DNA of 64,000 nt from Roseimicrobium sp. ORNL1. Lineage in GTDB: Bacteria > Verrucomicrobiota > Verrucomicrobiia > Verrucomicrobiales > Verrucomicrobiaceae. The stretch's first letter is position 1. Each line of letters starts with the position of its first letter. Of the stretch, positions 1 through 64,000 are shown piece after piece. The notes beneath the pieces were generated by a model. The model was not told the origin of the DNA and ran no database searches. It saw only the letters and a program-made list of their open reading frames with translations. The stretch spans positions 2,294,001 through 2,358,000 of the forward strand of contig NZ_CP049143.1 of the NCBI RefSeq assembly GCF_011044495.1, written 5' to 3'. Made by a program: the position numbers and the translations under genes.

Positions 1-592
1 CGCGTTCCTTCAGCGCCTCGCGGAAGATTTGGTTCACGAAGTTCATCACCGTCGCCTCCTCATCCGCCTCATCCAGCACGGTGGTCTCCTGCTTCAGGTC
101 ATCGTGACCGCCGTCGCCGTCGCGGCCTTCCAGCAGTTCTTCGAAATTCTCCGCGCCCACGCCGTAGCCCATGTGCAGCGCCTCCAGGATGCGGCGTCGC
201 GTGGCCAGCCCCCAGGTCACCCGCTTGCGCACCTCATGCCCCACGGCCTGCTTTGCATCGAGGTTGAAGGGATCGTACGTCAGCAGTGTCAGGTCTGCCC
301 CGCTGAGGTGGGAGGGGTAGAGCCGGTGGCGCAGGGCCAGCTTCGCCGGGAAGCGATTGTGCAGGGAGTCGGCGGCCTCGATTTGCTCGTCGGGGATGAA
401 ATTCAGGTTCACCGCGCGGCCCAGCTTTTCGAAGAAGAGGTCCTCATCCACAATGTTCGCATCCAGCAGCGCCTCCACCAGGGAGCCATGCCGGGCGGCT
501 GCCTCCTCCAGCGTCTGGCGGCACTGCTGCGGCTGGCTGCAACCCGCCTCCGTGGCGGCATTGGCGAGGAGTTCCGTGAGGGACAGGGACAT
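1..592 (-). CDS. Type II secretion / type IV pilus assembly ATPase (GspE/PilB family), N-terminal part, cut by window edge
   Basis: Reading leftward from the ATG at 592 gives about 197 residues that run open to the window edge. The sequence matches the N-terminal module of GspE/PilB-type hexameric ATPases: a helical segment (LTELLANAATEAG, CRQTLEEAAARHGSLVEALL), then DEDLFFEKLGRAVNLNFI, then the linker ending in DEADEEATVMNFVNQIFREA, which in this family directly precedes the core ATPase domain. These proteins power pilus or pseudopilus assembly at the inner membrane. The Walker motifs would lie outside the window, so secretion and pilus assembly cannot be told apart. No partner genes lie on the visible side; the next gene is divergent and 496 bp away. 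Confidence 0.85.
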   Translation of the reverse strand, partial: MSLSLTELLANAATEAGCSQPQQCRQTLEEAAARHGSLVEALLDANIVDEDLFFEKLGRAVNLNFIPDEQIEAADSLHNRFPAKLALRHRLYPSHLSGADLTLLTYDPFNLDAKQAVGHEVRKRVTWGLATRRRILEALHMGYGVGAENFEELLEGRDGDGGHDDLKQETTVLDEADEEATVMNFVNQIFREALKER

Positions 593-734
593 GTACGGTG
601 GTGGAAAGGGGGAGGGGGACGGGAAACGAAAGTGGTGGTGGTGCCTAAACGATGAAGGAACGGCCTTCATTGCACAAGCTCCGCTTCGAGAGTGATGCTA
701 ACCCACGGGGGCCGATTTGGTTGCGCGGTTTAGA

Positions 735-872
735 AGGAGGTTAGGCGTCCCGCCTGACAGTGGGCGTTAGGCCTCCGGCCTGACGTCAGGGGCTCCACTC
801 GCCTTTTGCGAGAAAGGGACGATTCCGGTTCACCGCAAAGGCGCAAAGCAGCAAAGGACGCAGAGGGGCGAG
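735..872 (+). repeat. rep-A interspersed element, copy 1
   Basis: A ~140-bp unit made of TTAGGCGTCCCGCCTGAC, GGGCGTTAGGCCTCCGGCC, a spacer with AAAGGGACGATTCCGG, then ACCGCAAAGGCGCAAAGCAG. The same modules in the same order occur at 13011-13152 and, inverted, at 13410-13556. A half copy of the first module (GGTTAGGCATCCGCCCTGAC) lies at 988-1008. The rest of the 593-1088 gap holds nothing else I can recognise. Confidence 0.75.
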
Positions 873-1088
873 AGGGTGGGTGAGCGTCGTGGTGACGCAA
901 CACAAGCCGGGTAGCACGCCTCGACGCCGAGGAGGCAGAGACGCGCAGGAGAAACGCGCCAAGATGATGCATGTGCCGTATCTACGGAGGTTAGGCATCC
1001 GCCCTGACGCCACTTCATGTGCCACTAGCACAGCTGAGGAGAAGGTGGCAAAGGCAGGACGCCCTCGACCCCCATTCCGCCCCCCCCT

Positions 1089-1415
1089 ATGCACTCCTAC
1101 CATGTGTACTTCACCCCCAAGGATGGCGTCAGCGACCGGGAATTGCTGACGCAGGTACATCAATTCATGGAGGGGCAGTTCGGGAGCAATCTTGCGATTT
1201 CCTATCGAGTGCTTCGCATGACCAACAAAGCAAGCTGCGGGGACCTTCCAGACTTTCACCTGATAGTGGACTACGCCTCAGAAGCCGACATCCAATGCGC
1301 CTTTCAGAACATGAAGGCACACTATCGAGAGGAACCGCATGCGCCGTTGATGAAGATGGTGTCGACCTTTCGTGTCGCTTTTTCGAAGGATGAAACTCCT
1401 GAGGCGACCCTGTAG
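1089..1415 (+). CDS. Conserved-looking small protein of unknown function (108 aa)
   Basis: Starts MHSYHVYFTPKDGVSD and ends KDETPEATL. The composition is that of a soluble globular protein with no signal peptide or membrane segment. The alternation of strand-like stretches (SYHVYFTPKD, FHLIVDYAS, MVSTFRVAF) with helices (DRELLTQVHQFMEGQF, ADIQCAFQNMKAHY) suggests a small ferredoxin-like or Dabb-like alpha/beta fold; this is inference from pattern only. It is followed 41 bp later by an amino-acid exporter gene on the same strand, so co-transcription is possible. No Shine-Dalgarno sequence precedes the ATG, which lies in a C-rich stretch. I do not recognise a function. Confidence 0.7.
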   Translation: MHSYHVYFTPKDGVSDRELLTQVHQFMEGQFGSNLAISYRVLRMTNKASCGDLPDFHLIVDYASEADIQCAFQNMKAHYREEPHAPLMKMVSTFRVAFSKDETPEATL

Positions 1416-1456
1416 TAGGATCTGGTCACGCTACCCAATCGTACTGCACTATACGC

Positions 1457-2077
1457 GTGATGTCCTTTCTTCCCTTCCTTGCTGCCGCTCTCGTCCTTGC
1501 CATCACTCCCGGCCCCGGCATGGCGTATGTCGTGGCACGCACCGCGGCGGGTGGCAGAAAGGAAGGCCTGGCGTCGAGCCTTGGCACCGGTCTGGGTGGC
1601 ATGGTGCATGTACTCGCCGCGGCGCTTGGCTTCTCCCTGATAGTGGCCCAGTCCGCTGTGGCGTTCAACGTGGTGAAGTTCCTCGGTGCCGCCTACCTCA
1701 TCTACCTGGGCATCCGTATGCTGCTGCGCAAGGAGCAGGCATCCTTCACGGAGCCGGTGGCATCGCATGGCGTGCGGCGCGCTTTCATGGAAGGCATCCT
1801 CGTCGAGGCTTTGAACGTGAAGACCGCCCTCTTCTTCCTCGCGTTCCTCCCGCAGTTCGTGTCGACCAGCGCGCCGTTGATTCCCCAACTTGTGCTGCTC
1901 GGAATCGTCTGTGTCACCCTGAACACCCTTGCCGATGTGCTGGCCGTCCTCGCGGCTCATCGCATCCTGCGGTCAGATGTCGTACGGTCCGCCCGCGCCC
2001 GCATCCTGACCAAAGCCTCCGGCGCCACGATGCTGGGACTGGGCGCTTATCTGGCATTGACACGGCGGCCGGCGTAG
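1457..2077 (+). CDS. LysE/RhtB family amino-acid exporter
   Basis: A 206-residue hydrophobic protein with the LysE/RhtB hallmark near the N-terminus, ALVLAITPGPGMAYVVART, followed by a Gly-rich helix (GTGLGGMVHVLAAALGF), then FLGAAYLIYLGIRMLLRK, which is highly typical of this family. About six membrane segments are visible and the length (200-210 aa) is normal. Members export basic amino acids, homoserine, threonine or related metabolites across the inner membrane; the substrate cannot be told from sequence. Translation can begin at GTG 1457 or the adjacent ATG 1460. Neighbouring genes give no pathway clue. Confidence 0.9.
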   Translation: MMSFLPFLAAALVLAITPGPGMAYVVARTAAGGRKEGLASSLGTGLGGMVHVLAAALGFSLIVAQSAVAFNVVKFLGAAYLIYLGIRMLLRKEQASFTEPVASHGVRRAFMEGILVEALNVKTALFFLAFLPQFVSTSAPLIPQLVLLGIVCVTLNTLADVLAVLAAHRILRSDVVRSARARILTKASGATMLGLGAYLALTRRPA

Positions 2078-2093
2078 GCATAGACGTGAGCGT

Positions 2094-2172
2094 GGAAAGG
2101 TGGGAAGGCCGGAGGCCTTTCGAATCCCCCCGTCCGGCACGGCTACCTGTATGGGACTGACGTTCTACCTGT
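2094..2172 (+). repeat. rep-F element, copy 1
   Basis: About 75 bp containing GGGAAGGCCGGAGGCCTTTC and, further on, CTGACGTTCTACC. Copies lie at 3590-3665 (same strand) and 2803-2868 (opposite strand). GGCCGGAGGCC is a short palindrome inside it. The rest of the gap to 2249 shows no gene. Confidence 0.7.
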
Positions 2173-2249
2173 CCTGGCGCATCCGGCGTGCATGCCTCCT
2201 TCGATTCGCTTCGTCGTCTCGAAAGGTGAGCCTCACCTCAACCTTGCTC

Positions 2250-2756
2250 CTACCTGTATTTCAGGACGGCAATTTCACAGCGGGAGTAGGTGCCATCTGC
2301 GATGGTGAAATCAATTCTGGCGAGCCGTTGCTGGTTGCCGGGCTTGGTGAAGTCGCCGACCTCGTAGACATGGAATGAGAGGATGCCATCGACGAGTCGG
2401 TGGTCTCTATATTCGGCGACCTCTTCCATCCCATCCCAGAGCGGATGGCGGGTAATAGGTCGGCCACAGCAGAGGCCGCAATGCAGCAGATGAAGGAACT
2501 CGCCGCCGGCATTTGCGAGCACAGGGGTAAGTTCCTCCTCGGTAGGAGCAAGCGCGTGCCAGAAGGCATCAAAAGCGGAATACTCCGTGCGCTTTCCTGA
2601 GTGCTCAATCAACCAGACCTCTCTGATGAGCTCGTAATGTCCATCATAAGATCCATCGCCGAGGACGGTGACTTCGTGGCCGGGAACGCGCTCTCCCACG
2701 GGTGGAAACCACGTCGTATTTGTTGTCGTGCTGTAGGCCACGGGTCGTGTCTGCAC
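2250..2756 (-). CDS. Unknown soluble protein (168 aa)
   Basis: The frame starts at a GTG (read as Met, then QTRPVAYSTTTN) with AGGA about 11 nt upstream, and ends EIAVLKYR. It has recognisable protein character: PTEEELTPVLANAGGEFLHL, a Cys-rich LLHCGLCCGRP, then acidic and aromatic stretches. There is no signal peptide or membrane segment. The three cysteines in HCGLCCG could bind a metal, but nothing else supports that. It lies between two rep-F copies. I do not recognise a family. GTG versus a later start is undecided; the nearest in-frame ATG would remove most of the protein. Confidence 0.6.
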   Translation of the reverse strand: MQTRPVAYSTTTNTTWFPPVGERVPGHEVTVLGDGSYDGHYELIREVWLIEHSGKRTEYSAFDAFWHALAPTEEELTPVLANAGGEFLHLLHCGLCCGRPITRHPLWDGMEEVAEYRDHRLVDGILSFHVYEVGDFTKPGNQQRLARIDFTIADGTYSRCEIAVLKYR

Positions 2757-2802
2757 CGTAACGATTTCCTGCAGGATTGCAGGGAAATTTTCACTGCAAA
2801 AG

Positions 2803-2868
2803 GTGGAACGTCAGCCCATGCAGGCAGCTATGACTGACGCGGGCGTTCGAAGGGCCTTCGGGCTTCCC
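2803..2868 (-). repeat. rep-F element, copy 2 (inverted), forming the 3' end of the adjoining reading frame
   Basis: Read on the minus strand it has GGGAAGCCCGAAGGCCCTTC, CGAACGCCCGCGTCAG and GGGCTGACGTTCCACC, matching the copies at 2094 and 3590. Relative to those it has lost one base before CTGACGTTCC, which creates the TGA that closes the minus-strand frame at 2811. Confidence 0.7.
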
Positions 2869-3086
2869 AAGCCAGAACCCTCACGTTGGAAAGGAATAGT
2901 GATACTTCTTCTGCACGTCCGACTCTTCAGTGCCGGTTCGGCGTGAGGGAAGTGAAACGTGATTTCGATCTCCCGGATGGCACTGCCGAAGTCCGGTATC
3001 CCCTGTAGCAAGAATTGCCCACCCCACGAAATCGTAGGATGTCCTCCGTAGATGTTGTAGGTGCGGCCCATCACGTCGATATCCAT
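2811..3086 (-). CDS. Small unknown protein or gene remnant whose C-terminus lies in a rep-F repeat (91 aa)
   Basis: From the ATG at 3086 the frame reads MDIDVMGRTYNIYGG, ISWGGQFLLQGIPDFG, AIREIEITFHFPHAEP, then enters the rep-F element, which supplies the last ~20 residues (SPKALRTPASVIAACMG) and the stop. The first ~65 residues look like real protein, with alternating hydrophobic strands, so this may be the tail of an older, longer gene rather than a complete one. It is divergent from the gene at 3175, with 88 bp between. No family recognised. It could equally be a decayed fragment. Confidence 0.4.
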   Translation of the reverse strand: MDIDVMGRTYNIYGGHPTISWGGQFLLQGIPDFGSAIREIEITFHFPHAEPALKSRTCRRSITIPFQREGSGLGSPKALRTPASVIAACMG

Positions 3087-3174
3087 GGCGGTGTCTTTAG
3101 CGCGAGCCAGGGAAGTGTGGCAAGCCGAAGTTCCTTGGGAATCCACGCTCGTTCCGCCCCTTCCGAAACAAGCC

Positions 3175-3486
3175 ATGAAACTGAAAGCCATCAAAAAACT
3201 CGCGGAACGCATCCCCAGCGAAGCCATTGCCAGTTACATTGCCTCGGAAGGGGGAACGGTGGACGCGTATTTCGTGCACCAGACTCCTGAGGACCGTGTT
3301 GGAATGTACTACTATGTGCTGCCCGACAAGACGGTCATGATCACGATGAATGATGACGCAGTCTTTGCCTATGCCGTGACGCAATACCTCATCGCCCATG
3401 GGGCGCCGATATTTGATACGGCAGAGATGGATAAGTACGTGGCAAGCTTGAAAAGCGGCTCGGAGACTCCACCCAACCCCAGTTGA
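3175..3486 (+). CDS. Unknown small protein (103 aa)
   Basis: Starts MKLKAIKKLAERIPSEAIAS and ends SETPPNPS. The pattern is helix, then strands (VDAYFVHQTPEDRVGMYYYV, KTVMITMNDDAVFAYAVTQY), then a helix and a Pro-rich tail. No signal peptide or transmembrane segment. I chose ATG 3175 over the upstream in-frame ATG 3061 because the 38 extra residues are low quality and overlap the divergent neighbour. No Shine-Dalgarno sequence. Function unknown. Confidence 0.6.
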   Translation: MKLKAIKKLAERIPSEAIASYIASEGGTVDAYFVHQTPEDRVGMYYYVLPDKTVMITMNDDAVFAYAVTQYLIAHGAPIFDTAEMDKYVASLKSGSETPPNPS

Positions 3487-3589
3487 ATCTTCGCACATGG
3501 TCATGTGCCGGTTCCCGTATCATGGCGGAGTGGCCGCCCTTGTCATGCATCTCCGTGGCGGCAGGGCAGGGCAGGGCAGAGAGAAGAAG

Positions 3590-3665
3590 TGTGGGGAAGG
3601 CCGGAGGCCCTTCGAACGCCTGCGTCCGCCATGGCCACCTGCACGGGGCTGACGTTCCACCGGAG
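3590..3665 (+). repeat. rep-F element, copy 3
   Basis: Contains GGGGAAGGCCGGAGGCCCTTC, CGAACGCC and GGGGCTGACGTTCCACC. Same family as 2094-2172 and 2803-2868. A run of GGGCA tandem pentamers (3560-3578) precedes it. Confidence 0.7.
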
Positions 3666-3686
3666 TCGATCGTGGACCTTGCGCAG

Positions 3687-3926
3687 CTCTTCACCCAAAG
3701 CGGCGATACTCGCCGCACTCAAAAGCGCTTCGCACCAGGTGGCAAATGATAGATGCCGTATGGGACCCGTGCGTGTGCCGGCTCTTCCAAAGTAGCCTCG
3801 ACTTCAGTCGAACGAAACGTCTCGCGACTCTGCAAGATCGCAGTATTCATGCACACTCATTCACGCACCACCTTGCGCGAAGCGTTTTTGAGTGCGGTGA
3901 GCATTACCGCTTTTTGGTCGCATAAT
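3687..3926. repeat. Inverted pair of ~60-bp segments
   Basis: The segment 3690-3745 (around CCGCACTCAAAAGCGCTTCG) recurs inverted at 3866-3926 (on the minus strand CCGCACTCAAAAACGCTTCG). About 120 bp separate them. In the same reading frame both translate to a similar peptide (KAAILAALKSAS and KAVMLTALKNAS). No complete gene is visible in either copy. Confidence 0.5.
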
Positions 3927-3950
3927 GTCGCGTCAGAATAGCTCACACCA

Positions 3951-4039
3951 AGACGACTTGAAAACAGGTCTTGAAATGCGACGAACTTACCCCCGTGCGT
4001 TGCAGCAGACCCAAGGAGTGGGAGCATTCCTGCTCCCAT
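3951..4039 (+). repeat. rep-B palindrome with a conserved 5' flank, copy 1
   Basis: Begins GACTTGAAAACAGGTCTTGAA (3954 on) and ends CCAAGGAGTGGGAGCATTCC TGCTCCCAT, a hairpin (GGGAGCA/TGCTCCC). The whole ~90-bp unit recurs inverted at 7563-7657. In both places it sits next to a rep-C element. Confidence 0.7.
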
Positions 4040-4100
4040 TCTGATGGCGCGCAACACGCTTCCATGCATGTCACGTGTCTCTGAAGGTGACAGGCCGACC

Positions 4101-4243
4101 CGCAGGGAGCGGCACTAGCCTTAGTGCCGGTGGTCGGCAAATGGGGGGCGGAGCCTTTCTTTTCGAAGCTTTCGAGAACGCCTTCAAGCTCCTCGCGTAG
4201 CCGTGTTGCAGATGGCGGCACTAGGCTAGTGCCGCTCCCTGCG
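4101..4243. mobile_element. rep-C, 143-bp MITE-like element, copy 1
   Basis: The ends are inverted: CGCAGGGAGCGGCACTAG at 4101 and its complement CTAGTGCCGCTCCCTGCG ending at 4243. Each end also holds its own hairpin (CGGCACTAgccTTAGTGCCG). The interior (GGAGCCTTTC, TTCGAAGCTTTC, GCCTTCAAGCTCCT) is shared with the second copy at 7355-7497, which is exactly the same length. A shared right flank (GTCGCTTCGTGGGCGCGG) continues to about 4280, ten bases from the stop of the ligase gene. No protein is encoded, so it would need a transposase from elsewhere. Confidence 0.7.
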
Positions 4244-4288
4244 AGACAGTCGCTTCGTGGGCGCGGTGGGCGGCTTTTACCCGTTCGC

Positions 4289-5026
4289 TCAAGCCTTCAG
4301 CGAGCGAATCTGCGCATACCGCAGATGCTTTGCCTCGGTCCGCTCCGTCTGGTATTTCACCCACGACCCTTTGCGATTGTCCGGCAGGTAGCGACTGCCC
4401 CGCTTTTTTGCAATGATGCCTTCAAGCCGTAAGGCTGCAGCGGAGCTGATGAGGGCCTCCGGACCGCCGTGCAGTTCGCCGCTGTACATGAGGGGCGGGC
4501 CGGCATCGCGCACCAGACGTTGCAGGAGTGTCCGCCGTGCTTCAAGGGGTTCATCCAACAAATCCTCGCCATCCAGGTGCAAGAGGTCGAAGAGCACCAG
4601 GCGCACCGCAGCGGTGCGGTTCTTCTTCTGCTGAAGCTGCTGAAAATCGGCACGGCCTGTTTCATCGAGGGCCACGATCTCACCATCCACAATGGCCCGC
4701 CAGCAGTCGAGCTTGGCCAGGGCTTTGGCGATGTCCGGGAAGTCTGCGGCCAAGGAGGTGCCGTTGCGGGACAGCAGGCGGCTTCTGCTGCGCTCCACGA
4801 TGCCTTGGGCCCGATATCCGTCCCACTTGATTTCGTAAAGCCAGTTACCCTTCGGAAGCGTTTCCACCGGGAGGCAGAGCATGGGCTCAATAAAGTCGAG
4901 GGAAGGTGCGGGTGCGGGTGCGGGTGCGGGTGGGTCGGCGACCTCGCGCGAGCGGGGCGTGGCGCCGTTCCGAGGTGGCGGGCTCACCTTGCCAGCCTTC
5001 GCACTGCGCCGCGGAGTCTTTGCCAT
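4289..5026 (-). CDS. ATP-dependent DNA ligase, adenylation domain only (LigD ligase-like), lacking the OB domain
   Basis: From MAKTPRRSAKAGK the protein has ~245 residues: a basic, Pro/Ala-rich leader with a (PA) repeat to residue ~41, then the nucleotidyltransferase domain. Motif I is EIKWDGYRA with the predicted AMP-accepting lysine near residue 67; DGEIVALDE, LRLEGIIAKKRGSRY and GSWVKYQ are motifs III, IV and V. LigD-type ligases normally continue for ~100 residues with an OB domain; here the frame stops about 20 residues after motif V. The stop lies ~10 bp from the rep-C unit, so truncation by repeat insertion is a fair hypothesis. No Ku or polymerase/nuclease LigD parts are nearby. The longer frame to 5176 adds a poor-quality leader and was not chosen. 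Confidence 0.8.
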   Translation of the reverse strand: MAKTPRRSAKAGKVSPPPRNGATPRSREVADPPAPAPAPAPSLDFIEPMLCLPVETLPKGNWLYEIKWDGYRAQGIVERSRSRLLSRNGTSLAADFPDIAKALAKLDCWRAIVDGEIVALDETGRADFQQLQQKKNRTAAVRLVLFDLLHLDGEDLLDEPLEARRTLLQRLVRDAGPPLMYSGELHGGPEALISSAAALRLEGIIAKKRGSRYLPDNRKGSWVKYQTERTEAKHLRYAQIRSLKA

Positions 5027-5696
5027 GGCCTTCAAAGGGGTAGCTCGCTCTTTCTGAAATCCGGCGTTACTCCCTGCCCGGACGTGGATGCCGCTTTCGG
5101 GACACGTGGCGTCCTCCGCCAGGCGTTCCGCATGACGTGCTTGGTTGTATGCTTTGTTGATCACCACACCCTGCACTCAGGGATCACATGTTTGACCTTC
5201 CCCAGACCGGACATTTTTTCGCAGTGCGCCTCGATGTTCCTGAATTCTATCGGCCATTCACTCAACGGTCGTCCCTATCTCCTTCTCCGAATTTGGCTTA
5301 GATCCAGGCATGCCAGCGGCGGTACGCTGCGATAGCTGACCCCGTCATCGCTCCCTGCAACTTGCCCGGATGAGTCCCGGCGGACGAAGCGTTTGTCTAC
5401 TTCTGAGCGGTTCGACGAGTTCTTGTTTCATGACACCGCTGTATCGCATGGAAACACACGGGTGGTTTTGTGCGATCGACTGGAAACGCGGAGGCGTTGT
5501 GAAAAAGCTGGCTATGCAGTTCTTTAGATATTCAGCCTCCCACGACACTATTTTTTAGGTGTGGTGGCCGGCGACCTGTCGCGCCAGTCTGTTTGTACAA
5601 GTGTCTGTTCCTCCTGCGGGTAAAGGTCCCGTCGCGTGAGGTGAAGCGCTGCGACTTCGTGAAGCAATTCTCCTGAGCGCGAAGCCAGGCCCTGAC
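5027..5696. other. Intergenic region with no supported gene
   Basis: About 670 bp between two minus-strand genes. A frame around 5400-5530 on the plus strand reads like protein (for example RFDEFLFHDTAVSHG and RVVLCDRLETRRRCEKAGY) but has an in-frame TAG upstream and no start, so it may be a remnant. Nothing else was seen. Confidence 0.5.
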
Positions 5697-7037
5697 TCAA
5701 TTCCCGCCCTTCGCCGGCAGCAGGCCGATGCCGGGGGTAATCTTCCACTTGTTCCGGTCATTGATGGGCGTTTTTCCGGTGTTGAAGATGGGGATGTTCT
5801 TCAACTCCAATCCACCAATCTGGTTCTCGATTTTCGCGGAGAATTCCTTCATGCGCTCCATGTCCTCCTTCTCCGGCCTTCCCACCGTGAAGAGCGGCAG
5901 GATGGGCAGGTCATAGTCGGTCTTCTTGTACTTGGTTTTGCGATGCTCCACCAGCAACAGTCCACCCACTTGGCCACCGGGACGCTCGCCGACGATGATG
6001 TCGATTTTGAAGGGGCCGTTGAGTTCCACCCACCTGCCGCCCATGCAGCGACCATTGAGTACACCGCGCCCGCCCCAGGGTTCACGAACCTCCAGGTTCG
6101 GTTTCGCTTCACCCAGATTCACCAGGTCATCGCGGGAAGCATCCAGCACCGGCTCACCGTTGATGTATACCGCCAGCGCATCGTCGAAGTATCCCACGAA
6201 GCGCCACTCGCCCGTCTCCGGCGGCGTGAGCGTGCCAGTGTAGTGCACCAGCCACCCGCGCGGTTGCACATCCTTCTCCACCGCGAAGGCCTTGGGACCC
6301 TCATCGGCCGTCATCAGAGGCACCGCCAGGAAGGTGAAGTTCATCTGCTGCGGAGCCTGGTAGTAGTCCCTCATCTCTGAGGCCCCGAACTTCTTGTCCG
6401 CAAACGCCTTCACCTTCTGGAAATACTCGTTGGCATTGTAGGGTTGCGGCTTGCCCTTGCGGTCCTGCTTCAGGTCATAGAGCACTCCAGGCACGCCGCC
6501 GGTAGCGCCGAGGTTGCCAAAGAAGGTGCGTGCCACGAAGCCCTTCATGCCACCAGTGCCCACTCCGGAGCCAAAGCCCCCGCCAGCGCCGCTGCTGCCG
6601 AAGCCGCCGGAGCCCATCATGCCGCCACCCATGACGCTCTTCATCTCCGGCATCTCAAAGGTGTCCATCGGGATCTCCGGCAGCGCGATGGCCGCAGTCG
6701 CGTTGAGTGATACCACCTTGCGCATCGGTGTCGTCTGGGTCAGCGCCGTGCGCTTCTTGTTCATGACCTGCGTCGCCAGTTGTTGGCTGGACTCCTGGCC
6801 GCTCTTGCTGCCGCCTCCGGAGAGGAAGTCCACCTTGGGTTCCGTGACGAGCTCATCCACGAGGAAGTACGCCCCCACGAGGAGACACACATGGATGATC
6901 AGGCTGATGAGGAAAGATCCTCCGCCCACCTTGGCCCAGTATCGCTTGATGACTCCGGGCTGCTTTGGCGGGGCCAGCGGTGCAGATGGCGTGACACCAG
7001 GCGAATGCTGTGAAGGAGTAGGTTTCAAATCCGCCAT
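5697..7037 (-). CDS. Membrane-anchored protein with PA14-like domain (446 aa)
   Basis: From MADLKPTPSQHSPG the layout is: Pro-rich cytoplasmic N-terminus (1-30), one membrane helix at ~41-60 (SFLISLIIHVCLLVGAYFLV), a Ser/Gln segment, a Gly/Met-rich linker (~136-165, GGGMMGSGGFGSSG), then an extracytoplasmic domain with the PA14-like core YTGTLTPPETGEWRFVGYFD and ALAVYINGEPVLDA at ~265-300. PA14 domains usually bind carbohydrate at the cell surface. The N-terminal arrangement resembles TonB-like proteins of Verrucomicrobiota and Planctomycetota; that is inference. The frame to 7394 would add a leader translated from repeat DNA, so the ATG at 7037 was chosen. The N-terminal proximity to the membrane helix supports it. 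Confidence 0.75.
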   Translation of the reverse strand: MADLKPTPSQHSPGVTPSAPLAPPKQPGVIKRYWAKVGGGSFLISLIIHVCLLVGAYFLVDELVTEPKVDFLSGGGSKSGQESSQQLATQVMNKKRTALTQTTPMRKVVSLNATAAIALPEIPMDTFEMPEMKSVMGGGMMGSGGFGSSGAGGGFGSGVGTGGMKGFVARTFFGNLGATGGVPGVLYDLKQDRKGKPQPYNANEYFQKVKAFADKKFGASEMRDYYQAPQQMNFTFLAVPLMTADEGPKAFAVEKDVQPRGWLVHYTGTLTPPETGEWRFVGYFDDALAVYINGEPVLDASRDDLVNLGEAKPNLEVREPWGGRGVLNGRCMGGRWVELNGPFKIDIIVGERPGGQVGGLLLVEHRKTKYKKTDYDLPILPLFTVGRPEKEDMERMKEFSAKIENQIGGLELKNIPIFNTGKTPINDRNKWKITPGIGLLPAKGGN

Positions 7038-7354
7038 ACGAGAAAGGTGCTTGTGGATTGAGTGAGAGCCGGGCAGGGCTGGGCAGCGAAGGCCGGTATG
7101 ACACCAGACTTTGATGCAGTCGTGAAGAGTCAATCGCACCGTCCGAAACACTGAATGACCCTGGAAACGTGTCGGATAAACCAAATGGACAAATATTGAC
7201 TCTGTTGTCCGGCGTAAGATGCTGTCGTGTATGCTTTTTGTCCGTGTCGCAAACGTGGGTAAACGGTTGCCGGAGCGGTGCCTGCGTTTGTTCTTAACGC
7301 AAAGCAGCGAAAGCAGCGGAGCAGCAGAGCAGCAAAGACGAGGAACGGATGACC

Positions 7355-7497
7355 CGCAGGGAGCGGCACTAGCCTTAGTGCCGGTGGTTGGCAAATAGGG
7401 TGCGGAGCCTTTCTGTTCGAAGCTTTCCAGGACGCCTTCAAGCTCCTTACGTGGTTATGCTGCATATGACGGCACTAGGCTAGTGCCGCTCCCTGCG
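7355..7497. mobile_element. rep-C, 143-bp MITE-like element, copy 2
   Basis: Same length and ends as 4101-4243 (CGCAGGGAGCGGCACTAG ... CTAGTGCCGCTCCCTGCG). The interior differs at scattered bases, so the copies are diverged. The shared right flank GTCGCTTCG continues to ~7545. Upstream, 7292-7340 carries rep-A-type AACGCAAAGCAGCGAAAGCAG and GCAGCAGAGCAGCAAAGA. The rest of 7038-7354 shows no gene. Confidence 0.7.
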
Positions 7498-7562
7498 AGA
7501 GAGTCGCTTCGTTTCGTGGGCACGGTTGGGTGGCATTTATGTTGGGACGTAACACACCTCAA

Positions 7563-7657
7563 CATGGGAGCAGGAATGCTCCCACTCCTTGGCTTGCCGT
7601 AAGACATTGAGTAAGTGGCCGCGCTTCAAGACCTGTTTTCATTTTCAACTCGTCCTA
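7563..7657 (-). repeat. rep-B palindrome with conserved flank, copy 2 (inverted)
   Basis: CATGGGAGCAGGAATGCTCC is the hairpin; CTTCAAGACCTGTTTTC is the flank. This is the inverted equivalent of 3951-4039. Here it lies to the right of rep-C rather than to the left. Up to 7813 the sequence contains rep-A-type remnants (CTGCTGCTTTCGCTGCTTTG at 7733) and no gene. Confidence 0.65.
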
Positions 7658-7813
7658 ATCACTACACACCCTCCAGCGGTGAGGCGTCTCCTGCACTCCA
7701 CCAAGCGCATCGCATTCCCTTCTTCCTCATCTCTGCTGCTTTCGCTGCTTTGCGATAAACCACCAGCGCGCTCTTCAAACGCACAGCATTCCCGCTGCCT
7801 GCGATTCAGCGGG

Positions 7814-7957
7814 GTGAAAAAGCCCATTCTCGATCTACAAAAGGCCCTCATGGGGGAGGAGAGTACGCCTCGCCCTGCAAGAAAGACATGGCCCTACTGG
7901 CTGCTGGCGGCAGTCATCCTTGGCGGCGTGCTCTTGTGGGTCCTGCTCGCGCGCTGA
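7814..7957 (+). CDS. Small single-pass membrane protein (47 aa)
   Basis: From GTG 7814 the frame reads MKKPILDLQKALMGEE, a basic segment (RPARK), then a strong membrane helix WPYWLLAAVILGGVLLWVLL and ends AR. An alternative start is ATG 7850. The charge pattern suits an inner-membrane protein with the N-terminus inside. No family recognised. Being short and next to repeat DNA, it may be spurious, but the sharply defined helix followed at once by a stop favours a real product. Confidence 0.4.
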   Translation: MKKPILDLQKALMGEESTPRPARKTWPYWLLAAVILGGVLLWVLLAR

Positions 7958-7998
7958 AAAATGAAACGGAACCCCACCCGAGCGAGAGCGCACTACCG

Positions 7999-8601
7999 CT
8001 AGCCCCTGCTATCCCCAGGCGCGACTTCCATGTAGGGAGCCAGAGTCTTGGTGTCCAGAAACACGCCGTAGACCAGACCTGCGAAGCTGGCCACACTGTC
8101 CAGCAGACGCCGGTCTTCCGGTTCGAACTTTTTGCCTGCCGTGTGCATCACTGCCCACACGGTACCCACAGGTTCGCCCTTGAGGAAGAAGGGGGAGAGC
8201 AGGACCTCCTCCAACGGCGGCGTGATGGACGCGAGGTAGTCGAAGTGACGCTCAGGATGCTGGAAGAGCACGGGGCGCCGCCCTTCAATCACCGTCCCAC
8301 ACGGGCCGAAGTCGCTCGGCGTGCCGGCCTTCACATAGTTCGCCAGTCCACCGTCCACCGCAGGCCAGACGAAGCGCCCGGCGCCAGCATTCAAGAGGCT
8401 CACACCGGCGGACTCAGCCCGCGTGAGTTTCCGCGCGGTCAGGCAGAGCTGCTGGAAGATTTCTTCCGGATGCGCCGAGAGCGCCTGGGTCAGAGTCAGC
8501 AGCGCCTGGGCTTCCTCGGCGTGGTCCGGTGGCCGCGAAGGACGCTGATTCAGCTCTTCGGTGGCGATGACGGCATCCAGGCCAAGGTGGGGAATTTGCA
8601 T
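7999..8601 (-). CDS. GAF-domain protein (200 aa)
   Basis: From MQIPHLGLDAVIATEELN the protein has an N-terminal helix (EEAQALLTLTQALSAHPEEI), then a GAF domain: LTARKLTRAESAGVSLLN, a central FGPCGTVIEGRRPVLF, LLSPFFLKGEPVGTVWAVMH, and the closing helix DRRLLDSVASFAGLVYG. GAF domains bind small ligands or tetrapyrroles and sense signals. There is no attached kinase, cyclase or output domain, so it is either a stand-alone sensor or acts with a partner elsewhere. The conserved FGPCG cysteine is where some GAF proteins react with ligand, but this is not proven here. AGAGG precedes ATG 8601, favouring it over the ATG at 8694. Confidence 0.8.
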   Translation of the reverse strand: MQIPHLGLDAVIATEELNQRPSRPPDHAEEAQALLTLTQALSAHPEEIFQQLCLTARKLTRAESAGVSLLNAGAGRFVWPAVDGGLANYVKAGTPSDFGPCGTVIEGRRPVLFQHPERHFDYLASITPPLEEVLLSPFFLKGEPVGTVWAVMHTAGKKFEPEDRRLLDSVASFAGLVYGVFLDTKTLAPYMEVAPGDSRG

Positions 8602-8721
8602 GGGAGCCTCTAAGGAAATCGTAGTAAGCAGAGATTTCCTTATCAACGCGGGTACTGGGCACCGTGTCAATCCTCGCCCACGATTAAGCTGCAATTGCGG
8701 GCAACAAAGCGGACTTACTCC

Positions 8722-9168
8722 TCAGTTCTCCCCGCCCGAGGGGCCGCCGCTTGCGTGGCGCTCCTCCAGCACCTGCTTGAGCCTCTCCAAGTCATCCTCC
8801 AATCGCCGCTTCACCAAATCGCCCGAAGCGAAGACGGCTTCAATCATGCCTTCCCGACGGTAGCGGAACTCGAATAGCAAGCGGGTCTCTCCCGGCAGCA
8901 TCTCTTGGAGAGTCACTTCACCGGACACCTTCGTCAGGGGATCCGTGTCCCAGCTCACCCGGTTTTTCGAAAAAGACACCAGCCGCGCGCCGAAGACTCT
9001 CTCCGCACCCGTCACGCGTGTGCGGATCCACAGGCGGTCGCCGATTTCACGAGGCGCCTCCACGAAGCTCTCTGGGGCAATCGTGGGCCAGTCCTGGTGC
9101 TGTCTGAGTGCTTCATGAATGAACGGGGCGGGACAGGCGATGTGGATTTCCACTTGGATGCTGGTCAT
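8722..9168 (-). CDS. SRPBCC / polyketide-cyclase-like ligand-binding protein (148 aa)
   Basis: From MTSIQVEIHIACPAPFIHEA the sequence follows the START/SRPBCC pattern: an opening strand, a helix (EALRQHQDWPTIAPES), strands (GDRLWIRTRVTGAERVFGAR, NRVSWDTD, SGEVTLQEMLPGETRLLFEF) and a long C-terminal helix (DLVKRRLEDDLERLKQVLEE). This fold encloses a hydrophobic pocket. Ligand unknown. The ATG at 9168 was chosen because the upstream extension to 9222 is Ser/Pro-rich and lacks fold elements. It follows the GAF gene on the same strand with 120 bp between. Confidence 0.7.
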   Translation of the reverse strand: MTSIQVEIHIACPAPFIHEALRQHQDWPTIAPESFVEAPREIGDRLWIRTRVTGAERVFGARLVSFSKNRVSWDTDPLTKVSGEVTLQEMLPGETRLLFEFRYRREGMIEAVFASGDLVKRRLEDDLERLKQVLEERHASGGPSGGEN

Positions 9169-9286
9169 CGAGGAAATGGGAGCGGGGGACGGGACTGTGG
9201 AGGAGGGTGGGCTCGATTCCAATCAGGCATTCACCTTAATTTGAGTTCAGATTCCTCCCGAGAGATGATGCTCCGCTTGCGATTCA

Positions 9287-9544
9287 GTGGATGTGAAAAC
9301 CGAATCGCCAGAAGGGATGGTGAGGACGGTTTGTGACAGCTTCGCAGGCGGAAACTTTTCGCTCTACCAAGCTGCAGTGCGCATGGTGGAAATGTATCCG
9401 CGAGCGCCGCGTGAGACTTTCTCCGAAGGGTGGACCACCTTGGTCGAGAGCGGACAAATTGGCAGCGAGGGCACGGAGTTCAGGATGGTGGTGCCATTGA
9501 GCGTCTTGGGGAGAGAGGACTCGCAGGCTCCCGGTTGCGGCTAG
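9287..9544 (+). CDS. Small helical protein, possible winged-helix-like (85 aa), paralogue of the gene at 9676
   Basis: Starts MDVKTESPEGMVRTVCDSFA. It has a helix, FSLYQAAVRMVEMYPRAPRE, then WTTLVESGQIGSEGTEFRMV. The order helix-helix-'TLVESGQIGSEG-EFRM' resembles the recognition helix and wing of small winged-helix proteins. Aligned to the protein at 9676, the positions VCDSF/ICSFL, FSLYQAAVRMVE/FTLQDVVEAAEI, W-LVESGQI/WECLRSTEQI and FRM/FRL correspond. Function unknown; DNA binding is only a guess. Confidence 0.5.
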   Translation: MDVKTESPEGMVRTVCDSFAGGNFSLYQAAVRMVEMYPRAPRETFSEGWTTLVESGQIGSEGTEFRMVVPLSVLGREDSQAPGCG

Positions 9545-9675
9545 GCGCGCCGTCATTGGGCGGCTGACGGTTTGAGGCATCGGGTCGAAGCCGGTGAAGT
9601 TTGTTTCAAATTGCAAACACACACGTTGGCCGGGGGAGCGTGTGTCGATTCTGCTTCTGGTCACACCCCCCAAAG

Positions 9676-9921
9676 ATGACTGCACTGACTCACTACTACT
9701 CCCCGGTACCCGTCCAGCATCCCCTTGCCGGGAAGCTGGCGGAAATTTGCAGCTTTTTGCCCACGCCCTTCACGTTGCAGGACGTGGTTGAGGCGGCGGA
9801 AATCCACGCGCCTGAGTGCATTTACGATCTCCCCGGCGCATGGGAGTGCCTGAGAAGCACGGAGCAGATCGAGACCGTCGGCTTGTGCGGAAGTGTCTTC
9901 CGCCTCACCTCGCGAACATAG
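9676..9921 (+). CDS. Small helical protein (81 aa), paralogue of the gene at 9287
   Basis: From MTALTHYYSPVPVQHP: helix GKLAEICSFLPTPFTLQDVV, EAAEIHAPECIYDL, then AWECLRSTEQIETVGLCGSV and FRLTSRT. It shares the layout and spacing of the 85-residue protein 130 bp upstream, so the two arose by tandem duplication and diverged. The upstream in-frame extension to 9601 is Cys/Arg-rich and was rejected. No family recognised. Confidence 0.5.
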   Translation: MTALTHYYSPVPVQHPLAGKLAEICSFLPTPFTLQDVVEAAEIHAPECIYDLPGAWECLRSTEQIETVGLCGSVFRLTSRT

Positions 9922-10355
9922 CGAGAGGTTGCCTGCAATGCGGGAATGACACGGAGGAAAAGATGCGTTGCTCGGTGCAGTGGGTGATTCCCACTGCCAG
10001 TTCGTTTTGTTGGAGGAGTTGGGTATTGGTCTGTGTCCCCGCAGTACAAAGGCCAAGCAAAGTTGGAACCGAATCTTCATATCAGAGACGTCGGGCTACC
10101 AGGAGTGGTCCATGCGACAAGGGGATCCATGCAACACCTTGGGTAAGTTCGTCGCTCCGCGCGCTGAAACATCCATGCCGTCTCCTCATACCTCCCGGTA
10201 TCGTGGTGCTTCCGTGGGCTGGACGCAGCGTGAGCTCCGCCATGAGGCGCGCATCAGGGGGGCGTTTCAGCGTTGCGAGTCGCACGGAGCATATCCGGCA
10301 CGCGATTCCACGATCACAAACACGAACGCGCATTTCCCCAAGCCCCATCTCATCC
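9922..10355. other. Intergenic region with no supported gene
   Basis: About 430 bp before the SDR gene. Although the SDR frame stays open through it, the translation is rich in Arg, Ser and Cys with no fold pattern, and the short-chain dehydrogenase fold begins cleanly at 10356. No repeat of the seven families was found here. Confidence 0.5.
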
Positions 10356-11219
10356 ATGAATTCCGAACACACCACGCTCATCACCGGAGCTTCAAGCGGC
10401 ATCGGTCTCCACCTCGCCCATGAGTTTGCCGAGCATGGCCACCCACTCATTTTGGTGGCGCCAGGGCAGAGTGAATTGGAGTCGCTGAAAACTGAGCTTG
10501 AGACGAAGCACGGTGTGAAAGTTGAGGTCATCGCGAAGGACCTTGAAAAGCCGGATGCCGCACGGGAAGTCTACGTCGCCGTGGAGCAGCTCGGGGAGGC
10601 CGTGGAGATTCTCGTGAACAATGCCGGTCACGGCATGCGTGGGAAGTCCTGGGAGATTCCCATCGACGAAGACATCTCCACCGTCCGGCTGAACATCGAA
10701 GCCGTGCTGCGACTCACGAAGCTCTTCATCCAGCCCATGGTCGAGCGCGGCCAGGGGAAGATTTTGAATGTCGCCTCCATCGCCGGCTTCGAGCCGGGAC
10801 CGATGCTCGCGGTGTATCATGCTTCGAAGGCCTTCGTGCTTTCATGGAGCGAGGCCCTGACCATTGAGCTGGAGGATACAGGAGTGAGCGTCACCGCCCT
10901 GTGCCCGGGCGCTACGGACACGGACTTCTTCCCCAAGGCAGACATGGTTGCCGTAAAGGCCTTCCAGGGCTCGAACGTGATGGCTCCCCAAGACGTGGCC
11001 AGAGTCGGCTATGAAGGCTTGATGAAGGGAGAGCTTTTTGTCGTGCCTGGCGGGATGAACAAGATGCTCGTGGCCGCACGCCGTATCCTGCCAGAATCCA
11101 CTCAGGCCAGGCTCAACCAGAGCATGTACGAATATGTGCCCGAGGAGAAGGTAAAACGCCAGCGCGGCGACGTGGAGATCGCAGCAGAGAAAGAGGCGGA
11201 GGAAGGTAACGGATACTAA
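10356..11219 (+). CDS. Short-chain dehydrogenase/reductase (SDR), 287 aa
   Basis: Starts MNSEHTTLITGASSGIG, so the classical SDR cofactor motif TGxxxGIG lies at residues ~10-17. NNAGHG follows near residue 88, then the catalytic serine in NVASIAGF and the YHASK signature (Tyr-x3-Lys), then PGATDTDFF. This is a complete classical SDR that uses NAD(P)H. The C-terminal tail (KVKRQRGDVEIAAEKEAEEG) is charged and longer than usual. It is closest in style to DltE/YqjQ-type oxidoreductases, but the substrate is unknown. The stop overlaps the convergent gene at 11216 by 4 bp. Confidence 0.9.
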   Translation: MNSEHTTLITGASSGIGLHLAHEFAEHGHPLILVAPGQSELESLKTELETKHGVKVEVIAKDLEKPDAAREVYVAVEQLGEAVEILVNNAGHGMRGKSWEIPIDEDISTVRLNIEAVLRLTKLFIQPMVERGQGKILNVASIAGFEPGPMLAVYHASKAFVLSWSEALTIELEDTGVSVTALCPGATDTDFFPKADMVAVKAFQGSNVMAPQDVARVGYEGLMKGELFVVPGGMNKMLVAARRILPESTQARLNQSMYEYVPEEKVKRQRGDVEIAAEKEAEEGNGY

Positions 11220-11425
11220 TCCTCCCCGGCGTGCGCACTGAAGAAGCCACCGCCGCCTGCGGGAGGATGGCCGGTTTCGCCCACTTCCTTCACGGAAGAG
11301 GCTGGATACTCGGCGATGACTGAATCCCCGCGGAAGAATCGCACGAGGGAGTCATCTCCTTCATACCGGTCGGCTTCCACATGGACGGCTCCTACGCTGC
11401 TCAAAACTACCCTGTAGACCTTCAT
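11216..11425 (-). CDS. Small unknown protein (69 aa), paralogue of the gene at 11463
   Basis: Reads MKVYRVVLSSVGAVHVEADR, then DDSLVRFFRGDSVIAEYPAS, then VKEVGETG and a Gly-rich tail. The pattern is a compact beta-rich domain of strands around RVVLSS, HVEADRYE, VRFFRGD and VIAEYPASSVKEV, as in small SH3-like or membrane-proximal modules. The neighbour at 11463-11690 has the same frame (MKVFRVALSS, DDSLRFHRG, AEHLPPTVIKVEE). It converges with the SDR gene and overlaps its stop codon. Function unknown. Confidence 0.6.
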   Translation of the reverse strand: MKVYRVVLSSVGAVHVEADRYEGDDSLVRFFRGDSVIAEYPASSVKEVGETGHPPAGGGGFFSAHAGED

Positions 11426-11462
11426 GTTTTGAAATCTGCAATCGTTCCTATGGAGTCTGTTT

Positions 11463-11690
11463 CTAGTTGTGTTTCGTAGGGTGAAGTACCGAGACAGGAG
11501 GCAGCACTGAGCCTGAGCTCTCCAGGGCTGTCATGGCTGACTCTTCCACCTTTATTACCGTGGGCGGCAGATGCTCAGCAGGCAGCGTGCCTCCGCGGTG
11601 GAAGCGGAGTGAATCATCATCTGGGGTGCAGGAATTGGCCTCGACAACGGTCGTGCCTGGAGAGCTGAGTGCGACTCGGAATACCTTCAT
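11463..11690 (-). CDS. Small unknown protein (75 aa), paralogue of the gene at 11216
   Basis: From the ATG at 11690: MKVFRVALSSPGTTVVEANS, DDDSLRFHRGGTLPAEHLPP, TVIKVEES, then a Ser/Pro tail. Same module and spacing as the 69-residue downstream neighbour, with 37 bp between the genes, so a likely two-gene transcription unit made by tandem duplication. The longer frame to 11795 adds a basic leader and was not used. Function unknown. Confidence 0.6.
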   Translation of the reverse strand: MKVFRVALSSPGTTVVEANSCTPDDDSLRFHRGGTLPAEHLPPTVIKVEESAMTALESSGSVLPPVSVLHPTKHN

Positions 11691-11883
11691 TGATGAAATT
11701 CGGCGGGGAAGTTTCACGCATCTCGTTTTCAGTTCAAGTGAGCAGATGCGTTTTTTCGACGGCGGCGCTACTGCACTTTGCACGAATCGCCGCAAAGCGC
11801 CGTTTGAGTGACAGCTCGGTCACTTCCGCCGCCGCTGGCCCTCCCGAAAAATTTTCCTCCGGATGAAAATGTCTGGTATGCTC

Positions 11884-11908
11884 ATGGAGAAAGGAGCGCT
11901 TTTCCATG
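11884..11908 (+). promoter_or_regulatory. Hairpin covering the start codon of the 11906 gene
   Basis: ATGGAGAA (11884-11891) can pair with TTTTCCAT (11900-11107 region, ending at the T of the start codon at 11907), using one G-T pair. The same arrangement, with perfect pairing, precedes the paralogous gene at 12588. Confidence 0.45.
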
Positions 11909-12535
11909 CATACCTCTTCTCCTGTCTATTCCGCTGGGTCGTGGCTTGCCATCATGGCCATCTGCGCCAGCATCACCTACGCAGGCGGCTTTTTTGTGGC
12001 GACGGACCGCGCGATGTCCCAATTGAAGGAACGGGAGGCAACGTGGGAGGCCCAGGCCAGGGCTTCCCGCTCCCGCGAGGACAAGCTGTCGAGGGAGCTT
12101 GCCGTGTTGAACGTGAAACTCACGGACAAGGATGAAGAGATGACCAACCTGCGCAAGAAGGTGGAGAGCTTGACCACCGACCTGCAGCGGGTGACAACCA
12201 CAGCGCAGAAGGACAAGGACGACAAGGAAGCCGAAATCTCGCTGCTGGAAGAGGCCCTTACCTCAAAGGCGGAGCGTGCAGCCCAACTGTATCGCGAAGT
12301 GGCAAGAAGGACTGCCATGGCGGTGGACAGCTTTGACCTGCAGAGCCCGCTTTCCATCGAACAGGTCGTCACCGCGAAGAATGCTTTTCATGACATCCAG
12401 CACGAAGTGGCTGCCGGCAACTTCAAGGGGCTGGCTCTTACCAATGGCTACCAGCGGCTGAAGACCATCTTCGAGAATCCGGATTTGGAGGGCCTCTCTG
12501 CCGGCTACGATGCGGTAAAAGAGGGGGCGAGGTGA
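11906..12535 (+). CDS. Membrane-anchored coiled-coil protein (209 aa), paralogue of the 12588 gene
   Basis: Starts MHTSSPVYSAGSW, then an N-terminal membrane helix (LAIMAICASITYAGGFFVAT, ~14-33), then a long coiled coil of about 90 residues (LKEREATWEAQARASRSRED ... DKDEEMTNLRKKVESLTTDL ... EAEISLLEEALTSKAER). A C-terminal helical domain follows (VVTAKNAFHDIQHEVAAGNF, then KGLALTNGYQRLKTIFE). The downstream paralogue is a shorter version with the same helix, the same LRKK coiled coil and the same end (VDAGQFEGLDGTDGFQIL). A single-helix anchor with a cytoplasmic or periplasmic coiled coil suggests a structural or scaffold role; this is inference. No family recognised. Confidence 0.75.
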   Translation: MHTSSPVYSAGSWLAIMAICASITYAGGFFVATDRAMSQLKEREATWEAQARASRSREDKLSRELAVLNVKLTDKDEEMTNLRKKVESLTTDLQRVTTTAQKDKDDKEAEISLLEEALTSKAERAAQLYREVARRTAMAVDSFDLQSPLSIEQVVTAKNAFHDIQHEVAAGNFKGLALTNGYQRLKTIFENPDLEGLSAGYDAVKEGAR

Positions 12536-12568
12536 GTTGACGGCCCCCGCCTCTGTATGGTAAGTTTG

Positions 12569-12590
12569 TGGAGAAAGGGTTTTCTCCATG
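12569..12590 (+). promoter_or_regulatory. Hairpin enclosing the ribosome-binding site and the A of the start codon of the 12588 gene
   Basis: TGGAGAAA (12569-12576) pairs perfectly with TTTCTCCA (12581-12588) across a GGGT loop. The last base is the A of ATG 12588, and the stem holds GGAG, the only Shine-Dalgarno-like sequence. A TTGACG at 12537 with TAAGTT 18 bp downstream could be the promoter, overlapping the end of the upstream gene. Confidence 0.5.
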
Positions 12591-13004
12591 CAAACGGAAT
12601 CAACAGGGTTTGCGAGTGGACTGTGGCTCACCGTGATTGGCATCTTCATGGGGCTGGGATTCGCCGGAGGTTATCTGGTGGCCTCCAATCACGCCTCCAC
12701 AGGGCTGAAGAAACGGGAGGCGGAGTGGAATTCGAAGTCTGCTTCCTACTTCGCCCAGGAAAACAAGCTCACGGCCGAATTGGCGGCACTGAAGTCCACC
12801 CTTTCCGACAGGGACAAAGAGCTGGCGACTCTGCGCAAGAAAGAGAACGACCGACATGAGCGAGGGGTGGTGGAGCTGTTTCGGAAGGCCAGGCAAGGAT
12901 TCACCTATATCAAAAGCCAGGTGGACGCCGGTCAGTTCGAGGGACTCGACGGTACCGATGGCTTCCAGATTCTGAGCGCCGCCTTCGAGGAAGAGAAAAA
13001 GTGA
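12588..13004 (+). CDS. Membrane-anchored coiled-coil protein (138 aa), paralogue of the 11906 gene
   Basis: MQTESTGFASGLWL is followed by a membrane helix (TVIGIFMGLGFAGGYLVAS), a coiled coil (LKKREAEWNSKSASYFAQEN, KLTAELAALKSTLSDRDKEL, ATLRKKENDRHERGVVEL), and a short C-terminal module (RQGFTYIKSQVDAGQFEGLD). The coiled coil is about 40 residues shorter than in the upstream copy. Both genes share a leader hairpin, so they are probably regulated the same way at translation. Function unknown. Confidence 0.75.
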   Translation: MQTESTGFASGLWLTVIGIFMGLGFAGGYLVASNHASTGLKKREAEWNSKSASYFAQENKLTAELAALKSTLSDRDKELATLRKKENDRHERGVVELFRKARQGFTYIKSQVDAGQFEGLDGTDGFQILSAAFEEEKK

Positions 13005-13010
13005 ATGCCC

Positions 13011-13556
13011 CTCGGAGGTGAGGCGTCCCGCCTGACAGCGGGCGTTAGGCCTCCGGCCTGACGGAAGGAGTGCCACCTCACGATTTCACGCCAAAGGGAC
13101 GACTGGGTTAACCGCAAAGGGGCAAAGCAGCAAAGGACGCAGAGGAGCGGGAGGGGGCTGAGTGAGCGCAGGGGCCAGAGAAGCGGAGACATCACTGGCC
13201 AATACATCTCCATCTGCGGCGATACCTTGCGTCAAGGAGTGGGGACATTCCTGTCCCCATGGGAAGGTGGCTGCCTGTAAAGTTGCTCCTGCCTGTGAAT
13301 CTCAATCCTGCTCCATCGGGGATTAGTTCGCTGTCCCAAGGTCCTGCTCATCCAAAATGGGGACAGGAATGTCCCCACTCCTTGACACGACGCCTCGCTC
13401 TTGAGCGCCAAGTCCACCCGACCGCGATCCTCCGCGCTCTCTGCCCCTTTGCGGTTAACCGGAATCGTCCCTTCTGCGTGAAATCGCGAATTGACGTTCC
13501 TAACGTCAGGCCGGAGGCCTAACGCCCACTGTCAGGCGGGGACGCCTAACCTCCTT
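13011..13556. repeat. Nested inverted repeat: rep-A, rep-B, rep-B inverted, rep-A inverted
   Basis: Left arm: rep-A at 13011-13152 (GAGGCGTCCCGCCTGACAGC ... GGTTAACCGCAAAGGGGCAA), then rep-B at 13233-13260 (CAAGGAGTGGGGACATTCC...). Right arm: rep-B inverted at 13357-13386, then rep-A inverted at 13410-13556. The centre (13261-13356) has no gene. The ~545-bp region fills almost the whole gap between the coiled-coil gene and the TPR gene. CTTTGCCGCTCTGCTGCTTTG at 13563-13583 is another rep-A-type remnant. Confidence 0.75.
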
Positions 13557-13668
13557 CAGTTTCTTTGCCGCTCTGCTGCTTTGCGTTCCTCCCTCACCCA
13601 GAGAGGGCTATCTACCGCCCGCCACCTTCCCGGTTGAGCTTTTCCCGGGGCGCTCGTACCGTATCTGA

Positions 13669-16260
13669 ATGCCGCAGCGCGACTTCCCGCACGCCAGCCA
13701 TCGCCCGATTTCCCTGTTTCAGACCTGTTGTTGTTGTTTCAGCAGGCCTGCTGCCATCGCGCTTGCCTGCGGCTTGGTGCTTTTTTCCGCGTCCGCAGTC
13801 CCGGCCCAGAAGGTGGCCCTGGCGGACCGCCCCACCTATCAACTCGCTCTCGCCGCCTCCCAGGAGGGCATGCATGAGGTGGCTGCGCTGAAGTATGAAA
13901 AGGTGCTCAAGGAAAAGGACCTCACCCGTCAGGAGTCTGCCCAGCTCAGCGAGCGCCTTGTAGATGCCCTCCTCCGTGCCGGGCTGGCAGACAAGGCTCT
14001 GGTCGCCCTGACCCTTTTCGAGGTGCCGGATGCTCCCTTCTGGAAAGGGCAGGCCTTTCTCCTGCAGCAGAAGTTCAAAGAAGCCGAGGCCGAGCTGAAG
14101 ACCTACCTGAAAACGCCTGCCAACAAGTACCCTTCGCAGGCAAACCTTGCTCTGGGCAAGGCCATCATCGGCCAGGGACGTGAGAATGCCGGGCGTAAGT
14201 CACTCAAGGACGTGCTGACCAATCCCTACGGCGTGCTCGCCGAGCAGGCCTATGACTTGAGCAATGAGTCCGAGGCCATGTCCGGCCGTGCGGACGTCGT
14301 GCTGCGCCGGCTGGGACCGGACCGCGGTACGAATGAGTCGGAGTTCGTCCGCGCGGTCGCGTTGCTGGAGGAAGGGGAGGGGAAGCAGGCGGAGGTTGTC
14401 CTGCGCCGGTACCTGGATTCGAGCGAGTCGCTGCCGCTGCGCCTGCATGATGCCTCCTTCGTGCGCCTGGCTGAGGCGTATGCCATGCAGGGGCGTTCCA
14501 GTATCGCGGCCAAGCGCTTGCGCGCCTTCATGGATCGCGATACGCCGAGCGATTACCTGGAGCAGGCCTTCGCCCTCTTCCGCACTGTTGCGCCGGAGGA
14601 TGACAATTCGGTGCTGAAAACCCTGCTCACCTGGGCCGCGGATCCCACGCCGCCGGACCGGCATGCGCTCGCCCTCTATCACATCGGCCAGTGGCTCGTG
14701 GAGCGGGGCAGGGGAGAAGAGGCCATAGGCTTCTTCGAGAGCTTCCGCATCCTCTACCCGGACCACGCACGCCAGGCGGATGCCCTGCGCGCGCTGATGG
14801 CGCTGTACGGCGCGGCGCGCGCGGATGACCGCGTGGTCGACCTCTGGCGCAGCCGCTATGGAAATGCGGGGCCTGATATTGTGGATTACATCTTGGGCAT
14901 CGTACGCTTTTCCCGTGGCGAGTATGCCGGGGCTGGGGATCACTTCATGCGCACTGCATCGGAGACTTCGGATACCATGCTGCTGCGCCTCGCCGTTTAC
15001 AATGCCGGCATGTCCGCCGTGAAAGGGAAGGATGAAGAGAAGTTCCGCGTGTGCCTGGCCCAGCTCCAGCAGCCGGTGACCGTGCCGGCCGGTGGCCTGC
15101 CTCTCCAGCCCTCCTCTCAGGCGCAGGCAGAGGACCAGGCGCCGAAGCTGCTCCTGGAGCGCGCCCTCGGACTCGCGGCAAAACGCGACCCGCAGGCGGA
15201 CAAGGCACTGGAGGAGTTTCTCCAGGCGTATCCACACCACCCCCGTGCCGTGGAGGCTCACATCGCGCAGGCGGAGCTGGCCATGCTGGACCTTCCCGCC
15301 CGCACGAAGGCCGCCGGCGCCGCGCTGGATGCCGCGGAGCAAATCCCCGCGCTGGAGGACAAGTGGCGCGAGCGCCTCGCCTATATCCGCGTGTGGTGGC
15401 ATGAGGCTGCGGGGAACCTGGAAGGCGTGACCGCGTCCGGTGCGAACTTCCTCGCCCAGTGGTCTGAGTCCGACTGGCGTGATGAAGTGCGCATGAAGGT
15501 CGCGCAAGCCTACTATCGCCGTGAGGAATACGCCCGCGCCGTCGCGGAGTTTGAGACGCTCGCGGAAGAGCACGCCGATTCACCCTATGCCGATGTCGCC
15601 ATCTTCTTTGCGGGGAAGGCAGCCATGGCCCAGCTCACGCCTGCAGGCTTGGAGAAGGCCATCGGGCTCTGGGCAGAACTCGTCGCACGTGAGAGCCCAC
15701 TCGCCTCTGAAGCGCGCCGTCAGCAAGCCGTGGCCAAGCGTCGTCAGGGCAAAGAAGATGAGGCGCTGAGCGTGATCGATGCCCTCCTGAGCAGCAAGCC
15801 CGCACCGGAAGGCGATGCGCGCTTCGACCTCATCATGGAAAAGGGCGAACTCCTCGTGCTGCTCGCGCGCAAGGACCCGAAGAATCTCGATGACGCCGCC
15901 TCCGTCTTCCGCTCGGTCGTGGAAGACAAGAACGCCTCCCGCGCCTGGCGCCAGCGCGCCGGCATCCTCCTTGCGCAGTGCCATCAGCAAGCCGGTCGCC
16001 GCTCCGCTGCACTCGAAGCGTGTTTCGATGTGCTCGAAGCCGGGCTTTCCCCGCAAACCGCCATGCAGCTCTCCCCACAGGACCGCGTGTGGATCTTCCG
16101 CGCCGGATTCATGGCCATCGAACTCCTCGAAGGCCAGAAGCAATGGGAAGCCGCCGCCCGCCTCGCCGACCGCCTCGCCAAAATCGGCGGCGAACGCTCC
16201 GACGAAGCCGCCCAGCGCGCCGAGCGCTTGCGGCTGGAGCATTTGATTTGGGAGAAGTAG
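13669..16260 (+). CDS. Exported TPR-repeat protein (863 aa)
   Basis: After a long n-region and a hydrophobic stretch (PAAIALACGLVLFSASAVPA, ending in a signal-peptidase-like AVPAQ), the rest is built of helical pairs typical of tetratricopeptide repeats: QLALAASQEGMHEVAALKYE, LAEAYAMQGRSSIAAKRLRA, ALYHIGQWLVERGRGEEAIG, KVAQAYYRREEYARAVAEFE, ADVAIFFAGKAAMAQL. Periplasmic TPR proteins act as scaffolds for outer-membrane assembly, polysaccharide export or surface layers. No partner is encoded nearby. The start at ATG 13669 gives an unusually long signal n-region; an alternative start inside the leader is possible. Translation from the ATG leaves only ~112 bp from the repeat block. Confidence 0.8.
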   Translation: MPQRDFPHASHRPISLFQTCCCCFSRPAAIALACGLVLFSASAVPAQKVALADRPTYQLALAASQEGMHEVAALKYEKVLKEKDLTRQESAQLSERLVDALLRAGLADKALVALTLFEVPDAPFWKGQAFLLQQKFKEAEAELKTYLKTPANKYPSQANLALGKAIIGQGRENAGRKSLKDVLTNPYGVLAEQAYDLSNESEAMSGRADVVLRRLGPDRGTNESEFVRAVALLEEGEGKQAEVVLRRYLDSSESLPLRLHDASFVRLAEAYAMQGRSSIAAKRLRAFMDRDTPSDYLEQAFALFRTVAPEDDNSVLKTLLTWAADPTPPDRHALALYHIGQWLVERGRGEEAIGFFESFRILYPDHARQADALRALMALYGAARADDRVVDLWRSRYGNAGPDIVDYILGIVRFSRGEYAGAGDHFMRTASETSDTMLLRLAVYNAGMSAVKGKDEEKFRVCLAQLQQPVTVPAGGLPLQPSSQAQAEDQAPKLLLERALGLAAKRDPQADKALEEFLQAYPHHPRAVEAHIAQAELAMLDLPARTKAAGAALDAAEQIPALEDKWRERLAYIRVWWHEAAGNLEGVTASGANFLAQWSESDWRDEVRMKVAQAYYRREEYARAVAEFETLAEEHADSPYADVAIFFAGKAAMAQLTPAGLEKAIGLWAELVARESPLASEARRQQAVAKRRQGKEDEALSVIDALLSSKPAPEGDARFDLIMEKGELLVLLARKDPKNLDDAASVFRSVVEDKNASRAWRQRAGILLAQCHQQAGRRSAALEACFDVLEAGLSPQTAMQLSPQDRVWIFRAGFMAIELLEGQKQWEAAARLADRLAKIGGERSDEAAQRAERLRLEHLIWEK

Positions 16261-16300
16261 CCGGTGCGACAGTGAGCGGTAAGCGGTGCGACGGTGGAGG
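16261..16300 (+). repeat. rep-D element, copy 1, starting at the base after a stop codon
   Basis: CCGGTGCGACAGTGAGCGGT AAGCGGTGCGACGGTGG begins immediately after the TAG of the TPR gene. Other copies: 17229-17284 (inverted), 18811-18835, 32809-32850 (inverted). rep-A-type modules (GGTCGCAAAGCAACAAAGG at 16339; CTGCTGCTTCGCTGCTTTGC at 16407) follow in the remaining gap to 16550. Confidence 0.7.
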
Positions 16301-16550
16301 TGCTCGGTGTGTTGACGCTTTTACCCGCTATCATCAAAGGTCGCAAAGCAACAAAGGATAAGAGGCTGATTTGTCACGTCCCTGCTCCATATTCATCTTT
16401 GCTGCTCTGCTGCTTCGCTGCTTTGCGATTAAAATGACTGCGCCCGCCACCCCCAGTCACGCCGCGCACCCTTACAGCCCACCGTCCTACTGTTGACGGC
16501 GCAATTCCCTGTCCCTTGCGGGGTGATGGAATATCTGATTCTCTCAAGCG

Positions 16551-17219
16551 ATGGCAAAAGTATCCAGCTCTCCGGCAAAATTCCTGTACCTCCTGTTTCG
16601 CTGGCTGGCATGCGGACTTCTGCTCGTTGGAGGCGCAAGCTGTACCCTTTCCAGCCGCACCCGCGCCTGTATCGACAGCGTTGGTCCGTCGCAGAACTAT
16701 CCGTCTGACATCTGGTGCTCCTGGGTAGCTCGGTACCGTCCTGTCTTCGATGCGGATCCCCTGTTTCTGCTTGAGAAGGAAACAGGAAAGAACAGCAAAG
16801 TCTCACTGAGATTTACCCAGCCCGATGGTACCGTGGATCATGTGGTGCTTCGTGAAGTGCAGATGACTCCATCGCGTCGCGGTGCCAAGTCGGTCATTCT
16901 ACTGGAGGATCCCACGACCATTCGATTGGTGTCTCACAAGGTCGATCCGCGCCTTCTAAGTTCCTTGAGAAAAGCATTGGAGCTTCCCTCTGGGAGTGTT
17001 GACTTTCCGGTGGATCTGAAACCCCGGCCGTATCCCTATGTGGTGCGCGTAGCGGGAGAGTGGGTTTCCAAAAACGGCACTCGCAAGCCCTTCGACAGGC
17101 AGTACACCATCAAAATCTCATGGAGGATGGCTCTGCTGCGTGGGGCGCATTCGCCAGCTCCTTCGTACAATCGACCCCATGCGAAGAGGCCCAAGCACAA
17201 AAAGTTCCCCTTCGGCTGA
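16551..17219 (+). CDS. Probable lipoprotein of unknown function (222 aa)
   Basis: MAKVSSSPAKFLYLLFRWLA then CGLLLVGGASC gives a signal segment ending in a Cys (~31) that fits a loose lipobox (GASC; the -3 Gly is unusual). The mature part has beta-rich stretches (KVSLRFTQPDGTVDHVVLRE, SVILLEDPTTIRLVSHKVD, YPYVVRVAGEWVSKNGTRK) and ends in a basic tail (AKRPKHKKFPFG). It lies between inverted rep-D copies (16261 and 17229). No family recognised. An internal MKN-like later start is not better supported. Confidence 0.6.
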   Translation: MAKVSSSPAKFLYLLFRWLACGLLLVGGASCTLSSRTRACIDSVGPSQNYPSDIWCSWVARYRPVFDADPLFLLEKETGKNSKVSLRFTQPDGTVDHVVLREVQMTPSRRGAKSVILLEDPTTIRLVSHKVDPRLLSSLRKALELPSGSVDFPVDLKPRPYPYVVRVAGEWVSKNGTRKPFDRQYTIKISWRMALLRGAHSPAPSYNRPHAKRPKHKKFPFG

Positions 17220-17228
17220 ATCCAGGCT

Positions 17229-17284
17229 CGGTGCCCCACCGTCCTACCGCTCACCGCTTACTGTCGCACCGCTTACCGCTTGAC
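17229..17284 (-). repeat. rep-D element, copy 2 (inverted)
   Basis: On the minus strand: AAGCGGTAAGCGGTGCGACA, then GTAAGCGGTGAGCGG and GACGGTGGGG. It starts 9 bp after the stop of the 16551 gene and ends 59 bp before gatB, facing the copy at 16261. Confidence 0.7.
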
Positions 17285-17343
17285 CCCCGCCCCAGATTCA
17301 GCCACTCAAAGGGACTCCGTTTCGCCCCCGCCCGCCTCCTTTC

Positions 17344-18807
17344 ATGCCCAAGTACATCACCACCATCGGCCTCGAAGTCCACGCGCAGCTCAACACGCGG
17401 AGCAAGATGTTCTGCGGGTGCCCTGCGGAATACGGCGCGGACCCGAATACGCACACCTGCCCCACCTGCCTGGGGCTCCCGGGCGCGCTGCCGGTGCTGA
17501 ACGTGGAGGCGATTGAGAAGACCATGGTCGCCGGGCTCATGCTCGGCTGCAGCACGCCGGAAATCTCGAAGTGGGACCGCAAGAACTACTTCTACCCGGA
17601 CATGCCGAAGAACTACCAGCTCACGCAGTTCGACCTGCCCCTGTGTCTCGGTGGCGGTGTGCCGTTGTATGAGTTTGCCTATCCGAAGGACGCGCAGAAG
17701 AACATCAAGAACCCCGGCAAGGTGGTGAAGCTCACCCGCATCCACCTCGAAGAAGACGTGGGCAAGAGCACGCACACCGGCGCTGGCACCATGCTCGACT
17801 TCAACCGCGCCGGCACTCCGCTCATGGAAATCGTGAGCGACCCGGACATCGACAGCGCGGAGGAGGCTTTCGCCTACCTCAACAGCCTGCGCCAGATCCT
17901 GCTCTACGGTGGCGTGAGTGATGCCGACATGGAGAAGGGCCAGCTCCGTTGCGACGTGAACATCAGCCTGCGTCCGGAAGGACAGCAGGAACTTGGCGCG
18001 AAGATCGAGCTTAAGAACCTGAACTCCGTGAGCGCCGTGCGCCGCGCCATCCACGCGGAGATCGAGCGTCAGACCGAAGCACTCGATCGTGGCGAGAAGC
18101 TCATTCAAAGCACCCGCCGCTGGGATGATGACCGCGGCGAGACCCAGCTCATGCGCACGAAGGAAGACGCGCATGACTACCGCTACTTCCCCTGTCCTGA
18201 CCTCCTTCCCATCCGCACCGCGCCCCTGCTCGCTGAGGCGAAGAAGCGCGTGCCCGAGCTGCCGCATGAGAAATGCGACCGCTTCGTGAAGGACTACGCC
18301 GTGAGCGCGTACGATGCGAACGTGCTGGCCAGCGAGCAGTCCCTCGCCGCATGGTTCGAGCAGGCCGTGGCCGCCGCCGGACCGAAGGTGCCCGCGAAGA
18401 AAATTGCGAACTGGGTCATCAACGAACTCCTTGGCGTGCTGAATGCCAATGGCGTGACGCTGGAGCAGTCACCCATCACTCCGCAAGCCCTGAGCGAGCT
18501 CGTCGCCGCGGTGGAGACGGGCAGCATCAGCAACAATCAAGCGAAGGAAGTCTTCGCCGAGATGTTCGCCACCGGCAAAACCGCCGCCGTAGTCATCAAG
18601 GAAAAAGGCTTCGAGCAGGTGAGTGACACCGGCGCTCTGGAAAAGCTCTGCGACGACGTCATCGCCGCCAACCCAGCCAAGGTGGAAGAGTTCAAAGCCG
18701 GCAACGACAAGGTGCTGAACTGGATGACCGGCCAAATCATGAAAGCCAGCGGCGGCAAGGCGAACCCGAAGGTGCTCGGTGAGCTGTTGCGAGCGAAGTT
18801 GTCATAG
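17344..18807 (+). CDS. gatB: Aspartyl/glutamyl-tRNA(Asn/Gln) amidotransferase subunit B (GatB)
   Basis: MPKYITTIGLEVHAQLNTRS is the classical GatB N-terminus. A zinc-type cysteine set is visible (MFCGCP at ~22-27 and CPTCLG at ~39-44). GRGTPLMEIVSDPD (here NRAGTPLMEIVSDPDIDS), LRCDVNISLRPEG and DYRYFPCPDL are family landmarks, and the C-terminal YqeY-like region ends ANPKVLGELLRAKLS. Length 487 aa is normal. GatB transfers ammonia-derived amide to misacylated Glu-tRNA(Gln) or Asp-tRNA(Asn) with GatA and GatC. Neither gatA nor gatC is present in this window, so gatB is separated from them here. Confidence 0.97.
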   Translation: MPKYITTIGLEVHAQLNTRSKMFCGCPAEYGADPNTHTCPTCLGLPGALPVLNVEAIEKTMVAGLMLGCSTPEISKWDRKNYFYPDMPKNYQLTQFDLPLCLGGGVPLYEFAYPKDAQKNIKNPGKVVKLTRIHLEEDVGKSTHTGAGTMLDFNRAGTPLMEIVSDPDIDSAEEAFAYLNSLRQILLYGGVSDADMEKGQLRCDVNISLRPEGQQELGAKIELKNLNSVSAVRRAIHAEIERQTEALDRGEKLIQSTRRWDDDRGETQLMRTKEDAHDYRYFPCPDLLPIRTAPLLAEAKKRVPELPHEKCDRFVKDYAVSAYDANVLASEQSLAAWFEQAVAAAGPKVPAKKIANWVINELLGVLNANGVTLEQSPITPQALSELVAAVETGSISNNQAKEVFAEMFATGKTAAVVIKEKGFEQVSDTGALEKLCDDVIAANPAKVEEFKAGNDKVLNWMTGQIMKASGGKANPKVLGELLRAKLS

Positions 18808-18810
18808 CTG

Positions 18811-19030
18811 CCGGTGCGACGGTGGGAGCGGTGCATGAAAGCTGCGTCAGTTCGCAGGGAGCGGCACTAGCCTGGTGCCGTCATGGAGGCGAACGCCTCC
18901 CGCTTTGTACGTGAACGTTAGCCCAAAATAAGGAAGCGGTGCCGAAGGCCTTGGACTGCGCGCAGCCCTGCTGCCGCTTTCCTAAAGTGCAGCCTGCTGC
19001 ACGCTTCACCGCGACGAAGTCGCCAAGCCC
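18811..19030 (+). repeat. Mosaic of rep-D, partial rep-C and rep-E
   Basis: Four bases after the gatB stop, 18811-18835 is rep-D (CCGGTGCGACGGTGGGAGCG). 18853-18881 is a rep-C left end only (CGCAGGGAGCGGCACTAGCC). 18942-19024 is a rep-E half (GAAGGCCTTGGACTGCG ... CTGCTGCCGCTTTCCTAAAG ... GCGACGAAGTCGCC). No gene is visible in 18808-19120. Confidence 0.65.
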
Positions 19031-19120
19031 TCAGGATACGCCACCTTGCGCGGGTGTAAAAACAAGAACCCTACCTCGCGTTGCAGGTCTACCGCTTCAC
19101 CCGCATTATGCGACTTTCCC

Positions 19121-19504
19121 ATGAAGCTCTTCTACTCAGCCACTACTCCTGAAGTCGCCGTGCTTGCCACGCGAGAGGAATACCGTGCGCTTACAGAAGC
19201 TTTGCGTACACCAGGGCAGGCAAGGATGCACGCTTCACAAGAGGGTAACCCGGAGCCCTATGCGGCATTTCTTCAAGGCATCGTCGTCACCTGTGGCGGC
19301 GAGGAAAGGGTGTCCGTCATCGTGAACCCGGAGTGCAGCACCCTTGAGTTCAGGGGGTGTGGCGCGTCGCTCGCCATGCTCGCCGTCAATGTCGCCTCCT
19401 TCGGTGCGGAGGCCGACATGGATTCGCATTCGCATGAGGAGTACTACGAAGGCCACTTCTACCTGGAGAAGGATTCCCTGCCGGTGGTTTTCGAACTACA
19501 CTGA
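19121..19504 (+). CDS. Unknown soluble protein (127 aa)
   Basis: From MKLFYSATTPEVAVLATREE. It has strands LFYSAT and GIVVTCGGEERVSVIVNPE, helices EYRALTEALRT and ASLAMLAVNVASF, then an acidic HSHEEYYEGHFYLEKDS and PVVFELH. No signal peptide. Its tail overlaps the convergent ankyrin gene by 9 bp. Clusters of small cytoplasmic proteins such as this, the ankyrin protein and the gene at 19943 can be immunity genes, but no toxin gene is visible, so I do not claim that. Confidence 0.6.
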   Translation: MKLFYSATTPEVAVLATREEYRALTEALRTPGQARMHASQEGNPEPYAAFLQGIVVTCGGEERVSVIVNPECSTLEFRGCGASLAMLAVNVASFGAEADMDSHSHEEYYEGHFYLEKDSLPVVFELH

Positions 19505-19879
19505 GGCACGCAACACCTCCAAGACCTCCGGATGAATCATCTTGGCCATTTCAAAAGCGTTCCCAAAATCGTGTTCCGCTTCCAGATTTGGATTCGAGCC
19601 ATACTCAAGCAGCAAGGCCACCACCGCCGCATGGCCCTGGCTCACCGCCTCATGCAGAGCGGTGAATCCATATTCTCCCGGAACATTCACCCCAGCTCCC
19701 GCTTCCAGCAGCGTGCGACAGGCTTCCAAATCTCCACGAGTGGCGAAGATATGAAGTGCTGTCTCGCCGAACGCATAACGGCCGTTCAGCTCAATCTCGT
19801 CCACGTCGATGAAATGGAATAGTCCATCATTTTTGAGGTTGGTGAGGATGGATTGGACGGAGGGATTCATAAAGGGCAC
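19496..19879 (-). CDS. Ankyrin-repeat protein (127 aa)
   Basis: MPFMNPSVQSILTNLKNDGL, then ankyrin motifs FGETALHIFATRGDLEACRT LLEAGAGVNVPG (repeat 1) and YGFTALHEAVSQGHAAVVAL LLEYGSNPN (repeat 2), with a third degenerate repeat near the C-terminus (DFGNAFEMAKMI). Ankyrin repeats mediate protein-protein binding; no partner is known. A second Met (MNPSV) could be the start. Tail-to-tail overlap with the gene at 19121. Confidence 0.8.
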   Translation of the reverse strand: MPFMNPSVQSILTNLKNDGLFHFIDVDEIELNGRYAFGETALHIFATRGDLEACRTLLEAGAGVNVPGEYGFTALHEAVSQGHAAVVALLLEYGSNPNLEAEHDFGNAFEMAKMIHPEVLEVLRASV

Positions 19880-19942
19880 TGGACTCCAAGGATTGCGGGA
19901 ATCTCCTGCCTGATTTGGTTCCTTGGGCAGGAGGGGAGGTGT

Positions 19943-20338
19943 TCATCGCGCCAGGCGTCTGAACAGTCTCTCCGACCACGAGGGCCGCGTGGCTGGCACG
20001 GTAGATTTGTCATAGTGCTCCGCCTCAATCACCGCCTGCAGGCGCGTAGCTGAGTGGTATGGCCAGATACGCAGAATTCGTCCGGTGGGTAGAACCGCTT
20101 TTTCGACGAATCGAGGGTCATCCAGGTCACAAAGATACAGATGGGGATCTTCGGTGACCTGCGAAAACATGATGAGCTGTCCCGCTGGGAGCGTGGCAGC
20201 CTCGGAGTCATAGCAGTCTTCGAGTTCGAGACTCGCGACTGTGTCGTAGGCCCACACAAGAGTCACCGGGATGTCGGAGGAAACCCGTCTCCATTCCCGC
20301 GTGATCGTGGGATTTTCAATGTGGGTCGCTTCATCCAT
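19943..20338 (-). CDS. Unknown soluble protein (131 aa)
   Basis: MDEATHIENPTITREWRRVS, then an extended beta-rich core (IPVTLVWAYDTVASLELEDC, LPAGQLIMFSQVTEDPHLYL, CDLDDPRF, GRILRIWPYHSATRLQAV) and a basic C-terminal helix (WSERLFRRLAR). No signal peptide or membrane segment. Same strand as the ankyrin gene and pyrE on either side, with ~50-60 bp gaps, so an operon is possible. Function unknown. Confidence 0.6.
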   Translation of the reverse strand: MDEATHIENPTITREWRRVSSDIPVTLVWAYDTVASLELEDCYDSEAATLPAGQLIMFSQVTEDPHLYLCDLDDPRFVEKAVLPTGRILRIWPYHSATRLQAVIEAEHYDKSTVPATRPSWSERLFRRLAR

Positions 20339-20389
20339 AAGCTGGGCGATGGACTATCTGTAGCGCGACCTCACTCGCGCAGGGTCGCG

Positions 20390-20971
20390 CTACCCCAGCA
20401 CCGTCGTCCTCGTAAACGCCGACGCCACCTTGTACCCGCGGGCTTCGATGTTCGCGCGTCCGCCTTCTTCACGATCCAGCAGCACGAGCACGAAGGCGAT
20501 CTTCCCGCCTTCGGCTTCAATCGCATCAATAGCCTTCAGCGTGGAGCCGCCGGTGGTGATGACGTCATCCACGACCACCACGGCATCGCCTTCCTTGAAG
20601 TTGCCTTCCACCAGCTTCTTGCGGCCGTGGGACTTGGCTTCCTTGCGCACGCTGAAGGCGTGAATTGGGAAGGCATCGCCAGCGAGGTGCGAGTACATGG
20701 CGATGGCTAGCGAAATGGGGTCCGCGCCCATGGTGAGGCCACCCACCCCCACGGGGAAGGCGCTTGCTTCCTTCTCCGTTTCGCGCAGCAGCGCATGCAT
20801 CACCTGGCCCACGAGATTCGCGCCCTCGGCATCCAGCGTGGTGAGGCGGCAATCCACGTACAGGTCACTCTTGGCACCACTGGCCAGCGTGAAGTCACCG
20901 CGCATCACGGATTTCTTGAGCAGGATGGCACGGAGGGCGGCTTTGGCTTCGGTCAGGGAGAGGTCGGGCAT
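20390..20971 (-). CDS. pyrE: Orotate phosphoribosyltransferase (PyrE)
   Basis: MPDLSLTEAKAALRAILLKK, then LASGAKSDLYVDCRLTTLD and VGVGGLTMGADPISLA, with the PRPP-binding motif VVVVDDVITTGGST and the RKEAKSHGRKKLVEG flexible loop. These are the signatures of orotate phosphoribosyltransferase, which makes orotidine 5'-phosphate in pyrimidine synthesis. The length of 193 aa is normal. Ahead of it on the same strand are an inverted-repeat element (21058-21219) and the IS5-type element, which ends ~310 bp upstream. Confidence 0.95.
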   Translation of the reverse strand: MPDLSLTEAKAALRAILLKKSVMRGDFTLASGAKSDLYVDCRLTTLDAEGANLVGQVMHALLRETEKEASAFPVGVGGLTMGADPISLAIAMYSHLAGDAFPIHAFSVRKEAKSHGRKKLVEGNFKEGDAVVVVDDVITTGGSTLKAIDAIEAEGGKIAFVLVLLDREEGGRANIEARGYKVASAFTRTTVLG

Positions 20972-21057
20972 GGGAAGGGAGGGGGAATGGAAGTGTGATC
21001 GTGTCCTATAGCCATGGCTGCCCGCTTGTCCACGGCTACGGTAGCGGGCGCTCTTCC

Positions 21058-21219
21058 AATGTAGAAGGCTTCTTCAGAAGCCTTGTCAGGGGGCGTCTGA
21101 TTGGCCGCAAGGAGACGCAAAAAGCCAGGAGCTTTTGGCGCTGGGTTTGACTGAGGCATTCGAGAATGATGAGTGGAGTGCACGGGGTAAAAAAGGCTTC
21201 TGGAGGGGCCTTCTACGTT
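21058..21219. repeat. Inverted repeat pair with AAGGCTTC ends
   Basis: Left end: TGTAGAAGGCTTCTTCAGAA with a perfect internal hairpin AAGGCTTC/GAAGCCTT (21065-21084). Right end: AAGGCTTCTGGAGGGGCC TTCTAC (21194-21216). GTAGAAGGC and GCCTTCTAC are complementary. The interior has a rep-A-type CCGCAAGGAGACGCAAAAAG. This lies upstream of pyrE. The remainder of 20972-21284 shows no gene. Confidence 0.5.
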
Positions 21220-21293
21220 GAATCAGCCACGCAGTCTTTTTGTGTGTTTTGCGGTCATGTAGGCCCTGCCTACGGAATGCACTAGGGCGTGTT

Positions 21294-21965
21294 TTAGAAA
21301 TGGTATTTGATAGCATTGAGAACGCAAGCTAGCTGAACAAAGGCGAGGAAGGTGGCAGCAAGTTTGTCGAGGCGGCGGTCGATGCGAAGGAAGGTTTTGA
21401 GGCGTTGGAAGAAGTTTTCCACTTGGTGACGCTTGCGATACCAGCCTTTATGATGTGCGGCTGGCTGCTTGCGTCTCTCGCGTGCGGGCACGCAAACGCC
21501 CACACCGCGGTCCTCCCAATGGTCACGCAAGGCATCGACATCATAGGCTTTGTCTCCCACCAGCGTACAGCCTTTGGGCACGGCCTTGGTCAACTCGAGA
21601 GCCACTGTAGATTCATGAACCTGTCCGGCACTCAGCTTCACGCAACAGGCCATGCCTTTGGTATCTACCAAGGCGTGAACCTTGGTGTTGGCCCCGCCCT
21701 TGGTGCGCCCGATGGCATTGGCTTGGACTCCTCCATGTCCGCCATTGGCAAACTGATGCACCTTGCAGCACGTAGCATCCATGTGGCGCAGCTTGCCTGT
21801 GGTGTAGCGTGCCAGCCTGCCTAAAAGGCGCTGCCAAAGGCCACCCGCCAGCCAGCGACGAAAGCGACCGTACACTGTCTCCCAAGGGCCAAACCCCTCA
21901 GGCAGGTCCCGCCATGGGGCTCCTGTACGCAGCACCCAGACAATGCCCTCCAGCATCAACCGCAC
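21294..21965 (-). CDS. IS5-family DDE transposase, main reading frame
   Basis: From the GTG at 21965 (read MRLMLEGIVWVLRTGAPWRD) the frame has the IS5/DUF4096 N-terminal LEGIVWVLRTGAPWRDLPEG, then DDE residues: Asp in RHMDATCCKVH, Asp in LVGDKAYDVD, and Glu in HQVENFFQRLKTF. It ends at KYHF. The catalytic core seems intact. Codons upstream of the GTG remain in frame (RPSKD, then RRRRRG, then RSEKDFSIRS) up to a TAA near 22039, so the natural N-terminus is missing. Confidence 0.9.
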   Translation of the reverse strand: MRLMLEGIVWVLRTGAPWRDLPEGFGPWETVYGRFRRWLAGGLWQRLLGRLARYTTGKLRHMDATCCKVHQFANGGHGGVQANAIGRTKGGANTKVHALVDTKGMACCVKLSAGQVHESTVALELTKAVPKGCTLVGDKAYDVDALRDHWEDRGVGVCVPARERRKQPAAHHKGWYRKRHQVENFFQRLKTFLRIDRRLDKLAATFLAFVQLACVLNAIKYHF

Positions 21966-22032
21966 ATCCTTGGAAGGACGGCCACGCCGGCGTCTCCTTT
22001 TGGATCGAATCGAAAAATCTTTCTCCGACCGC

Positions 22033-22098
22033 TTACGTTAATTTTTTTAGCGCCTCCCAGCGGGCGTCCGACAGCCACAAACGTTTGATTGGTTGCAT
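22033..22098 (-). pseudogene. Separated N-terminus of the IS5 transposase (21 codons, frameshifted)
   Basis: ATG 22098 starts MQPIKRLWLSDARWEALKK LT, the normal IS5-family N-terminus, and stops at 22033. The next frame begins RKRSEKDFSIRS. Removing one base near 22038 (the AA after TTA) would fuse the two into about 266 residues. The break is next to a run of seven A, but neither -1 nor +1 slippage on that run reaches the main frame without a stop, so it is more likely a mutation than programmed frameshifting. Confidence 0.6.
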
Positions 22099-22220
22099 CG
22101 CAATCACCTATCACTCAAGAACATTGCCCAGGCAATCTCGTCGTCCTACATTATCAAAACACGCCCTAGGGGCTGTCAGGAACTTCTGGTAAAAGAAAGC
22201 ACCCAAAAACTCACCGGACC

Positions 22221-23993
22221 ATGTGGCCTCAAACCTCTCTTAGCGCGATTATCCTGTCTGCCATACTGCTCGTGACCGGGAGGGAGTCTTCAGCCGAAGA
22301 GATCTCCCTGAAGATCAATGGCGGCACTGTCCGGCAAACCGATCAGGCCATCTTGTACTGGGAGCCCGATGGAGGAACTCCCGAGGTGCTGGATCCGTCG
22401 GTAGAGGGTGCCACCGCGATGCAATGGACCTTGGGCGCTGGATATTTTGACGGGGACAAGATTGCCCTGTGGAGGGGGGACGCCCCGGGCCACTCGGAAT
22501 ACTGGGCATACACTCAAAAAGGTGGCAAATGGCAACTGACGGACAAAGCCATGATGGGATCCGTTTTGAGCTGGGAATTCGACCAGGTCCGATTCAGTTC
22601 CGTGCGTGTACTGGAACTCCTGAAGTACAAGAAGGTGGCGACCAAGTTCGAAATCACCGATGAACCCCGTGGCGGTCATCCGCTCTACCGCAAGGTGCTT
22701 CGCAATGAATTGGAGTGGACCCCGTCAGGTACGCATATTGAAAATGAAGGGAAGGAACCGATAAAAGCCCCGATTTCTCTGAAAATCGGTGGCGGCACCG
22801 TCAAAGAAATCCGAACACACGCGAGTCCCTATACCTATATGGCCACTCTGTATTGGGAGCCTGATGGAGGGACTCCGCAGGTGCTGCATCAGTCAGAGTG
22901 GAGTTCCCTGCGCGATCCGCAACTGACGCTGCGCACCGGCTATTTTGAAGGGAACAAGATCGCCTTGTGGAGAGTGAGCGCCACCAATGCAACCGAATAC
23001 TGGGGCTTCACGCAAAAGAATGGGGAATGGCAACTGACAGACATGGCCGAGTTGGAATCCATCACGTTTTTGAACTACGACCAGGTTCGCTTCAGTTCCG
23101 CTCGTGTACTTGAGCTTCTGATTCGTAAGAAGGTGGTGACCAGGTTTGAAATCACCGATGAACCCCGTGGTGATCATTCGCTTTATCGCAAGGTGCTTCG
23201 TAATGAATTGGAGTGGGCACCTTTAGGAACGGTTGTCGGGACGGAGTCGCAGGAGTTCAGGAAGGCACAAGCACAAGCACACCCACAGGCGCGGAAGCCC
23301 GGCACGGAACCGGTTGCCGTGCGAGTTTCCGATGCTCCCACGCCCCCAGTGGAGATCCCGGACTTCGCCAAGTTGAGCGACAGCGAACCGGTGAAGGCGC
23401 TGCTGAGCGGCGACCTGGCCAGATACGAGGCCCTTATCAAAGCGGACGACCCGGCTGCATTGCGGCTGCTCTTTCGTGTTTACACGACTGCGAAGAAGGA
23501 AGGGATATACTGGAATCGCGCCTTGTGGTTGCTTTCCAAAAGTCCGCAGACCTGGGTGATGGAGGAGATACGGAAAGACTTCTTGAGCGCGCCCTCCATT
23601 ACCCTCCCTCCCAATGCAGAATTTGGGGCGGGGCAATCGTCCGAACTCATTCAGAAACCCAAGTACATCCTGGCTGCGACCCTCGTGAGGATCGGCGATC
23701 TTGAAATGTTGACGCGCCTCTGGTGGGAATTTTCCTCCCTGTCTCCCGAGGACCAGATGGTGGTGGCCATGGCTGCGTATGAGATGCCCAGACTGGGAAT
23801 GGTGCAGACCATCCTGAACGCCACCAAGTCTGCGAAGACCGACAAGATTGCCGATGCCCTGATCAACTCAGCGAACCAACTCGTCGTCCAGGCGCTGGCG
23901 GATCCCGTCAAACGCGAAGGAGCCATCCGTGTGGGCGAACATTTGAGAAGCAAGGGTCTCGCCCGTGGGTTCCTGCTCGAAATGCTGAAGTGA
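22221..23993 (+). CDS. Exported protein with two tandem copies of a ~150-residue domain (590 aa)
   Basis: MWPQTSLSAIILSAILLVTG is a signal peptide (cleavage near SSAEE). Residues ~28-171 and ~185-337 are tandem repeats sharing LYWEPDGGTP, GNKIALWR/GDKIALWR, QVRFSS-RVLELL, FEITDEPRG and YRKVLRNELEW. Then comes a Pro-rich linker (~345-385) and a helical C-terminal half, with segments such as SDSEPVKALLSGDLARYEAL and MVVAMAAYEMPRLG. I do not recognise the repeated domain. The IS5-type insertion lies 54 bp upstream, so its original promoter region may be displaced. The repeat copies are well conserved, so the duplication is probably not old. Confidence 0.7.
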   Translation: MWPQTSLSAIILSAILLVTGRESSAEEISLKINGGTVRQTDQAILYWEPDGGTPEVLDPSVEGATAMQWTLGAGYFDGDKIALWRGDAPGHSEYWAYTQKGGKWQLTDKAMMGSVLSWEFDQVRFSSVRVLELLKYKKVATKFEITDEPRGGHPLYRKVLRNELEWTPSGTHIENEGKEPIKAPISLKIGGGTVKEIRTHASPYTYMATLYWEPDGGTPQVLHQSEWSSLRDPQLTLRTGYFEGNKIALWRVSATNATEYWGFTQKNGEWQLTDMAELESITFLNYDQVRFSSARVLELLIRKKVVTRFEITDEPRGDHSLYRKVLRNELEWAPLGTVVGTESQEFRKAQAQAHPQARKPGTEPVAVRVSDAPTPPVEIPDFAKLSDSEPVKALLSGDLARYEALIKADDPAALRLLFRVYTTAKKEGIYWNRALWLLSKSPQTWVMEEIRKDFLSAPSITLPPNAEFGAGQSSELIQKPKYILAATLVRIGDLEMLTRLWWEFSSLSPEDQMVVAMAAYEMPRLGMVQTILNATKSAKTDKIADALINSANQLVVQALADPVKREGAIRVGEHLRSKGLARGFLLEMLK

Positions 23994-24006
23994 TGTTGCT
24001 TCCAGC

Positions 24007-27000
24007 TCACCGCTGCACACGCAGGACCACCTTTCCCGTCATCCCCAGCTCGAGTTCCTCACTACGACCTTTCGCAAGCGTGTTGACGTCCTCCCCGGGC
24101 TTCCACGCTTTGGAAAGGACGTGGAGGCGCTGAGAGCCTGCGGGCAGATTGATAAGGAGGGCACGCCCTTCGGCATTCGTAGTCACGTCGTAGGAGCGCC
24201 ACCTGTTCTTGAAGGGGTCCCAATCGGGCATTGGGTTGAGCGGAGCACTCAGTATCTCGTCCAGTCGGGGGCCATCGATGTTCAGGTAGCCATTGCCCTG
24301 GCCCTCCCAGGTGAGATTGGGTGAGGCGGTCACCAGCACACCTGGGAGTGGCCGGCCATCTTTTCCCAGCACCAGTACCTCGCAGGAGGCCGTGGGTGCC
24401 ATGGGAATGACGACCTCGTCAGGCACAGGCATGGTGAGTGTCAGGGGACGCACGGTATTCCAGGAGTTGGGATCATAGGTGTGCATCCAGCCCTCTGCCA
24501 GCACGACTGCGCGAACCTCGCCGGGTGGCAGCGAGGTGAAGTCAAACGTTCCATCCTCACGCACTTCCTGCCAGTCACGGATTGAAATGAGAGCGTTCTC
24601 ATTTCCTTTCACATGATTCACCACGCACACGCCGATGCGTGTGTTCTTCACCGGGCGGGGAAGCTGCGAGTCGAGGCGGCCCTTGAGTCGCTGGCCCGGC
24701 TCCAGCTCCAGGGTGCAATCAACCGGCTTGTCGTTCGCTACTATCACGTTCACCGGCTTGCTGTAGAGCAGGCTGCCTTCGTCAGATTTCCACAGGGCTT
24801 GTACCAGCAGCGGACCTTCGCGCAGGGAGCGGTTCACATAGGTCCCATCCGCCCCACGGATGAATCCCTTGTCTGCATCCGAACTCTCCTTGGTGCTGGT
24901 GATGTACAAGCGATCGCTATCCACGGGCTTGCCGTTCCAGGTCACCTTCGCGATGACTGTACCCGCTTTGCGCAGGGAAAAGGGGGAGTTCACATTTGCC
25001 CTGGCAAAGAACGCGTAGTCCCCCAGATAGCCGTCGCGCAGGACAAGGAGCTGCAACTCGGTGAGGGTGTTCCCGTCGGTGGTCTTCGCTGAACATTCCA
25101 TCTCGGCAACGCCACGGGCATCGGTGAGCACCGGCTCTCGCGAGAGATCTGGCAGGGCGTGTTTCAGATTTATCCAGGTACCGGAGTCTTCCTTCACACG
25201 AAATGCTTGCGGCCTGAGGCTGACCCCCTGCAGGGGTTTGCCTTCCGTGTCAGTCACCGTGATGCGGAAGCGGGCGCGGCCTTCCGGTGTCTGGAGCTTG
25301 GTCTCGGAAGAGGCGTGGTCCAACAGCACGATATCGCCAAGGTCACGCCGCTTTTCCTTGAGCGTGGCACCGCGTGGCACCTCCGGCAGGGTCAGCAGTG
25401 GCGACCTCACCGTGAAGTTTAGCTTGTCCTTGTCCCAAAGCTGGATGCGATATTCGCCCGGAGTAAGCGGCCCGGCCTCAAAGGTCCCGTCACTGCGCAC
25501 GTTCGCCGTGTTGAACTCGCTGTGACTTCCTGGGCTGGTCGTCCGTTCCTTGGATATGAGGAAAGAGTTGGGCAGGCGCCGATTGATGAAGGGGCCGCTT
25601 TCCGTGACGAAGCGTCCCGTCACGGTCCATGATTTTTCCGCCATGGGGGTGAGGTCGAAGTGCGTGGTCTCCCCAGCGCGCGTCACTTTGAATTCGAATT
25701 CTCCCATGCGTTGCGAGTAGGTGCTGCGATAGCTGTTTGCCGGTAAGAGCTCGGCGAAATGGGCCTGCTTGGCCGGGAACACTCGCGGCATGACAATCTT
25801 CCCCTCCGCATCGGAGGTGGCTCTGAACCGCACACCCACATAATGCTGGCCCGGCAGCGCCATGCTACCCTGGTATTCATATTCCACACCCGCGACGGGC
25901 TTGCCGTCATCCTGCACGGTGCCTTCTGCGCGGGCCCAATGTCCCAGTTTCCATCCCGTGCCCCGGGGCATGTCTGACCAGAGTGCAGAGGCGAATCCTG
26001 ATTCATGCACCACCAGGAGCACGGTGTCATCGGTACTTGAGGGCAGGGCGCAGACCCCATTCTCATCCGCTTCGACACTGGCTTCGAGAGGCTCCCTGGA
26101 GCCGACCGCGTTGATGTTGACGCGAGTGCTCAAATCCTCGATCGAGAATCCCTGTGTGCGCAGCAGAGCATAGACAAACGCCCTGGCGGCAGGACGTCCA
26201 TCCGGCTGCAGGATTTGCACTGTAAGAGCCTTCACGGGCCGCAGCTTCACTTCCTCGATGGTCTTGTCGTTTTTGCTGTCCAGCACGCGAGTGACGAATG
26301 GCGTGTATCCTTCGGAGGTGATGCGGTACACCACGAGTTCGTTTTCCTCGTGCAGAGTATCTTCCAGCATGCCATGCGCGTCTGCCTTCAGTGGAGGATT
26401 CGGCGGCCATGTGGTCCTTGTGTCCTCATCATCACGTGTGCGGGGAAAGGCCTGCCCGCGCTCCACGGTGCAGTCTGGCACCAGCTTGCCCGTGGTGGCA
26501 TCCACGATTCTGATTTTGATCGTGATCTGGTGCCGTGGCTGAAGCGTGACGGTGACCTCGGTCTCGTCTTCCTTCACCGGCACCTTCTGGTCCTGGTAAG
26601 CGTCGTGAGAAACGTTGGCAGAGACATCACGCCGCGGTGTCTGATCCCACGTGTACTTGCCCTCTTTATCCACCGTGCCCCAGACGATGCTGCCACCACC
26701 GAGATCCTCATGCGTGCTGCCTTTAAGCTCTACGTGGGCTTCCGGCACGGGCTGGCCCTTGCCATCCACCACACGCACGGTGAGCTTCTTCGCAGGCTCC
26801 AGTTGGTAATTCCACGTGCCGCTCTCCGTGATTTCCTCCCGCTTCATCCACACAGCGCAATCCTTCGCTTCAATGCGCATGCGGCAGAGTCCGGCGCGGG
26901 CGTGCTTCAGCTCATAGTAACCCTCTGCGTCCGTGGTCGTGGTAGGGTCCGCGATGTTCCGCTCTCGAAAGCCACGATAAATTTTCGCACCCGCCACGGG

Positions 27001-28728
27001 CTTGCCGTTGGCATCCGTGACGCGGCCTTTCATCACCAGACCCTTCTCCATGATGAGCACCGCCTTGCCCTGGCGGAAGTCGGCTGTCTGCGGGCGGGGG
27101 GAGGGGACACCGTAGTAGAGATCCAGCGAGAGATAGTCGGGATGCGAAGCGGTGACCATGAATTCTGGCCTCTTCTCGCGGCCAGCCGAGCCTGTAGCTA
27201 GTTCCGCGTTCGCAGGGATGCCCTTCATCAGCCAGCGACCTTCCGCATCGGAGGTCACGACTACAGGAGTTTGGTAGCCTTCGGGCTTTCTGAAGATATC
27301 GACGTTCACCTTGGCGCCTGCCACGAGCTTGCCATCTTCATCCACGACGATTCCGCCGATATCTTTGGCGGCCATGTCCTTCCTTGGCGGTGGTACCGGG
27401 AAGGTGGTGCCTGCCTTCAGCACCACCTTGTTTTCCTCAGCGATGAAGAAGCCGGGCGTGGCCAGGTCTGCGGGTTTGGGTTTGCTCGTGGGAGTGGTCG
27501 TGTTTTGTTTCTCGGGAGCGTCGGCTTTCGCAGAGCTGGCCGTGGAGGTGCTCTTCCTGTCTGTTGCGTTGGTATTCTCCTCCGGGGGTGCCTGCGTCAT
27601 GCCCGTGACAATCATCGCGGCGACACATCCGATGCCCACCAGCACCGACCAACGCGAGGCGCGGCGGTACGTGGTGATGGCACGAATGCGTGTGCGCAGG
27701 CTGCTGCCGCTCTCCGCAGCACCGATGACGGAGGGCGCGAGGAAGAAGAGCCAGCCCATCCAGGAACAACGCGCCGCGAGATCGATGAGCACTTCACCAT
27801 AGCGCCGCGTCTCACTGCTGCCCGAACGCTCCAGCACCCATGCATCCGTCGCTTCCTCCGCCTCGGCACGGAACTGGCGGTGTGCGTACCAGAGGAGGGG
27901 ATTGAACCAGTGCAGTCCCAGGAACACGGAAGACAGCACCTGGAGCATCACATCCATGCGCTGGGTGTGACCCAGCTCATGCAGCAGGAGCAGGCGCACC
28001 TTCTCCTCAGGCAGCGCATGCACTGCCTCTGCCGGAAGCAGAATCACCGGCCGCCACAAGCCGCAGATCGCGGGAGTGTGCAGCTTCTCCGTCACGCGGA
28101 GTTTTACGCGACTCTTCGTTCCTGCCTGGGCCTGAACCTCTGCCAGCATGCGGGTGAGACTTTCCGTTGCTGGTGTGGAAGTTCGCAACACGCGATGCCG
28201 GAAGCGCAACCATCCCACGATCAGGCATGCCCACCATGCGATCGCACCTGTCAGCCACAGTCCTGCGGCAATGAGCATCCATGGGACGATGGTTGGTGGT
28301 GCCAGAGTCTCCTTTGAAAGCACCGGGGCCGCAGAGCTTTCCATGAGGGTGGGCTGCGACGCGGCAGAGGATGGCACCTCGGACGCCTCCGACGATGTGG
28401 GGGGCATCACGTGATGAGATGATGTGATAGCCGGCTTTGCCGTGTCCGGTGCGGACGAGATTTCCTGTCCTGGTTCCAGCGCAACTTGCCGGTGAACATG
28501 CTCCAATTGCGCCTGATCGGGCCAGGATGGCAGCGCCCAACGGAACTCACCCAAATTCTCTGGACTCATCAGTCGGAGGAAGACGAGAAGCCACAGGCCA
28601 TGCCGCCAACCTGCCGGAATCCAGCGTCGTAGACACAGGCAGAGGAGTCCAATGATCACCGCCATCAGGGCGGCCTTGCTTGACACGCTGAGGACAGTGA
28701 GGAAGACGTTTTCGAGAATCGGTGTCAT
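24007..28728 (-). CDS. M56-family (BlaR1-like) membrane metallopeptidase with ~1,190-residue C-terminal extension of carboxypeptidase-regulatory-like domains (1,573 aa)
   Basis: The N-terminal ~380 residues are an M56/BlaR1 domain: helices at ~8-32 and 42-55, a third near 150-173, VRLLLLHELGHTQRMDV with the zinc motif HELGH at ~250-254, a helix at ~262-283, the third ligand region EAEEATDAWVLE, and a last helix at ~360-379. In BlaR1 an extracellular penicillin-binding domain follows. Here the extension is instead beta-rich repeats (for example VDEDGKLVAGAKVNV, GKPVAGAKIYRGF, GKGQPVPEAHVELKG, GKPLQGVSLRPQ), typical of carboxypeptidase-regulatory/Ig-like domains, of which at least six are visible. 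It may therefore sense something other than beta-lactams. The paired repressor BlaI gene starts 41 bp upstream. Confidence 0.9.
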   Translation of the reverse strand: MTPILENVFLTVLSVSSKAALMAVIIGLLCLCLRRWIPAGWRHGLWLLVFLRLMSPENLGEFRWALPSWPDQAQLEHVHRQVALEPGQEISSAPDTAKPAITSSHHVMPPTSSEASEVPSSAASQPTLMESSAAPVLSKETLAPPTIVPWMLIAAGLWLTGAIAWWACLIVGWLRFRHRVLRTSTPATESLTRMLAEVQAQAGTKSRVKLRVTEKLHTPAICGLWRPVILLPAEAVHALPEEKVRLLLLHELGHTQRMDVMLQVLSSVFLGLHWFNPLLWYAHRQFRAEAEEATDAWVLERSGSSETRRYGEVLIDLAARCSWMGWLFFLAPSVIGAAESGSSLRTRIRAITTYRRASRWSVLVGIGCVAAMIVTGMTQAPPEENTNATDRKSTSTASSAKADAPEKQNTTTPTSKPKPADLATPGFFIAEENKVVLKAGTTFPVPPPRKDMAAKDIGGIVVDEDGKLVAGAKVNVDIFRKPEGYQTPVVVTSDAEGRWLMKGIPANAELATGSAGREKRPEFMVTASHPDYLSLDLYYGVPSPRPQTADFRQGKAVLIMEKGLVMKGRVTDANGKPVAGAKIYRGFRERNIADPTTTTDAEGYYELKHARAGLCRMRIEAKDCAVWMKREEITESGTWNYQLEPAKKLTVRVVDGKGQPVPEAHVELKGSTHEDLGGGSIVWGTVDKEGKYTWDQTPRRDVSANVSHDAYQDQKVPVKEDETEVTVTLQPRHQITIKIRIVDATTGKLVPDCTVERGQAFPRTRDDEDTRTTWPPNPPLKADAHGMLEDTLHEENELVVYRITSEGYTPFVTRVLDSKNDKTIEEVKLRPVKALTVQILQPDGRPAARAFVYALLRTQGFSIEDLSTRVNINAVGSREPLEASVEADENGVCALPSSTDDTVLLVVHESGFASALWSDMPRGTGWKLGHWARAEGTVQDDGKPVAGVEYEYQGSMALPGQHYVGVRFRATSDAEGKIVMPRVFPAKQAHFAELLPANSYRSTYSQRMGEFEFKVTRAGETTHFDLTPMAEKSWTVTGRFVTESGPFINRRLPNSFLISKERTTSPGSHSEFNTANVRSDGTFEAGPLTPGEYRIQLWDKDKLNFTVRSPLLTLPEVPRGATLKEKRRDLGDIVLLDHASSETKLQTPEGRARFRITVTDTEGKPLQGVSLRPQAFRVKEDSGTWINLKHALPDLSREPVLTDARGVAEMECSAKTTDGNTLTELQLLVLRDGYLGDYAFFARANVNSPFSLRKAGTVIAKVTWNGKPVDSDRLYITSTKESSDADKGFIRGADGTYVNRSLREGPLLVQALWKSDEGSLLYSKPVNVIVANDKPVDCTLELEPGQRLKGRLDSQLPRPVKNTRIGVCVVNHVKGNENALISIRDWQEVREDGTFDFTSLPPGEVRAVVLAEGWMHTYDPNSWNTVRPLTLTMPVPDEVVIPMAPTASCEVLVLGKDGRPLPGVLVTASPNLTWEGQGNGYLNIDGPRLDEILSAPLNPMPDWDPFKNRWRSYDVTTNAEGRALLINLPAGSQRLHVLSKAWKPGEDVNTLAKGRSEELELGMTGKVVLRVQR

Positions 28729-28769
28729 GACCGTGAATGATGAAATCGTTGGTGTGATGGAAGATGATG

Positions 28770-29210
28770 TCAGGACTGCCGGCCCTTCTCCTTCTTCTCC
28801 GTCGCCTCATCCAGCATGGCCCGGAGCTCGGAGAGTTCCTTCCTGGAGAGCTTCTGGTGCTCCAGGCAGTGGGCCACCATGGGCAGCAGCGCGCCTTGAA
28901 AGAGACGGTCCAGGAATCCACGCGTCTCCTGGGCGATGCAGCGTTCCCTGTCTACCGCAGGCGCGTAGAGCCAGCGCTTCGCTCCGCCCTCCACAGAGAT
29001 GGCACCCTTGTCGATGAGACGGCGCAGCAGGGTCATGGTAGTGGCCCGTTTCCATCCCTGGCTTTTCGCGAGCGCTTCGCAGAGGTCCGGGGAACTCTGG
29101 GGAGCATTCTCCCAGAGAAGTTTCATCACGGCCCACTCCGCGGTGGAGATGGAAATGGGATCAGGCGCGTGAGGTGTGCGGGGTGGAGGAGATGATTTTT
29201 TCACAGCCAT
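28770..29210 (-). CDS. BlaI/MecI-family transcriptional repressor
   Basis: From MAVKKSSPPPRTPHAPD: a Pro-rich leader, ISISTAEWAVMKLLWENAPQ (first helix), KSQGWKRATTMTLLRRLIDK (DNA-recognition helix), GAISVEGGAKRWLYAPAV (wing), and a C-terminal dimerisation helix (FLDRLFQGALLPMVAHCLEH). This is the classical winged-helix repressor that is cleaved after activation of the M56 partner. The GTG at 29225 would add five residues. The operator lies just upstream (29229-29271), so the pair is most likely autoregulated. A beta-lactamase gene is not nearby. Confidence 0.9.
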   Translation of the reverse strand: MAVKKSSPPPRTPHAPDPISISTAEWAVMKLLWENAPQSSPDLCEALAKSQGWKRATTMTLLRRLIDKGAISVEGGAKRWLYAPAVDRERCIAQETRGFLDRLFQGALLPMVAHCLEHQKLSRKELSELRAMLDEATEKKEKGRQS

Positions 29211-29228
29211 GTCCAAACATGGCACATT

Positions 29229-29271
29229 CCGTTTACAAACGTCAACGTAAAATGTTTACGGGTGTAAACGG
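29229..29271. promoter_or_regulatory. Operator-like dyads upstream of the BlaI gene
   Basis: CCGTTTACA (29229-29237) and its complement TGTAAACGG (29263-29271) are a perfect 9-bp outer dyad. Inside, GTTTACGGGTGTAAAC (29254-29269) is a perfect 6-4-6 inverted repeat, and GTAAA at 29246-29250 is another half-site. BlaI/CopY-type operators have TTTACA/TGTAAA half-sites, and the location just before the gene agrees. Confidence 0.7.
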
Positions 29272-29316
29272 ATAGGGCGGGTATGTGCTGAAAAGATACT
29301 GCGAATGAGCCGAAGG

Positions 29317-29490
29317 CCTTGGACTGCGTGCAGCCTGCTGCCGCTTTCCTAAAGTGCAGCCTGCTGCACACTGCACCGCGACGAAGTCGCCAAATGTCTC
29401 TCTGGGGATGCGACCTTGTGAGCAAGTGTCGCGATCGCCGCAGCAGGCTGCGGACTCTCAAAGCGGCAGCAGGCTGCACGCAGTCCAAGG
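29317..29490. mobile_element. rep-E, 174-bp MITE-like element with 31-bp perfect inverted ends
   Basis: Left arm at 29317-29347 begins CCTTGGACTGCGTGCAGCC; the right arm at 29460-29490 is its exact 31-base complement. The interior has GTGCAGCCTGCTGCAC (hairpin) and GCGACGAAGTCGCC. A half copy with the same left arm is at 18942-19024. No protein is encoded. It fills the gap between the BlaI gene and the helicase. Confidence 0.75.
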
Positions 29491-29534
29491 ACGCTACGCG
29501 TCAGCATCCTTCAGTTTCGAAGTGTGAGAGCGCA

Positions 29535-32069
29535 TCACCGCTGCTCTCTCAGCAAATAGTGCCTCGGCCTGTCATGCTTCTGTTTCGGCGTGAGGGGTGG
29601 CAGCTTCGGACGCAGCGTGGCTTGGGAAGCGATGAGGTGCTTTTCCAGTTCCACCTTGGCGGCTTCTTGCAAGTCACTCCATCGCGGCCAGTCATGCGCG
29701 GGTGCGCGGGTGATATGGCGCAGCAAACTGAGCCACTCGATATACGCGCGGCTCAGGTCACCCTCCGCCACTTCGCGGCCGCCGCCCTTGGCTTTCGTAT
29801 TCGTCGCGTTCGCAATCGCCGTGGCTGAGATGCCCGCGATCAAACCCAGCAACTCCGCCGTGCCTTCGCCATAACCGAGCGGCAATCCGGCTTCGAGATA
29901 ACCGTGGTGATTCACAAACCCATAGGTCGCGCGGCACACGGCGGCGAGGCGTTCGCTGCTGCCGCCTTCAGGCAAATCAAAATGCACATCACTGCGCAGG
30001 TTCGCGGTGTGCAGGATGAGTTCGTTGACGGGATAGCTCTCGTCCTCCAGCGCTGCTGCGATAGCGAGTCCTTCGCCGTGTTGGAAGAAGCTGAAGATGA
30101 TGCCGCGTCGCGTCGGCGCGCCATCACTCTCCACCAGTCCGAGCGAGCGCCAAGCATGCACCGGGGTGCCGGGACGCGCGTTTAGTAGACCTTCGAGGCC
30201 AGTACCCGTGAGAGCGGTATCGGTGGCACGCTCCACCGTGCGTACCTCGGCATTGGCAACCCACTTGCCACTCGCGTCTTGTGTCGCTTCTACCAGCAGC
30301 GGGGCAAAGTCGAACTGCGCATAGAGCAGTCCTTCCTTCTCGACGACAGCAAGGAAGCTCGCGCCTTCGAAGTGCGGCAGCAGTTTCGGGATGGCCACGC
30401 TCTGTACCTTCTCCATCGTGACCACTTCGATGTGGCGCGGAATCTTCAACAGCTTGCGCAGGTGATGCGTGGGCGTGATGTACATCGTTTCCGTGTGCAC
30501 CTCTGCCGAGGCGTCCGGCGCGCCCGCTGGCACATGCTCCACCCGGCCCAGCGCGAGCTCTTTTCCATAGAGCTGTGAGCCGTCACGCTTCGTGAGCTTG
30601 AATACACGACCGAGTCCGTTTGCCAGTCCTTGAACGAAACGTGCATCCGCCAGCGCAGGTCCGTGAAATGCTTCCACCGAGCGCGTGGCTTCTCCCAAGG
30701 AGACTTGCGCGGTCTTGTTCGTCTTCCATTCCTCCCACACGCCGGCGCTGTTGCGCAGTTCCTTGCGTGTGCCCTTCAGGCCGAACATCGACTCGCCTGT
30801 CTTGCCACCGGGTTGGGATCCCGAGGTCTCCTCCAGGCCGAGCTCCGGGGGTGTCTTGGCAAAGAGTCGCTGTGCAAATTCCTTTGCTGCGGTGAACGGC
30901 TCACGGCCATCGAGCGCTGCGCGGCGCATCACGCGGAGGAAGAGTGGCCAGGAGAGCTTGCTGCCACGCCGCAGCGTGGCCGGGCGAGCATCCATGAGCG
31001 AGGGACTGTCACGCGAGGTGATGACATAGCCGCGCTCATCCAATCCACGACGACCCGCACGTCCAAACATCTGCAGGAGATCATCTCCCGTGAGTTGCTG
31101 TTCCGTCAGGCCATCATGAAACTGCGTGGAGGACACATGCACACTGCGCACGCTGAAGTTGATGCCTGCGGCGAGGCCCATGGTGCTTACGATCACACGA
31201 AGCTGCCCCGCCTTCGCCAGCGGTTCCACCAGGCCCGCGCGCACAGCGTATGCGAGACCACTGTGGTGATAGGCCACACGCTTTTCCAGCAGCGCGGTGA
31301 TATCCTTTCCTGCGAGTGCACGCTGCTCCGTGGTAAGGTTCAGCGGTTCACCGGGCGGCAGGGCATCGGCAATCTTCTTTGCGATGCTCTCCGAGTCACG
31401 ACGGCGCGGCGCGAAGATGAGCAGCGGAGCAAGGTCACCTGCCAATGCCGCAGCGGCAAGGCGTGGCCACCAGCCTTCGATGTTGCGACGTTGTGGGAGC
31501 GTCTCCACCGGCACCTCGTCCAGCGGCACGGGACGGTCACGCGTGGCCACTACTTCCACCTGTCTGCCGAGTCGCTGCATCCATTCCGCGAGGTCATTCG
31601 GATTCGCCACGCTGCCACTCAGCAGCAGCAGTTGCGTGCCTGGCGGTGTCAGCACAATCGCGCCTTCATAGTGACTGCCACGCGCGACATCCGCGATCAT
31701 TTGATACTCATCCATCACCAGCAGCGCGGGACCTTCGCCCATGAGCAGCCGCTCAATCTGCGTCTCCAGCGTGGCCACCAGCACCGGGGCATGCACATTG
31801 ACAGAGAGGTCACCTGTCGCCAGGCCGACCCTCCATCCGGCATCCGTCCACTCGGCGAATTTGTCATTTGCCAGCGCACGCGTGGGCACGGTGTACACCA
31901 TCTGCCGCTTGAAATGCTGCGCCTGCACGAGGAGCTCGAAGATGAAAGTCTTCCCCGCGCCGGTGGGTGCGCTCACAATCACGTCCTTGCCCGCACGCAG
32001 GTGATTCACCGCGGCATGCTGCCACAAGTCGGGCAGCTTCAGTTGATGAGTAAGACCTTCGAGATTCAA
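29535..32069 (-). CDS. Ski2-like superfamily 2 DNA/RNA helicase (844 aa)
   Basis: Helicase motifs are clear: Walker A APTGAGKT (34-41), Ia TVPTRALANDK, Ib LVATLETQ, II DEYQ (120-123; DExH variant with Gln), III SGSVANP (151-), IV LLIFAPRRRDSE, V STMGLAAGINF and VI QMFGRAGRRG (333-342). This matches Ski2/Hel308-type helicases. The C-terminal ~400 residues are unlike Hel308 and carry no motif I can name. Substrate and pathway are unknown. The start MNLEGLTHQLKLPDLWQHAA fits the Q-motif position. Confidence 0.9.
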   Translation of the reverse strand: MNLEGLTHQLKLPDLWQHAAVNHLRAGKDVIVSAPTGAGKTFIFELLVQAQHFKRQMVYTVPTRALANDKFAEWTDAGWRVGLATGDLSVNVHAPVLVATLETQIERLLMGEGPALLVMDEYQMIADVARGSHYEGAIVLTPPGTQLLLLSGSVANPNDLAEWMQRLGRQVEVVATRDRPVPLDEVPVETLPQRRNIEGWWPRLAAAALAGDLAPLLIFAPRRRDSESIAKKIADALPPGEPLNLTTEQRALAGKDITALLEKRVAYHHSGLAYAVRAGLVEPLAKAGQLRVIVSTMGLAAGINFSVRSVHVSSTQFHDGLTEQQLTGDDLLQMFGRAGRRGLDERGYVITSRDSPSLMDARPATLRRGSKLSWPLFLRVMRRAALDGREPFTAAKEFAQRLFAKTPPELGLEETSGSQPGGKTGESMFGLKGTRKELRNSAGVWEEWKTNKTAQVSLGEATRSVEAFHGPALADARFVQGLANGLGRVFKLTKRDGSQLYGKELALGRVEHVPAGAPDASAEVHTETMYITPTHHLRKLLKIPRHIEVVTMEKVQSVAIPKLLPHFEGASFLAVVEKEGLLYAQFDFAPLLVEATQDASGKWVANAEVRTVERATDTALTGTGLEGLLNARPGTPVHAWRSLGLVESDGAPTRRGIIFSFFQHGEGLAIAAALEDESYPVNELILHTANLRSDVHFDLPEGGSSERLAAVCRATYGFVNHHGYLEAGLPLGYGEGTAELLGLIAGISATAIANATNTKAKGGGREVAEGDLSRAYIEWLSLLRHITRAPAHDWPRWSDLQEAAKVELEKHLIASQATLRPKLPPLTPKQKHDRPRHYLLREQR

Positions 32070-32150
32070 GGATCAAACGTTCCACAATGCAGGTCAGGGA
32101 GTCAACCCGAGGATGGGTTGCGACTCTCGAAGATATCAGCACATCTCCGC

Positions 32151-32462
32151 TTACTCCTTGCGGAAGCACAGGCGAAAGGCGGCCACCGCGCCAGCCACCA
32201 TCAGCACCGCCGTGCCTATGGAGACACCCGCGTGAGGCCAGATGCCCCAGGTCTGCGATTTGAGGAGCTGAGGAACCAGATTGGTTGCCACGCACACCAC
32301 GAGCAGCACGACGAAGAACCACCTCGTGCGTGAGAGAAGCGTGGCATCGGTGTGCTGTCCGACCGATTTCACGGCCATGCGCGCTGCCCAGAACGTCCCG
32401 AAGAACGCCACGATCCACGATACAGCCCGCACCAGGCCAAAGAGCAGAGCCTCGGATTTCAT
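32151..32462 (-). CDS. Small integral membrane protein (103 aa)
   Basis: MKSEALLFGLVRAVSWIVAF leads into about three membrane helices: AVSWIVAFFGTFWAARMAV, WFFVVLLVVCVATNLVPQL and AGVSIGTAVLMVAGAVAAFR, ending LCFRKE. No family recognised. It is the next gene upstream of the helicase on the same strand, 81 bp from the helicase start. Confidence 0.65.
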   Translation of the reverse strand: MKSEALLFGLVRAVSWIVAFFGTFWAARMAVKSVGQHTDATLLSRTRWFFVVLLVVCVATNLVPQLLKSQTWGIWPHAGVSIGTAVLMVAGAVAAFRLCFRKE

Positions 32463-32675
32463 CGTGTACTGAAGAGATGTTGGTTACCTTGCGACATCGC
32501 CGCCATCCTTACCACTGCTCCCATTTCGTGCCAATTTTCTTGAGGCCTGCCTTTGCGTTGTTTTGAGGTGCTGGGTGTTGCGAGCAGAATGAAATTAGCC
32601 GCAAAAAGACGCAAAAAACTCAAGAGGGTTGAATGCTGGGTGGCACTACGTTCATGGGGATGGCAGCGTCCCAAG

Positions 32676-32850
32676 ACGGGTAGGAAAACCCGCCAACCAC
32701 TGTCCGGTCAGGAGATCCGACTTCCTGGTGCATCTGCGTCCTTTGTTGCTTTGTCCCTTTGCGATTAATCGGAAACGTCCGGACAATGAGCTACCTCACG
32801 AGGCGTCACTCACCGTCCCACTGTCGCACCGCTTACCGTCGTACCGGCCC
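32676..32850 (-). repeat. Mosaic of rep-G, a rep-A-type module and rep-D (all inverted)
   Basis: rep-G at 32676-32726 (minus strand: CGGATCTCCTGACCGGACAG, GGTTGGCGGGTTTTCC); rep-A-type module at 32727-32776 (minus strand: CGATTAATCGCAAAGGG type, GGGACAAAGCAACAAAGGAC); rep-D at 32809-32850, ending at the base before the gene at 32852. The rest of 32463-32675 has a rep-A-like CCGCAAAAAGACGCAAAAAA at 32596 and no gene. Confidence 0.7.
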
Positions 32851-32851
32851 C

Positions 32852-34207
32852 CTACCACTTGATCCCAATCTTCTTGAACCCCGCCTTCATGTCCGCTTCG
32901 AGCTGCGCCGGCGTGCGGCCGTCCATGAGGATCTGCAGTTGTTCAAAGCCGAAGTCCTCATTCTGCTTGAAGGCTGGGGGCGTGACCTGGTTGGAATTCC
33001 ACGAGTAGCGGCCGGTTTCCTTGTCCACTTTCACGAGCGGATTGGCAAAGAAGGCGTTCCATGCTTCGCGAGCTTCCGCGATCTTGTCGAGGTACTTCAG
33101 GAAGCGTGTGCCCTTGCCGTCGCCATCGAGGTGGCAGAAGTAGTAGACCATCACGCACGAGGCGTAGTAGAGGCGGAATTGCGCGAGGCCGCCGCTGTCC
33201 GCCTGCGCACGCCACTCGTCGCCCTTCATCATCAGGTGACCGGCCACATTGATGTCCGCCAGGCCCACGCCGCGTTCCTCGGCATGCTGCAGGTATTCCT
33301 TGAAGCCGCTCTCATGCGCGGCTGCGCGGAAGCGGCCTGCCTTGTAGGGCAGCATTTCCGTGTACTCCGCCGTACCTTCAATGACCCACGTGGGCAGGAA
33401 GGCGAGGTAGTCATGCATCAACTGGTGCGTGATCTCGTGGATGATGGTGTCATTCGAGTAGCCATCATCCTTCGCCCAGGTCTTGCCCAGCAGCTTGAGT
33501 CCCAGACTCTGGAAGGGAATGCGGAAGGTGCGGTCGCGCGACATGTACACGCCCCCGGAATTTTCCGGGCCGCCGTCCGCGATGTAGCTCTGGCGGCTGG
33601 CGAAGAACTTCGCCTGGAAGCGGCCCACATCCACCGGCGGCTTCGGGTCGATGGCCCACGGCAGTGTCTGCAGCAGGGTGCGGGTCGCTTCGAACGTGCG
33701 CGCGATTTCCTTCATCACGCTGCCCGCGAGCTTCTCCTCCGAGTGGAAGGAGAAAGCCTCCGACTGGTACACGCAGTTCTTCTCCTCCGGCTTCTCCGAG
33801 ACCACGGCGATTTCAATGGAGCGCGCGGGCACTTCCACTTCCTTGGGCCACACGCGTTTCTCGATGGGCAGGCGTGCGGTCACTCCGGCGGGAGTCGCAG
33901 GCACACTGCCTCCCGGAGCGGGAGCAGGGGCGGGCGTGGAGGCCGTGTTCTTTTTGAGAAAATCCTGGTCTGCGGGCGAGAGCTTCGAAATGGGGAATTT
34001 GATGGTCTGTCCGCCGGACATGAGGAAGTGCACCTGGTCACCCTCGATGCCCGCCAGCGAGGCCTGCATGGTGCGGCCCTGGGCATCTGTCCACGTCCGC
34101 ATCTCAGCGGGCGCGGCTGCCGAAGCCTCAGGAGCAAGACTGCACCATCCGACTCCGAGGCAAAACGCCAGGGCGGCAGCGGGGCGGGTGAGGGAAGTGG
34201 GAAGCAT
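32852..34207 (-). CDS. Exported SHD1-domain protein with HExxH peptidase-like domain (451 aa)
   Basis: MLPTSLTRPAAALAFCLGVG is a signal peptide (cleavage near ASAAAPA). An SHD1-type N-domain follows (RTWTDAQGRTMQASLAGIEG ... GGQTIKFPISKLSPADQDFL, ~36-86), then a Pro/Ala linker, then a metallopeptidase-like domain with TIIHEITHQLMHDY (HEITH) and TWVIEGTAEYTEMLPY, the third-ligand Glu region, as in DUF1570-type gluzincins. SHD1 is common in exported proteins of Planctomycetota and Verrucomicrobiota. Activity is predicted, not shown. A second SHD1 protein begins at 63293. It stops right at a rep-D element. Confidence 0.8.
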   Translation of the reverse strand: MLPTSLTRPAAALAFCLGVGWCSLAPEASAAAPAEMRTWTDAQGRTMQASLAGIEGDQVHFLMSGGQTIKFPISKLSPADQDFLKKNTASTPAPAPAPGGSVPATPAGVTARLPIEKRVWPKEVEVPARSIEIAVVSEKPEEKNCVYQSEAFSFHSEEKLAGSVMKEIARTFEATRTLLQTLPWAIDPKPPVDVGRFQAKFFASRQSYIADGGPENSGGVYMSRDRTFRIPFQSLGLKLLGKTWAKDDGYSNDTIIHEITHQLMHDYLAFLPTWVIEGTAEYTEMLPYKAGRFRAAAHESGFKEYLQHAEERGVGLADINVAGHLMMKGDEWRAQADSGGLAQFRLYYASCVMVYYFCHLDGDGKGTRFLKYLDKIAEAREAWNAFFANPLVKVDKETGRYSWNSNQVTPPAFKQNEDFGFEQLQILMDGRTPAQLEADMKAGFKKIGIKW

Positions 34208-34326
34208 ATAAATGTATTACAGGAACACGGCGCAAAGCGTCAATCCTTCCAGCCGAATTGCGGAGAAAACGGATACGAACCCAAGATTCCCACGGGTGTG
34301 TAGCCGTTGTTTCTTGACCCCGGGGG

Positions 34327-35499
34327 ATGTCCAGCAAACGTACCCACCCCATGCTTTCCTTCGACCCCGCCCGTGTCCAGACTCCCGCCTATGTGGTGGA
34401 TCTTGCCCTGCTGAAAAAGAACCTGGAACTGCTCGCCCACGTGCAGCTCGAGGCCGGGTGCAAGGTGCTGCTGGCGTTGAAGGGCTTTTCCATGTTCTCC
34501 ACCTTCCCGCTGGTGCGCCAATATCTGAGCGGCTGCTGCGCGAGCGGTTTGAATGAGGCGCTGCTGGCACACCATGAATTTGGCAAGGAGGTGCACGTGT
34601 ACTGCCCCGCCTTCAAGGAGGAGGAGATGCAGCAGATTATCCCCATCGCCTGCCACATCAGCTTCAACTCCGTGCAGCAGTGGAAAAAATTCCGCCCCAT
34701 GATCGAGGCCGCCGGAAGGGACGCACCCAGCCCCGGCCTGCGCGTGAATCCCGAGAAGTCCACCGTGGAAGTGGCGCTGTATGACCCGTGCTCACCCGGC
34801 TGCCGCCTCGGCACCCGCTCGGTGGAGATCAAGGACGGTGACCTCGAAGGGCTCGAGGGCCTTCATTTCCACGCCCTCTGTGAGCAGGGGTCGGATGCGC
34901 TGGAGCTTGTCATCAGAGCAGTGGAAGAGCGTTTTCCGAAATTCCTCAAGCAGGTGAAGTGGGTGAACATGGGCGGCGGCCATCACATCACGAAGCCGGG
35001 TTATGACGTGGAGCGTCTCATCCGCCTCGTGCGTGAGTTCCGTGAGCGTCATGACGTGGAAGTTTACCTCGAGCCCGGCGAAGCCATCGCGCTGAACACC
35101 GGCTACCTCGTCGCCTCTGTGCTGGATCTCGTGGGCGAACCCGGCGCGCAGACGGCCATTCTCGATGTCTCCGCGACCTGCCACATGCCGGACACGCTGG
35201 AGATGCCGTACCGTCCCATGATCATCGGCAGCGGCCAGCCTGGTGAACTCGCGCACACTTACAAGCTGGGTGGCACCTCCTGCCTCGCGGGGGATGTGAT
35301 CAACGAATACTCCTTCGCCGAGCCGCTGGAGCCAGGGCGCAAGCTGGTCTTCACGGACATGGCGCACTACACCATGGTGAAGACCACCACCTTCAACGGC
35401 GTGCCGCATCCGGACATCGACACCTACGATCCCGTCACGGATGAACTCCGCGTGGTGCGCCGCTTCGGCTACGAGGACTTCCGCAACAAGCTCTCGTAA
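34327..35499 (+). CDS. nspC: Carboxynorspermidine decarboxylase (NspC)
   Basis: MSSKRTHPMLSFDPARVQTP, then VQTPAYVVDLALLKKNLELL, and GCKVLLALKGFSMFSTFPLV with the PLP lysine at ~52 (LALKGF). HFHALCEQGSDALELV, GGGHHITKPGYDVERLI, YLEPGEAIALNTGYLV and SATCHMPDTLEMPYRP follow as in known NspC proteins. It decarboxylates carboxyspermidine or carboxynorspermidine, making spermidine or norspermidine. The synthase partner (Cansdh/CASDH) is not in the window. Start 34327 has GGGG just upstream; MLSFDPAR (34351) is an alternative. The gene is divergent from the peptidase, with 119 bp between. Confidence 0.95.
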   Translation: MSSKRTHPMLSFDPARVQTPAYVVDLALLKKNLELLAHVQLEAGCKVLLALKGFSMFSTFPLVRQYLSGCCASGLNEALLAHHEFGKEVHVYCPAFKEEEMQQIIPIACHISFNSVQQWKKFRPMIEAAGRDAPSPGLRVNPEKSTVEVALYDPCSPGCRLGTRSVEIKDGDLEGLEGLHFHALCEQGSDALELVIRAVEERFPKFLKQVKWVNMGGGHHITKPGYDVERLIRLVREFRERHDVEVYLEPGEAIALNTGYLVASVLDLVGEPGAQTAILDVSATCHMPDTLEMPYRPMIIGSGQPGELAHTYKLGGTSCLAGDVINEYSFAEPLEPGRKLVFTDMAHYTMVKTTTFNGVPHPDIDTYDPVTDELRVVRRFGYEDFRNKLS

Positions 35500-35522
35500 A
35501 ACCACGGCGATTGCTCCCGTAG

Positions 35523-35996
35523 GTGAAGGGAATGATCAGCCTGCTCAAAAAGCTCTTCGGCTCCACGGCGCCCCGCCAGGAGGGGAAGCCCTTCATGGAG
35601 CATCCCGATGGGACGTTCGACAACGCGATCGCGGCGATGGAGGACGCCATCCACCGCTTGCGCAGCCTCCCGGAGTGGACGCGGTGGATCACCTTCTGCG
35701 CCCAGGGGCAGGGCGCGCGACCGGAAGCTTATGCCATGGCTGAGGTGCGCATGCGTGGCGGCACACTGGAGATCCTGAGCGAGAAGCCACTCGAGTCACC
35801 CGGCGCGTTTGATCTTTCACCCGTGACAGGCCCAAGTGAGCAGGACCATGCGCCAGGCGGGGGGCACGTCTACGCCCTCGGGGACATGACCCCACTGGAA
35901 ACGGCGAGAATGCTCGACAGCATCTTCCGGCGACACTTCCAAATCCGTCCTTTCCCCGATGAGGAAGACGATTACGCCGTGGGCGCGGAGTGGTGA
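35523..35996 (+). CDS. Unknown soluble protein (157 aa)
   Basis: MKGMISLLKKLFGSTAPRQE, then DNAIAAMEDAIHRLRSLPEW, TRWITFCAQGQGARPEAYAM, VRMRGGTLEILSEKP, and LGDMTPLETARMLDSIFRRH with an acidic tail (DEEDDYAVGAEW). It looks like an alpha/beta soluble protein. It starts 23 bp after nspC on the same strand, so it is likely co-transcribed with it. No family recognised. Confidence 0.65.
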   Translation: MKGMISLLKKLFGSTAPRQEGKPFMEHPDGTFDNAIAAMEDAIHRLRSLPEWTRWITFCAQGQGARPEAYAMAEVRMRGGTLEILSEKPLESPGAFDLSPVTGPSEQDHAPGGGHVYALGDMTPLETARMLDSIFRRHFQIRPFPDEEDDYAVGAEW

Positions 35997-36084
35997 GAGG
36001 GTGGGCGCGTGTGGTGCACGCCAGCCTGTCGTGTCATATCACGACCTCACGGGGCGACACATCCTGTGCCGCCCCATGATTCAT

Positions 36085-36122
36085 CAAGGCGGTGGTGGCG
36101 GTGGCGGCGGTGGTGGTGGCGG
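36085..36122 (+). repeat. GGT/GGC trinucleotide run
   Basis: GGCGGTGGTGGCGGTGGCGG CGGTGGTGGTGGCGG in a 300-bp gap between convergent genes. It is open in all frames as poly-Gly/Val/Trp but has no gene context. The rest of 35997-36298 shows nothing. Confidence 0.8.
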
Positions 36123-36298
36123 AACTGTGGACATGATGTGTTCAGTTCGGGTTGCAGTGCCATTCCCAATTTTCTGCAAAGGGCCTCATCCCCATGCAGC
36201 ACGCGTGTATTCTGAGGGTTCTGCCCCACGCCGCAATTCTTTTCCCAGAGGCATCATCAAGATGAGAATTGTCTTATGGGCAAAATGTTGCGGTATGC

Positions 36299-36781
36299 CT
36301 ACGGGGACTTCCGCGACGCCCCTCCGGAAGCACGAGGCGTGGCCGCGGGCTCGAGATCCAGATAGGGAGGAGGCGCACGGGGAGGGAGACTGGGGGGAGG
36401 TTTGATACCGAGGGGGCGCCCCAGTTTCTTTTCCATTCTCTCCTGCACCTCTTTTATCTGGGCGCGCGCTTCCTCTATCTTGCGTGCCGTCTCCTCCGCA
36501 CGCATCGTGGTCGGGTTGCGCTTGTATCCCCACAGTCCAGTGTAGCCCTCGAGCGGCTTCTTCAGGATGGTGTCGCTGTCCAGCACGCGGTTGTAGGGGG
36601 TGCAATAGGTTTGCACCCACTGTGGCACCTTTCTGGAGTACTTGAGATCCTGGGGATGCCATTTGATGCTCGCGCATCGCAGTACTGCCGGCACGCTGAG
36701 CACATACAGGAGTGGAGGGAGAAGCAGCGCACCCAGGCACCACATCAGGACATGGGAACGTGAAGAGGACGTGCTGCTCAT
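36299..36781 (-). CDS. Unknown membrane-anchored protein (160 aa)
   Basis: MSSTSSSRSHVLMWCLGALL, then a hydrophobic segment (LMWCLGALLLPPLLYVLSV) as an N-terminal anchor or signal. The middle has charged helices (MRAEETARKIEEARAQIKEV QERMEKKLG, coiled-coil-like), and the end is Pro-rich (IKPPPSLPPRAPPPYLDLEP). No family recognised. Could be a secreted or periplasmic structural protein. Confidence 0.55.
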   Translation of the reverse strand: MSSTSSSRSHVLMWCLGALLLPPLLYVLSVPAVLRCASIKWHPQDLKYSRKVPQWVQTYCTPYNRVLDSDTILKKPLEGYTGLWGYKRNPTTMRAEETARKIEEARAQIKEVQERMEKKLGRPLGIKPPPSLPPRAPPPYLDLEPAATPRASGGASRKSP

Positions 36782-36945
36782 GGCCGGACCGGTGCATCCG
36801 CTCCTTGCTTGATGGCACTGCCCACGAGACGAAACAAAACGCGGGCAGTGGCAAGCGGGGACTACGGCGGATATTACCCGGTCCAGTTTCTCAGGTCACT
36901 GGAAAAAATACGGTGTGTGGCGTCGCGTCACGACAGGTGAGGACG

Positions 36946-37218
36946 TCACGCGGCGATGGCATCATAGACCAGAGGAGCAGGTTTGGCCGGCCCTGGCCCT
37001 GCGACGGGGCGCACAAGGTCCGGATTGGTGGGGTGGTTCTCGAGCATGCCCGCCAAGTCAAGGAAACGCAACGCTTCGATGGCGCGTGTGTTCCCTTCAC
37101 AGGCAGCGGCCGCTGCGTCGAACCAGTGATGCCCGTCAATGGCGAGCGCTTCTCCCTTCAGGAGATTGATGGCATTGTTGGTGGCCAGCTTCAGGGCGAG
37201 AGATTCCAGTTCAGTCAT
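36946..37218 (-). CDS. Unknown small protein (90 aa)
   Basis: MTELESLALKLATNNAINLL, then EALAIDGHHWFDAAAAACEG, AIEALRFLDLAGMLENHPTN and a Pro/Ala tail. It is largely helical, with no membrane segment or signal. Function unknown. Same strand as the gene upstream at 37383-37751. Confidence 0.55.
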   Translation of the reverse strand: MTELESLALKLATNNAINLLKGEALAIDGHHWFDAAAAACEGNTRAIEALRFLDLAGMLENHPTNPDLVRPVAGPGPAKPAPLVYDAIAA

Positions 37219-37382
37219 GGGGGTTCGGGGGCGTTAGGGGTTGCGCACCGATTCGCAGCCCGCATCCCGGTGCGGATGTGCCCTCCTGGTGAATTCGCGT
37301 ACCCGACAGACGGAACACATCCGTCCTCTTGCAGATTGCCGCGCTGACCTTGCTAATCGCCCGCTTCGCCCGATGCCGGCCC

Positions 37383-37751
37383 TCAGCTTGCGCGGCTGCG
37401 GTCCGTGTTCAAGAGCAGATTGTCCCACTCCAGAATCACGTAGGAAAGTGTGAGGCCGTAGATGCTGACGGAGCCACCCGACTTCTCCTGCAGAACGAGC
37501 AGGTCATCGATGATCTGGTGCGCCGTATTGCTCTCCCACATGATTACGTGGTGCCCCATCCCCGCAGCCCAGCGGGAAGTGGTGGGCGACTCGAATACCG
37601 AACGCGCGAGACTCCCGGCAAACAGTGAAGCGTGCTGGGATTTCGCTTGTACAAGGAACGCGACGGTGGCACGAGCCACATCCTCGCGGATTCGGTATGT
37701 CGGCGGCATGGCGGGAAACATATTGCTAATGGCACGCTTCGACCTTCGCAT
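37383..37751 (-). CDS. Unknown small protein (122 aa)
   Basis: MRRSKRAISNMFPAMPPTYR, then IREDVARATVAFLVQAKSQH, SLARSVFESPTTSRWAAGMG, HHVIMWESNTAHQIIDDLLV and GLTLSYVILEWDNLLLN. A later start at MFPAMPPT is possible. It has mixed helix/strand character and no membrane segment. No family recognised. Confidence 0.55.
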   Translation of the reverse strand: MRRSKRAISNMFPAMPPTYRIREDVARATVAFLVQAKSQHASLFAGSLARSVFESPTTSRWAAGMGHHVIMWESNTAHQIIDDLLVLQEKSGGSVSIYGLTLSYVILEWDNLLLNTDRSRAS

Positions 37752-37947
37752 CTGAAGGACCCTTCAATTTAGGCACAAAAAAGCTGAAAAGAAAGCGGCG
37801 GGTGCCCGTGCAAGGGGCTTTTCTGGGAAAAGTGCGTGGAATTGCGTTGCAAAGTACTCCCGGTCCGGGGAACTCTGGACTCCGCCGTGACCGTAAAGAG
37901 GCTCCCTGGCGGTTTTGCTCGCCCGGCGGGCATCTTAGGCATTGCTC

Positions 37948-39834
37948 ATGAATCGTAAACGTCTGCGCCCTCTAGCCGCCCTTCTTCCCCTCATCCTGCT
38001 TGCTGTAGCTGTGGGCGGCTTCTTCCTTCTGCCCCGGGATAGCTACCGTGCCCTGCAGGGGCTAAAAGGTCCTCTGGAGGAGGGGCTGCCCGCTCCGGCC
38101 GCGTCCCCGCTGACGGCGTGGAAGGAATTCGGCAAGGGAGGCCCCAGCAGGATGGCTGTCTATCTCACCGACCCGAATTCCGCCTGGACCGGCGTGCAGC
38201 ATGCGTTGGAAACCATGGGCATACCCTACATCATCACGGATGATCCCGCGGTCGCCGTGCAGCATCGAGTGGTGCTGGTGTATCCCATGATTTCAGGGAA
38301 GCTTCTCGATCGGGAAAAGCAGGAGACTCTGCGGAAGCATGTGGCGGACGGCGGCTGCCTCCTGGCCACCCAGGTGCTGGGCACGGACCTCAAGGATCTC
38401 TTCGGCTACACGGATGTGCAGGAATCCCGCTCCCACTACGAGGTGAAACTCTCCCCGGACCACGCAGATACCAACTGGCTGAAGGACGAGCGTGAGCGCA
38501 CCGTGCGCCTGGGGAATCCCGAGCGACCGCAGTCATGGACCGGCACCCAGAACTACTCCGGGGCGGCACAGGTGCTGGCGACCTTTCAGGACGGGCAGGC
38601 CGCCTGGATTGCGAAAGAGCACCCCGGAGGCGGGCTGGCCATGGCGCTGGGGTTTGACCTCGGCTTCTTCATCCTGAAGTGCCAGAACGATCGCGATGAC
38701 GAGGCCTCCCGGGCCTACGTGAATGAGTACGAGCCCACCGTGGATGTGTGGCTGCGCCTGCTGCGCCATTTCTACCAGAAGCATGAGCCCCTCGCGGTGA
38801 CCGTGCATACCGTGCCGGAGGGGAAGAGCATCTCCGCAGTGATCTCGCTGGACATCGACTACGTGAAGTCCATGGCCAACATGACGGCCTACCGCGATCT
38901 GCTCGTGAAGAACGAGGTGCCTGCCACCTTCTTCATCCAGGCAAAGTACTACCGTGACTACTTCGACACCGGCTTCTTCAATGATGATACGGTGGGCCTC
39001 CTGCGCAGCCTGCATGAGAGCGGCATGGAGATTGCCAGCCATTCGGTGGCCCACACGGATGTCTTCGCCAGCCTGCCGCTGGGCGACGGACGCGAAAAGT
39101 ACCCGGACTACCAGCCGCGTGTGAAGGGGAAGGGGGACACGCGAAACGCCACCGTCATGGGTGAGCTGCGGGTGAGCAAGTACCTGCTCGAGAGCATCAC
39201 CGGTGCGCACGTCCGCTCCTTCCGCCCCGGCTACCTTGCCTGTCCTCCCAGCCTTGCCCAGGCGATGGAGGCCTCCGGCTACCATTACACTTCCTCTGTC
39301 ACTTCGGGAAACGTGATGACCTACCTTCCCTACCGGAAGAACTACAACCACGAATACACGGCCTCCACGAACGTGTTTGAGTTCCCCGCAGCCGTGGAGG
39401 ACGAGCATCTCCCGCTCATGGACCAGCGTGTGGAGGGCGCCATGAAACTGGCCGGTCAGCTCGCGCAATACGGCGGCTGCTTCGTCGTGCTGTCCCATCC
39501 AGATGTCATCGGACACAAGCATCGGTTTCTCCAGCTCATCCTGCCCCGCCTGAAACCCATGGCCTGGATTGGCACCATCGGACAACTCGGCGACTGGTGG
39601 AGCGCCCGCGAACAATTGGAGATCGACGTCACGCGCCGCGAGGCCGGACAGGTCCAACTTTCCATCACTGCCCCGACTGCGATCAAGGGCATCACGCTCT
39701 ATGTTCCTCCCGCGTGGAAGCCTTCCGCGAGCAGTCCTTTGCCCAGTGGCGCTACCCTGGAGGGGGGTAGTCTCTTCCTGCCTGAGGTGCCACAAGGTGC
39801 GCTCTCCATCACGCTGCAGGAAAAGGAGAACTGA
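37948..39834 (+). CDS. Membrane-anchored polysaccharide deacetylase-like protein (628 aa)
   Basis: MNRKRLRPLAALLPLILLAV leads to an N-terminal membrane segment. The first ~270 residues include a region that resembles a class-I glutamine amidotransferase-like fold (VLVYPMISGKLLDREKQETL). A NodB-type deacetylase domain follows: SLDIDY near residue 301-304 (putative metal Asp), ASHSVAHTD at ~363-371 with the HxxxH pair H365/H369, then RPGYLACPPSLAQAMEASGY and FVVLSHPDVIGHKHRFLQLI. A beta-rich end follows (~535-628). It probably acts on a cell-envelope sugar polymer; the substrate is unknown. A TTG at 37942 is an alternative start. Confidence 0.75.
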   Translation: MNRKRLRPLAALLPLILLAVAVGGFFLLPRDSYRALQGLKGPLEEGLPAPAASPLTAWKEFGKGGPSRMAVYLTDPNSAWTGVQHALETMGIPYIITDDPAVAVQHRVVLVYPMISGKLLDREKQETLRKHVADGGCLLATQVLGTDLKDLFGYTDVQESRSHYEVKLSPDHADTNWLKDERERTVRLGNPERPQSWTGTQNYSGAAQVLATFQDGQAAWIAKEHPGGGLAMALGFDLGFFILKCQNDRDDEASRAYVNEYEPTVDVWLRLLRHFYQKHEPLAVTVHTVPEGKSISAVISLDIDYVKSMANMTAYRDLLVKNEVPATFFIQAKYYRDYFDTGFFNDDTVGLLRSLHESGMEIASHSVAHTDVFASLPLGDGREKYPDYQPRVKGKGDTRNATVMGELRVSKYLLESITGAHVRSFRPGYLACPPSLAQAMEASGYHYTSSVTSGNVMTYLPYRKNYNHEYTASTNVFEFPAAVEDEHLPLMDQRVEGAMKLAGQLAQYGGCFVVLSHPDVIGHKHRFLQLILPRLKPMAWIGTIGQLGDWWSAREQLEIDVTRREAGQVQLSITAPTAIKGITLYVPPAWKPSASSPLPSGATLEGGSLFLPEVPQGALSITLQEKEN

Positions 39835-39840
39835 AGAGGG

Positions 39841-40049
39841 ATAGCCGCAAAGGATCGCAGAGAACGCAAAGGTATCCTTCTGAAGGGCCGGCAAGCCTTC
39901 AAGGAGTGGGGGCATTCCTGCCCCCATTTGTTGTCCAGCAGGGTGAGCCACTAAAAAAGTCTCCGCAGCATCGCGGATGCCGACGGGGGAAGCTTTGCCA
40001 CTTACCGGCTCTCTACCCAAAATGGGGACAGGAATGTCCCCACTCCTTG
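39841..40049. repeat. rep-A-type module plus inverted pair of rep-B
   Basis: 39843-39871 has AGCCGCAAAGGATCGCAG type modules. rep-B at 39899-39927 (TCAAGGAGTGGGGGCATTCC TGCCCCCA) faces rep-B at 40022-40049 (ATGGGGACAGGAATGTCCCC ACTCCTTGA). The spacing (~150 bp outside to outside) matches the pair at 13233-13386. No gene lies between 39835 and 40090. Confidence 0.7.
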
Positions 40050-40090
40050 AGGGCTGATGCCGGCGGCAGCGCTCTGCCATGCGCAGGCGC

Positions 40091-40357
40091 CTACTTCTTC
40101 TGGGCCTTCTTCACCATCTCCACGTATTTCGCAGGGTCCTTTTCGAAGTCTTCTTTGCAGGACTTGCAGCAGAGATACACATCCGTGCCGCCGTGGGAGA
40201 CCTTCACGGGTTTGCCCATTTCACCCAGCGGCTCATCGGAAACGACGCACTTCTTCAGCGGGTAGGTCGCGGGCACGCCTTCGACTTTCTTGTCGGCGGC
40301 TTGCATCATTCCGACGGCGAGGAACAGGGTGGAGAGCAGAGTCAGGGTGAGCTTCAT
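40091..40357 (-). CDS. Exported YHS/TRASH-like metal-site protein (88 aa)
   Basis: MKLTLTLLSTLFLAVGMMQA is a signal peptide (cut before ADKK). The mature part has PLKKCVVSDEPLGEMGKPVK and YLCCKSCKEDFEKDPAKYVE, which is the shape of YHS/TRASH metal-binding modules: one Cys, then a CCxxC cluster, then the motif FxxDPxKY. Probably periplasmic and copper/heavy-metal related, but this is family knowledge, not shown. No other metal gene is nearby. Confidence 0.75.
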   Translation of the reverse strand: MKLTLTLLSTLFLAVGMMQAADKKVEGVPATYPLKKCVVSDEPLGEMGKPVKVSHGGTDVYLCCKSCKEDFEKDPAKYVEMVKKAQKK

Positions 40358-40767
40358 GACAGTAGGGCGGGGTTGATAGGCAGGTTTATGGAATGAATGA
40401 GTCGAGTGGAATGGACCGGTGGTTCAGCCAGAGTCCAAGTCTGAGCACTGGCAAAGAGAGATACGTAACCGGAGGCGCAGTCCGCGTGGGTACTTGTGCT
40501 GTGCCCGGCCTGCAAGGTCCTCCTTCGCTTTCTCGTTTCCCGGATGAGAAGGAGCAGGAACGGGACGGGCGGGGCGGGGCAGGGCAGGGCAGGGCAGGAC
40601 CAAGCGGGTGGGGGAGCCGGGACAAGACAAGTACTCGAGTGGACCGATGCCGCCTCCCGCCAGACCTTCTACAGGCATTGACCATTACGTCTGCCGGATA
40701 GTCACAAACGCTGGGCGTTTACGGGGCGATTTATTTTTTTCTTTTATTCTCCCGACGCTCTCGACAC
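40358..40767. other. Intergenic region with GGGCA tandem run; no gene
   Basis: 410 bp between divergent genes. It has a GGGCAGGGCAGGGCAGGGCA run around 40579-40598 (also seen at 3560) and an A/T-rich patch at 40727-40750. No supported gene. Confidence 0.5.
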
Positions 40768-40796
40768 GTGACAGGCCACCCCTTAACGTATATTAT
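40768..40796 (+). promoter_or_regulatory. Sigma-70-type promoter giving a near-leaderless mRNA
   Basis: GTGACA (40768-40773) and TATTAT (40791-40796) with a 17-bp spacer. Transcription would start near 40803, only about 4 nt before the ATG at 40807. Confidence 0.6.
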
Positions 40797-40806
40797 ATCA
40801 CACCAT

Positions 40807-41319
40807 ATGAAGGCGTTGCTCGCATCACTCGTCTCCCGTTTCCGTCATGTGCTGCCCGCAGCCATGGTCACCATGACCGTCTGCTCCTGCACATCGGGTC
40901 CGGAATTGCATACCAATGTTGTTCCCACCCGGACGGTGCCCATTTCCACCTTCTCCAAGACGAACACGGCCTTCAATGTGTACCGCTCCCCAGAAGACGG
41001 CTACAGCGTGTGGGATATGCGTCTGGGCAGGAGGAAGCCCTTCCTGCCTGACTACGGCAACCCTCCTCCCTGGGGTGTGCGCGCGCCGCAAATCGGTCGC
41101 ACCTACCGCGTGGTGGATGTGATGAGCGACGGCCGGCGCTACAAGACCGATGACGGCAGCATCTGGGCCATCCAGTCCCCCTACTACAAGGATGCCCGCC
41201 ACAAGATCAATCACGGCTCCCTGATCTATCCCATCTCCGTCGACTCTGAGTACCTCTTCGCCGTGATCGCCACCGGTCCCCACGACGAGAGCGGCATGGT
41301 CGCCTGGATCGAACGCTAA
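40807..41319 (+). CDS. Probable lipoprotein of unknown function (170 aa)
   Basis: MKALLASLVSRFRHVLPAAM VTMTVCSCTSG: signal segment with a possible lipobox Cys in TVCSC (~27-31). The mature part is beta-rich (TVPISTFSKTNTAFNVYRSP, EDGYSVWDMRLGRRKPFL, TYRVVDVMSDGRRYKTDDGS IWAIQ) and ends MVAWIER. No family recognised. A promoter and a terminator flank it closely (40768 and 41357), so it is probably monocistronic. The mRNA may be nearly leaderless. Confidence 0.7.
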   Translation: MKALLASLVSRFRHVLPAAMVTMTVCSCTSGPELHTNVVPTRTVPISTFSKTNTAFNVYRSPEDGYSVWDMRLGRRKPFLPDYGNPPPWGVRAPQIGRTYRVVDVMSDGRRYKTDDGSIWAIQSPYYKDARHKINHGSLIYPISVDSEYLFAVIATGPHDESGMVAWIER

Positions 41320-41356
41320 AATCCGCCTGATTTTCGAGGCCTCCCGAATTCCCTTC

Positions 41357-41406
41357 AAAGCTGGAGTGTGATGACCTGCAAAGGTGTCTGCTCCAGCTTT
41401 CTTTTT
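41357..41406 (+). terminator. Intrinsic terminator of the 40807 gene
   Basis: AAAGCTGGAG (41357-41366) pairs with CTCCAGCTTT (41391-41400), followed by CTTTTTG. It starts 37 bp after the stop codon. Confidence 0.8.
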
Positions 41407-41438
41407 GCCCATGCCCAAGGGAATGGCCACAAGGTGCC

Positions 41439-41695
41439 GAGGAAGTCGGTCTCCTGACCGGACAGCGGTTGGCGGGTTTTTCAACCCGCCGCTGCCGTGT
41501 GGTAGGAGCAAGTTGTCCAGACCCTTCGCGAGTTCATATCACGAGGCCGACTCAGGTTAACCGCAAAGGGGCAAAGCAGCGAAGGGCGCAGAGGAGGGGA
41601 GGGTATTCGCCACAGGAGCTGGAGCCTCTCGCAGCAGAGGAGGCAAAGACGCGGAGTCGTCCTCCCCCAAAGGATCGGGGACATTCCTGTCCCCG
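41439..41695 (+). repeat. Mosaic of rep-G, rep-A-type module and rep-B
   Basis: rep-G at 41439-41490 (GTCTCCTGACCGGACAGCGG, then a hairpin GGCGGGTTTTTCAACCCGCC). A rep-A-type module at 41545-41600 (AGGTTAACCGCAAAGGGGCA AAGCAGCGAAGG). rep-B at 41671-41695 (AGGATCGGGGACATTCCTGT CCCC). The order rep-G then rep-A-type matches the inverted mosaic at 32676. No gene until 41869. Confidence 0.7.
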
Positions 41696-41868
41696 CAGCG
41701 CTTACCACGCCGATCCCGGCCTAATCCTACCATGGCTTCCCTAACACCACCCATCCACCGCAGCACCCTCGCGCGAATATGCTGCGTTCGTGGCCGGATC
41801 CTGCACGAGATGCGGTCTCGCGGATGTGTCGCCGTTGTGTAACCCCCATTCGCCCCCCTTCCTCCCAG

Positions 41869-42165
41869 ATGAAATCGAGGTCGTCTCGCAAGCCCTTTGT
41901 CGTCCTCCGCCGTTGCGCCTCCGTGCTGCCCATGCGGTATCGCTGTGCGGCGCTTCTGTTCAGTACCATCTTCCTTTTTCCCCTTATCCTCCTCGCCATG
42001 GGAGTGGGCACCCTGTTCTCTACCTTGGTGGACGGTCTTGCCACCCTCAGCCGCTGGGTGGCAGATGCCGCCGGGCTGACCTCGACCTCAATCTCCATCT
42101 CGCAAAGTCCGAAGCTGCGTGATTTGCCTCCTTCAACTGTGAGCGCTCCGAATCTGCGGGGCTGA
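41869..42165 (+). CDS. Possible small membrane protein (98 aa)
   Basis: From MKSRSSRKPFVVLRRCASVL there is a membrane segment (CAALLFSTIFLFPLILLAMG) and a short C-terminal soluble part ending SAPNLRG. ATG 41920-region (MRYRC) is an alternative start. No clear ribosome-binding site. The upstream extension to 41779 looks like random translation. No family recognised; it could be spurious. Confidence 0.35.
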   Translation: MKSRSSRKPFVVLRRCASVLPMRYRCAALLFSTIFLFPLILLAMGVGTLFSTLVDGLATLSRWVADAAGLTSTSISISQSPKLRDLPPSTVSAPNLRG

Positions 42166-42210
42166 TGGCGGGGTGAGCCGATTTTGTGGTGATTAAAGAA
42201 AAGAAAACAC

Positions 42211-42238
42211 TTGTCACCTTGGTCCCCCTGAGTAGTCT
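42211..42238 (+). promoter_or_regulatory. Probable tRNA promoter
   Basis: TTGTCA (42211-42216), a 16-bp spacer, and TAGTCT (42233-42238) lie 20 bp upstream of the tRNA. Confidence 0.45.
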
Positions 42239-42257
42239 CTCCGTCCCGGTTTTGCAC

Positions 42258-42333
42258 GGGGCATTAGCTCAGTTGGTAGAGCGTCTCAATGGCATTGAGA
42301 AGGTCAGCGGTTCGAATCCGCTATGCTCCACCA
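42258..42333 (+). tRNA. tRNA-Ala (anticodon GGC)
   Basis: Cloverleaf: acceptor GGGGCAT paired with ATGCTCC; D arm GCTC/GAGC; anticodon stem TCTCA/TGAGA with loop ATGGCAT, anticodon GGC (reads GCC, Ala); T arm AGCGG-TTCGAAT-CCGCT; discriminator A at 42330 and an encoded CCA at 42331-42333. Confidence 0.97.
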
Positions 42334-42356
42334 CTTTACGAGGAGTAAGTGGTTTT
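42330..42356 (+). terminator. Terminator hairpin overlapping the tRNA 3' end
   Basis: ACCACTT (42330-42336) pairs with AAGTGGT (42347-42353), followed by TTT. The 5' arm includes the encoded CCA. Confidence 0.6.
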
Positions 42357-42376
42357 GGGGATTTACCCCCGGGTTT

Positions 42377-43675
42377 TCACCCCAGCAGGTCCCTGATGGG
42401 CGCGCCGTCCCGCACCAGCATCACCGGTCTTCCCGTGGGCGTGTGATACTCTTTCCGTGGGTCGATGCCGAGGGTCTGGTAGAAGCTCGCCGCCACGTTG
42501 TCGGGCGAGATGGGCGTGTCTTTGGGACCTTCGCCTTTGGCATCGGATTCGCCGATGACCCGGCCACCTTGAATGCCGCCGCCGGCGAGCAGGCAGCACA
42601 TGGCACGTGGCCAGTGGTCGCGACCCGCACGTGCATTGATGGTAGGGGTGCGGCCGAACTCTCCGGTCACCAGCACCGCCGTGGACTCCAGCAGCCCTTT
42701 CTCATGGAGCGCGAGGAAGAGACCGCTCAAGCCCGAGTCGAGCACCGGCAGCTTTTGCGTTTTCAGCGCCCGGAAGTTGTCACTGTGGGTGTCCCAGCCA
42801 TCAAGGTTCACGGTGACGAAGCGCACCCCGGCCCCGACGAGCCGCGTGGCGAGCAGGCAGCTTTGCGAGAAAGAGTCCGTGCCGAAGAGGCCCGAGATGG
42901 TGGCAGACTCCCGGCCAAGGTCGAAGGCCTCACGCGTCTTGTCCGAGCGCATCATGGCATGCGCACGCTGGCTGAATTCATCCATGCCGGTCAGCAGCTT
43001 GTCTCGCTTCGCGAAGTCACCGAAGGCGCTGTCGTAGCGCTTGAGCATATCCTGCCGTCGATCCACATCCGCGAGGGTGACGCCATTGCCGAGCGTGAGG
43101 CCGCGCACGCGCATGGGCTTGCCAGCCTGAGGCATCGGTCCTGTCTCAAAGGGACCGTGCTCCACGCCGAGGTAGCCGGTCGCGTAGCCGCTCTCCGTGG
43201 GGATGGCGACATAGGGAGGCAGGTCCCGTGGCGAGGTGAGTTCCTTTGCCACGACCGCGCCGTAGGAAGGATAACGCAACGCCGGCACGGGCCGATTCCC
43301 CGTGCCGAGGTATTGCACGCCCAGTTCATGCGCCGCGAGGTTGTGGCTCACCCCGCGCAAGATCACATACTTGTCCGCGCACTGCGCCAGCTTCGGCAGG
43401 TGTTCACAAATACGGATGCCGGGAACCGAGGTGGCGATTTCCTTGAACTCACCGCGATGCGTGTCTGGAGCATCCGGCTTCAGGTCGAAGGTATCCATGT
43501 GGCTCGGGCCGCCGCCGAGTCGCACGAAGATGGCAGCTTTGGCCTTGGCCGTGGCCTGCTCCGCGCCTTCGCCTGCCAGAGCCAGGTATTCCGGAAGGCC
43601 CAGTCCGATGCCGGCGAGCGCGCCGACCTGTAAAAAATCACGCCGCTGAATGCCACCAGAGTTGAGGAAGTTCAT
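42377..43675 (-). CDS. DUF1501 family protein with Tat signal (432 aa)
   Basis: MNFLNSGGIQRRDFLQVGAL has the twin-arginine motif RRDFLQ and a hydrophobic stretch. The rest matches DUF1501: AAIFVRLGGGPSHMDTFDLK, GVSHNLAAHELGVQYLGTGN, VTVNLDGWDTHSDNFRALK, LVTGEFGRTPTINARAGRDH and GGIQGGRVIGESDAKGEGPK. DUF1501 proteins are sulfatase/alkaline-phosphatase-like and are usually encoded next to DUF1549/DUF1553 genes in Verrucomicrobiota and Planctomycetota, as here. It is the third gene of a minus-strand operon; the upstream gene stops 48 bp away. Reaction unknown. Confidence 0.92.
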   Translation of the reverse strand: MNFLNSGGIQRRDFLQVGALAGIGLGLPEYLALAGEGAEQATAKAKAAIFVRLGGGPSHMDTFDLKPDAPDTHRGEFKEIATSVPGIRICEHLPKLAQCADKYVILRGVSHNLAAHELGVQYLGTGNRPVPALRYPSYGAVVAKELTSPRDLPPYVAIPTESGYATGYLGVEHGPFETGPMPQAGKPMRVRGLTLGNGVTLADVDRRQDMLKRYDSAFGDFAKRDKLLTGMDEFSQRAHAMMRSDKTREAFDLGRESATISGLFGTDSFSQSCLLATRLVGAGVRFVTVNLDGWDTHSDNFRALKTQKLPVLDSGLSGLFLALHEKGLLESTAVLVTGEFGRTPTINARAGRDHWPRAMCCLLAGGGIQGGRVIGESDAKGEGPKDTPISPDNVAASFYQTLGIDPRKEYHTPTGRPVMLVRDGAPIRDLLG

Positions 43676-43723
43676 AAGCCTGGATGGGTTGGGGTGGGGT
43701 GGGTGAGTGGAATGGAACAGGAT

Positions 43724-46291
43724 TCAGTGATTCACGCTGAACTCGCGCGTGTTCAGCAGGACCCAGAGCAGATCGCGCAGGCCATGGATGGTATCCGGTG
43801 CTGCGGTAATGTCAGACCGTGCCTGTTGAAGTTCTGTCTCCGTCGGTGGCCGGCTCACGGTGCGTAGAAATACTTCGCTGATGGTGTGCTCGAGTCTGGC
43901 GCTCTCGATGCGCCCGGAGGGATTCGCAGCGCGAAGCTCGGCAATCCACGAAGATGCCTGCTCACCTTCTCTCTCGATGCGGGCCATCAGGTCGGGGTCG
44001 TTGCGCGCGTAGAGTGATTGGAGCAGCGTGGGTGTGGCGGTGCGTTCGCAGTCGCAGTTTGTCTCACGCACCGGCTTGCCGAAGGTGGTGAGCGCATAGT
44101 CGGCCACGTTCTTGTTACCGATGGGATCGCCCAGACCAAAGGCCGCGACGTTCGGCCCTATCTGCCGGGCGCCGACATCGTCCACCAAGTCCCGCCGTTG
44201 GTCACTCGCTGCCGTCGCCAGCGTCATGGCATCCAGCAGCACCTCGGCAGGGAGACGGCGCAGCACGAAGCGGCTGAAGTTCCGGTCGTCCAGTTCGTTC
44301 GTGGCATTCGGCTTCCAACTCCGCTGATAGGTGTCGCTATTCAGAATCGTGCGGTGGAGTTTTCTCATGTCATAGCCGGACGCCACGAACTCATCGGCGA
44401 GGTAATCCATCAGCGCCGCATTCACCGGAGGATTGGCGAGGTTGAGATCATCCGCCGGCTCCACGAGGCCGCGATGGAAATAAGCCGCCCACACCCGGTT
44501 CACAAAAGCACGGGCGAAGAAGGGATTCTCCCGGCTGCGCAGCCACTGCATCAGTGGCTCGCGAGGGTCTGCATAGTCCGTGAGCAGCACTTGATCGCCA
44601 CCGAGCAGTTTCGGCGTGAGCACACGACCGGAGTACGCCTGAGCATTCTGCCGCGCGATGGTGCTGCGCGGACTCCTCGTCGCGATGTATACTTCATGAA
44701 TGGGGAAGACCTCACCGCTGTTGATGCGCCGCCGCATCTCCTCACTCTGTGCATCGCGTGCTTGCATCGCATTGCCCATGCCTCCGCCCGCCGCTGCGCG
44801 CAGTTCCCTGGTCGCGGACACGAAATTCACATCATTGTCCCGGCGGATGTCGCTGTCGTAGCGCACGGGCTCAAAGAAGGCCTGGAACTGCACGTAGTCC
44901 GCCTTGGTCCACTGGTCGAAGGGATGCTTGTGGCACTGCGCGCACTCGATGCGCACACCGAGGAAGGCATGGGCGAAGGCCAGCGCGCGATCCTCCGGCT
45001 TCTGCACATTCTTGCGCGCCCAGAAGTGGGGCATGGTATCGCGCCGCGCGAAGTCGGCACGATTTTCCTGCCGCAAGTAGGAGGCCATCTCCAGCGCGTA
45101 ATCCTTGTAGGACTGGTTCGGTGAACTGCGACTCCGGGCCAGCACGATGCCTGCGACGAGGTTGTCGTACGGTGCATTCCTCCTCACCCGCCAGTAGATC
45201 CACTCCCACCACTGGCGGGCGAACTCGCCATTGAGCTCGGGTACGTTCTCGGAGAAAATCTGGCGCGCGCTGTTGCCGGTGAAGTCACACAGCAGTGTGG
45301 CCCACCACGCAGCGTGACCGGGTGAATCCAGCAGGGCATCGATCTTCGTCGCGCGCTTATTCGGAGACTCGTCCGCGAGGAAAGCGGTCACTTCCTCCGG
45401 TGTCGGCAGTGTGCCCGCCACATCCAGACTCACGCGGCGGAGGAACTCCGCATCCGTGCACGGCTCCGAAGGCACGATGCCCAGCTTGCGCAGCTTGGCG
45501 ACGACCAGTTCATCCACGTTCGTGGAAATGCGGACTGCGGGATACTCACCACCCAGGAGCTCGCTGACTGGCAGCATCACCGGAATAGGCGCGACACCAT
45601 TGTCGTAGAAGGCGACCACATGCGTATCCCCACGCGTCTTGCACTCGACGAGACCTGTCTCCGAAATGCCGGCCACGGAGTCGTCATTCGAGCGGAAGCG
45701 GGTGAGACGCGTCACATCCTCCACCGTGCCGTTCCTCCAGTGCGCGACCACCTTGAGTTGCATCTTCTCACCTGGTTTTGTGAAGACGATTTCACCCGGG
45801 GTGACTTCCAGGCGCTCGAACTCACTCGTCTCCACCGGGTCATCCTTGGCGCCTTTCGCAATCCATTCCAGCAGGAGCTGGTGCTCCCACGAACCTTTCG
45901 CGATGCGTTCCTTGCCCTTGTGCCTCATCTGCACCGTGGGCTTCATCACGAGGAGGCTCTTCGCAGGCTCCTGCAGATTCACCCGCACTTCGCCTTCACC
46001 ACCGTCGGCATCCTGCGTGAGTTGCTTGAGGTCGTTCTCAAAGTCATAGCCGAACAGCGAAAGCCGGAACCCGCCCTGTCCCGCGAAGGAACCGTGGCAC
46101 TCGCGCGTGCTGCACCCGGCGCGGCTCAGCAAGGGAATCACGTGCCGCCGGAAGCTTGGCTCCTTGGGTAACGCGGCAGTGGGAGCGGCAGCCACCTCCG
46201 GCCCTGGCTCCGCTCGCACACCCGCTGCCATCACTCCGAGTAAGATGCCAGCAAACCAGAATCGAGGTCTTGCGTGAGTCGAAGTTCTCAT
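43724..46291 (-). CDS. DUF1549/DUF1553 domain protein (855 aa)
   Basis: From MRTSTHARPRFWFAGILLGV (signal peptide). A N-terminal cytochrome-like region has RAGCSTRECHGSFAGQGGFR (CSTRECH) and a Cys-poor linker; a bacterial Ig-like stretch follows (TKPGEKMQLKVVAHWRNGTV). DUF1549 begins DELVVAKLRKLGIVPSEPCT; CAQCHKHPFDQWTKADYVQF holds the canonical CXXCH heme site; DUF1553 follows (LTDYADPREPLMQWLRSREN, ARAFVNRVWAAYFHRGLVEP). A ribosome-binding site (AGGAAAGG) precedes ATG 46291, so the longer start at 46330 was rejected. These proteins are thought to form periplasmic complexes with DUF1501 partners. Confidence 0.93.
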   Translation of the reverse strand: MRTSTHARPRFWFAGILLGVMAAGVRAEPGPEVAAAPTAALPKEPSFRRHVIPLLSRAGCSTRECHGSFAGQGGFRLSLFGYDFENDLKQLTQDADGGEGEVRVNLQEPAKSLLVMKPTVQMRHKGKERIAKGSWEHQLLLEWIAKGAKDDPVETSEFERLEVTPGEIVFTKPGEKMQLKVVAHWRNGTVEDVTRLTRFRSNDDSVAGISETGLVECKTRGDTHVVAFYDNGVAPIPVMLPVSELLGGEYPAVRISTNVDELVVAKLRKLGIVPSEPCTDAEFLRRVSLDVAGTLPTPEEVTAFLADESPNKRATKIDALLDSPGHAAWWATLLCDFTGNSARQIFSENVPELNGEFARQWWEWIYWRVRRNAPYDNLVAGIVLARSRSSPNQSYKDYALEMASYLRQENRADFARRDTMPHFWARKNVQKPEDRALAFAHAFLGVRIECAQCHKHPFDQWTKADYVQFQAFFEPVRYDSDIRRDNDVNFVSATRELRAAAGGGMGNAMQARDAQSEEMRRRINSGEVFPIHEVYIATRSPRSTIARQNAQAYSGRVLTPKLLGGDQVLLTDYADPREPLMQWLRSRENPFFARAFVNRVWAAYFHRGLVEPADDLNLANPPVNAALMDYLADEFVASGYDMRKLHRTILNSDTYQRSWKPNATNELDDRNFSRFVLRRLPAEVLLDAMTLATAASDQRRDLVDDVGARQIGPNVAAFGLGDPIGNKNVADYALTTFGKPVRETNCDCERTATPTLLQSLYARNDPDLMARIEREGEQASSWIAELRAANPSGRIESARLEHTISEVFLRTVSRPPTETELQQARSDITAAPDTIHGLRDLLWVLLNTREFSVNH

Positions 46292-46361
46292 CGTGCCCTT
46301 TCCTTTCCTCTTTTTCCTCCCTTCTTTCACTCTGCCCCCGCGAGTCCTGTCGCGGCTGGGG

Positions 46362-47003
46362 TTACTTCAGGGACTTTTTGGCGGTGGCCGCCCTGGCGTT
46401 GCGCTGCAGCTCTTCCTCCGCGGCGCGGGTCATGGCGGTCTTCTGGCCCTCGTTGAGAATGCCATCCAGCTTGTTCAGGAACTGCTCTTCGGTGTCCTGA
46501 GTCTTCTCCTCCTGGATGCGCTTTCGTGCCGCTTCATCCGCCTTCACAGAGGCGAACTTGTCGGCATACACGATGCCCGTCTCTTCAATGGCAGCCGCGT
46601 GGGCGGCGTTGATCTTTTCAATGAGCGCCTTCTGATCCGGAGTGAGGATGGCATTCACCTGCTCGCGCAGGCGGGTCATCGCTGTATCGAGGGTCGCACG
46701 CGCCTTTTCGCGTTGTTCAGCAGTCACGCTGGGGTCGGACTTTGAAATGCCGCGTGCTGCCTGCACGGCCGCATCACGCATCATCTCGGCGCGCGCCTTG
46801 GCGATTTGTTCCCGCTGCGCTTCCGTGAGCAGGAGCGTGGCGTTCAGGCCGGGAACGAAGGCCAGCACGTAGCCACGCTTGGGAGAGTTCCAGAAGGGAT
46901 AGTCAGACACCTCGCTCCGTTTCTGCTTTTCTTCCGCGCCCAGCGTCACCGCGAGCATCGTGAATCCGGCGCAGAGCACCGTGAGGAAGGTGGACGTTTT
47001 CAT
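46362..47003 (-). CDS. CpxP/Spy-like periplasmic protein (213 aa)
   Basis: MKTSTFLTVLCAGFTMLAVT is a signal peptide. Two LTxxQ motifs of the CpxP/Spy family are present: LTEAQREQIAKARAEMMRDA and LTPDQKALIEKINAAHAAAI. The mature protein is entirely helical and charged, ending RNARAATAKKSLK. CpxP/Spy proteins are periplasmic chaperones or adaptors. Here it is the first gene of the operon with DUF1549/1553 (71 bp downstream) and DUF1501, suggesting a shared envelope function. The start at 47030 is less likely as it only adds a poor leader. Confidence 0.75.
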   Translation of the reverse strand: MKTSTFLTVLCAGFTMLAVTLGAEEKQKRSEVSDYPFWNSPKRGYVLAFVPGLNATLLLTEAQREQIAKARAEMMRDAAVQAARGISKSDPSVTAEQREKARATLDTAMTRLREQVNAILTPDQKALIEKINAAHAAAIEETGIVYADKFASVKADEAARKRIQEEKTQDTEEQFLNKLDGILNEGQKTAMTRAAEEELQRNARAATAKKSLK

Positions 47004-47249
47004 GACCTGGCAGACTTCAGTTGGCAACAAAAGCAGCCGTTGCAGCAGGCCAGTGGGGGCTCTGGTCGTTGCTCAGGTGAGCGGTAGACGTGGCGGAATG
47101 CATGAGCCCCGGGTTGAGCGGGGCTGATGGTTTCAAACGTGACGGTTTTGCTTAAAATTGCAAATTGGAAAAATTGGGTTTTACTTAATTTGGCGGTGAA
47201 GCGAAGGAGAAACGTCTCGCAGCCTGAGACCCACGCGCTCTTCTCTGCG

Positions 47250-50200
47250 CTACACCCGCCGTCTCCGGCGCAATACCACGCCTGCGAGGCCGAACATCAG
47301 CAACATCGCGCGGCCGGGTTCAGGCACGGCGCCGACGACGACCACGATGCCGTTCGAATCGAAGAGGGAGAGATCATAGGACAGACCTGCTCCCAGAGTG
47401 GGCAGGTACAGGTCCTGGAACGCCGACCAGGCGCGGTCGCCTGGAGCGTTCAGCCGGTTCATTTCAAAGAAGTCCAGGAGGTCCATGACGTCGCCGGCTT
47501 TTAGTTCGTAACCTGCGGTCTGCATTTCGATGATGGCACCCGCATCCAGATTCATGGTATCCGCGTGGAGCCGATCATGCTCGCCGGTTTCGTTCTCGTA
47601 GACATTGAGCATCGTGTCGAAATACGCGGAGAGATTCCCCATGTTCGCCGCGATGCCCGCCGCGTCATTGAAGATGAAGGAGCCGCTTCCTCCGAGTTCA
47701 AAAATGATGCTTGGAACCGTGGAGGCCGCCTGGCGGTGCACCGTCAGGGCACCAAGTGTCAGCGTGCCGACGGTGCCACCCGCCGCGGTGTTTCCAGGCG
47801 TGATCTGGCCGCCGTCCCGCACGGTCACCGCACCCTCGATGCGCCCCGTGCCACCCAGTTTGCCGGTGCCATAAACATCCACCGCGCTCCTGCCCGTTGC
47901 GGAGCCGATGGTATTCGTGACGTAGAGCGTGCCGGAGCGCACCTTGGTATTTCCTTCGAAGTCGTTGTTCCCCGAATCGAGAGTCACACTACCCGTGCCC
48001 GCGACCGTGAAGGTGCCGGTGCCGTTCATCGCATTCGAGAAGGTGACGTTGTCCGAGCGATTGATCACCAAGTTGCCACCGGAAAGGACCACCTCGCTGG
48101 CTGCAGCCAGAGAACCTGTGGTGCCACCATTGCCCAGTTGCAGCACCCCGCCTGATACCGTGGTCTGGCCGGTGTAGGTATTGGCGCCCAAAAGGATTTG
48201 GGTACCATCCCCGCTCTTCGTGTAGGAGAGTGTGCCGCCTCCAGTACCATCCTCGAGGGCACCTCCGCCAAACCCTCCCACACCGCCAAAACTGTAGGTC
48301 GCACCGGCGGCGACACGTGTCTCAAGGGTGCCGCTCTCACCAGTGGAACTGCTGCCACGCACGACGCCCGAGCTCAAAAGACCGCCGATCACTTCCTCAT
48401 TGCCTGCCAGATCCAATTTTCCGTTGAATGTCATATAGACAAGGGAGGTGTCTGCGATTTGATGAGACTGCATCAATCTCACCGTATCGCCCAGAAACAG
48501 GTTTCCCGCGATCGCCGTGGCGCCATCCGATTTGTTTAGCAGGAGAGTGAATGTGCTGCCGAGTGTGGAGCCTATCGAGGTTTGTCCCGTATACGTATTG
48601 GAAGTCGAGCCGCTGAAAACCACCGTGCCGTCTCCTGAAAATGCGAGTGTGCCTTCTCCTCCTGTACGGAACGAATTAAAGTCGTCGCGATAAATCCCCT
48701 CACCAGTGAGTAAGGCTTCCCCGCTGATGGTACCGGAGAATTCCAACCGGCGGCCAGTTTCCATACGGATGGTGCCCCCACCTGACATCAGCATCACGTT
48801 GCGTCCCGTCTCTGAGTCTGTTCCGGTGCCCGCGAGGTTGAGGGTGCCACCATTGAAGGTGAGAGTGTTCTCCGTGGCGGAGGTTGAGTTACCCAGATTG
48901 CTGTTCCCGGAGTCGGCAATCTGCGAGACACTCAGGGTGCCGCCTGTGATGAAGGTGCCGCCGGTGTACGTGTTGTTTCCGGTGAGGTGGAGCCAGCCGG
49001 TGCCTGCCTTTGTGAGAGCGGTGGCAGATCCGTTATCCTCGATGACGGAGGAGATGGTGGCTTCGGTGGTGCTGTTCTGGATGATCACCAGATCCGCACC
49101 CGCGGCGCCACGCAAGGTGCCGCTAGAGATGGTCGCGCCTGCACCGCTGGTGATGAGAATGCCCCCGCTGGCGACGGTGTTCGTGCCGGTGAGGTTCAAG
49201 GTGGTGTCAGCCTCGGCGAAGCGCAGGCTGTTCACCGTGGCATTCGTGGCGCTCTGTGTGCCGGTGGTGACGTTCACGTTGTTCGCCGCAGCCGTAAAAT
49301 CATTCGCTACGTAGCCGGTGTAGGCCACCACGGCGCCATCGGCGGTGTTGGTGCTGTTCTTTGCCCAGTCAGTCCCACCCACGGTGACGAATCCCCCGAG
49401 GATGCCACCCGCATCATTGAGCGTGTCCGTGGTGGCCAGGGTTGGATTGTTGTCCACGTTCAGCGTGGCACCCACGTCACGCTGGATGGCGTTCAGCTGG
49501 AACACCAGCGCACCGCCTTCGTCCATGATGGTGGATGCACCTGCCGCCAGCCGTAGTCCGAGAACGACATCCAGGGTGGTGGTGGTCGTTGAGTCTCCAG
49601 CGCGACTCAGGTAGCCGCCCGAGAGGGTGATTTGCTTGGAGTCATTGGCCTTGTTCTGAAACCGGACCACGGCGTTGTTGTCTACATACAGCGTGCTGGA
49701 GGAGACACCTAGATCCGCGGAACCGACCCACGTCATGGTTCCCTGCTTGGCATGCACGTCTCCGAGGTGGTGCACGCTCGGGCCCTCCAGGACGAGTTCG
49801 GCGGCCCCAATCTTGGTGAGCGCGAAGCCGTTGCCCGCGAGGGTATCTTCAAAATCATAACGCGCATGCACGGCCAGGGTGGTGTGGCCGGTGAGCGTCA
49901 CGTTGCGCAAACTCAGCGGATCACGCGTGGGTCCCAAAAGAAAGTCGAGCGGGTCACCGTAGACAAGGGCGCCGTTGCCACCGACGCCGTGGCCAGCCAC
50001 CTCCAGTGTCTCGTCTTGATTGAAGCCGTTGTTGACGTTCAACGTGGCGCCCGCCTGCACCACCGTCTTGTAAATAATCGAACCCAGTGAACCGACACCT
50101 CCCGTGGCGAGCGTGCCCTCGGCCACCGTAATCACGCCCCAGTAGTCTTCATTGGATTGGTTCCAGGTGAGGGTGCCTGTGCCCACCTTGACGAAGTTCA

Positions 50201-52304
50201 GGTTGTCGCCGAGTTGCCCGGAGAAACTCGTGGAGCTGTTGTCGCTACCCGCGGTCAGGGTCTTCATACCGCCGATGACATTGGTATTTGTGATGAGGCC
50301 GGCGGTGTTGCTGTCCTGGCTGGAAAGGGAGGCAACGCTGAGATTGTGGCCGTTGAGATCCAGCGTGCCACCTTCCACGGCGAGGGTGTTTGCTGAGTTG
50401 ATCGCATTTGCGTGGTTCACCTGCAGGGTGCCAGCGTTTACATATACCCCGCCGGTGAAGCTGTTCGCTGCGGAGAGACTCGCGGTGCCGGTTCCGCTCT
50501 TCACGAGAGCCACGGCATGGCTGCCGTTGTCCACGATGGTGGCGGTGATATCGAGTGGCCCGCTGGAGTATTGGTGAAGAATGACCTCACCGGTGCTGCC
50601 TGCGCCTGTGCCTGCGGTCAGGGTGCCATTGCTGATGGTCACCGGTGTGCCGCCGCTCACGAGAAGACCACCGGATTCCACCCGCAGTGTGTGGCCACCC
50701 AGATTGACCGTCGTCGTGCCCGATGTGGCGAGGTTCAGCGAGTTCACTCTGCGGTCCGCGGTGAGTGTGATGTTGCCGAAGGACTTCGCGTTCGCTTCGA
50801 AGGTCCAGTCGGCTTCCCCGCTGGACTCGGACGAATCGAGCTGCGACACGCTGGGAACAGGTGAGTTCACGTAGGCGGCAAATTCGTATCCCACCGTTGC
50901 CCAGCCGCCAATGATGCCATGATCTTGAGATGGCGGTGCCGTGATCTTTATCCGGTCCCCCTCGACGCCAACCTGAGACCCGAAGATGCTGAGAGTGGCG
51001 CCCTTGTTTCGCGAGAGCGAGGCCAGAGTCAGCTCGTTGTGAGTGGGTCCAATGGGTTCACTCTCGGGGAAAGTCCACCCGATCCCACTCCAGAGTTCGA
51101 CAGTACTTGCTCCTGCTGCAACGGTGACCGCTCCCAAATTCTCGGTGCTCGTGGCCACGGTGCCATCGTGCTTCATCACCAAAGTGCCGCCCCGAAGTGA
51201 CACCATCGCAGCATCGTTCACGCGATTGCTGGAGTTGCCGGTCGAGGTATTGAAGAGGCTCAGCTTGCCGCCTGTTGAAAGCACCACGCTGCCGGTCTCC
51301 GTCAAAGCTCCATCACCGGCGATTTCCAAGGTGCCGCCTCGCACGGTCGTGTCACCTGTGTAGGTGTTCGTGCCGGTAAGGGTGAGCTTGCCAGTATTGG
51401 CCTTGGCGAAATGGAGTACTCTCCCCGTAGAGCCATCGCGAAGGACACCGCTGTAGGTGTCGTCTACAGCATTGTTGACGGTAAGGGTGCTCACGGTATT
51501 GCCAAATCCGAAGCTGCCAGCGTGAATGACGCCGCCCCCACCGGTGCTTCTGATACTGCCCACTGTTTCGCTGAAGCCGTTCAAGTCAAAGACCCCGCCC
51601 GTGATGCCTGTGCCGGTGAAGTTCAGCACGGTGTCGGTGTCGGCGATTTGGTGGCTGCGACTGAGCTGGAGGCTCGCTGATGCAGTGCCGTTGCCAATGT
51701 TCACCGTGACGCCGGAGGCGATGGCTTGCGGAAGCTGGCTGTCGTAATTGGATGTCTTGTTGAGGATGATCCTGCCGGAATAGATATTCAGTGGTCCTGT
51801 GAAGGTGTTGCTGGTGTTGCCACCCAGGGTGAGAGTGGACGTGCCCTGCTTGGCGATGTTGGTGCCCGCCAGCACCGAGTTGATCGTCCCATTCTGATTT
51901 AGCCTGATGATTCCATTACTCATGGAGATGGTGCCGCCGGTGATGGTGTAGCTGGAGAGGCTGGGGGTGCCAAAAGGTGCGAAGATGATGAGTTGGGTGT
52001 TTACCGTGCCGGTGACGGTCACATTACCTGTCGAGCCGGTCGCGAGGCCCGTGCCGAAAGTGACAAAGTCCCCATACTTGAAGGTTTGGTTGTCCGCGTT
52101 TGTGCCGAGGTTGCGAAAGTTTCCGCCACCGGTAGTCCAGGTACCACTGCCATCCTGCGCGCCCGCCGTGCCGGGATCGGCATCGAAAAGGAGATTCGCT
52201 CCCTGTGCCGTGGAAATGCCAAAGGCAAGCAGCGCGCAGAGGGCTGCTCTGAGAGGATTGGAAAGCAAACGGGAGATATGGAGTGAACGATGGTAGGGGA
52301 GCAT
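47250..52304 (-). CDS. Giant autotransporter-repeat protein with PEP-CTERM sorting tail, copy 1 (1,684 aa)
   Basis: MLPYHRSLHISRLLSNPLRA then LLAFGISTAQGANLLFDADP is a signal peptide and the start of the mature domain. The body is Gly/Thr/Asn-rich with autotransporter-associated beta-strand repeats, for example TGTNTYTGDTTVRGGTLEIA, AANSFTGGVYVNAGTLQVNH, GNNTYTGGTFITGGTLSV, GANTYTGQTTVSGGVLQLG. The C-terminus is KAGDVMDLLDFFEMNRLNAP, LSYDLSLFDSNGIVVVVGAV and PEPGRAMLLMFGLAGVVLRRRRRV, a PEP-CTERM tail (PEP, membrane helix, Arg cluster). There is no outer-membrane beta-barrel. Likely surface-exposed; no exosortase is in the window. The ATG at 52304 begins at the signal peptide; frames from 52346 and 52364 add a weaker leader. 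Confidence 0.9.
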   Translation of the reverse strand: MLPYHRSLHISRLLSNPLRAALCALLAFGISTAQGANLLFDADPGTAGAQDGSGTWTTGGGNFRNLGTNADNQTFKYGDFVTFGTGLATGSTGNVTVTGTVNTQLIIFAPFGTPSLSSYTITGGTISMSNGIIRLNQNGTINSVLAGTNIAKQGTSTLTLGGNTSNTFTGPLNIYSGRIILNKTSNYDSQLPQAIASGVTVNIGNGTASASLQLSRSHQIADTDTVLNFTGTGITGGVFDLNGFSETVGSIRSTGGGGVIHAGSFGFGNTVSTLTVNNAVDDTYSGVLRDGSTGRVLHFAKANTGKLTLTGTNTYTGDTTVRGGTLEIAGDGALTETGSVVLSTGGKLSLFNTSTGNSSNRVNDAAMVSLRGGTLVMKHDGTVATSTENLGAVTVAAGASTVELWSGIGWTFPESEPIGPTHNELTLASLSRNKGATLSIFGSQVGVEGDRIKITAPPSQDHGIIGGWATVGYEFAAYVNSPVPSVSQLDSSESSGEADWTFEANAKSFGNITLTADRRVNSLNLATSGTTTVNLGGHTLRVESGGLLVSGGTPVTISNGTLTAGTGAGSTGEVILHQYSSGPLDITATIVDNGSHAVALVKSGTGTASLSAANSFTGGVYVNAGTLQVNHANAINSANTLAVEGGTLDLNGHNLSVASLSSQDSNTAGLITNTNVIGGMKTLTAGSDNSSTSFSGQLGDNLNFVKVGTGTLTWNQSNEDYWGVITVAEGTLATGGVGSLGSIIYKTVVQAGATLNVNNGFNQDETLEVAGHGVGGNGALVYGDPLDFLLGPTRDPLSLRNVTLTGHTTLAVHARYDFEDTLAGNGFALTKIGAAELVLEGPSVHHLGDVHAKQGTMTWVGSADLGVSSSTLYVDNNAVVRFQNKANDSKQITLSGGYLSRAGDSTTTTTLDVVLGLRLAAGASTIMDEGGALVFQLNAIQRDVGATLNVDNNPTLATTDTLNDAGGILGGFVTVGGTDWAKNSTNTADGAVVAYTGYVANDFTAAANNVNVTTGTQSATNATVNSLRFAEADTTLNLTGTNTVASGGILITSGAGATISSGTLRGAAGADLVIIQNSTTEATISSVIEDNGSATALTKAGTGWLHLTGNNTYTGGTFITGGTLSVSQIADSGNSNLGNSTSATENTLTFNGGTLNLAGTGTDSETGRNVMLMSGGGTIRMETGRRLEFSGTISGEALLTGEGIYRDDFNSFRTGGEGTLAFSGDGTVVFSGSTSNTYTGQTSIGSTLGSTFTLLLNKSDGATAIAGNLFLGDTVRLMQSHQIADTSLVYMTFNGKLDLAGNEEVIGGLLSSGVVRGSSSTGESGTLETRVAAGATYSFGGVGGFGGGALEDGTGGGTLSYTKSGDGTQILLGANTYTGQTTVSGGVLQLGNGGTTGSLAAASEVVLSGGNLVINRSDNVTFSNAMNGTGTFTVAGTGSVTLDSGNNDFEGNTKVRSGTLYVTNTIGSATGRSAVDVYGTGKLGGTGRIEGAVTVRDGGQITPGNTAAGGTVGTLTLGALTVHRQAASTVPSIIFELGGSGSFIFNDAAGIAANMGNLSAYFDTMLNVYENETGEHDRLHADTMNLDAGAIIEMQTAGYELKAGDVMDLLDFFEMNRLNAPGDRAWSAFQDLYLPTLGAGLSYDLSLFDSNGIVVVVGAVPEPGRAMLLMFGLAGVVLRRRRRV

Positions 52305-52365
52305 TTGCTGTGTGAGAAGAGCGTGAGCGAACTCGGATGTTGTCATGGACCTGGGTGCATGCAAA

Positions 52366-52428
52366 GCGAGCTTGTTGGCGCATCGCTGTGTGGAGCAATC
52401 CCACAGGAAGTTGCGCCGGAAGCTTGCG
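52366..52428 (-). terminator. Long hairpin directly after the second giant gene
   Basis: Starting 1 bp beyond the TAG (52430-52432, minus strand): CGCAAGCTTCCGGCGCA pairs with TGCGCCAACAAGCTCG, with an inner hairpin CTGTGGG/CCACACAG. There is no T tract, so it could be a 3' stabiliser instead of a terminator. Confidence 0.45.
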
Positions 52429-52429
52429 T

Positions 52430-55400
52430 CTACGATATCTGCCGCCTCCGGCGCAGCACCATCCCAGCGAGGCCGAACATCAGGAGCATCGCCCGGCCGG
52501 GTTCAGGCGCGGCGCCGATGACGACCACGATGCCGTTCGACTCGAAGAGGGACAGGTCATAGGACAGGCCCGCACCCAAGGTGGGCAGGTACAGATCCTG
52601 GAACGCGGACCAAGGGCGGTCGCCCGGGGCGTTCAGCCGGTTCATCTCCATGAAGTCCAGGAGGTCCATGACATCACCGGCTTTCAGCTGGTAGCTGAGT
52701 GTCCGCAATTCGACGGTGGCTCCGCCCTCCAGACTCATCGTGCCCTCGACGTTCAGCCGATCATGCACGCCGGATTCGTTTTCATATTCATCGATCTTCG
52801 TGGCGAAGTACGTGGTGAGATCTCCCATGTTCGCCGAGATGCCCGCCGCATCGTTGAAGATGAAGGAACCGTTGGACCCGAGTTCCAGAAGGATGCTCGG
52901 GCGCGAGAAGGCCTGACGGTTCACGGTCAGACCACCCAGCGTCAGTGTGCCGATGGCACTGAGGAACGGCACGTTGCCCGCGATCAGTTGCCCACCGTCG
53001 CGTACCGTGGTGTGGCCGGCAATGCGTCCAGTGCCGCTCAGCACGCCAGTGCCGGAGACGATCACCGCAGTGCTGCCCGTGGCGGAGCCCGTGGTGTTCC
53101 TGACGTAGAGCGCGCCGCTCAGCACTTCGGTGGTGCCTGCGTGTGTATTCGCGGAATCGATGGTGATGTTGCCCGTGCCTGTGATCGCAAAGGTGCCGGT
53201 GCCGCTCATCGCGTTGGAGAAGGTCCTGTCGTCCGAGTGATTGATGGCCAGTCTGCCGCCGTCGAAAACCACATTAGTTGCGGTCGCAAGCGTGCCGGTG
53301 GTGCCACCATTGCCCAGTTGCAGCGTGCCTTCCTTGAGGGTCGTGGTGCCTGTGTAGGTGTTGCTGCCCGTGAGGATTTGTGTGCCTGCGCCGCTCTTCG
53401 TGTAGGAGAGCGTGCCGCCGGAGCCGTCCTGAATTTGTCCGGCAAAAGTGTAGCTCTTACCCGCAGCTACGTTGGTTTCGATGGAGCCGTTCGCGGCAGC
53501 GAAGTTGCGCACCGAACCGGAGCCCAGGCTACCTATCAGGCCGCCGATGGTTTCACTGTGACCCTCCAGGTGAAAGGCACCGTTCCCCACACTCATGATG
53601 GAGGTGTCGGCAATTTGGTTCGACTGATCCAGAACCAAAAAGCCACTGACGCTCACTTCGCCCGCAATGGCTGTCGCTCCGCCTGATTTATTCAACCTCA
53701 GCGTGCCGTCCGAAACTTCAACCCCTCCGGTGAAGGTGTTTGACTCTGTGCCGCTGAATATCAGAGTTCCTTCGTATGTTTTCTGGAAAGTAGTCATGTG
53801 GGAGTCGCCTTCTCCGGTGAGAAGCGCTTCTGAGCTTATCACACCGGAGAGTTCCAGTTGTCGTCCTGCACCCACCCTCAGCACGGCGCGACTGTCCGAC
53901 ATGATCATCACATTGCGCGCCGTCGCTGAATCCGTTCCCGTGTCCAGCAGGGACAGGGTGGTGCCTGATCCGTTGAAGGTGATCATGTTGTTCGTGCCAC
54001 CCGTGGAGTGACCCAGGTTGCTGACTCCCGAGTCTGCAATTGAATTGACTTCCACCACGCCTCCCACCAGGAAAGTGCCTCCGGTGTAGGTGTTGTTCCC
54101 TGTGAGTTCAAGGATGCCGACGCCGGATTTGGTGAGTGCCGTGGCGGAGGTGTTGTCCGCGATGGTAGAAGAAATCTCAACACGCGCGCCGCTGCCCTGG
54201 ATGATGACCAGATCGCCGCCAGCGGATCCGCGCAGGGTACCGCCCGCAATGGTGGAGTAAGCGCCCGCGGTGAAGAGAATGCCTCCGCTCACGACGGTGT
54301 TTGTGCCGGTGAGATTCAGCGTGGTGCCGGCTTGGGAAAAACGCAGGCTGTGCACCGTGGCGTCCGTCGCGCTTTGGGTGCCGGTTACATTCACGTTATT
54401 CGTGGCGCTGGAGAAATCATTCGCCGCATATCCGGTGTAGGCCACGATGGCGCCATCGTCGGCGTTGGTGTTGTTCTTCGCCCAATCTGTGGCGCCCACG
54501 GTGATGAAACCTCCCAGGATACCGCCGGCATCGTTGCGGGTATCCGTGGTGGCGAGGGTGGCATTGTTGTCCACATTCAGCGTGGCGCCCACGTCGCGCT
54601 GAATCGCATTGAGCTGGAAGACCAGCTGGCTGTTCGTGTGCACGATGGAGGACTTGCCGACGGCGAGCTTCAGCCCACCCACCACATCCAGCACCTGCCC
54701 TGCGGCTCCGGACGCGGTGCCATTGCGCCGCAGCGTGCCGCCCGCCAGCGTGATGCGTTTGGCGTCGCTGTTCTTGTTGGTGAACTGTGCGGTGGCTCCC
54801 AGCGCTGTGGCTCCGCTGTTCACATACAGAGTATTGGTGGAAACACCCAGGTCCGCAGAACCGCTCCAGGTGACGGTGCTCAGCTTGATATGCACGTCTC
54901 CGAGATCCTGCACGTTTGCACCCGACAGGAGGAGATCTTGAACGCCAACCTTGGTGAGGTTGAACCCGCCACCCGCAAGTGTGCCATCAAATTGATATCC
55001 GTCTGCATCCACGCGTAGTGTGGTATGCCCTGTCAAGGTCATGTTCCCAAAGGTGTGGGTGGAATGCGAATCTGACACGATCGCGCCGCGCCCATTCACA
55101 CCGTGCCCGGCCACCTCCAGCACTTCGTCGTGGCTTATTCCAAGGGTGATGTCCAAGGTCGCACCCTCCTGCACCACCGTCTTGGATGCCGCACCCGTGG
55201 CACCCAGTGCCGTAGCGCTGCCTGTGGCCAGCGTGCCTTGAGCCACGGTGACGATGCCCTCGTAGCTCGCGTTCGACTGGTTCAGCGTAAAGGTACCGGT
55301 GCCCGTCTTCGTGAAGTTCAGGTTCGCACCAAGCTGACCGGAGAAGGTGGTGGAACTGTTGTCGGCGCCCGCCGTGAGTGTCTTCGCGCCGCCTGTGGCG

Positions 55401-56959
55401 TTGGTGTTCGTGATGACACCCGATTTGTTGGCGTACGTGATGTCATCATCCGTGTAGGTGGTCTGACTGGAGAGGGATGCCACGGTGACGTCATTCCCAT
55501 TGAGGTCCAGCGTGCCGCCCTCCACCGCCAGCGTGTTCGCCGCGTTGATGGCTGCTGCGTGGTTCACCTTCAGCGTGCCCGCATTCACAAACACACCGCC
55601 GGTGAAAGAGTTCGCGCCGGAGAGAGTCGCGGTGCCTGCGCCGCTTTTCACCAGCGCAGTGGAGTTCGTGCCGTTGTCAGCGATGCTTGCAGTGATATCG
55701 AGCTCGGCGGTTGAGTTCTGGTGAAGGATGACCTCGCCCGCGGTGCCATCGGTCAGGGTGCCGTTGCTGATGGTCACGGCGCTGGAACCGCTCACCAGGA
55801 TGCCACCCGATTCCACACGCAGGGTCTCACCATTCAGGTTCACCGTCGTGGTCCCAGCCGCGGCAATATTCAGCGATCCCACACGGCGATCATTCGTGAG
55901 TGTGGTGTCGCCGGTGATCTTCGCATTCACTCCAGAGTTCCAGGCCGCCTCGCCGGTAGTGACGTAGTCCGCAGCCGTCAGCGCCGTCACACCATTGGTG
56001 CGGTCGTATTTTGCGAACTCATTGTCCACCGTGGCCCAGCCGCTGATCAGGCCAAGATTGGGGGAGGATGTGCCGGTTACGAGGATGCGGTTCTTCGCGG
56101 TGACGCCCAGGTTCGTTCCAGTGAAGTTCAACGTCGCGCCCTCGTTCCGCGAGACTTGAGCAAGTCTCAGGTTCGTGCTGCCTGCAGAAGATGAAACGGT
56201 CGAGAGCGTACTGGCACCGGCCACGGCTGTCGTCGGGCCCACCGTCTCTGCGTAGGCCGCATTGCTGCCGTCATCCGCCAGCCAGAGGGTGCCACCCAGC
56301 AAGGACAATGGCGCAGCATTTCTCAAGCGGTCACCTGAGTTTGCGGAGGAAGTGTTGCGCAGCTTCAAGGTGCCACCCATTTCCAGGGTGATGCCTGCCG
56401 TCTGTGTGAGGGCGCCAGTGCCTGAAAGTTCCAAGGTGCCACGGTTCACCGTGGTGGTGCCGGAGTACGTATTCGCCCCGGTCAGGGTGAGGGTGGCTGT
56501 GCCGCCTTTGGTCAGCGTGCCGCTCCCGACCAAGACGGAACTGATGGTCGCATTCGCATTCGCCACGATGGTGCCTGTGGCCATGGTGATGCCCGTGCCT
56601 CCCGAGATGACATAGTTACCGGAGCCGGGCGCATTGAAGGTGATGCTGTTCGTGGAGACTGCGCCGGAGAGGGTGATCGTGCCTGCGACGCCGCTGCCTG
56701 CTCCGAACGTCACGGCATCACCGTTCCTGAATGACCGGTCATTTGCGCCGTTATCCACATTCTGCCAGTTGGGACCTAGATGTGCCCAGGTGCCACTGCC
56801 GTCTTGCGCACCGGGATTGGCGCCACCGGAGGTGGCATCCCACAATAGATTCGCCGCATGCGCTGTGGAGAAGCCGCCGGTCAAAATCACGTAGCAAGCG
56901 ATGGTGAGGCACAAGAGAAGCGGGGGGTAATGCAAACGAACAGTGCGAGAATGGATCAT
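52430..56959 (-). CDS. Giant autotransporter-repeat protein with PEP-CTERM sorting tail, copy 2 (1,509 aa)
   Basis: MIHSRTVRLHYPPLLLCLTI, then CYVILTGGFSTAHAANLLWD gives the signal peptide. The N-domain has GAQDGSGTWAHLGPNWQNVD. Seven clear beta-strand repeats can be read, for example GANTYSGTTTVNRGTLELSG, GANSFTGGVFVNAGTLKVNH, GNNTYTGGTFLVGGVVEV, ESNTFTGGVEVSDGTLRL and GSNTYTGTTTLKEGTLQLG. The end is FIFNDAAGISANMGDLTTYF, DLLDFMEMNRLNAPGDRPWS, LGAGLSYDLSLFESNGIVVV then PEPGRAMLLMFGLAGMVLRRRRQ. The 3' ~200 bp are close to identical with copy 1. Tail-to-tail spacing to copy 1 is 125 bp. Surface anchoring by an exosortase elsewhere in the genome is implied. Confidence 0.9.
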   Translation of the reverse strand: MIHSRTVRLHYPPLLLCLTIACYVILTGGFSTAHAANLLWDATSGGANPGAQDGSGTWAHLGPNWQNVDNGANDRSFRNGDAVTFGAGSGVAGTITLSGAVSTNSITFNAPGSGNYVISGGTGITMATGTIVANANATISSVLVGSGTLTKGGTATLTLTGANTYSGTTTVNRGTLELSGTGALTQTAGITLEMGGTLKLRNTSSANSGDRLRNAAPLSLLGGTLWLADDGSNAAYAETVGPTTAVAGASTLSTVSSSAGSTNLRLAQVSRNEGATLNFTGTNLGVTAKNRILVTGTSSPNLGLISGWATVDNEFAKYDRTNGVTALTAADYVTTGEAAWNSGVNAKITGDTTLTNDRRVGSLNIAAAGTTTVNLNGETLRVESGGILVSGSSAVTISNGTLTDGTAGEVILHQNSTAELDITASIADNGTNSTALVKSGAGTATLSGANSFTGGVFVNAGTLKVNHAAAINAANTLAVEGGTLDLNGNDVTVASLSSQTTYTDDDITYANKSGVITNTNATGGAKTLTAGADNSSTTFSGQLGANLNFTKTGTGTFTLNQSNASYEGIVTVAQGTLATGSATALGATGAASKTVVQEGATLDITLGISHDEVLEVAGHGVNGRGAIVSDSHSTHTFGNMTLTGHTTLRVDADGYQFDGTLAGGGFNLTKVGVQDLLLSGANVQDLGDVHIKLSTVTWSGSADLGVSTNTLYVNSGATALGATAQFTNKNSDAKRITLAGGTLRRNGTASGAAGQVLDVVGGLKLAVGKSSIVHTNSQLVFQLNAIQRDVGATLNVDNNATLATTDTRNDAGGILGGFITVGATDWAKNNTNADDGAIVAYTGYAANDFSSATNNVNVTGTQSATDATVHSLRFSQAGTTLNLTGTNTVVSGGILFTAGAYSTIAGGTLRGSAGGDLVIIQGSGARVEISSTIADNTSATALTKSGVGILELTGNNTYTGGTFLVGGVVEVNSIADSGVSNLGHSTGGTNNMITFNGSGTTLSLLDTGTDSATARNVMIMSDSRAVLRVGAGRQLELSGVISSEALLTGEGDSHMTTFQKTYEGTLIFSGTESNTFTGGVEVSDGTLRLNKSGGATAIAGEVSVSGFLVLDQSNQIADTSIMSVGNGAFHLEGHSETIGGLIGSLGSGSVRNFAAANGSIETNVAAGKSYTFAGQIQDGSGGTLSYTKSGAGTQILTGSNTYTGTTTLKEGTLQLGNGGTTGTLATATNVVFDGGRLAINHSDDRTFSNAMSGTGTFAITGTGNITIDSANTHAGTTEVLSGALYVRNTTGSATGSTAVIVSGTGVLSGTGRIAGHTTVRDGGQLIAGNVPFLSAIGTLTLGGLTVNRQAFSRPSILLELGSNGSFIFNDAAGISANMGDLTTYFATKIDEYENESGVHDRLNVEGTMSLEGGATVELRTLSYQLKAGDVMDLLDFMEMNRLNAPGDRPWSAFQDLYLPTLGAGLSYDLSLFESNGIVVVIGAAPEPGRAMLLMFGLAGMVLRRRRQIS

Positions 56960-57087
56960 GTGCCGTTGGGAGTGATGCGAGGGTGAGTATGTTGGGAACC
57001 CCTATGCGCGCAAAGTGAAATAACTGATAGTTGTCAGCCAAGTCACAAAAATCCTCGTCGCAACGGGGGTACAACTCCTCCCATCGG

Positions 57088-57110
57088 AAAATCGAAGCGG
57101 TCGATTTTTT
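57088..57110. terminator. Small hairpin with T run in the gap between giant genes 2 and 3
   Basis: AAAATCGA (57088-57095) pairs with TCGATTTT (57101-57108), followed by TT. On the plus strand it has the form of an intrinsic terminator; there is no plus-strand gene to stop, so its role is unclear. Confidence 0.4.
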
Positions 57111-57161
57111 ATTTCCCCAGAGAATGGGTAAATAATAATTTGGCAAATCTCAGCAAATACA

Positions 57162-57187
57162 CCCTGCGGACTGAGGTGTCCGCAGGG
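57162..57187 (-). terminator. Hairpin terminator after giant gene 3
   Basis: A perfect 10-bp stem CCCTGCGGAC/GTCCGCAGGG with a 6-base loop, 40 bp after the stop of the gene at 57227. On the minus strand it is followed by TGTATTTG, a weak T tract. Confidence 0.6.
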
Positions 57188-57226
57188 ATATCTGGTAAAA
57201 GGTCCTGCCCTTCTTCCGCTCGCGCT

Positions 57227-60200
57227 CTACTCCCGCCGTCTCCGGCGGAGTACCAGGCCTGCGAGGCCGAGCATCAACAGCATCGCGCGCCCAGGTTCAG
57301 GCACGGCGCCGATGACGACCAAGATGCCGTTCGATTCGAACAGGGAGCGATCCCAGGACAGGCCGGGCAGCAGCGTGGGGAGAATGAGATCCTGCTCTAC
57401 GGACCAGGCACGGTCACCGGGGGCGTTCATCAGATTCAGGGTCGCCCAGTCCATGAGGTCAATCACATCGCCTGCCTGGTAGATAGTGCCGTTCGTGTGG
57501 AATTGAATGATGGCTCCGGAGTCCAGATTCAAGGCGCCTTCGATGATGAGCCGGTCATGTTCGGCAGATTCATTTTCGTACTCATTGATCTTCGTGGCAT
57601 AGTACGCGGAAAGGTTCCCCATGTTCGCTGCGATACCGGCCGCATCGTTGTAGAACGTGACGCCAGCCAGCCCCGGTTCGAAGAAAATGCTCGGGGTGGT
57701 GCTTGCCGTCTGGCGATTTACCGTCAGACTTCCCAGCGTCAGCGTGCCGATTCCGCCACCCGGCATTCCGTTGCCCGGACCGATCTGCCCGCCATCGCGC
57801 ACGATCGTGTGACCGCCGATGCGTCCGGTGCCTCCCAGTATCCCTGTGCCGGTGACTACCACTGTGGAGCTGCCGGTGGCAGAGCCCGTGGTATTCATGG
57901 CAAAGAGCGCGCCGCTCAGCACCTCCGTGGTGCCCGCGTAAGTATTCGTCCCGGAGTTGATGTATACACTGCCTGCCCCTGTCACCGCGAAGGTGCCGGT
58001 ACCGCTCATCTGGTTGGAGAAGGTGATGTCACTTGAGCGGGCGAAAGCCAGTCGACCCCCGTTGAATACGACGTTGCTGGCCGCGTCGATTGAGCCCAGG
58101 GTGTCGCCATTGCCCAGTTGCAGCGTGCCTTCTGTCAGGGTCGTGGTTCCCGTATAGCTGCTGGCGTATGTGAAGATCTGCGTGCCCGCGCCGCTCTTCG
58201 TGTAGGAGAGGGTGCCGCCGCCACTGCCGTTATCTAGCCCCCCGTTGAAAACATAAGTCTCGCCTGCGGCCACCTTGGTTTCAAGGGAGCCATTCGCAGC
58301 AGCGAGGTTGCGCACCGCAGCATTGCCCCTGAGACCTCCGATGGTTTCACTCTTGCCATTCAAGAGGAAACTACCACTGTTCAAGGTCACAATGGAGGTA
58401 TCGGCGATTTGGTTCGATTGATCGAGGATCAAGGTGCCGCTCACGGAGACGTTGCCTGCAATGGCTGTCGCTCCTCCGGATTTGTTCAGTCGCACTGTAC
58501 CGCCGGAGACGTCGAACTGTCTGGTGAGGGTGTTTGAGCTTGTACCGCTCAATATCAGGGTTCCGGCACCTGTTTTTTCGAATCCATTGGTGGAGAGGAC
58601 TCCTTCACCCGTGAGAAGCGCTTCTTCACTCACCACGCCGGAAAGCTCCAACTGGCGTCCGGTGCCCACCTGGAACCTGGCGGCACTGCTTCCCACGACC
58701 ATCACATCGCGAGCGGTCACTGAATCCGTTCCCGTATCCTGCAGCGCCAGAGTGCCACCATTGAAAACGATCATGTTGTTCGTGCCGCCCGTGGAGTTGC
58801 CGATGTTGCTGTTCCCGGTGTCCGCGATCGTATTGACGATCAGTGCACCCCCGGTGAGGTAGGTGCCGCCGGTGTAGGTGTTGTTCCCAGTGAGCGTGAG
58901 ACCGCCAGTGCCCACCTTGGTGAGGGCGGTGGCGGTGGTGTTGTCCACGATGGTGGAGGAAATGGTGGCGCCGAACCCACTGTTCACGATCACCACGAGA
59001 TCGCCGCCCGCAGACCCGCGCAGAGTGCCGCCCGCGATGGTGGTTCCGGTACCGGTTGCAGTGCTGGTGATGAGAATGCCGCCGCTGGTGACGGTATTCG
59101 TACCTGTGAGATTCAGTGTTGTGGAGGCAGCGGCAAAGCGCAGGCTGTGCACCGTGAAGTCTGCCAGGGCGTTCTGTGTGCCGCTCACGTTCACGTTGCT
59201 CGTCGCGGTGGAGAAAGTGTTCGAGACATAGCCGGTATAGGCCACGATGGCTCCATCGTCACCGTTCGTGGCATTGGTCGCCCAGTCCGTTCCACCAAAC
59301 GTGATGAATCCGCCGAGGATGCCGCCGGCATCATTCTTCGTGTCCGTAGTGGCGAGACCGGTGCTGGTATCCACGTTGAGTGTGGCGCCTACATCGCGCT
59401 GGATCGCATTGAGCTGGAAGCCAAGCGCACTGTTCGAGTGCGCGATGGAGGAAGCACCCGCCGCGAGTTTCAACCCGCCTACCACGTCCACAAACACACC
59501 GGCGGAGGTGCCCGCTGTACCAGCACGACGCAGCGTGCCGCCTGCAAGGGTGATCCGCTTGGCGTCTGCAGCTTTGTTATAGAACTGCGCGGCGGCTCCG
59601 CTGTCTACATACAGGGTCTTGGTGGAATCACCCAGATCTGCGGAACCGCTCCAGGTGGTGCTTCCCTGCTTGAGGTGGATATCGCCGAGGCCCTGCACAC
59701 CGGAGCCTTCCAGCGCGAGTTCACCACCGCCGATCTTGGTCAGGGTGTAGCCGTTGCCTGCCAGCACGTTGTCGAAGTCATAGCGCACATTGACACCCAG
59801 AGTGGTGTGGCCGGTGAGCGCCGCGTTCCGGAGGTTCTGCGAGTCGCCGGTGTTGGCCACGATGGCACCCAAGCCATTCACACCGTGACCGGCGATTTCG
59901 AGCGTTTCATCGCGGTTGATGCCATTGCTGATATCCAGCGTCGCGCCTGCCTGCACCACGGTCTTGGCTGCAGCGGCTGTACCGCCCAGTGAGCCAGCGC
60001 CTCCTGTTGCCAGCGTGCCCTGGGCCACAGTGATGACGCCTGCATAGGCCGCGTTGGATTGATTCAAGGTGAAGGTGCCTGTACCCGTCTTGGTGAAGTT
60101 CAGGTTGGCACCAAGCTGTCCGGAATAGCTGCCGGAGCTGTTGTCGCCTCCTGCGGTGAGTGTCTTCACGCCGCCTGTGGTGTTTGTAATCATCCCGGCG

Positions 60201-62512
60201 GTATTGGTGGTCTGGCTGGTGAGCGAGGCTACGGTAAGATCGTTGCCATTGAGGTCCAGGGTGCCGCCCTCCACTGCAAGGGTATTTGCGGTGTTAATGG
60301 CTGCCGCGTGGTTCACCTGCAGCGTGCCGGAGTTCACGAATACTCCGCCCGTGAAACTGTTCGCCGAAGAAAGACGTGCCGTGCCCGTCCCGCTCTTCAC
60401 CAGAGCGGTGGCACGCGCTCCGTTGTCTGCAATCGTCGCGGTAATATCCAGCAACGCGCTTGAGTTCTGGTGGAGGATGACCTCTCCCGTGCTGCCTGCT
60501 CCGGTGCCGCCGGTCAGGGTGCCGTTGCTGATGGTCACGGCGCTCGTGCCGCTCACCAGCAGGCCGCCGGATTCAATGCGAAGGCTTTCGCCATTCAGAT
60601 TGACGTTGGTCGTACCTGCGGCGGCGATGTTCAGCGAGTTTACACGGCGATCGTTCGTGAGCGTGGTATTGCCGGTGATCTTCGCATTGGCCTCAAAGGT
60701 CCAGTTCGCCTCGCCCGTAGTCACATAGTCCGCAGCAGTGAGTGCGGTCACCCCATTTGTGTAGTCGTGTTTCGCAAACTCATTTCCCGTCGTGGCCCAG
60801 CCCCCGATGAGGCCGTGGTCGGTGCCAGAAATCCCGCCCATGACAATGCGGTTCGCTGTGGAGAGTCCCAAATTCGTTCCGGTGAAATTCACCGTCGCAC
60901 CTTTGTTCCGCATCAGATAGCCAATGGTGAGGGTGGTGGTACCCGTGGTAGTGGACGTTGTGGAGATCGTGCTGGCCCCGGCCGCGGCGGTCGTCACGCT
61001 CACATTCTCTCTATAGTCAGCCTGGCTGCCATCATCCGCGAGTGCGAGTGTGCCGCCGCGAAGCGTGATGGCGGCATTGTCCCTGATCCGGTCATCGAGG
61101 TTCGTGACGGCGGTATTGGTCACCTTCAGCGTGCCGCCAGTGGAGAGGATCACCTCGCTGGTGCTGGCAAGTGCGCCTGCGCCAGACAACTCCAGCGTGC
61201 CATTCTTCACAGAGGTGGATCCGGTGTGGGAAGCCAGTCCGGTGAGCGTGAGCGTGCCGGTATTCGCCTTGGCCAGGTTCAGGGCCGCGCCGCCGCCATT
61301 GCGGATGATCCCGCTGAACGTGTCGTTCGTGGCGTTGTTGACGGTGATGGTGCTGACGTTGCCTGCGTGGAAGTTTTCGATGATGCCCGCCCCGCCGGTG
61401 CTCTTGATGGTGCCCACGGTGTCGCTGAATCCATTCAGCCGGAAGATGCCTGCGGTAGAGCCGGAGCCGGCGAAGTTCAGCACGGTGCCGGTATCGGAGA
61501 TCTGGTGATTGCGATCCAGACGGAGGATGGCCTGGACGGCCCCCGTGCCGATATTCACCGTCACATTGTTGGCAATGGCTTGGGGAAGCTGGCTGTCTGA
61601 GTTGGGTGTCTTGGAAAGAGTAAGCAGGCCGCCATTGAGGTTCAGCGGACCAGTGAAGCTGTTGCTGGTGGCGCCGCTGAAGGTGACTTGGGCCGCCGAG
61701 GCAGCGGTCATGATCGTGAGCGAGTTTGCGCCGCTGATCACGCCACTGAGGGTGAGTGTGCCCGCATCGGACCTTATCGTGCTGGCACTGGCCAGGCTGA
61801 CGCCGCCAGCCCAGGTATTGTTGCCGCTCACGTTGCGGACTGCGCCGGCGCCAGAGATACCGGAGCCATTGAGGGTGAGCGTTTCACTCCCGTAGGAGAA
61901 GCCCCCCTGAAACTCCACCGCCGCGTTGTTGCGCACGGTGACGCCTCCCGCCGTGGTCCCGGCGGCGGCGGCATTCCGCAGGCTCACCGCGCCTTGGGTG
62001 ATGTCGAGCAGGCCGTTGAAAAGATTGGTGCCTGTCAGGATGAGGGTACCGGTGCCGCTCTTGGTGAGTGTGCCCGTCCCTGTGATGACGGAGCTGATGG
62101 TCGCGTTTGCATTCGCCACGATGGCGCCGTTGGTCATGCTGATGGCCGTGCCGCCGGAGATGGTGTAGGCGCCGGAGCCGGGAGCATTGAAGGTAATGCT
62201 GTTCGTATTGATCATCCCGGACAGGGTGATCGTCCCCGCGGCACCGCTGCCTGCGCCGAAGGTCACGGCATCGCCATTGGAGAAGTTCTGGTCATCCGTG
62301 CTGGTGCCGGTGTTTCTCCAGTTGGGACCACCTATGCTCCATGTTCCGCTGCCATCCTGGGCGCCGGGACTGCCAGCGCCGGCAGTGGCATCCCACAGTA
62401 GTTGATTCTGTGCATGCGCCGCACCCAGCCCCAAGGCGATCAAGATGCCGAGGGCGAGGAGGGGCTTGGAAACAGAGATGGTGAGGTGACGAAGGCGGGG
62501 GGAGGGGGTCAT
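57227..62512 (-). CDS. Giant autotransporter-repeat protein with PEP-CTERM sorting tail, copy 3 (1,761 aa)
   Basis: MTPSPRLRHLTISVSKPLLA then LGILIALGLGAAHAQNQLLW is the signal peptide and the beginning of the mature protein. It shares GAQDGSGTWSIGGPNWRNTG with copies 1 and 2 and has the same repeats (TGTNLFNGLLDITQGAVSLR, GLASHTGSTSVKNGTLELSG, SANSFTGGVFVNSGTLQVNH, NNTYTGGTYLTGGALIV). It has an extra ~280 residues after the first repeats relative to copy 2 (EFQGGFSYGSETLTLNGSGI onward). The C-terminal lead-in differs (DVIDLMDWATLNLMNAPGDR, LLPGLSWDRSLFESNGILVV), then the same PEPGRAMLLMLGLAGLVLRRRRRE. Probably the most divergent of the three. Confidence 0.9.
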   Translation of the reverse strand: MTPSPRLRHLTISVSKPLLALGILIALGLGAAHAQNQLLWDATAGAGSPGAQDGSGTWSIGGPNWRNTGTSTDDQNFSNGDAVTFGAGSGAAGTITLSGMINTNSITFNAPGSGAYTISGGTAISMTNGAIVANANATISSVITGTGTLTKSGTGTLILTGTNLFNGLLDITQGAVSLRNAAAAGTTAGGVTVRNNAAVEFQGGFSYGSETLTLNGSGISGAGAVRNVSGNNTWAGGVSLASASTIRSDAGTLTLSGVISGANSLTIMTAASAAQVTFSGATSNSFTGPLNLNGGLLTLSKTPNSDSQLPQAIANNVTVNIGTGAVQAILRLDRNHQISDTGTVLNFAGSGSTAGIFRLNGFSDTVGTIKSTGGAGIIENFHAGNVSTITVNNATNDTFSGIIRNGGGAALNLAKANTGTLTLTGLASHTGSTSVKNGTLELSGAGALASTSEVILSTGGTLKVTNTAVTNLDDRIRDNAAITLRGGTLALADDGSQADYRENVSVTTAAAGASTISTTSTTTGTTTLTIGYLMRNKGATVNFTGTNLGLSTANRIVMGGISGTDHGLIGGWATTGNEFAKHDYTNGVTALTAADYVTTGEANWTFEANAKITGNTTLTNDRRVNSLNIAAAGTTNVNLNGESLRIESGGLLVSGTSAVTISNGTLTGGTGAGSTGEVILHQNSSALLDITATIADNGARATALVKSGTGTARLSSANSFTGGVFVNSGTLQVNHAAAINTANTLAVEGGTLDLNGNDLTVASLTSQTTNTAGMITNTTGGVKTLTAGGDNSSGSYSGQLGANLNFTKTGTGTFTLNQSNAAYAGVITVAQGTLATGGAGSLGGTAAAAKTVVQAGATLDISNGINRDETLEIAGHGVNGLGAIVANTGDSQNLRNAALTGHTTLGVNVRYDFDNVLAGNGYTLTKIGGGELALEGSGVQGLGDIHLKQGSTTWSGSADLGDSTKTLYVDSGAAAQFYNKAADAKRITLAGGTLRRAGTAGTSAGVFVDVVGGLKLAAGASSIAHSNSALGFQLNAIQRDVGATLNVDTSTGLATTDTKNDAGGILGGFITFGGTDWATNATNGDDGAIVAYTGYVSNTFSTATSNVNVSGTQNALADFTVHSLRFAAASTTLNLTGTNTVTSGGILITSTATGTGTTIAGGTLRGSAGGDLVVIVNSGFGATISSTIVDNTTATALTKVGTGGLTLTGNNTYTGGTYLTGGALIVNTIADTGNSNIGNSTGGTNNMIVFNGGTLALQDTGTDSVTARDVMVVGSSAARFQVGTGRQLELSGVVSEEALLTGEGVLSTNGFEKTGAGTLILSGTSSNTLTRQFDVSGGTVRLNKSGGATAIAGNVSVSGTLILDQSNQIADTSIVTLNSGSFLLNGKSETIGGLRGNAAVRNLAAANGSLETKVAAGETYVFNGGLDNGSGGGTLSYTKSGAGTQIFTYASSYTGTTTLTEGTLQLGNGDTLGSIDAASNVVFNGGRLAFARSSDITFSNQMSGTGTFAVTGAGSVYINSGTNTYAGTTEVLSGALFAMNTTGSATGSSTVVVTGTGILGGTGRIGGHTIVRDGGQIGPGNGMPGGGIGTLTLGSLTVNRQTASTTPSIFFEPGLAGVTFYNDAAGIAANMGNLSAYYATKINEYENESAEHDRLIIEGALNLDSGAIIQFHTNGTIYQAGDVIDLMDWATLNLMNAPGDRAWSVEQDLILPTLLPGLSWDRSLFESNGILVVIGAVPEPGRAMLLMLGLAGLVLRRRRRE

Positions 62513-62778
62513 TTTGAGGGGGCCAAAACGGGCGCGGATTATGGTGTTTTTCCCCCGGTCCGCAAAGTGAATTCACCTATAGATGCCACCTTGGAAAGAT
62601 CATGAATTGCACGAGCGTACGATCCCTCGTGGGCGGGCTATTTCCCGGGATGGGTTTTATTGCCCAAGGGGATGATGGATAACGGCTTGGATAGCGTGGG
62701 TTTGGGTCCCCAGAATAGGATTGCGGCGTGCGCGCATTCCTGTCAGCATCGGCTTTCAACCTCAACCACATTCCGACC

Positions 62779-63237
62779 ATGGGACTGCTAGATGACCTTG
62801 GAAAAGAAGTGATGAACCGGGCGCTCGGCGGGACCACCGAGGCGGGCGCTACTGCCACCGCTACCGCCACCCAAGTGAACTGGATGCAGCTCGGCGTTTC
62901 GCTGCTGCAGCAGTTCGGCGGGCTGGACGGCCTGATGGCGAAGTTTCAGCAAAAGGGCTTCGGCGATCTCATCGCCTCCTGGGTGGGGACGGGGAAGAAC
63001 CTGCCCATCTCCGCGGACCAAATCATGGAGGTTCTGGGCAAGCGGAACGTGCAGGACGTGGCCGCCCAGGCGGGCACGGATGCTGCAACGGCGGCGCAGG
63101 GAATTGCGCAGGTGTTGCCACGACTCATTGACAAACTCACTCCTGATGGCCAGCCTGTGGGAGCAGATGTCCTGCAGCAGGGCATCCAGGCCCTGCTGGG
63201 CGGCAAGCTGGGAGATCTCGGCAAGCTTTTCAGCTAG
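62779..63237 (+). CDS. YidB-family (DUF937-like) protein (152 aa)
   Basis: MGLLDDLGKEVMNRALGGTT, then QLGVSLLQQFGGLDGLMAKF QQKGFGDLIASWVGTGKNLP ISADQIMEVLGKRNVQDVAA, matching YidB/DUF937 proteins (LGGLAGLVQKFQQGGLGDVVQSWVGTGQN-like in relatives). The tail GTDAATAAQGIAQVLPRLID and GADVLQQGIQALLGGKLGDL ends in the usual helices. Function of the family is unknown. The Ala/Thr-rich segment (ATATATATQ, ~27-35) is a low-complexity insert. The ATG at 62779 was preferred over the ORF start at 62728 because the family begins with MGLLDDL. Confidence 0.85.
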   Translation: MGLLDDLGKEVMNRALGGTTEAGATATATATQVNWMQLGVSLLQQFGGLDGLMAKFQQKGFGDLIASWVGTGKNLPISADQIMEVLGKRNVQDVAAQAGTDAATAAQGIAQVLPRLIDKLTPDGQPVGADVLQQGIQALLGGKLGDLGKLFS

Positions 63238-63292
63238 GTGTCGTACCCTCATCCCTCAACCCAATTCACCACCACGTACGATTCCGATGATC

Positions 63293-64000
63293 ATGAAATA
63301 CGCATACGCCACCACCTTGTTTCTCCTGGCCGCCACGTGCGCGCTCCAGGGCGCTGCAAAGGATGACGCTCTCAAGCCCATTCCCAAGGAAAAAGAAGGC
63401 AGATGGGGAATCTACAGCTACACGGAAGCCAAGGAGGAAGCTGGAAAGAAGAAGCGCCCCATCGCGGTGATCTATCAGGATGAGCGCGCGGAGGAGGCCT
63501 CTGAAAAGGCGGCCGTGCTCAAGACCTTCTGGGGTGTGCAGAAAGACGCCAGCGTGCTGCTGGTCGCTTCACGCCTGGCCCCCGAGGCCAAGACTCGTAT
63601 CCCTGAGGCCTACACCGCCCTGGTCAGTGCGGAGGCGGGCAAGTCCCTGCCACGGCTCGTGGTGATGAGCCAGGACGGCACCATCCCGCTCGGCATCATG
63701 ACGACGGAGCAGATCATGGCGTCCGATGAGAAGGGATTTAAGGAGTTCATCAAGAAGATGGATGAGGCGAACAAGAATCCCTCCGCTTCGAAGCTCGCGC
63801 TCACGACCCCCGGTGCGAAGCCTGCTGCACCTGCTCCCGCCGCGCCAGCCGCCACTCCGGGTGCTGCTCCCACCACTCCCGGCGCCCCCGCTGCGCCTGC
63901 CGGCCCCGTGGCCATCAAGGACCCCAAGCCCGAGAGCTGGACCAGCGCCGAAGGCAAGGCCGTGCAGATGACCCTCGTGTCCGTGAACGGCAGCGAAGCC
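63293..64000 (+). CDS. Exported protein with C-terminal SHD1-like domain, 5' part, cut by window edge
   Basis: MKYAYATTLFLLAATCALQG is a signal peptide (cut near GAAKD). Then WGIYSYTEAKEEAGKKKRPI AVIYQD and LVVMSQDGTIPLGIMTTEQI form an alpha/beta domain, possibly thioredoxin-like, of unclear family. A Pro/Ala linker follows (AAPAPAAPAATPGAAPTTPG), then SWTSAEGKAVQMTLVSVNG, which is the beginning of an SHD1-like domain as in the protein at 32852. The reading frame stays open to the window end, 236 codons. ATG 63287 is an alternative start. Confidence 0.75.
   Translation, partial: MKYAYATTLFLLAATCALQGAAKDDALKPIPKEKEGRWGIYSYTEAKEEAGKKKRPIAVIYQDERAEEASEKAAVLKTFWGVQKDASVLLVASRLAPEAKTRIPEAYTALVSAEAGKSLPRLVVMSQDGTIPLGIMTTEQIMASDEKGFKEFIKKMDEANKNPSASKLALTTPGAKPAAPAPAAPAATPGAAPTTPGAPAAPAGPVAIKDPKPESWTSAEGKAVQMTLVSVNGSEA

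Follow-up and report, generated by a model that had tools for sequence, protein, structure and literature searches.

What does a BlaR1-type membrane protease sense when another kind of domain stands where the penicillin sensor should be? BlaR1 has hardly been known in any role but that of a penicillin sensor. In the window (the whole stretch of 64,000 nucleotides analysed here, from Roseimicrobium sp. ORNL1), a BlaI-type repressor gene is followed by a gene for an M56 metalloprotease with a very long C-terminal region. The features needed below are as follows.

24007..28728, minus strand: M56 (BlaR1-type) membrane metalloprotease with a large C-terminal ectodomain, 1573 aa (Pfam profile, orthologue)
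27595..28728, minus strand: membrane and protease core of the same protein, residues 1-378, with four predicted transmembrane helices (about 15-33, 39-54, 150-171 and 359-377), HELGH at 250-254 and E291
24010..27594, minus strand: extension predicted to lie outside the membrane, from residue 379 to 1573, with some 11 beta units of carboxypeptidase-regulatory/Ig-like type
28770..29210, minus strand: BlaI/MecI-type repressor, 146 aa, ATG at 29210 (Pfam profile)
29231..29246, no strand assigned: promoter-proximal operator GTTTAC-AAAC-GTCAAC, whose minus strand holds TTGACG, a -35-like hexamer
29254..29269, no strand assigned: distal operator GTTTAC-GGGT-GTAAAC, the sole exact copy in the genome

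Protease, repressor and operators

Both proteins were recognised by their Pfam profiles. Peptidase_M56 (PF05569) matches residues 11-325 of the protease (E=2e-46, 158.8 bits against a cut-off of 31), and Penicillinase_R (PF03965) matches BlaI over its full length (E=5e-30, 104.6 bits, profile positions 1-115 of 115). The HExxH motif and a downstream Glu ligand are present as in the Peptidase M56 profile. These zinc ligands, H250, H254 and E291, align with those of Staphylococcus aureus BlaR1 (8exs) and are invariant among relatives. The preliminary description of this DNA, which had called the HELGH core and BlaI intact, was borne out, and the M56 protein is a candidate zinc-dependent protease. 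Four helices, at about 2-32, 39-54, 149-183 and 359-377, were located by hydropathy and in an AlphaFold model that covers residues 1-480; the protease part is between helices 3 and 4, which is a BlaR1-like layout; the residues after about 378 are predicted to lie outside the membrane. A Foldseek search with the core model returned six BlaR1 chains at the top (E 1e-6 to 8e-5), the best PDB entries being S. aureus BlaR1 8ext, 8exs, 8exq and 8exp, followed by ZMPSTE24/Ste24. The N-F dipeptide at which MecI is cleaved was not evident in BlaI by eye; H-C presumably occupies the aligned place.

The M56 gene lies 41 bp downstream of blaI, and the ATG of blaI is also kept in a same-genus genome (G002), whose M56 orthologue is 72% identical. 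Upstream of blaI, where one palindromic operator had been noted, there are two dyads in tandem, 23 bp apart. Both dyads, of the TAC-N4-GTA type, are kept in the orthologous promoter of G002; the spacer letters differ, and the hexamer there reads TTGACA. Judging from this hexamer, BlaI bound to the proximal operator would cover the -35 region.

Are there other sites for this repressor? A strict search of the whole genome (7.96 Mb, one contig) for TTTAC-N4-GTAAA, a check that the preliminary description had called for, gave one occurrence, the pair's own promoter. One mismatch in a longer form of the operator added only one site, within the end of a LacI-type gene, and no further BlaI target with an exact or one-mismatch operator was convincing. 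No beta-lactamase or resistant penicillin-binding protein gene has the strict operator.

Just upstream of the operators lies an inverted-repeat element (window positions 29319-29489), REPIN/MITE-like, whose arms GTGCAGCCTGCTGCCGCTTT are separated by some 130 bp. It is missing from the orthologous promoter of G002, and its arm has 50 copies in the genome at up to one mismatch.

The extension beyond the last helix

The region beyond the last predicted membrane helix counts 1195 aa, in good agreement with the earlier estimate of about 1,190 extracytoplasmic residues. CarboxypepD_reg (PF13620) matches it with 123.1 bits against a cut-off of 32.3, four stretches being individually significant, and the weaker Pfam matches are relatives of this family and likewise beta-sandwich domains. 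Eleven repeat anchors can be placed at a spacing of 84-118 residues, with units starting at residues 457, 565, 649, 735, 835, 932, 1034, 1152, 1256, 1346 and 1448. When each unit was scored with a leave-one-out profile, 8 of the 11 beat all 300 shuffles, while units 4, 5 and 9 were borderline. At least six carboxypeptidase-regulatory-like domains had been proposed; the domain type is right, but the number was too low, since about eleven units are present. Structure prediction gave a weak model (mean pLDDT 54, from nine sequences) of nearly all beta strand; the PDB matches that Foldseek listed for it, to be read with that low confidence, were Ig-like, among them pilins, Cna/Sdr (SdrD/CNA) B-repeats, macroglobulin domains and a repeat from a large adhesin.

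Is a penicillin-binding fold hidden there? No transpeptidase or beta-lactamase family matched the extension in Pfam at E up to 1, and the same library detects the transpeptidase of a paralogue in this genome (L014) at E=5e-48. There was no penicillin-binding protein among the 50 PDB matches listed for the weak extension model. A hidden fold of this kind was rejected, since it was seen neither by Pfam nor in the AlphaFold secondary structure nor by Foldseek, the latter two resting on the weak model. The absence of a penicillin-binding domain thus stands as first described, and a signal other than beta-lactam is most likely.

Against the single orthologue of G002, dN/dS is 0.23 for the extension, 0.07 for the catalytic region and 0.59 for the loop between helices 2 and 3. 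In this one comparison, purifying selection spans the whole length of the extension, which argues that the extension has a function in the protein and has been maintained.

Relatives, paralogues and neighbours

Is such an extension exceptional? The preliminary description had held that its size and type stand out, and this did not survive the comparison. In 23 of the 59 genomes of the family (by row count), M56-core matches fall in open frames that are 1,000 codons long or longer. M56 proteins with a length of 1,000-1,600 residues recur in Verrucomicrobiota and Planctomycetota, and many of them have CarboxypepD_reg. Outside the family, long M56 proteins with this domain type were found in other Verrucomicrobiota and in the phylum of a Planctomycetota MAG. 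A unique size was therefore rejected; size and type are typical of a wider M56 group, two paralogues in the same genome included. Verrucomicrobiota relatives with the same architecture have 1201-1604 aa, for example 1325 aa in Brevifollis gellanilyticus (L077) and 1201 aa in Prosthecobacter sp. (L094). Among full-length relatives, the nearest comes from a Verrucomicrobiales MAG, with 1604 aa and an identity of 25%, and the extensions of the Verrucomicrobiota CarboxypepD_reg relatives are merely 21-25% identical in global alignment. A tree of the cores places the pair next to the clade of the relatives' long M56 proteins, with only moderate support (85/85).

Other M56 proteins of the two phyla have ectodomains of different types, with redoxin, ankyrin, HEAT, secretin or penicillin-binding domains. 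Single cases seen in passing are an M56 protein with ankyrin repeats (L103:2448-5537), one with HEAT repeats (L117:634-5349) and one that combines CarboxypepD_reg with redoxin/AhpC-TSA (L118:1179-5381). By inspection, relatives whose BlaI shares the recognition segment WKRAT share the half-sites as well, and a different segment, PITRNT, goes with ACCGAC/GTCGGT.

In the genome itself, M56 and BlaI genes number nine each and stand next to each other in pairs throughout. The M56 ectodomains comprise three of the CarboxypepD_reg type (1573, 1335 and 1149 aa), two with a secretin match, one penicillin-binding transpeptidase and three short ones. In most of the paralogous pairs, the dyads have a sequence of their own: CTACA-NN-TGTAG, common to both secretin-type pairs; TGCTAA-N4-TTAGCA at the L013 pair; ACGAA-N4-TTCGT at the penicillin-binding type (L014); and ACGAT-N4-ATCGT at the L015 pair. 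No clear dyad was seen at the L012 promoter. Two of these motifs were also searched genome-wide in strict form; the secretin-type motif occurs at its own promoters only, and the penicillin-binding-type motif at its own promoter and at two sites within ORFs. The count of 0 non-operator sites for CTACA-NN-TGTAG, against 27 for the reversed control, was not read as a sign of avoidance, since the rare trinucleotides TAG and CTA are missing from the control pattern. The two secretin-type genes (L009:4924-6720 and L011:5394-8246) match PF00263 at E 8e-13 and 3e-12; a secretin domain is a strange thing to find on a protease of the inner membrane.

What lies beside the pairs? Next to the M56 gene in the window is a convergent gene (22221-23993), and no co-transcribed target gene adjoins the pair. 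The convergent gene encodes 590 aa with two internal repeats (SLKINGGTV...) and no Pfam match, and G002 has a shorter homologue (418 aa) at the same place. A transposase-like ORF, IS5-type by eye, is found nearby (21294-21965). Elsewhere, the M56/BlaI pairs of L080:10925-15342, L082, L059-L062 and L012:2-4998 are followed by PSCyt1-PSCyt2-PSD1 and DUF1501 genes, as identified with Pfam on L080 and L012 only and from gene order and sequence similarity on the others. L012 holds a short M56 paralogue of the same genome, and after it come a pectate-lyase-like gene and the PSCyt1-PSCyt2-PSD1/DUF1501 set. No PSCyt/PSD1, DUF1501 or pectate-lyase-like gene is found beside the pair in the window.

A probable private sensor circuit and its alternatives

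I consider it quite probable that the pair works as a proteolytic sensor circuit like that of BlaI/BlaR1, private and autoregulated, in which an ectodomain of about eleven beta-sandwich domains replaces the penicillin sensor. At rest, a BlaI dimer would occupy both dyads of the tandem, over the -35 region, and repress both blaI and the M56 gene. A signal in the envelope, most plausibly a polysaccharide or another surface polymer, may bind, stretch or cleave the ectodomain. The membrane helices would transmit it to the zinc site in the cytoplasm, and this site would inactivate BlaI directly or indirectly and so lift repression. Points against this reading are that no co-transcribed target gene adjoins the pair, that the N-F dipeptide was not evident in BlaI and that the extension model is weak. 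As the strict operator was found nowhere else in the genome, the one sure target would be the circuit's own operon; further output may pass through weaker sites or through the M56 protein itself. That the signal is a surface polymer or a surface protein is a guess, prompted by the type of domain fold and by the pectate-lyase, PSCyt and DUF1501 neighbours of other pairs.

Could the pair still report cell-wall or beta-lactam stress, the M56 core and BlaI answering peptidoglycan fragments and the extension being a mere spacer or scaffold? In B. licheniformis, a peptidoglycan dipeptide frees BlaI from its operator (PMC3305447), so a ligand need not bind the ectodomain. This explanation is nevertheless quite unlikely here, given that the extension lacks a penicillin-binding domain and is conserved along its whole length, and that the genome already has an M56-PBP/BlaI pair distinct from this one, whose operator differs. 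Alternatively, the extension may be the output: the product would be a surface or adhesion protein anchored in the membrane, BlaI feedback would set its amount, and the protease core would shed or tune it. Strict operators at its own promoter only, and nearest folds among pilins, SdrD/CNA B-repeats and macroglobulin domains, would suit such a role. However, those fold matches depend on the low-confidence model, and the ectodomain types vary widely among otherwise similar M56/BlaI pairs, as interchangeable sensors would; I hold this explanation to be unlikely.

The neighbours of other pairs raise one more question: does the pair control polysaccharide-use genes (PSCyt/PSD1, DUF1501, lyases) in trans via degenerate sites? 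The same kind of M56 gene precedes PSCyt1-PSCyt2-PSD1 and DUF1501 genes in related genomes, and the short paralogue in this genome precedes a pectate-lyase-like gene and a PSCyt/DUF1501 set. Genes of these families are numerous in these genomes, and such neighbours may therefore be due to chance. Since, moreover, none of them adjoins this pair and the genome has no second strict operator, control in trans seems very unlikely.

The private sensor circuit may be one of many, and the wider claim is more interesting than the single protein. I tentatively propose, as a possibility somewhat short of probable, that the M56/BlaI pairs of Verrucomicrobiota and Planctomycetota make up a large undescribed class of proteolytic sensors, modular and with one repressor each, in which the core and the repressor are kept, the ectodomain is exchanged and most paralogues have their own operator, with up to nine circuits per cell and little crosstalk. 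No description of this class of M56 proteins was found in open-access full text, and such sensors, a large group whose members each have a DNA switch to themselves, are apparently undescribed. If the pair works as proposed, the protease-repressor module is a general envelope sensor with exchangeable ectodomains, the separate operators would be a ready set of orthogonal switches, and there would be a first handle on the ligands of many large CarboxypepD_reg ectodomains in these bacteria.

The pair resembles BlaR1/BlaI and MecR1/MecI of Staphylococcus and Bacillus in that the M56 protein has the zinc site and the layout of four helices, a BlaI repressor is encoded next to it, and tandem dyads of the TAC-N4-GTA type lie at the pair's own promoter. 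In contrast to those systems, its M56 protein has a beta-domain ectodomain of about 1195 residues instead of a penicillin-binding sensor, and no beta-lactamase or PBP2a target was found for it. The paralogue L014 (952 aa) is likewise part of a BlaI/M56 pair with tandem operators, but it has a real penicillin-binding transpeptidase ectodomain and the operator ACGAA-N4-TTCGT. Some Verrucomicrobiota CarboxypepD_reg relatives, unlike this pair, precede PSCyt/PSD1 and DUF1501 genes. The same architecture is found in Brevifollis gellanilyticus, Prosthecobacter sp. and Verrucomicrobiales DT_116 (L076), and BlaI proteins of the L077/L094 type share with this one a WKRAT/WKRPT recognition segment and GTTTAC/GTAAAC-like half-sites.
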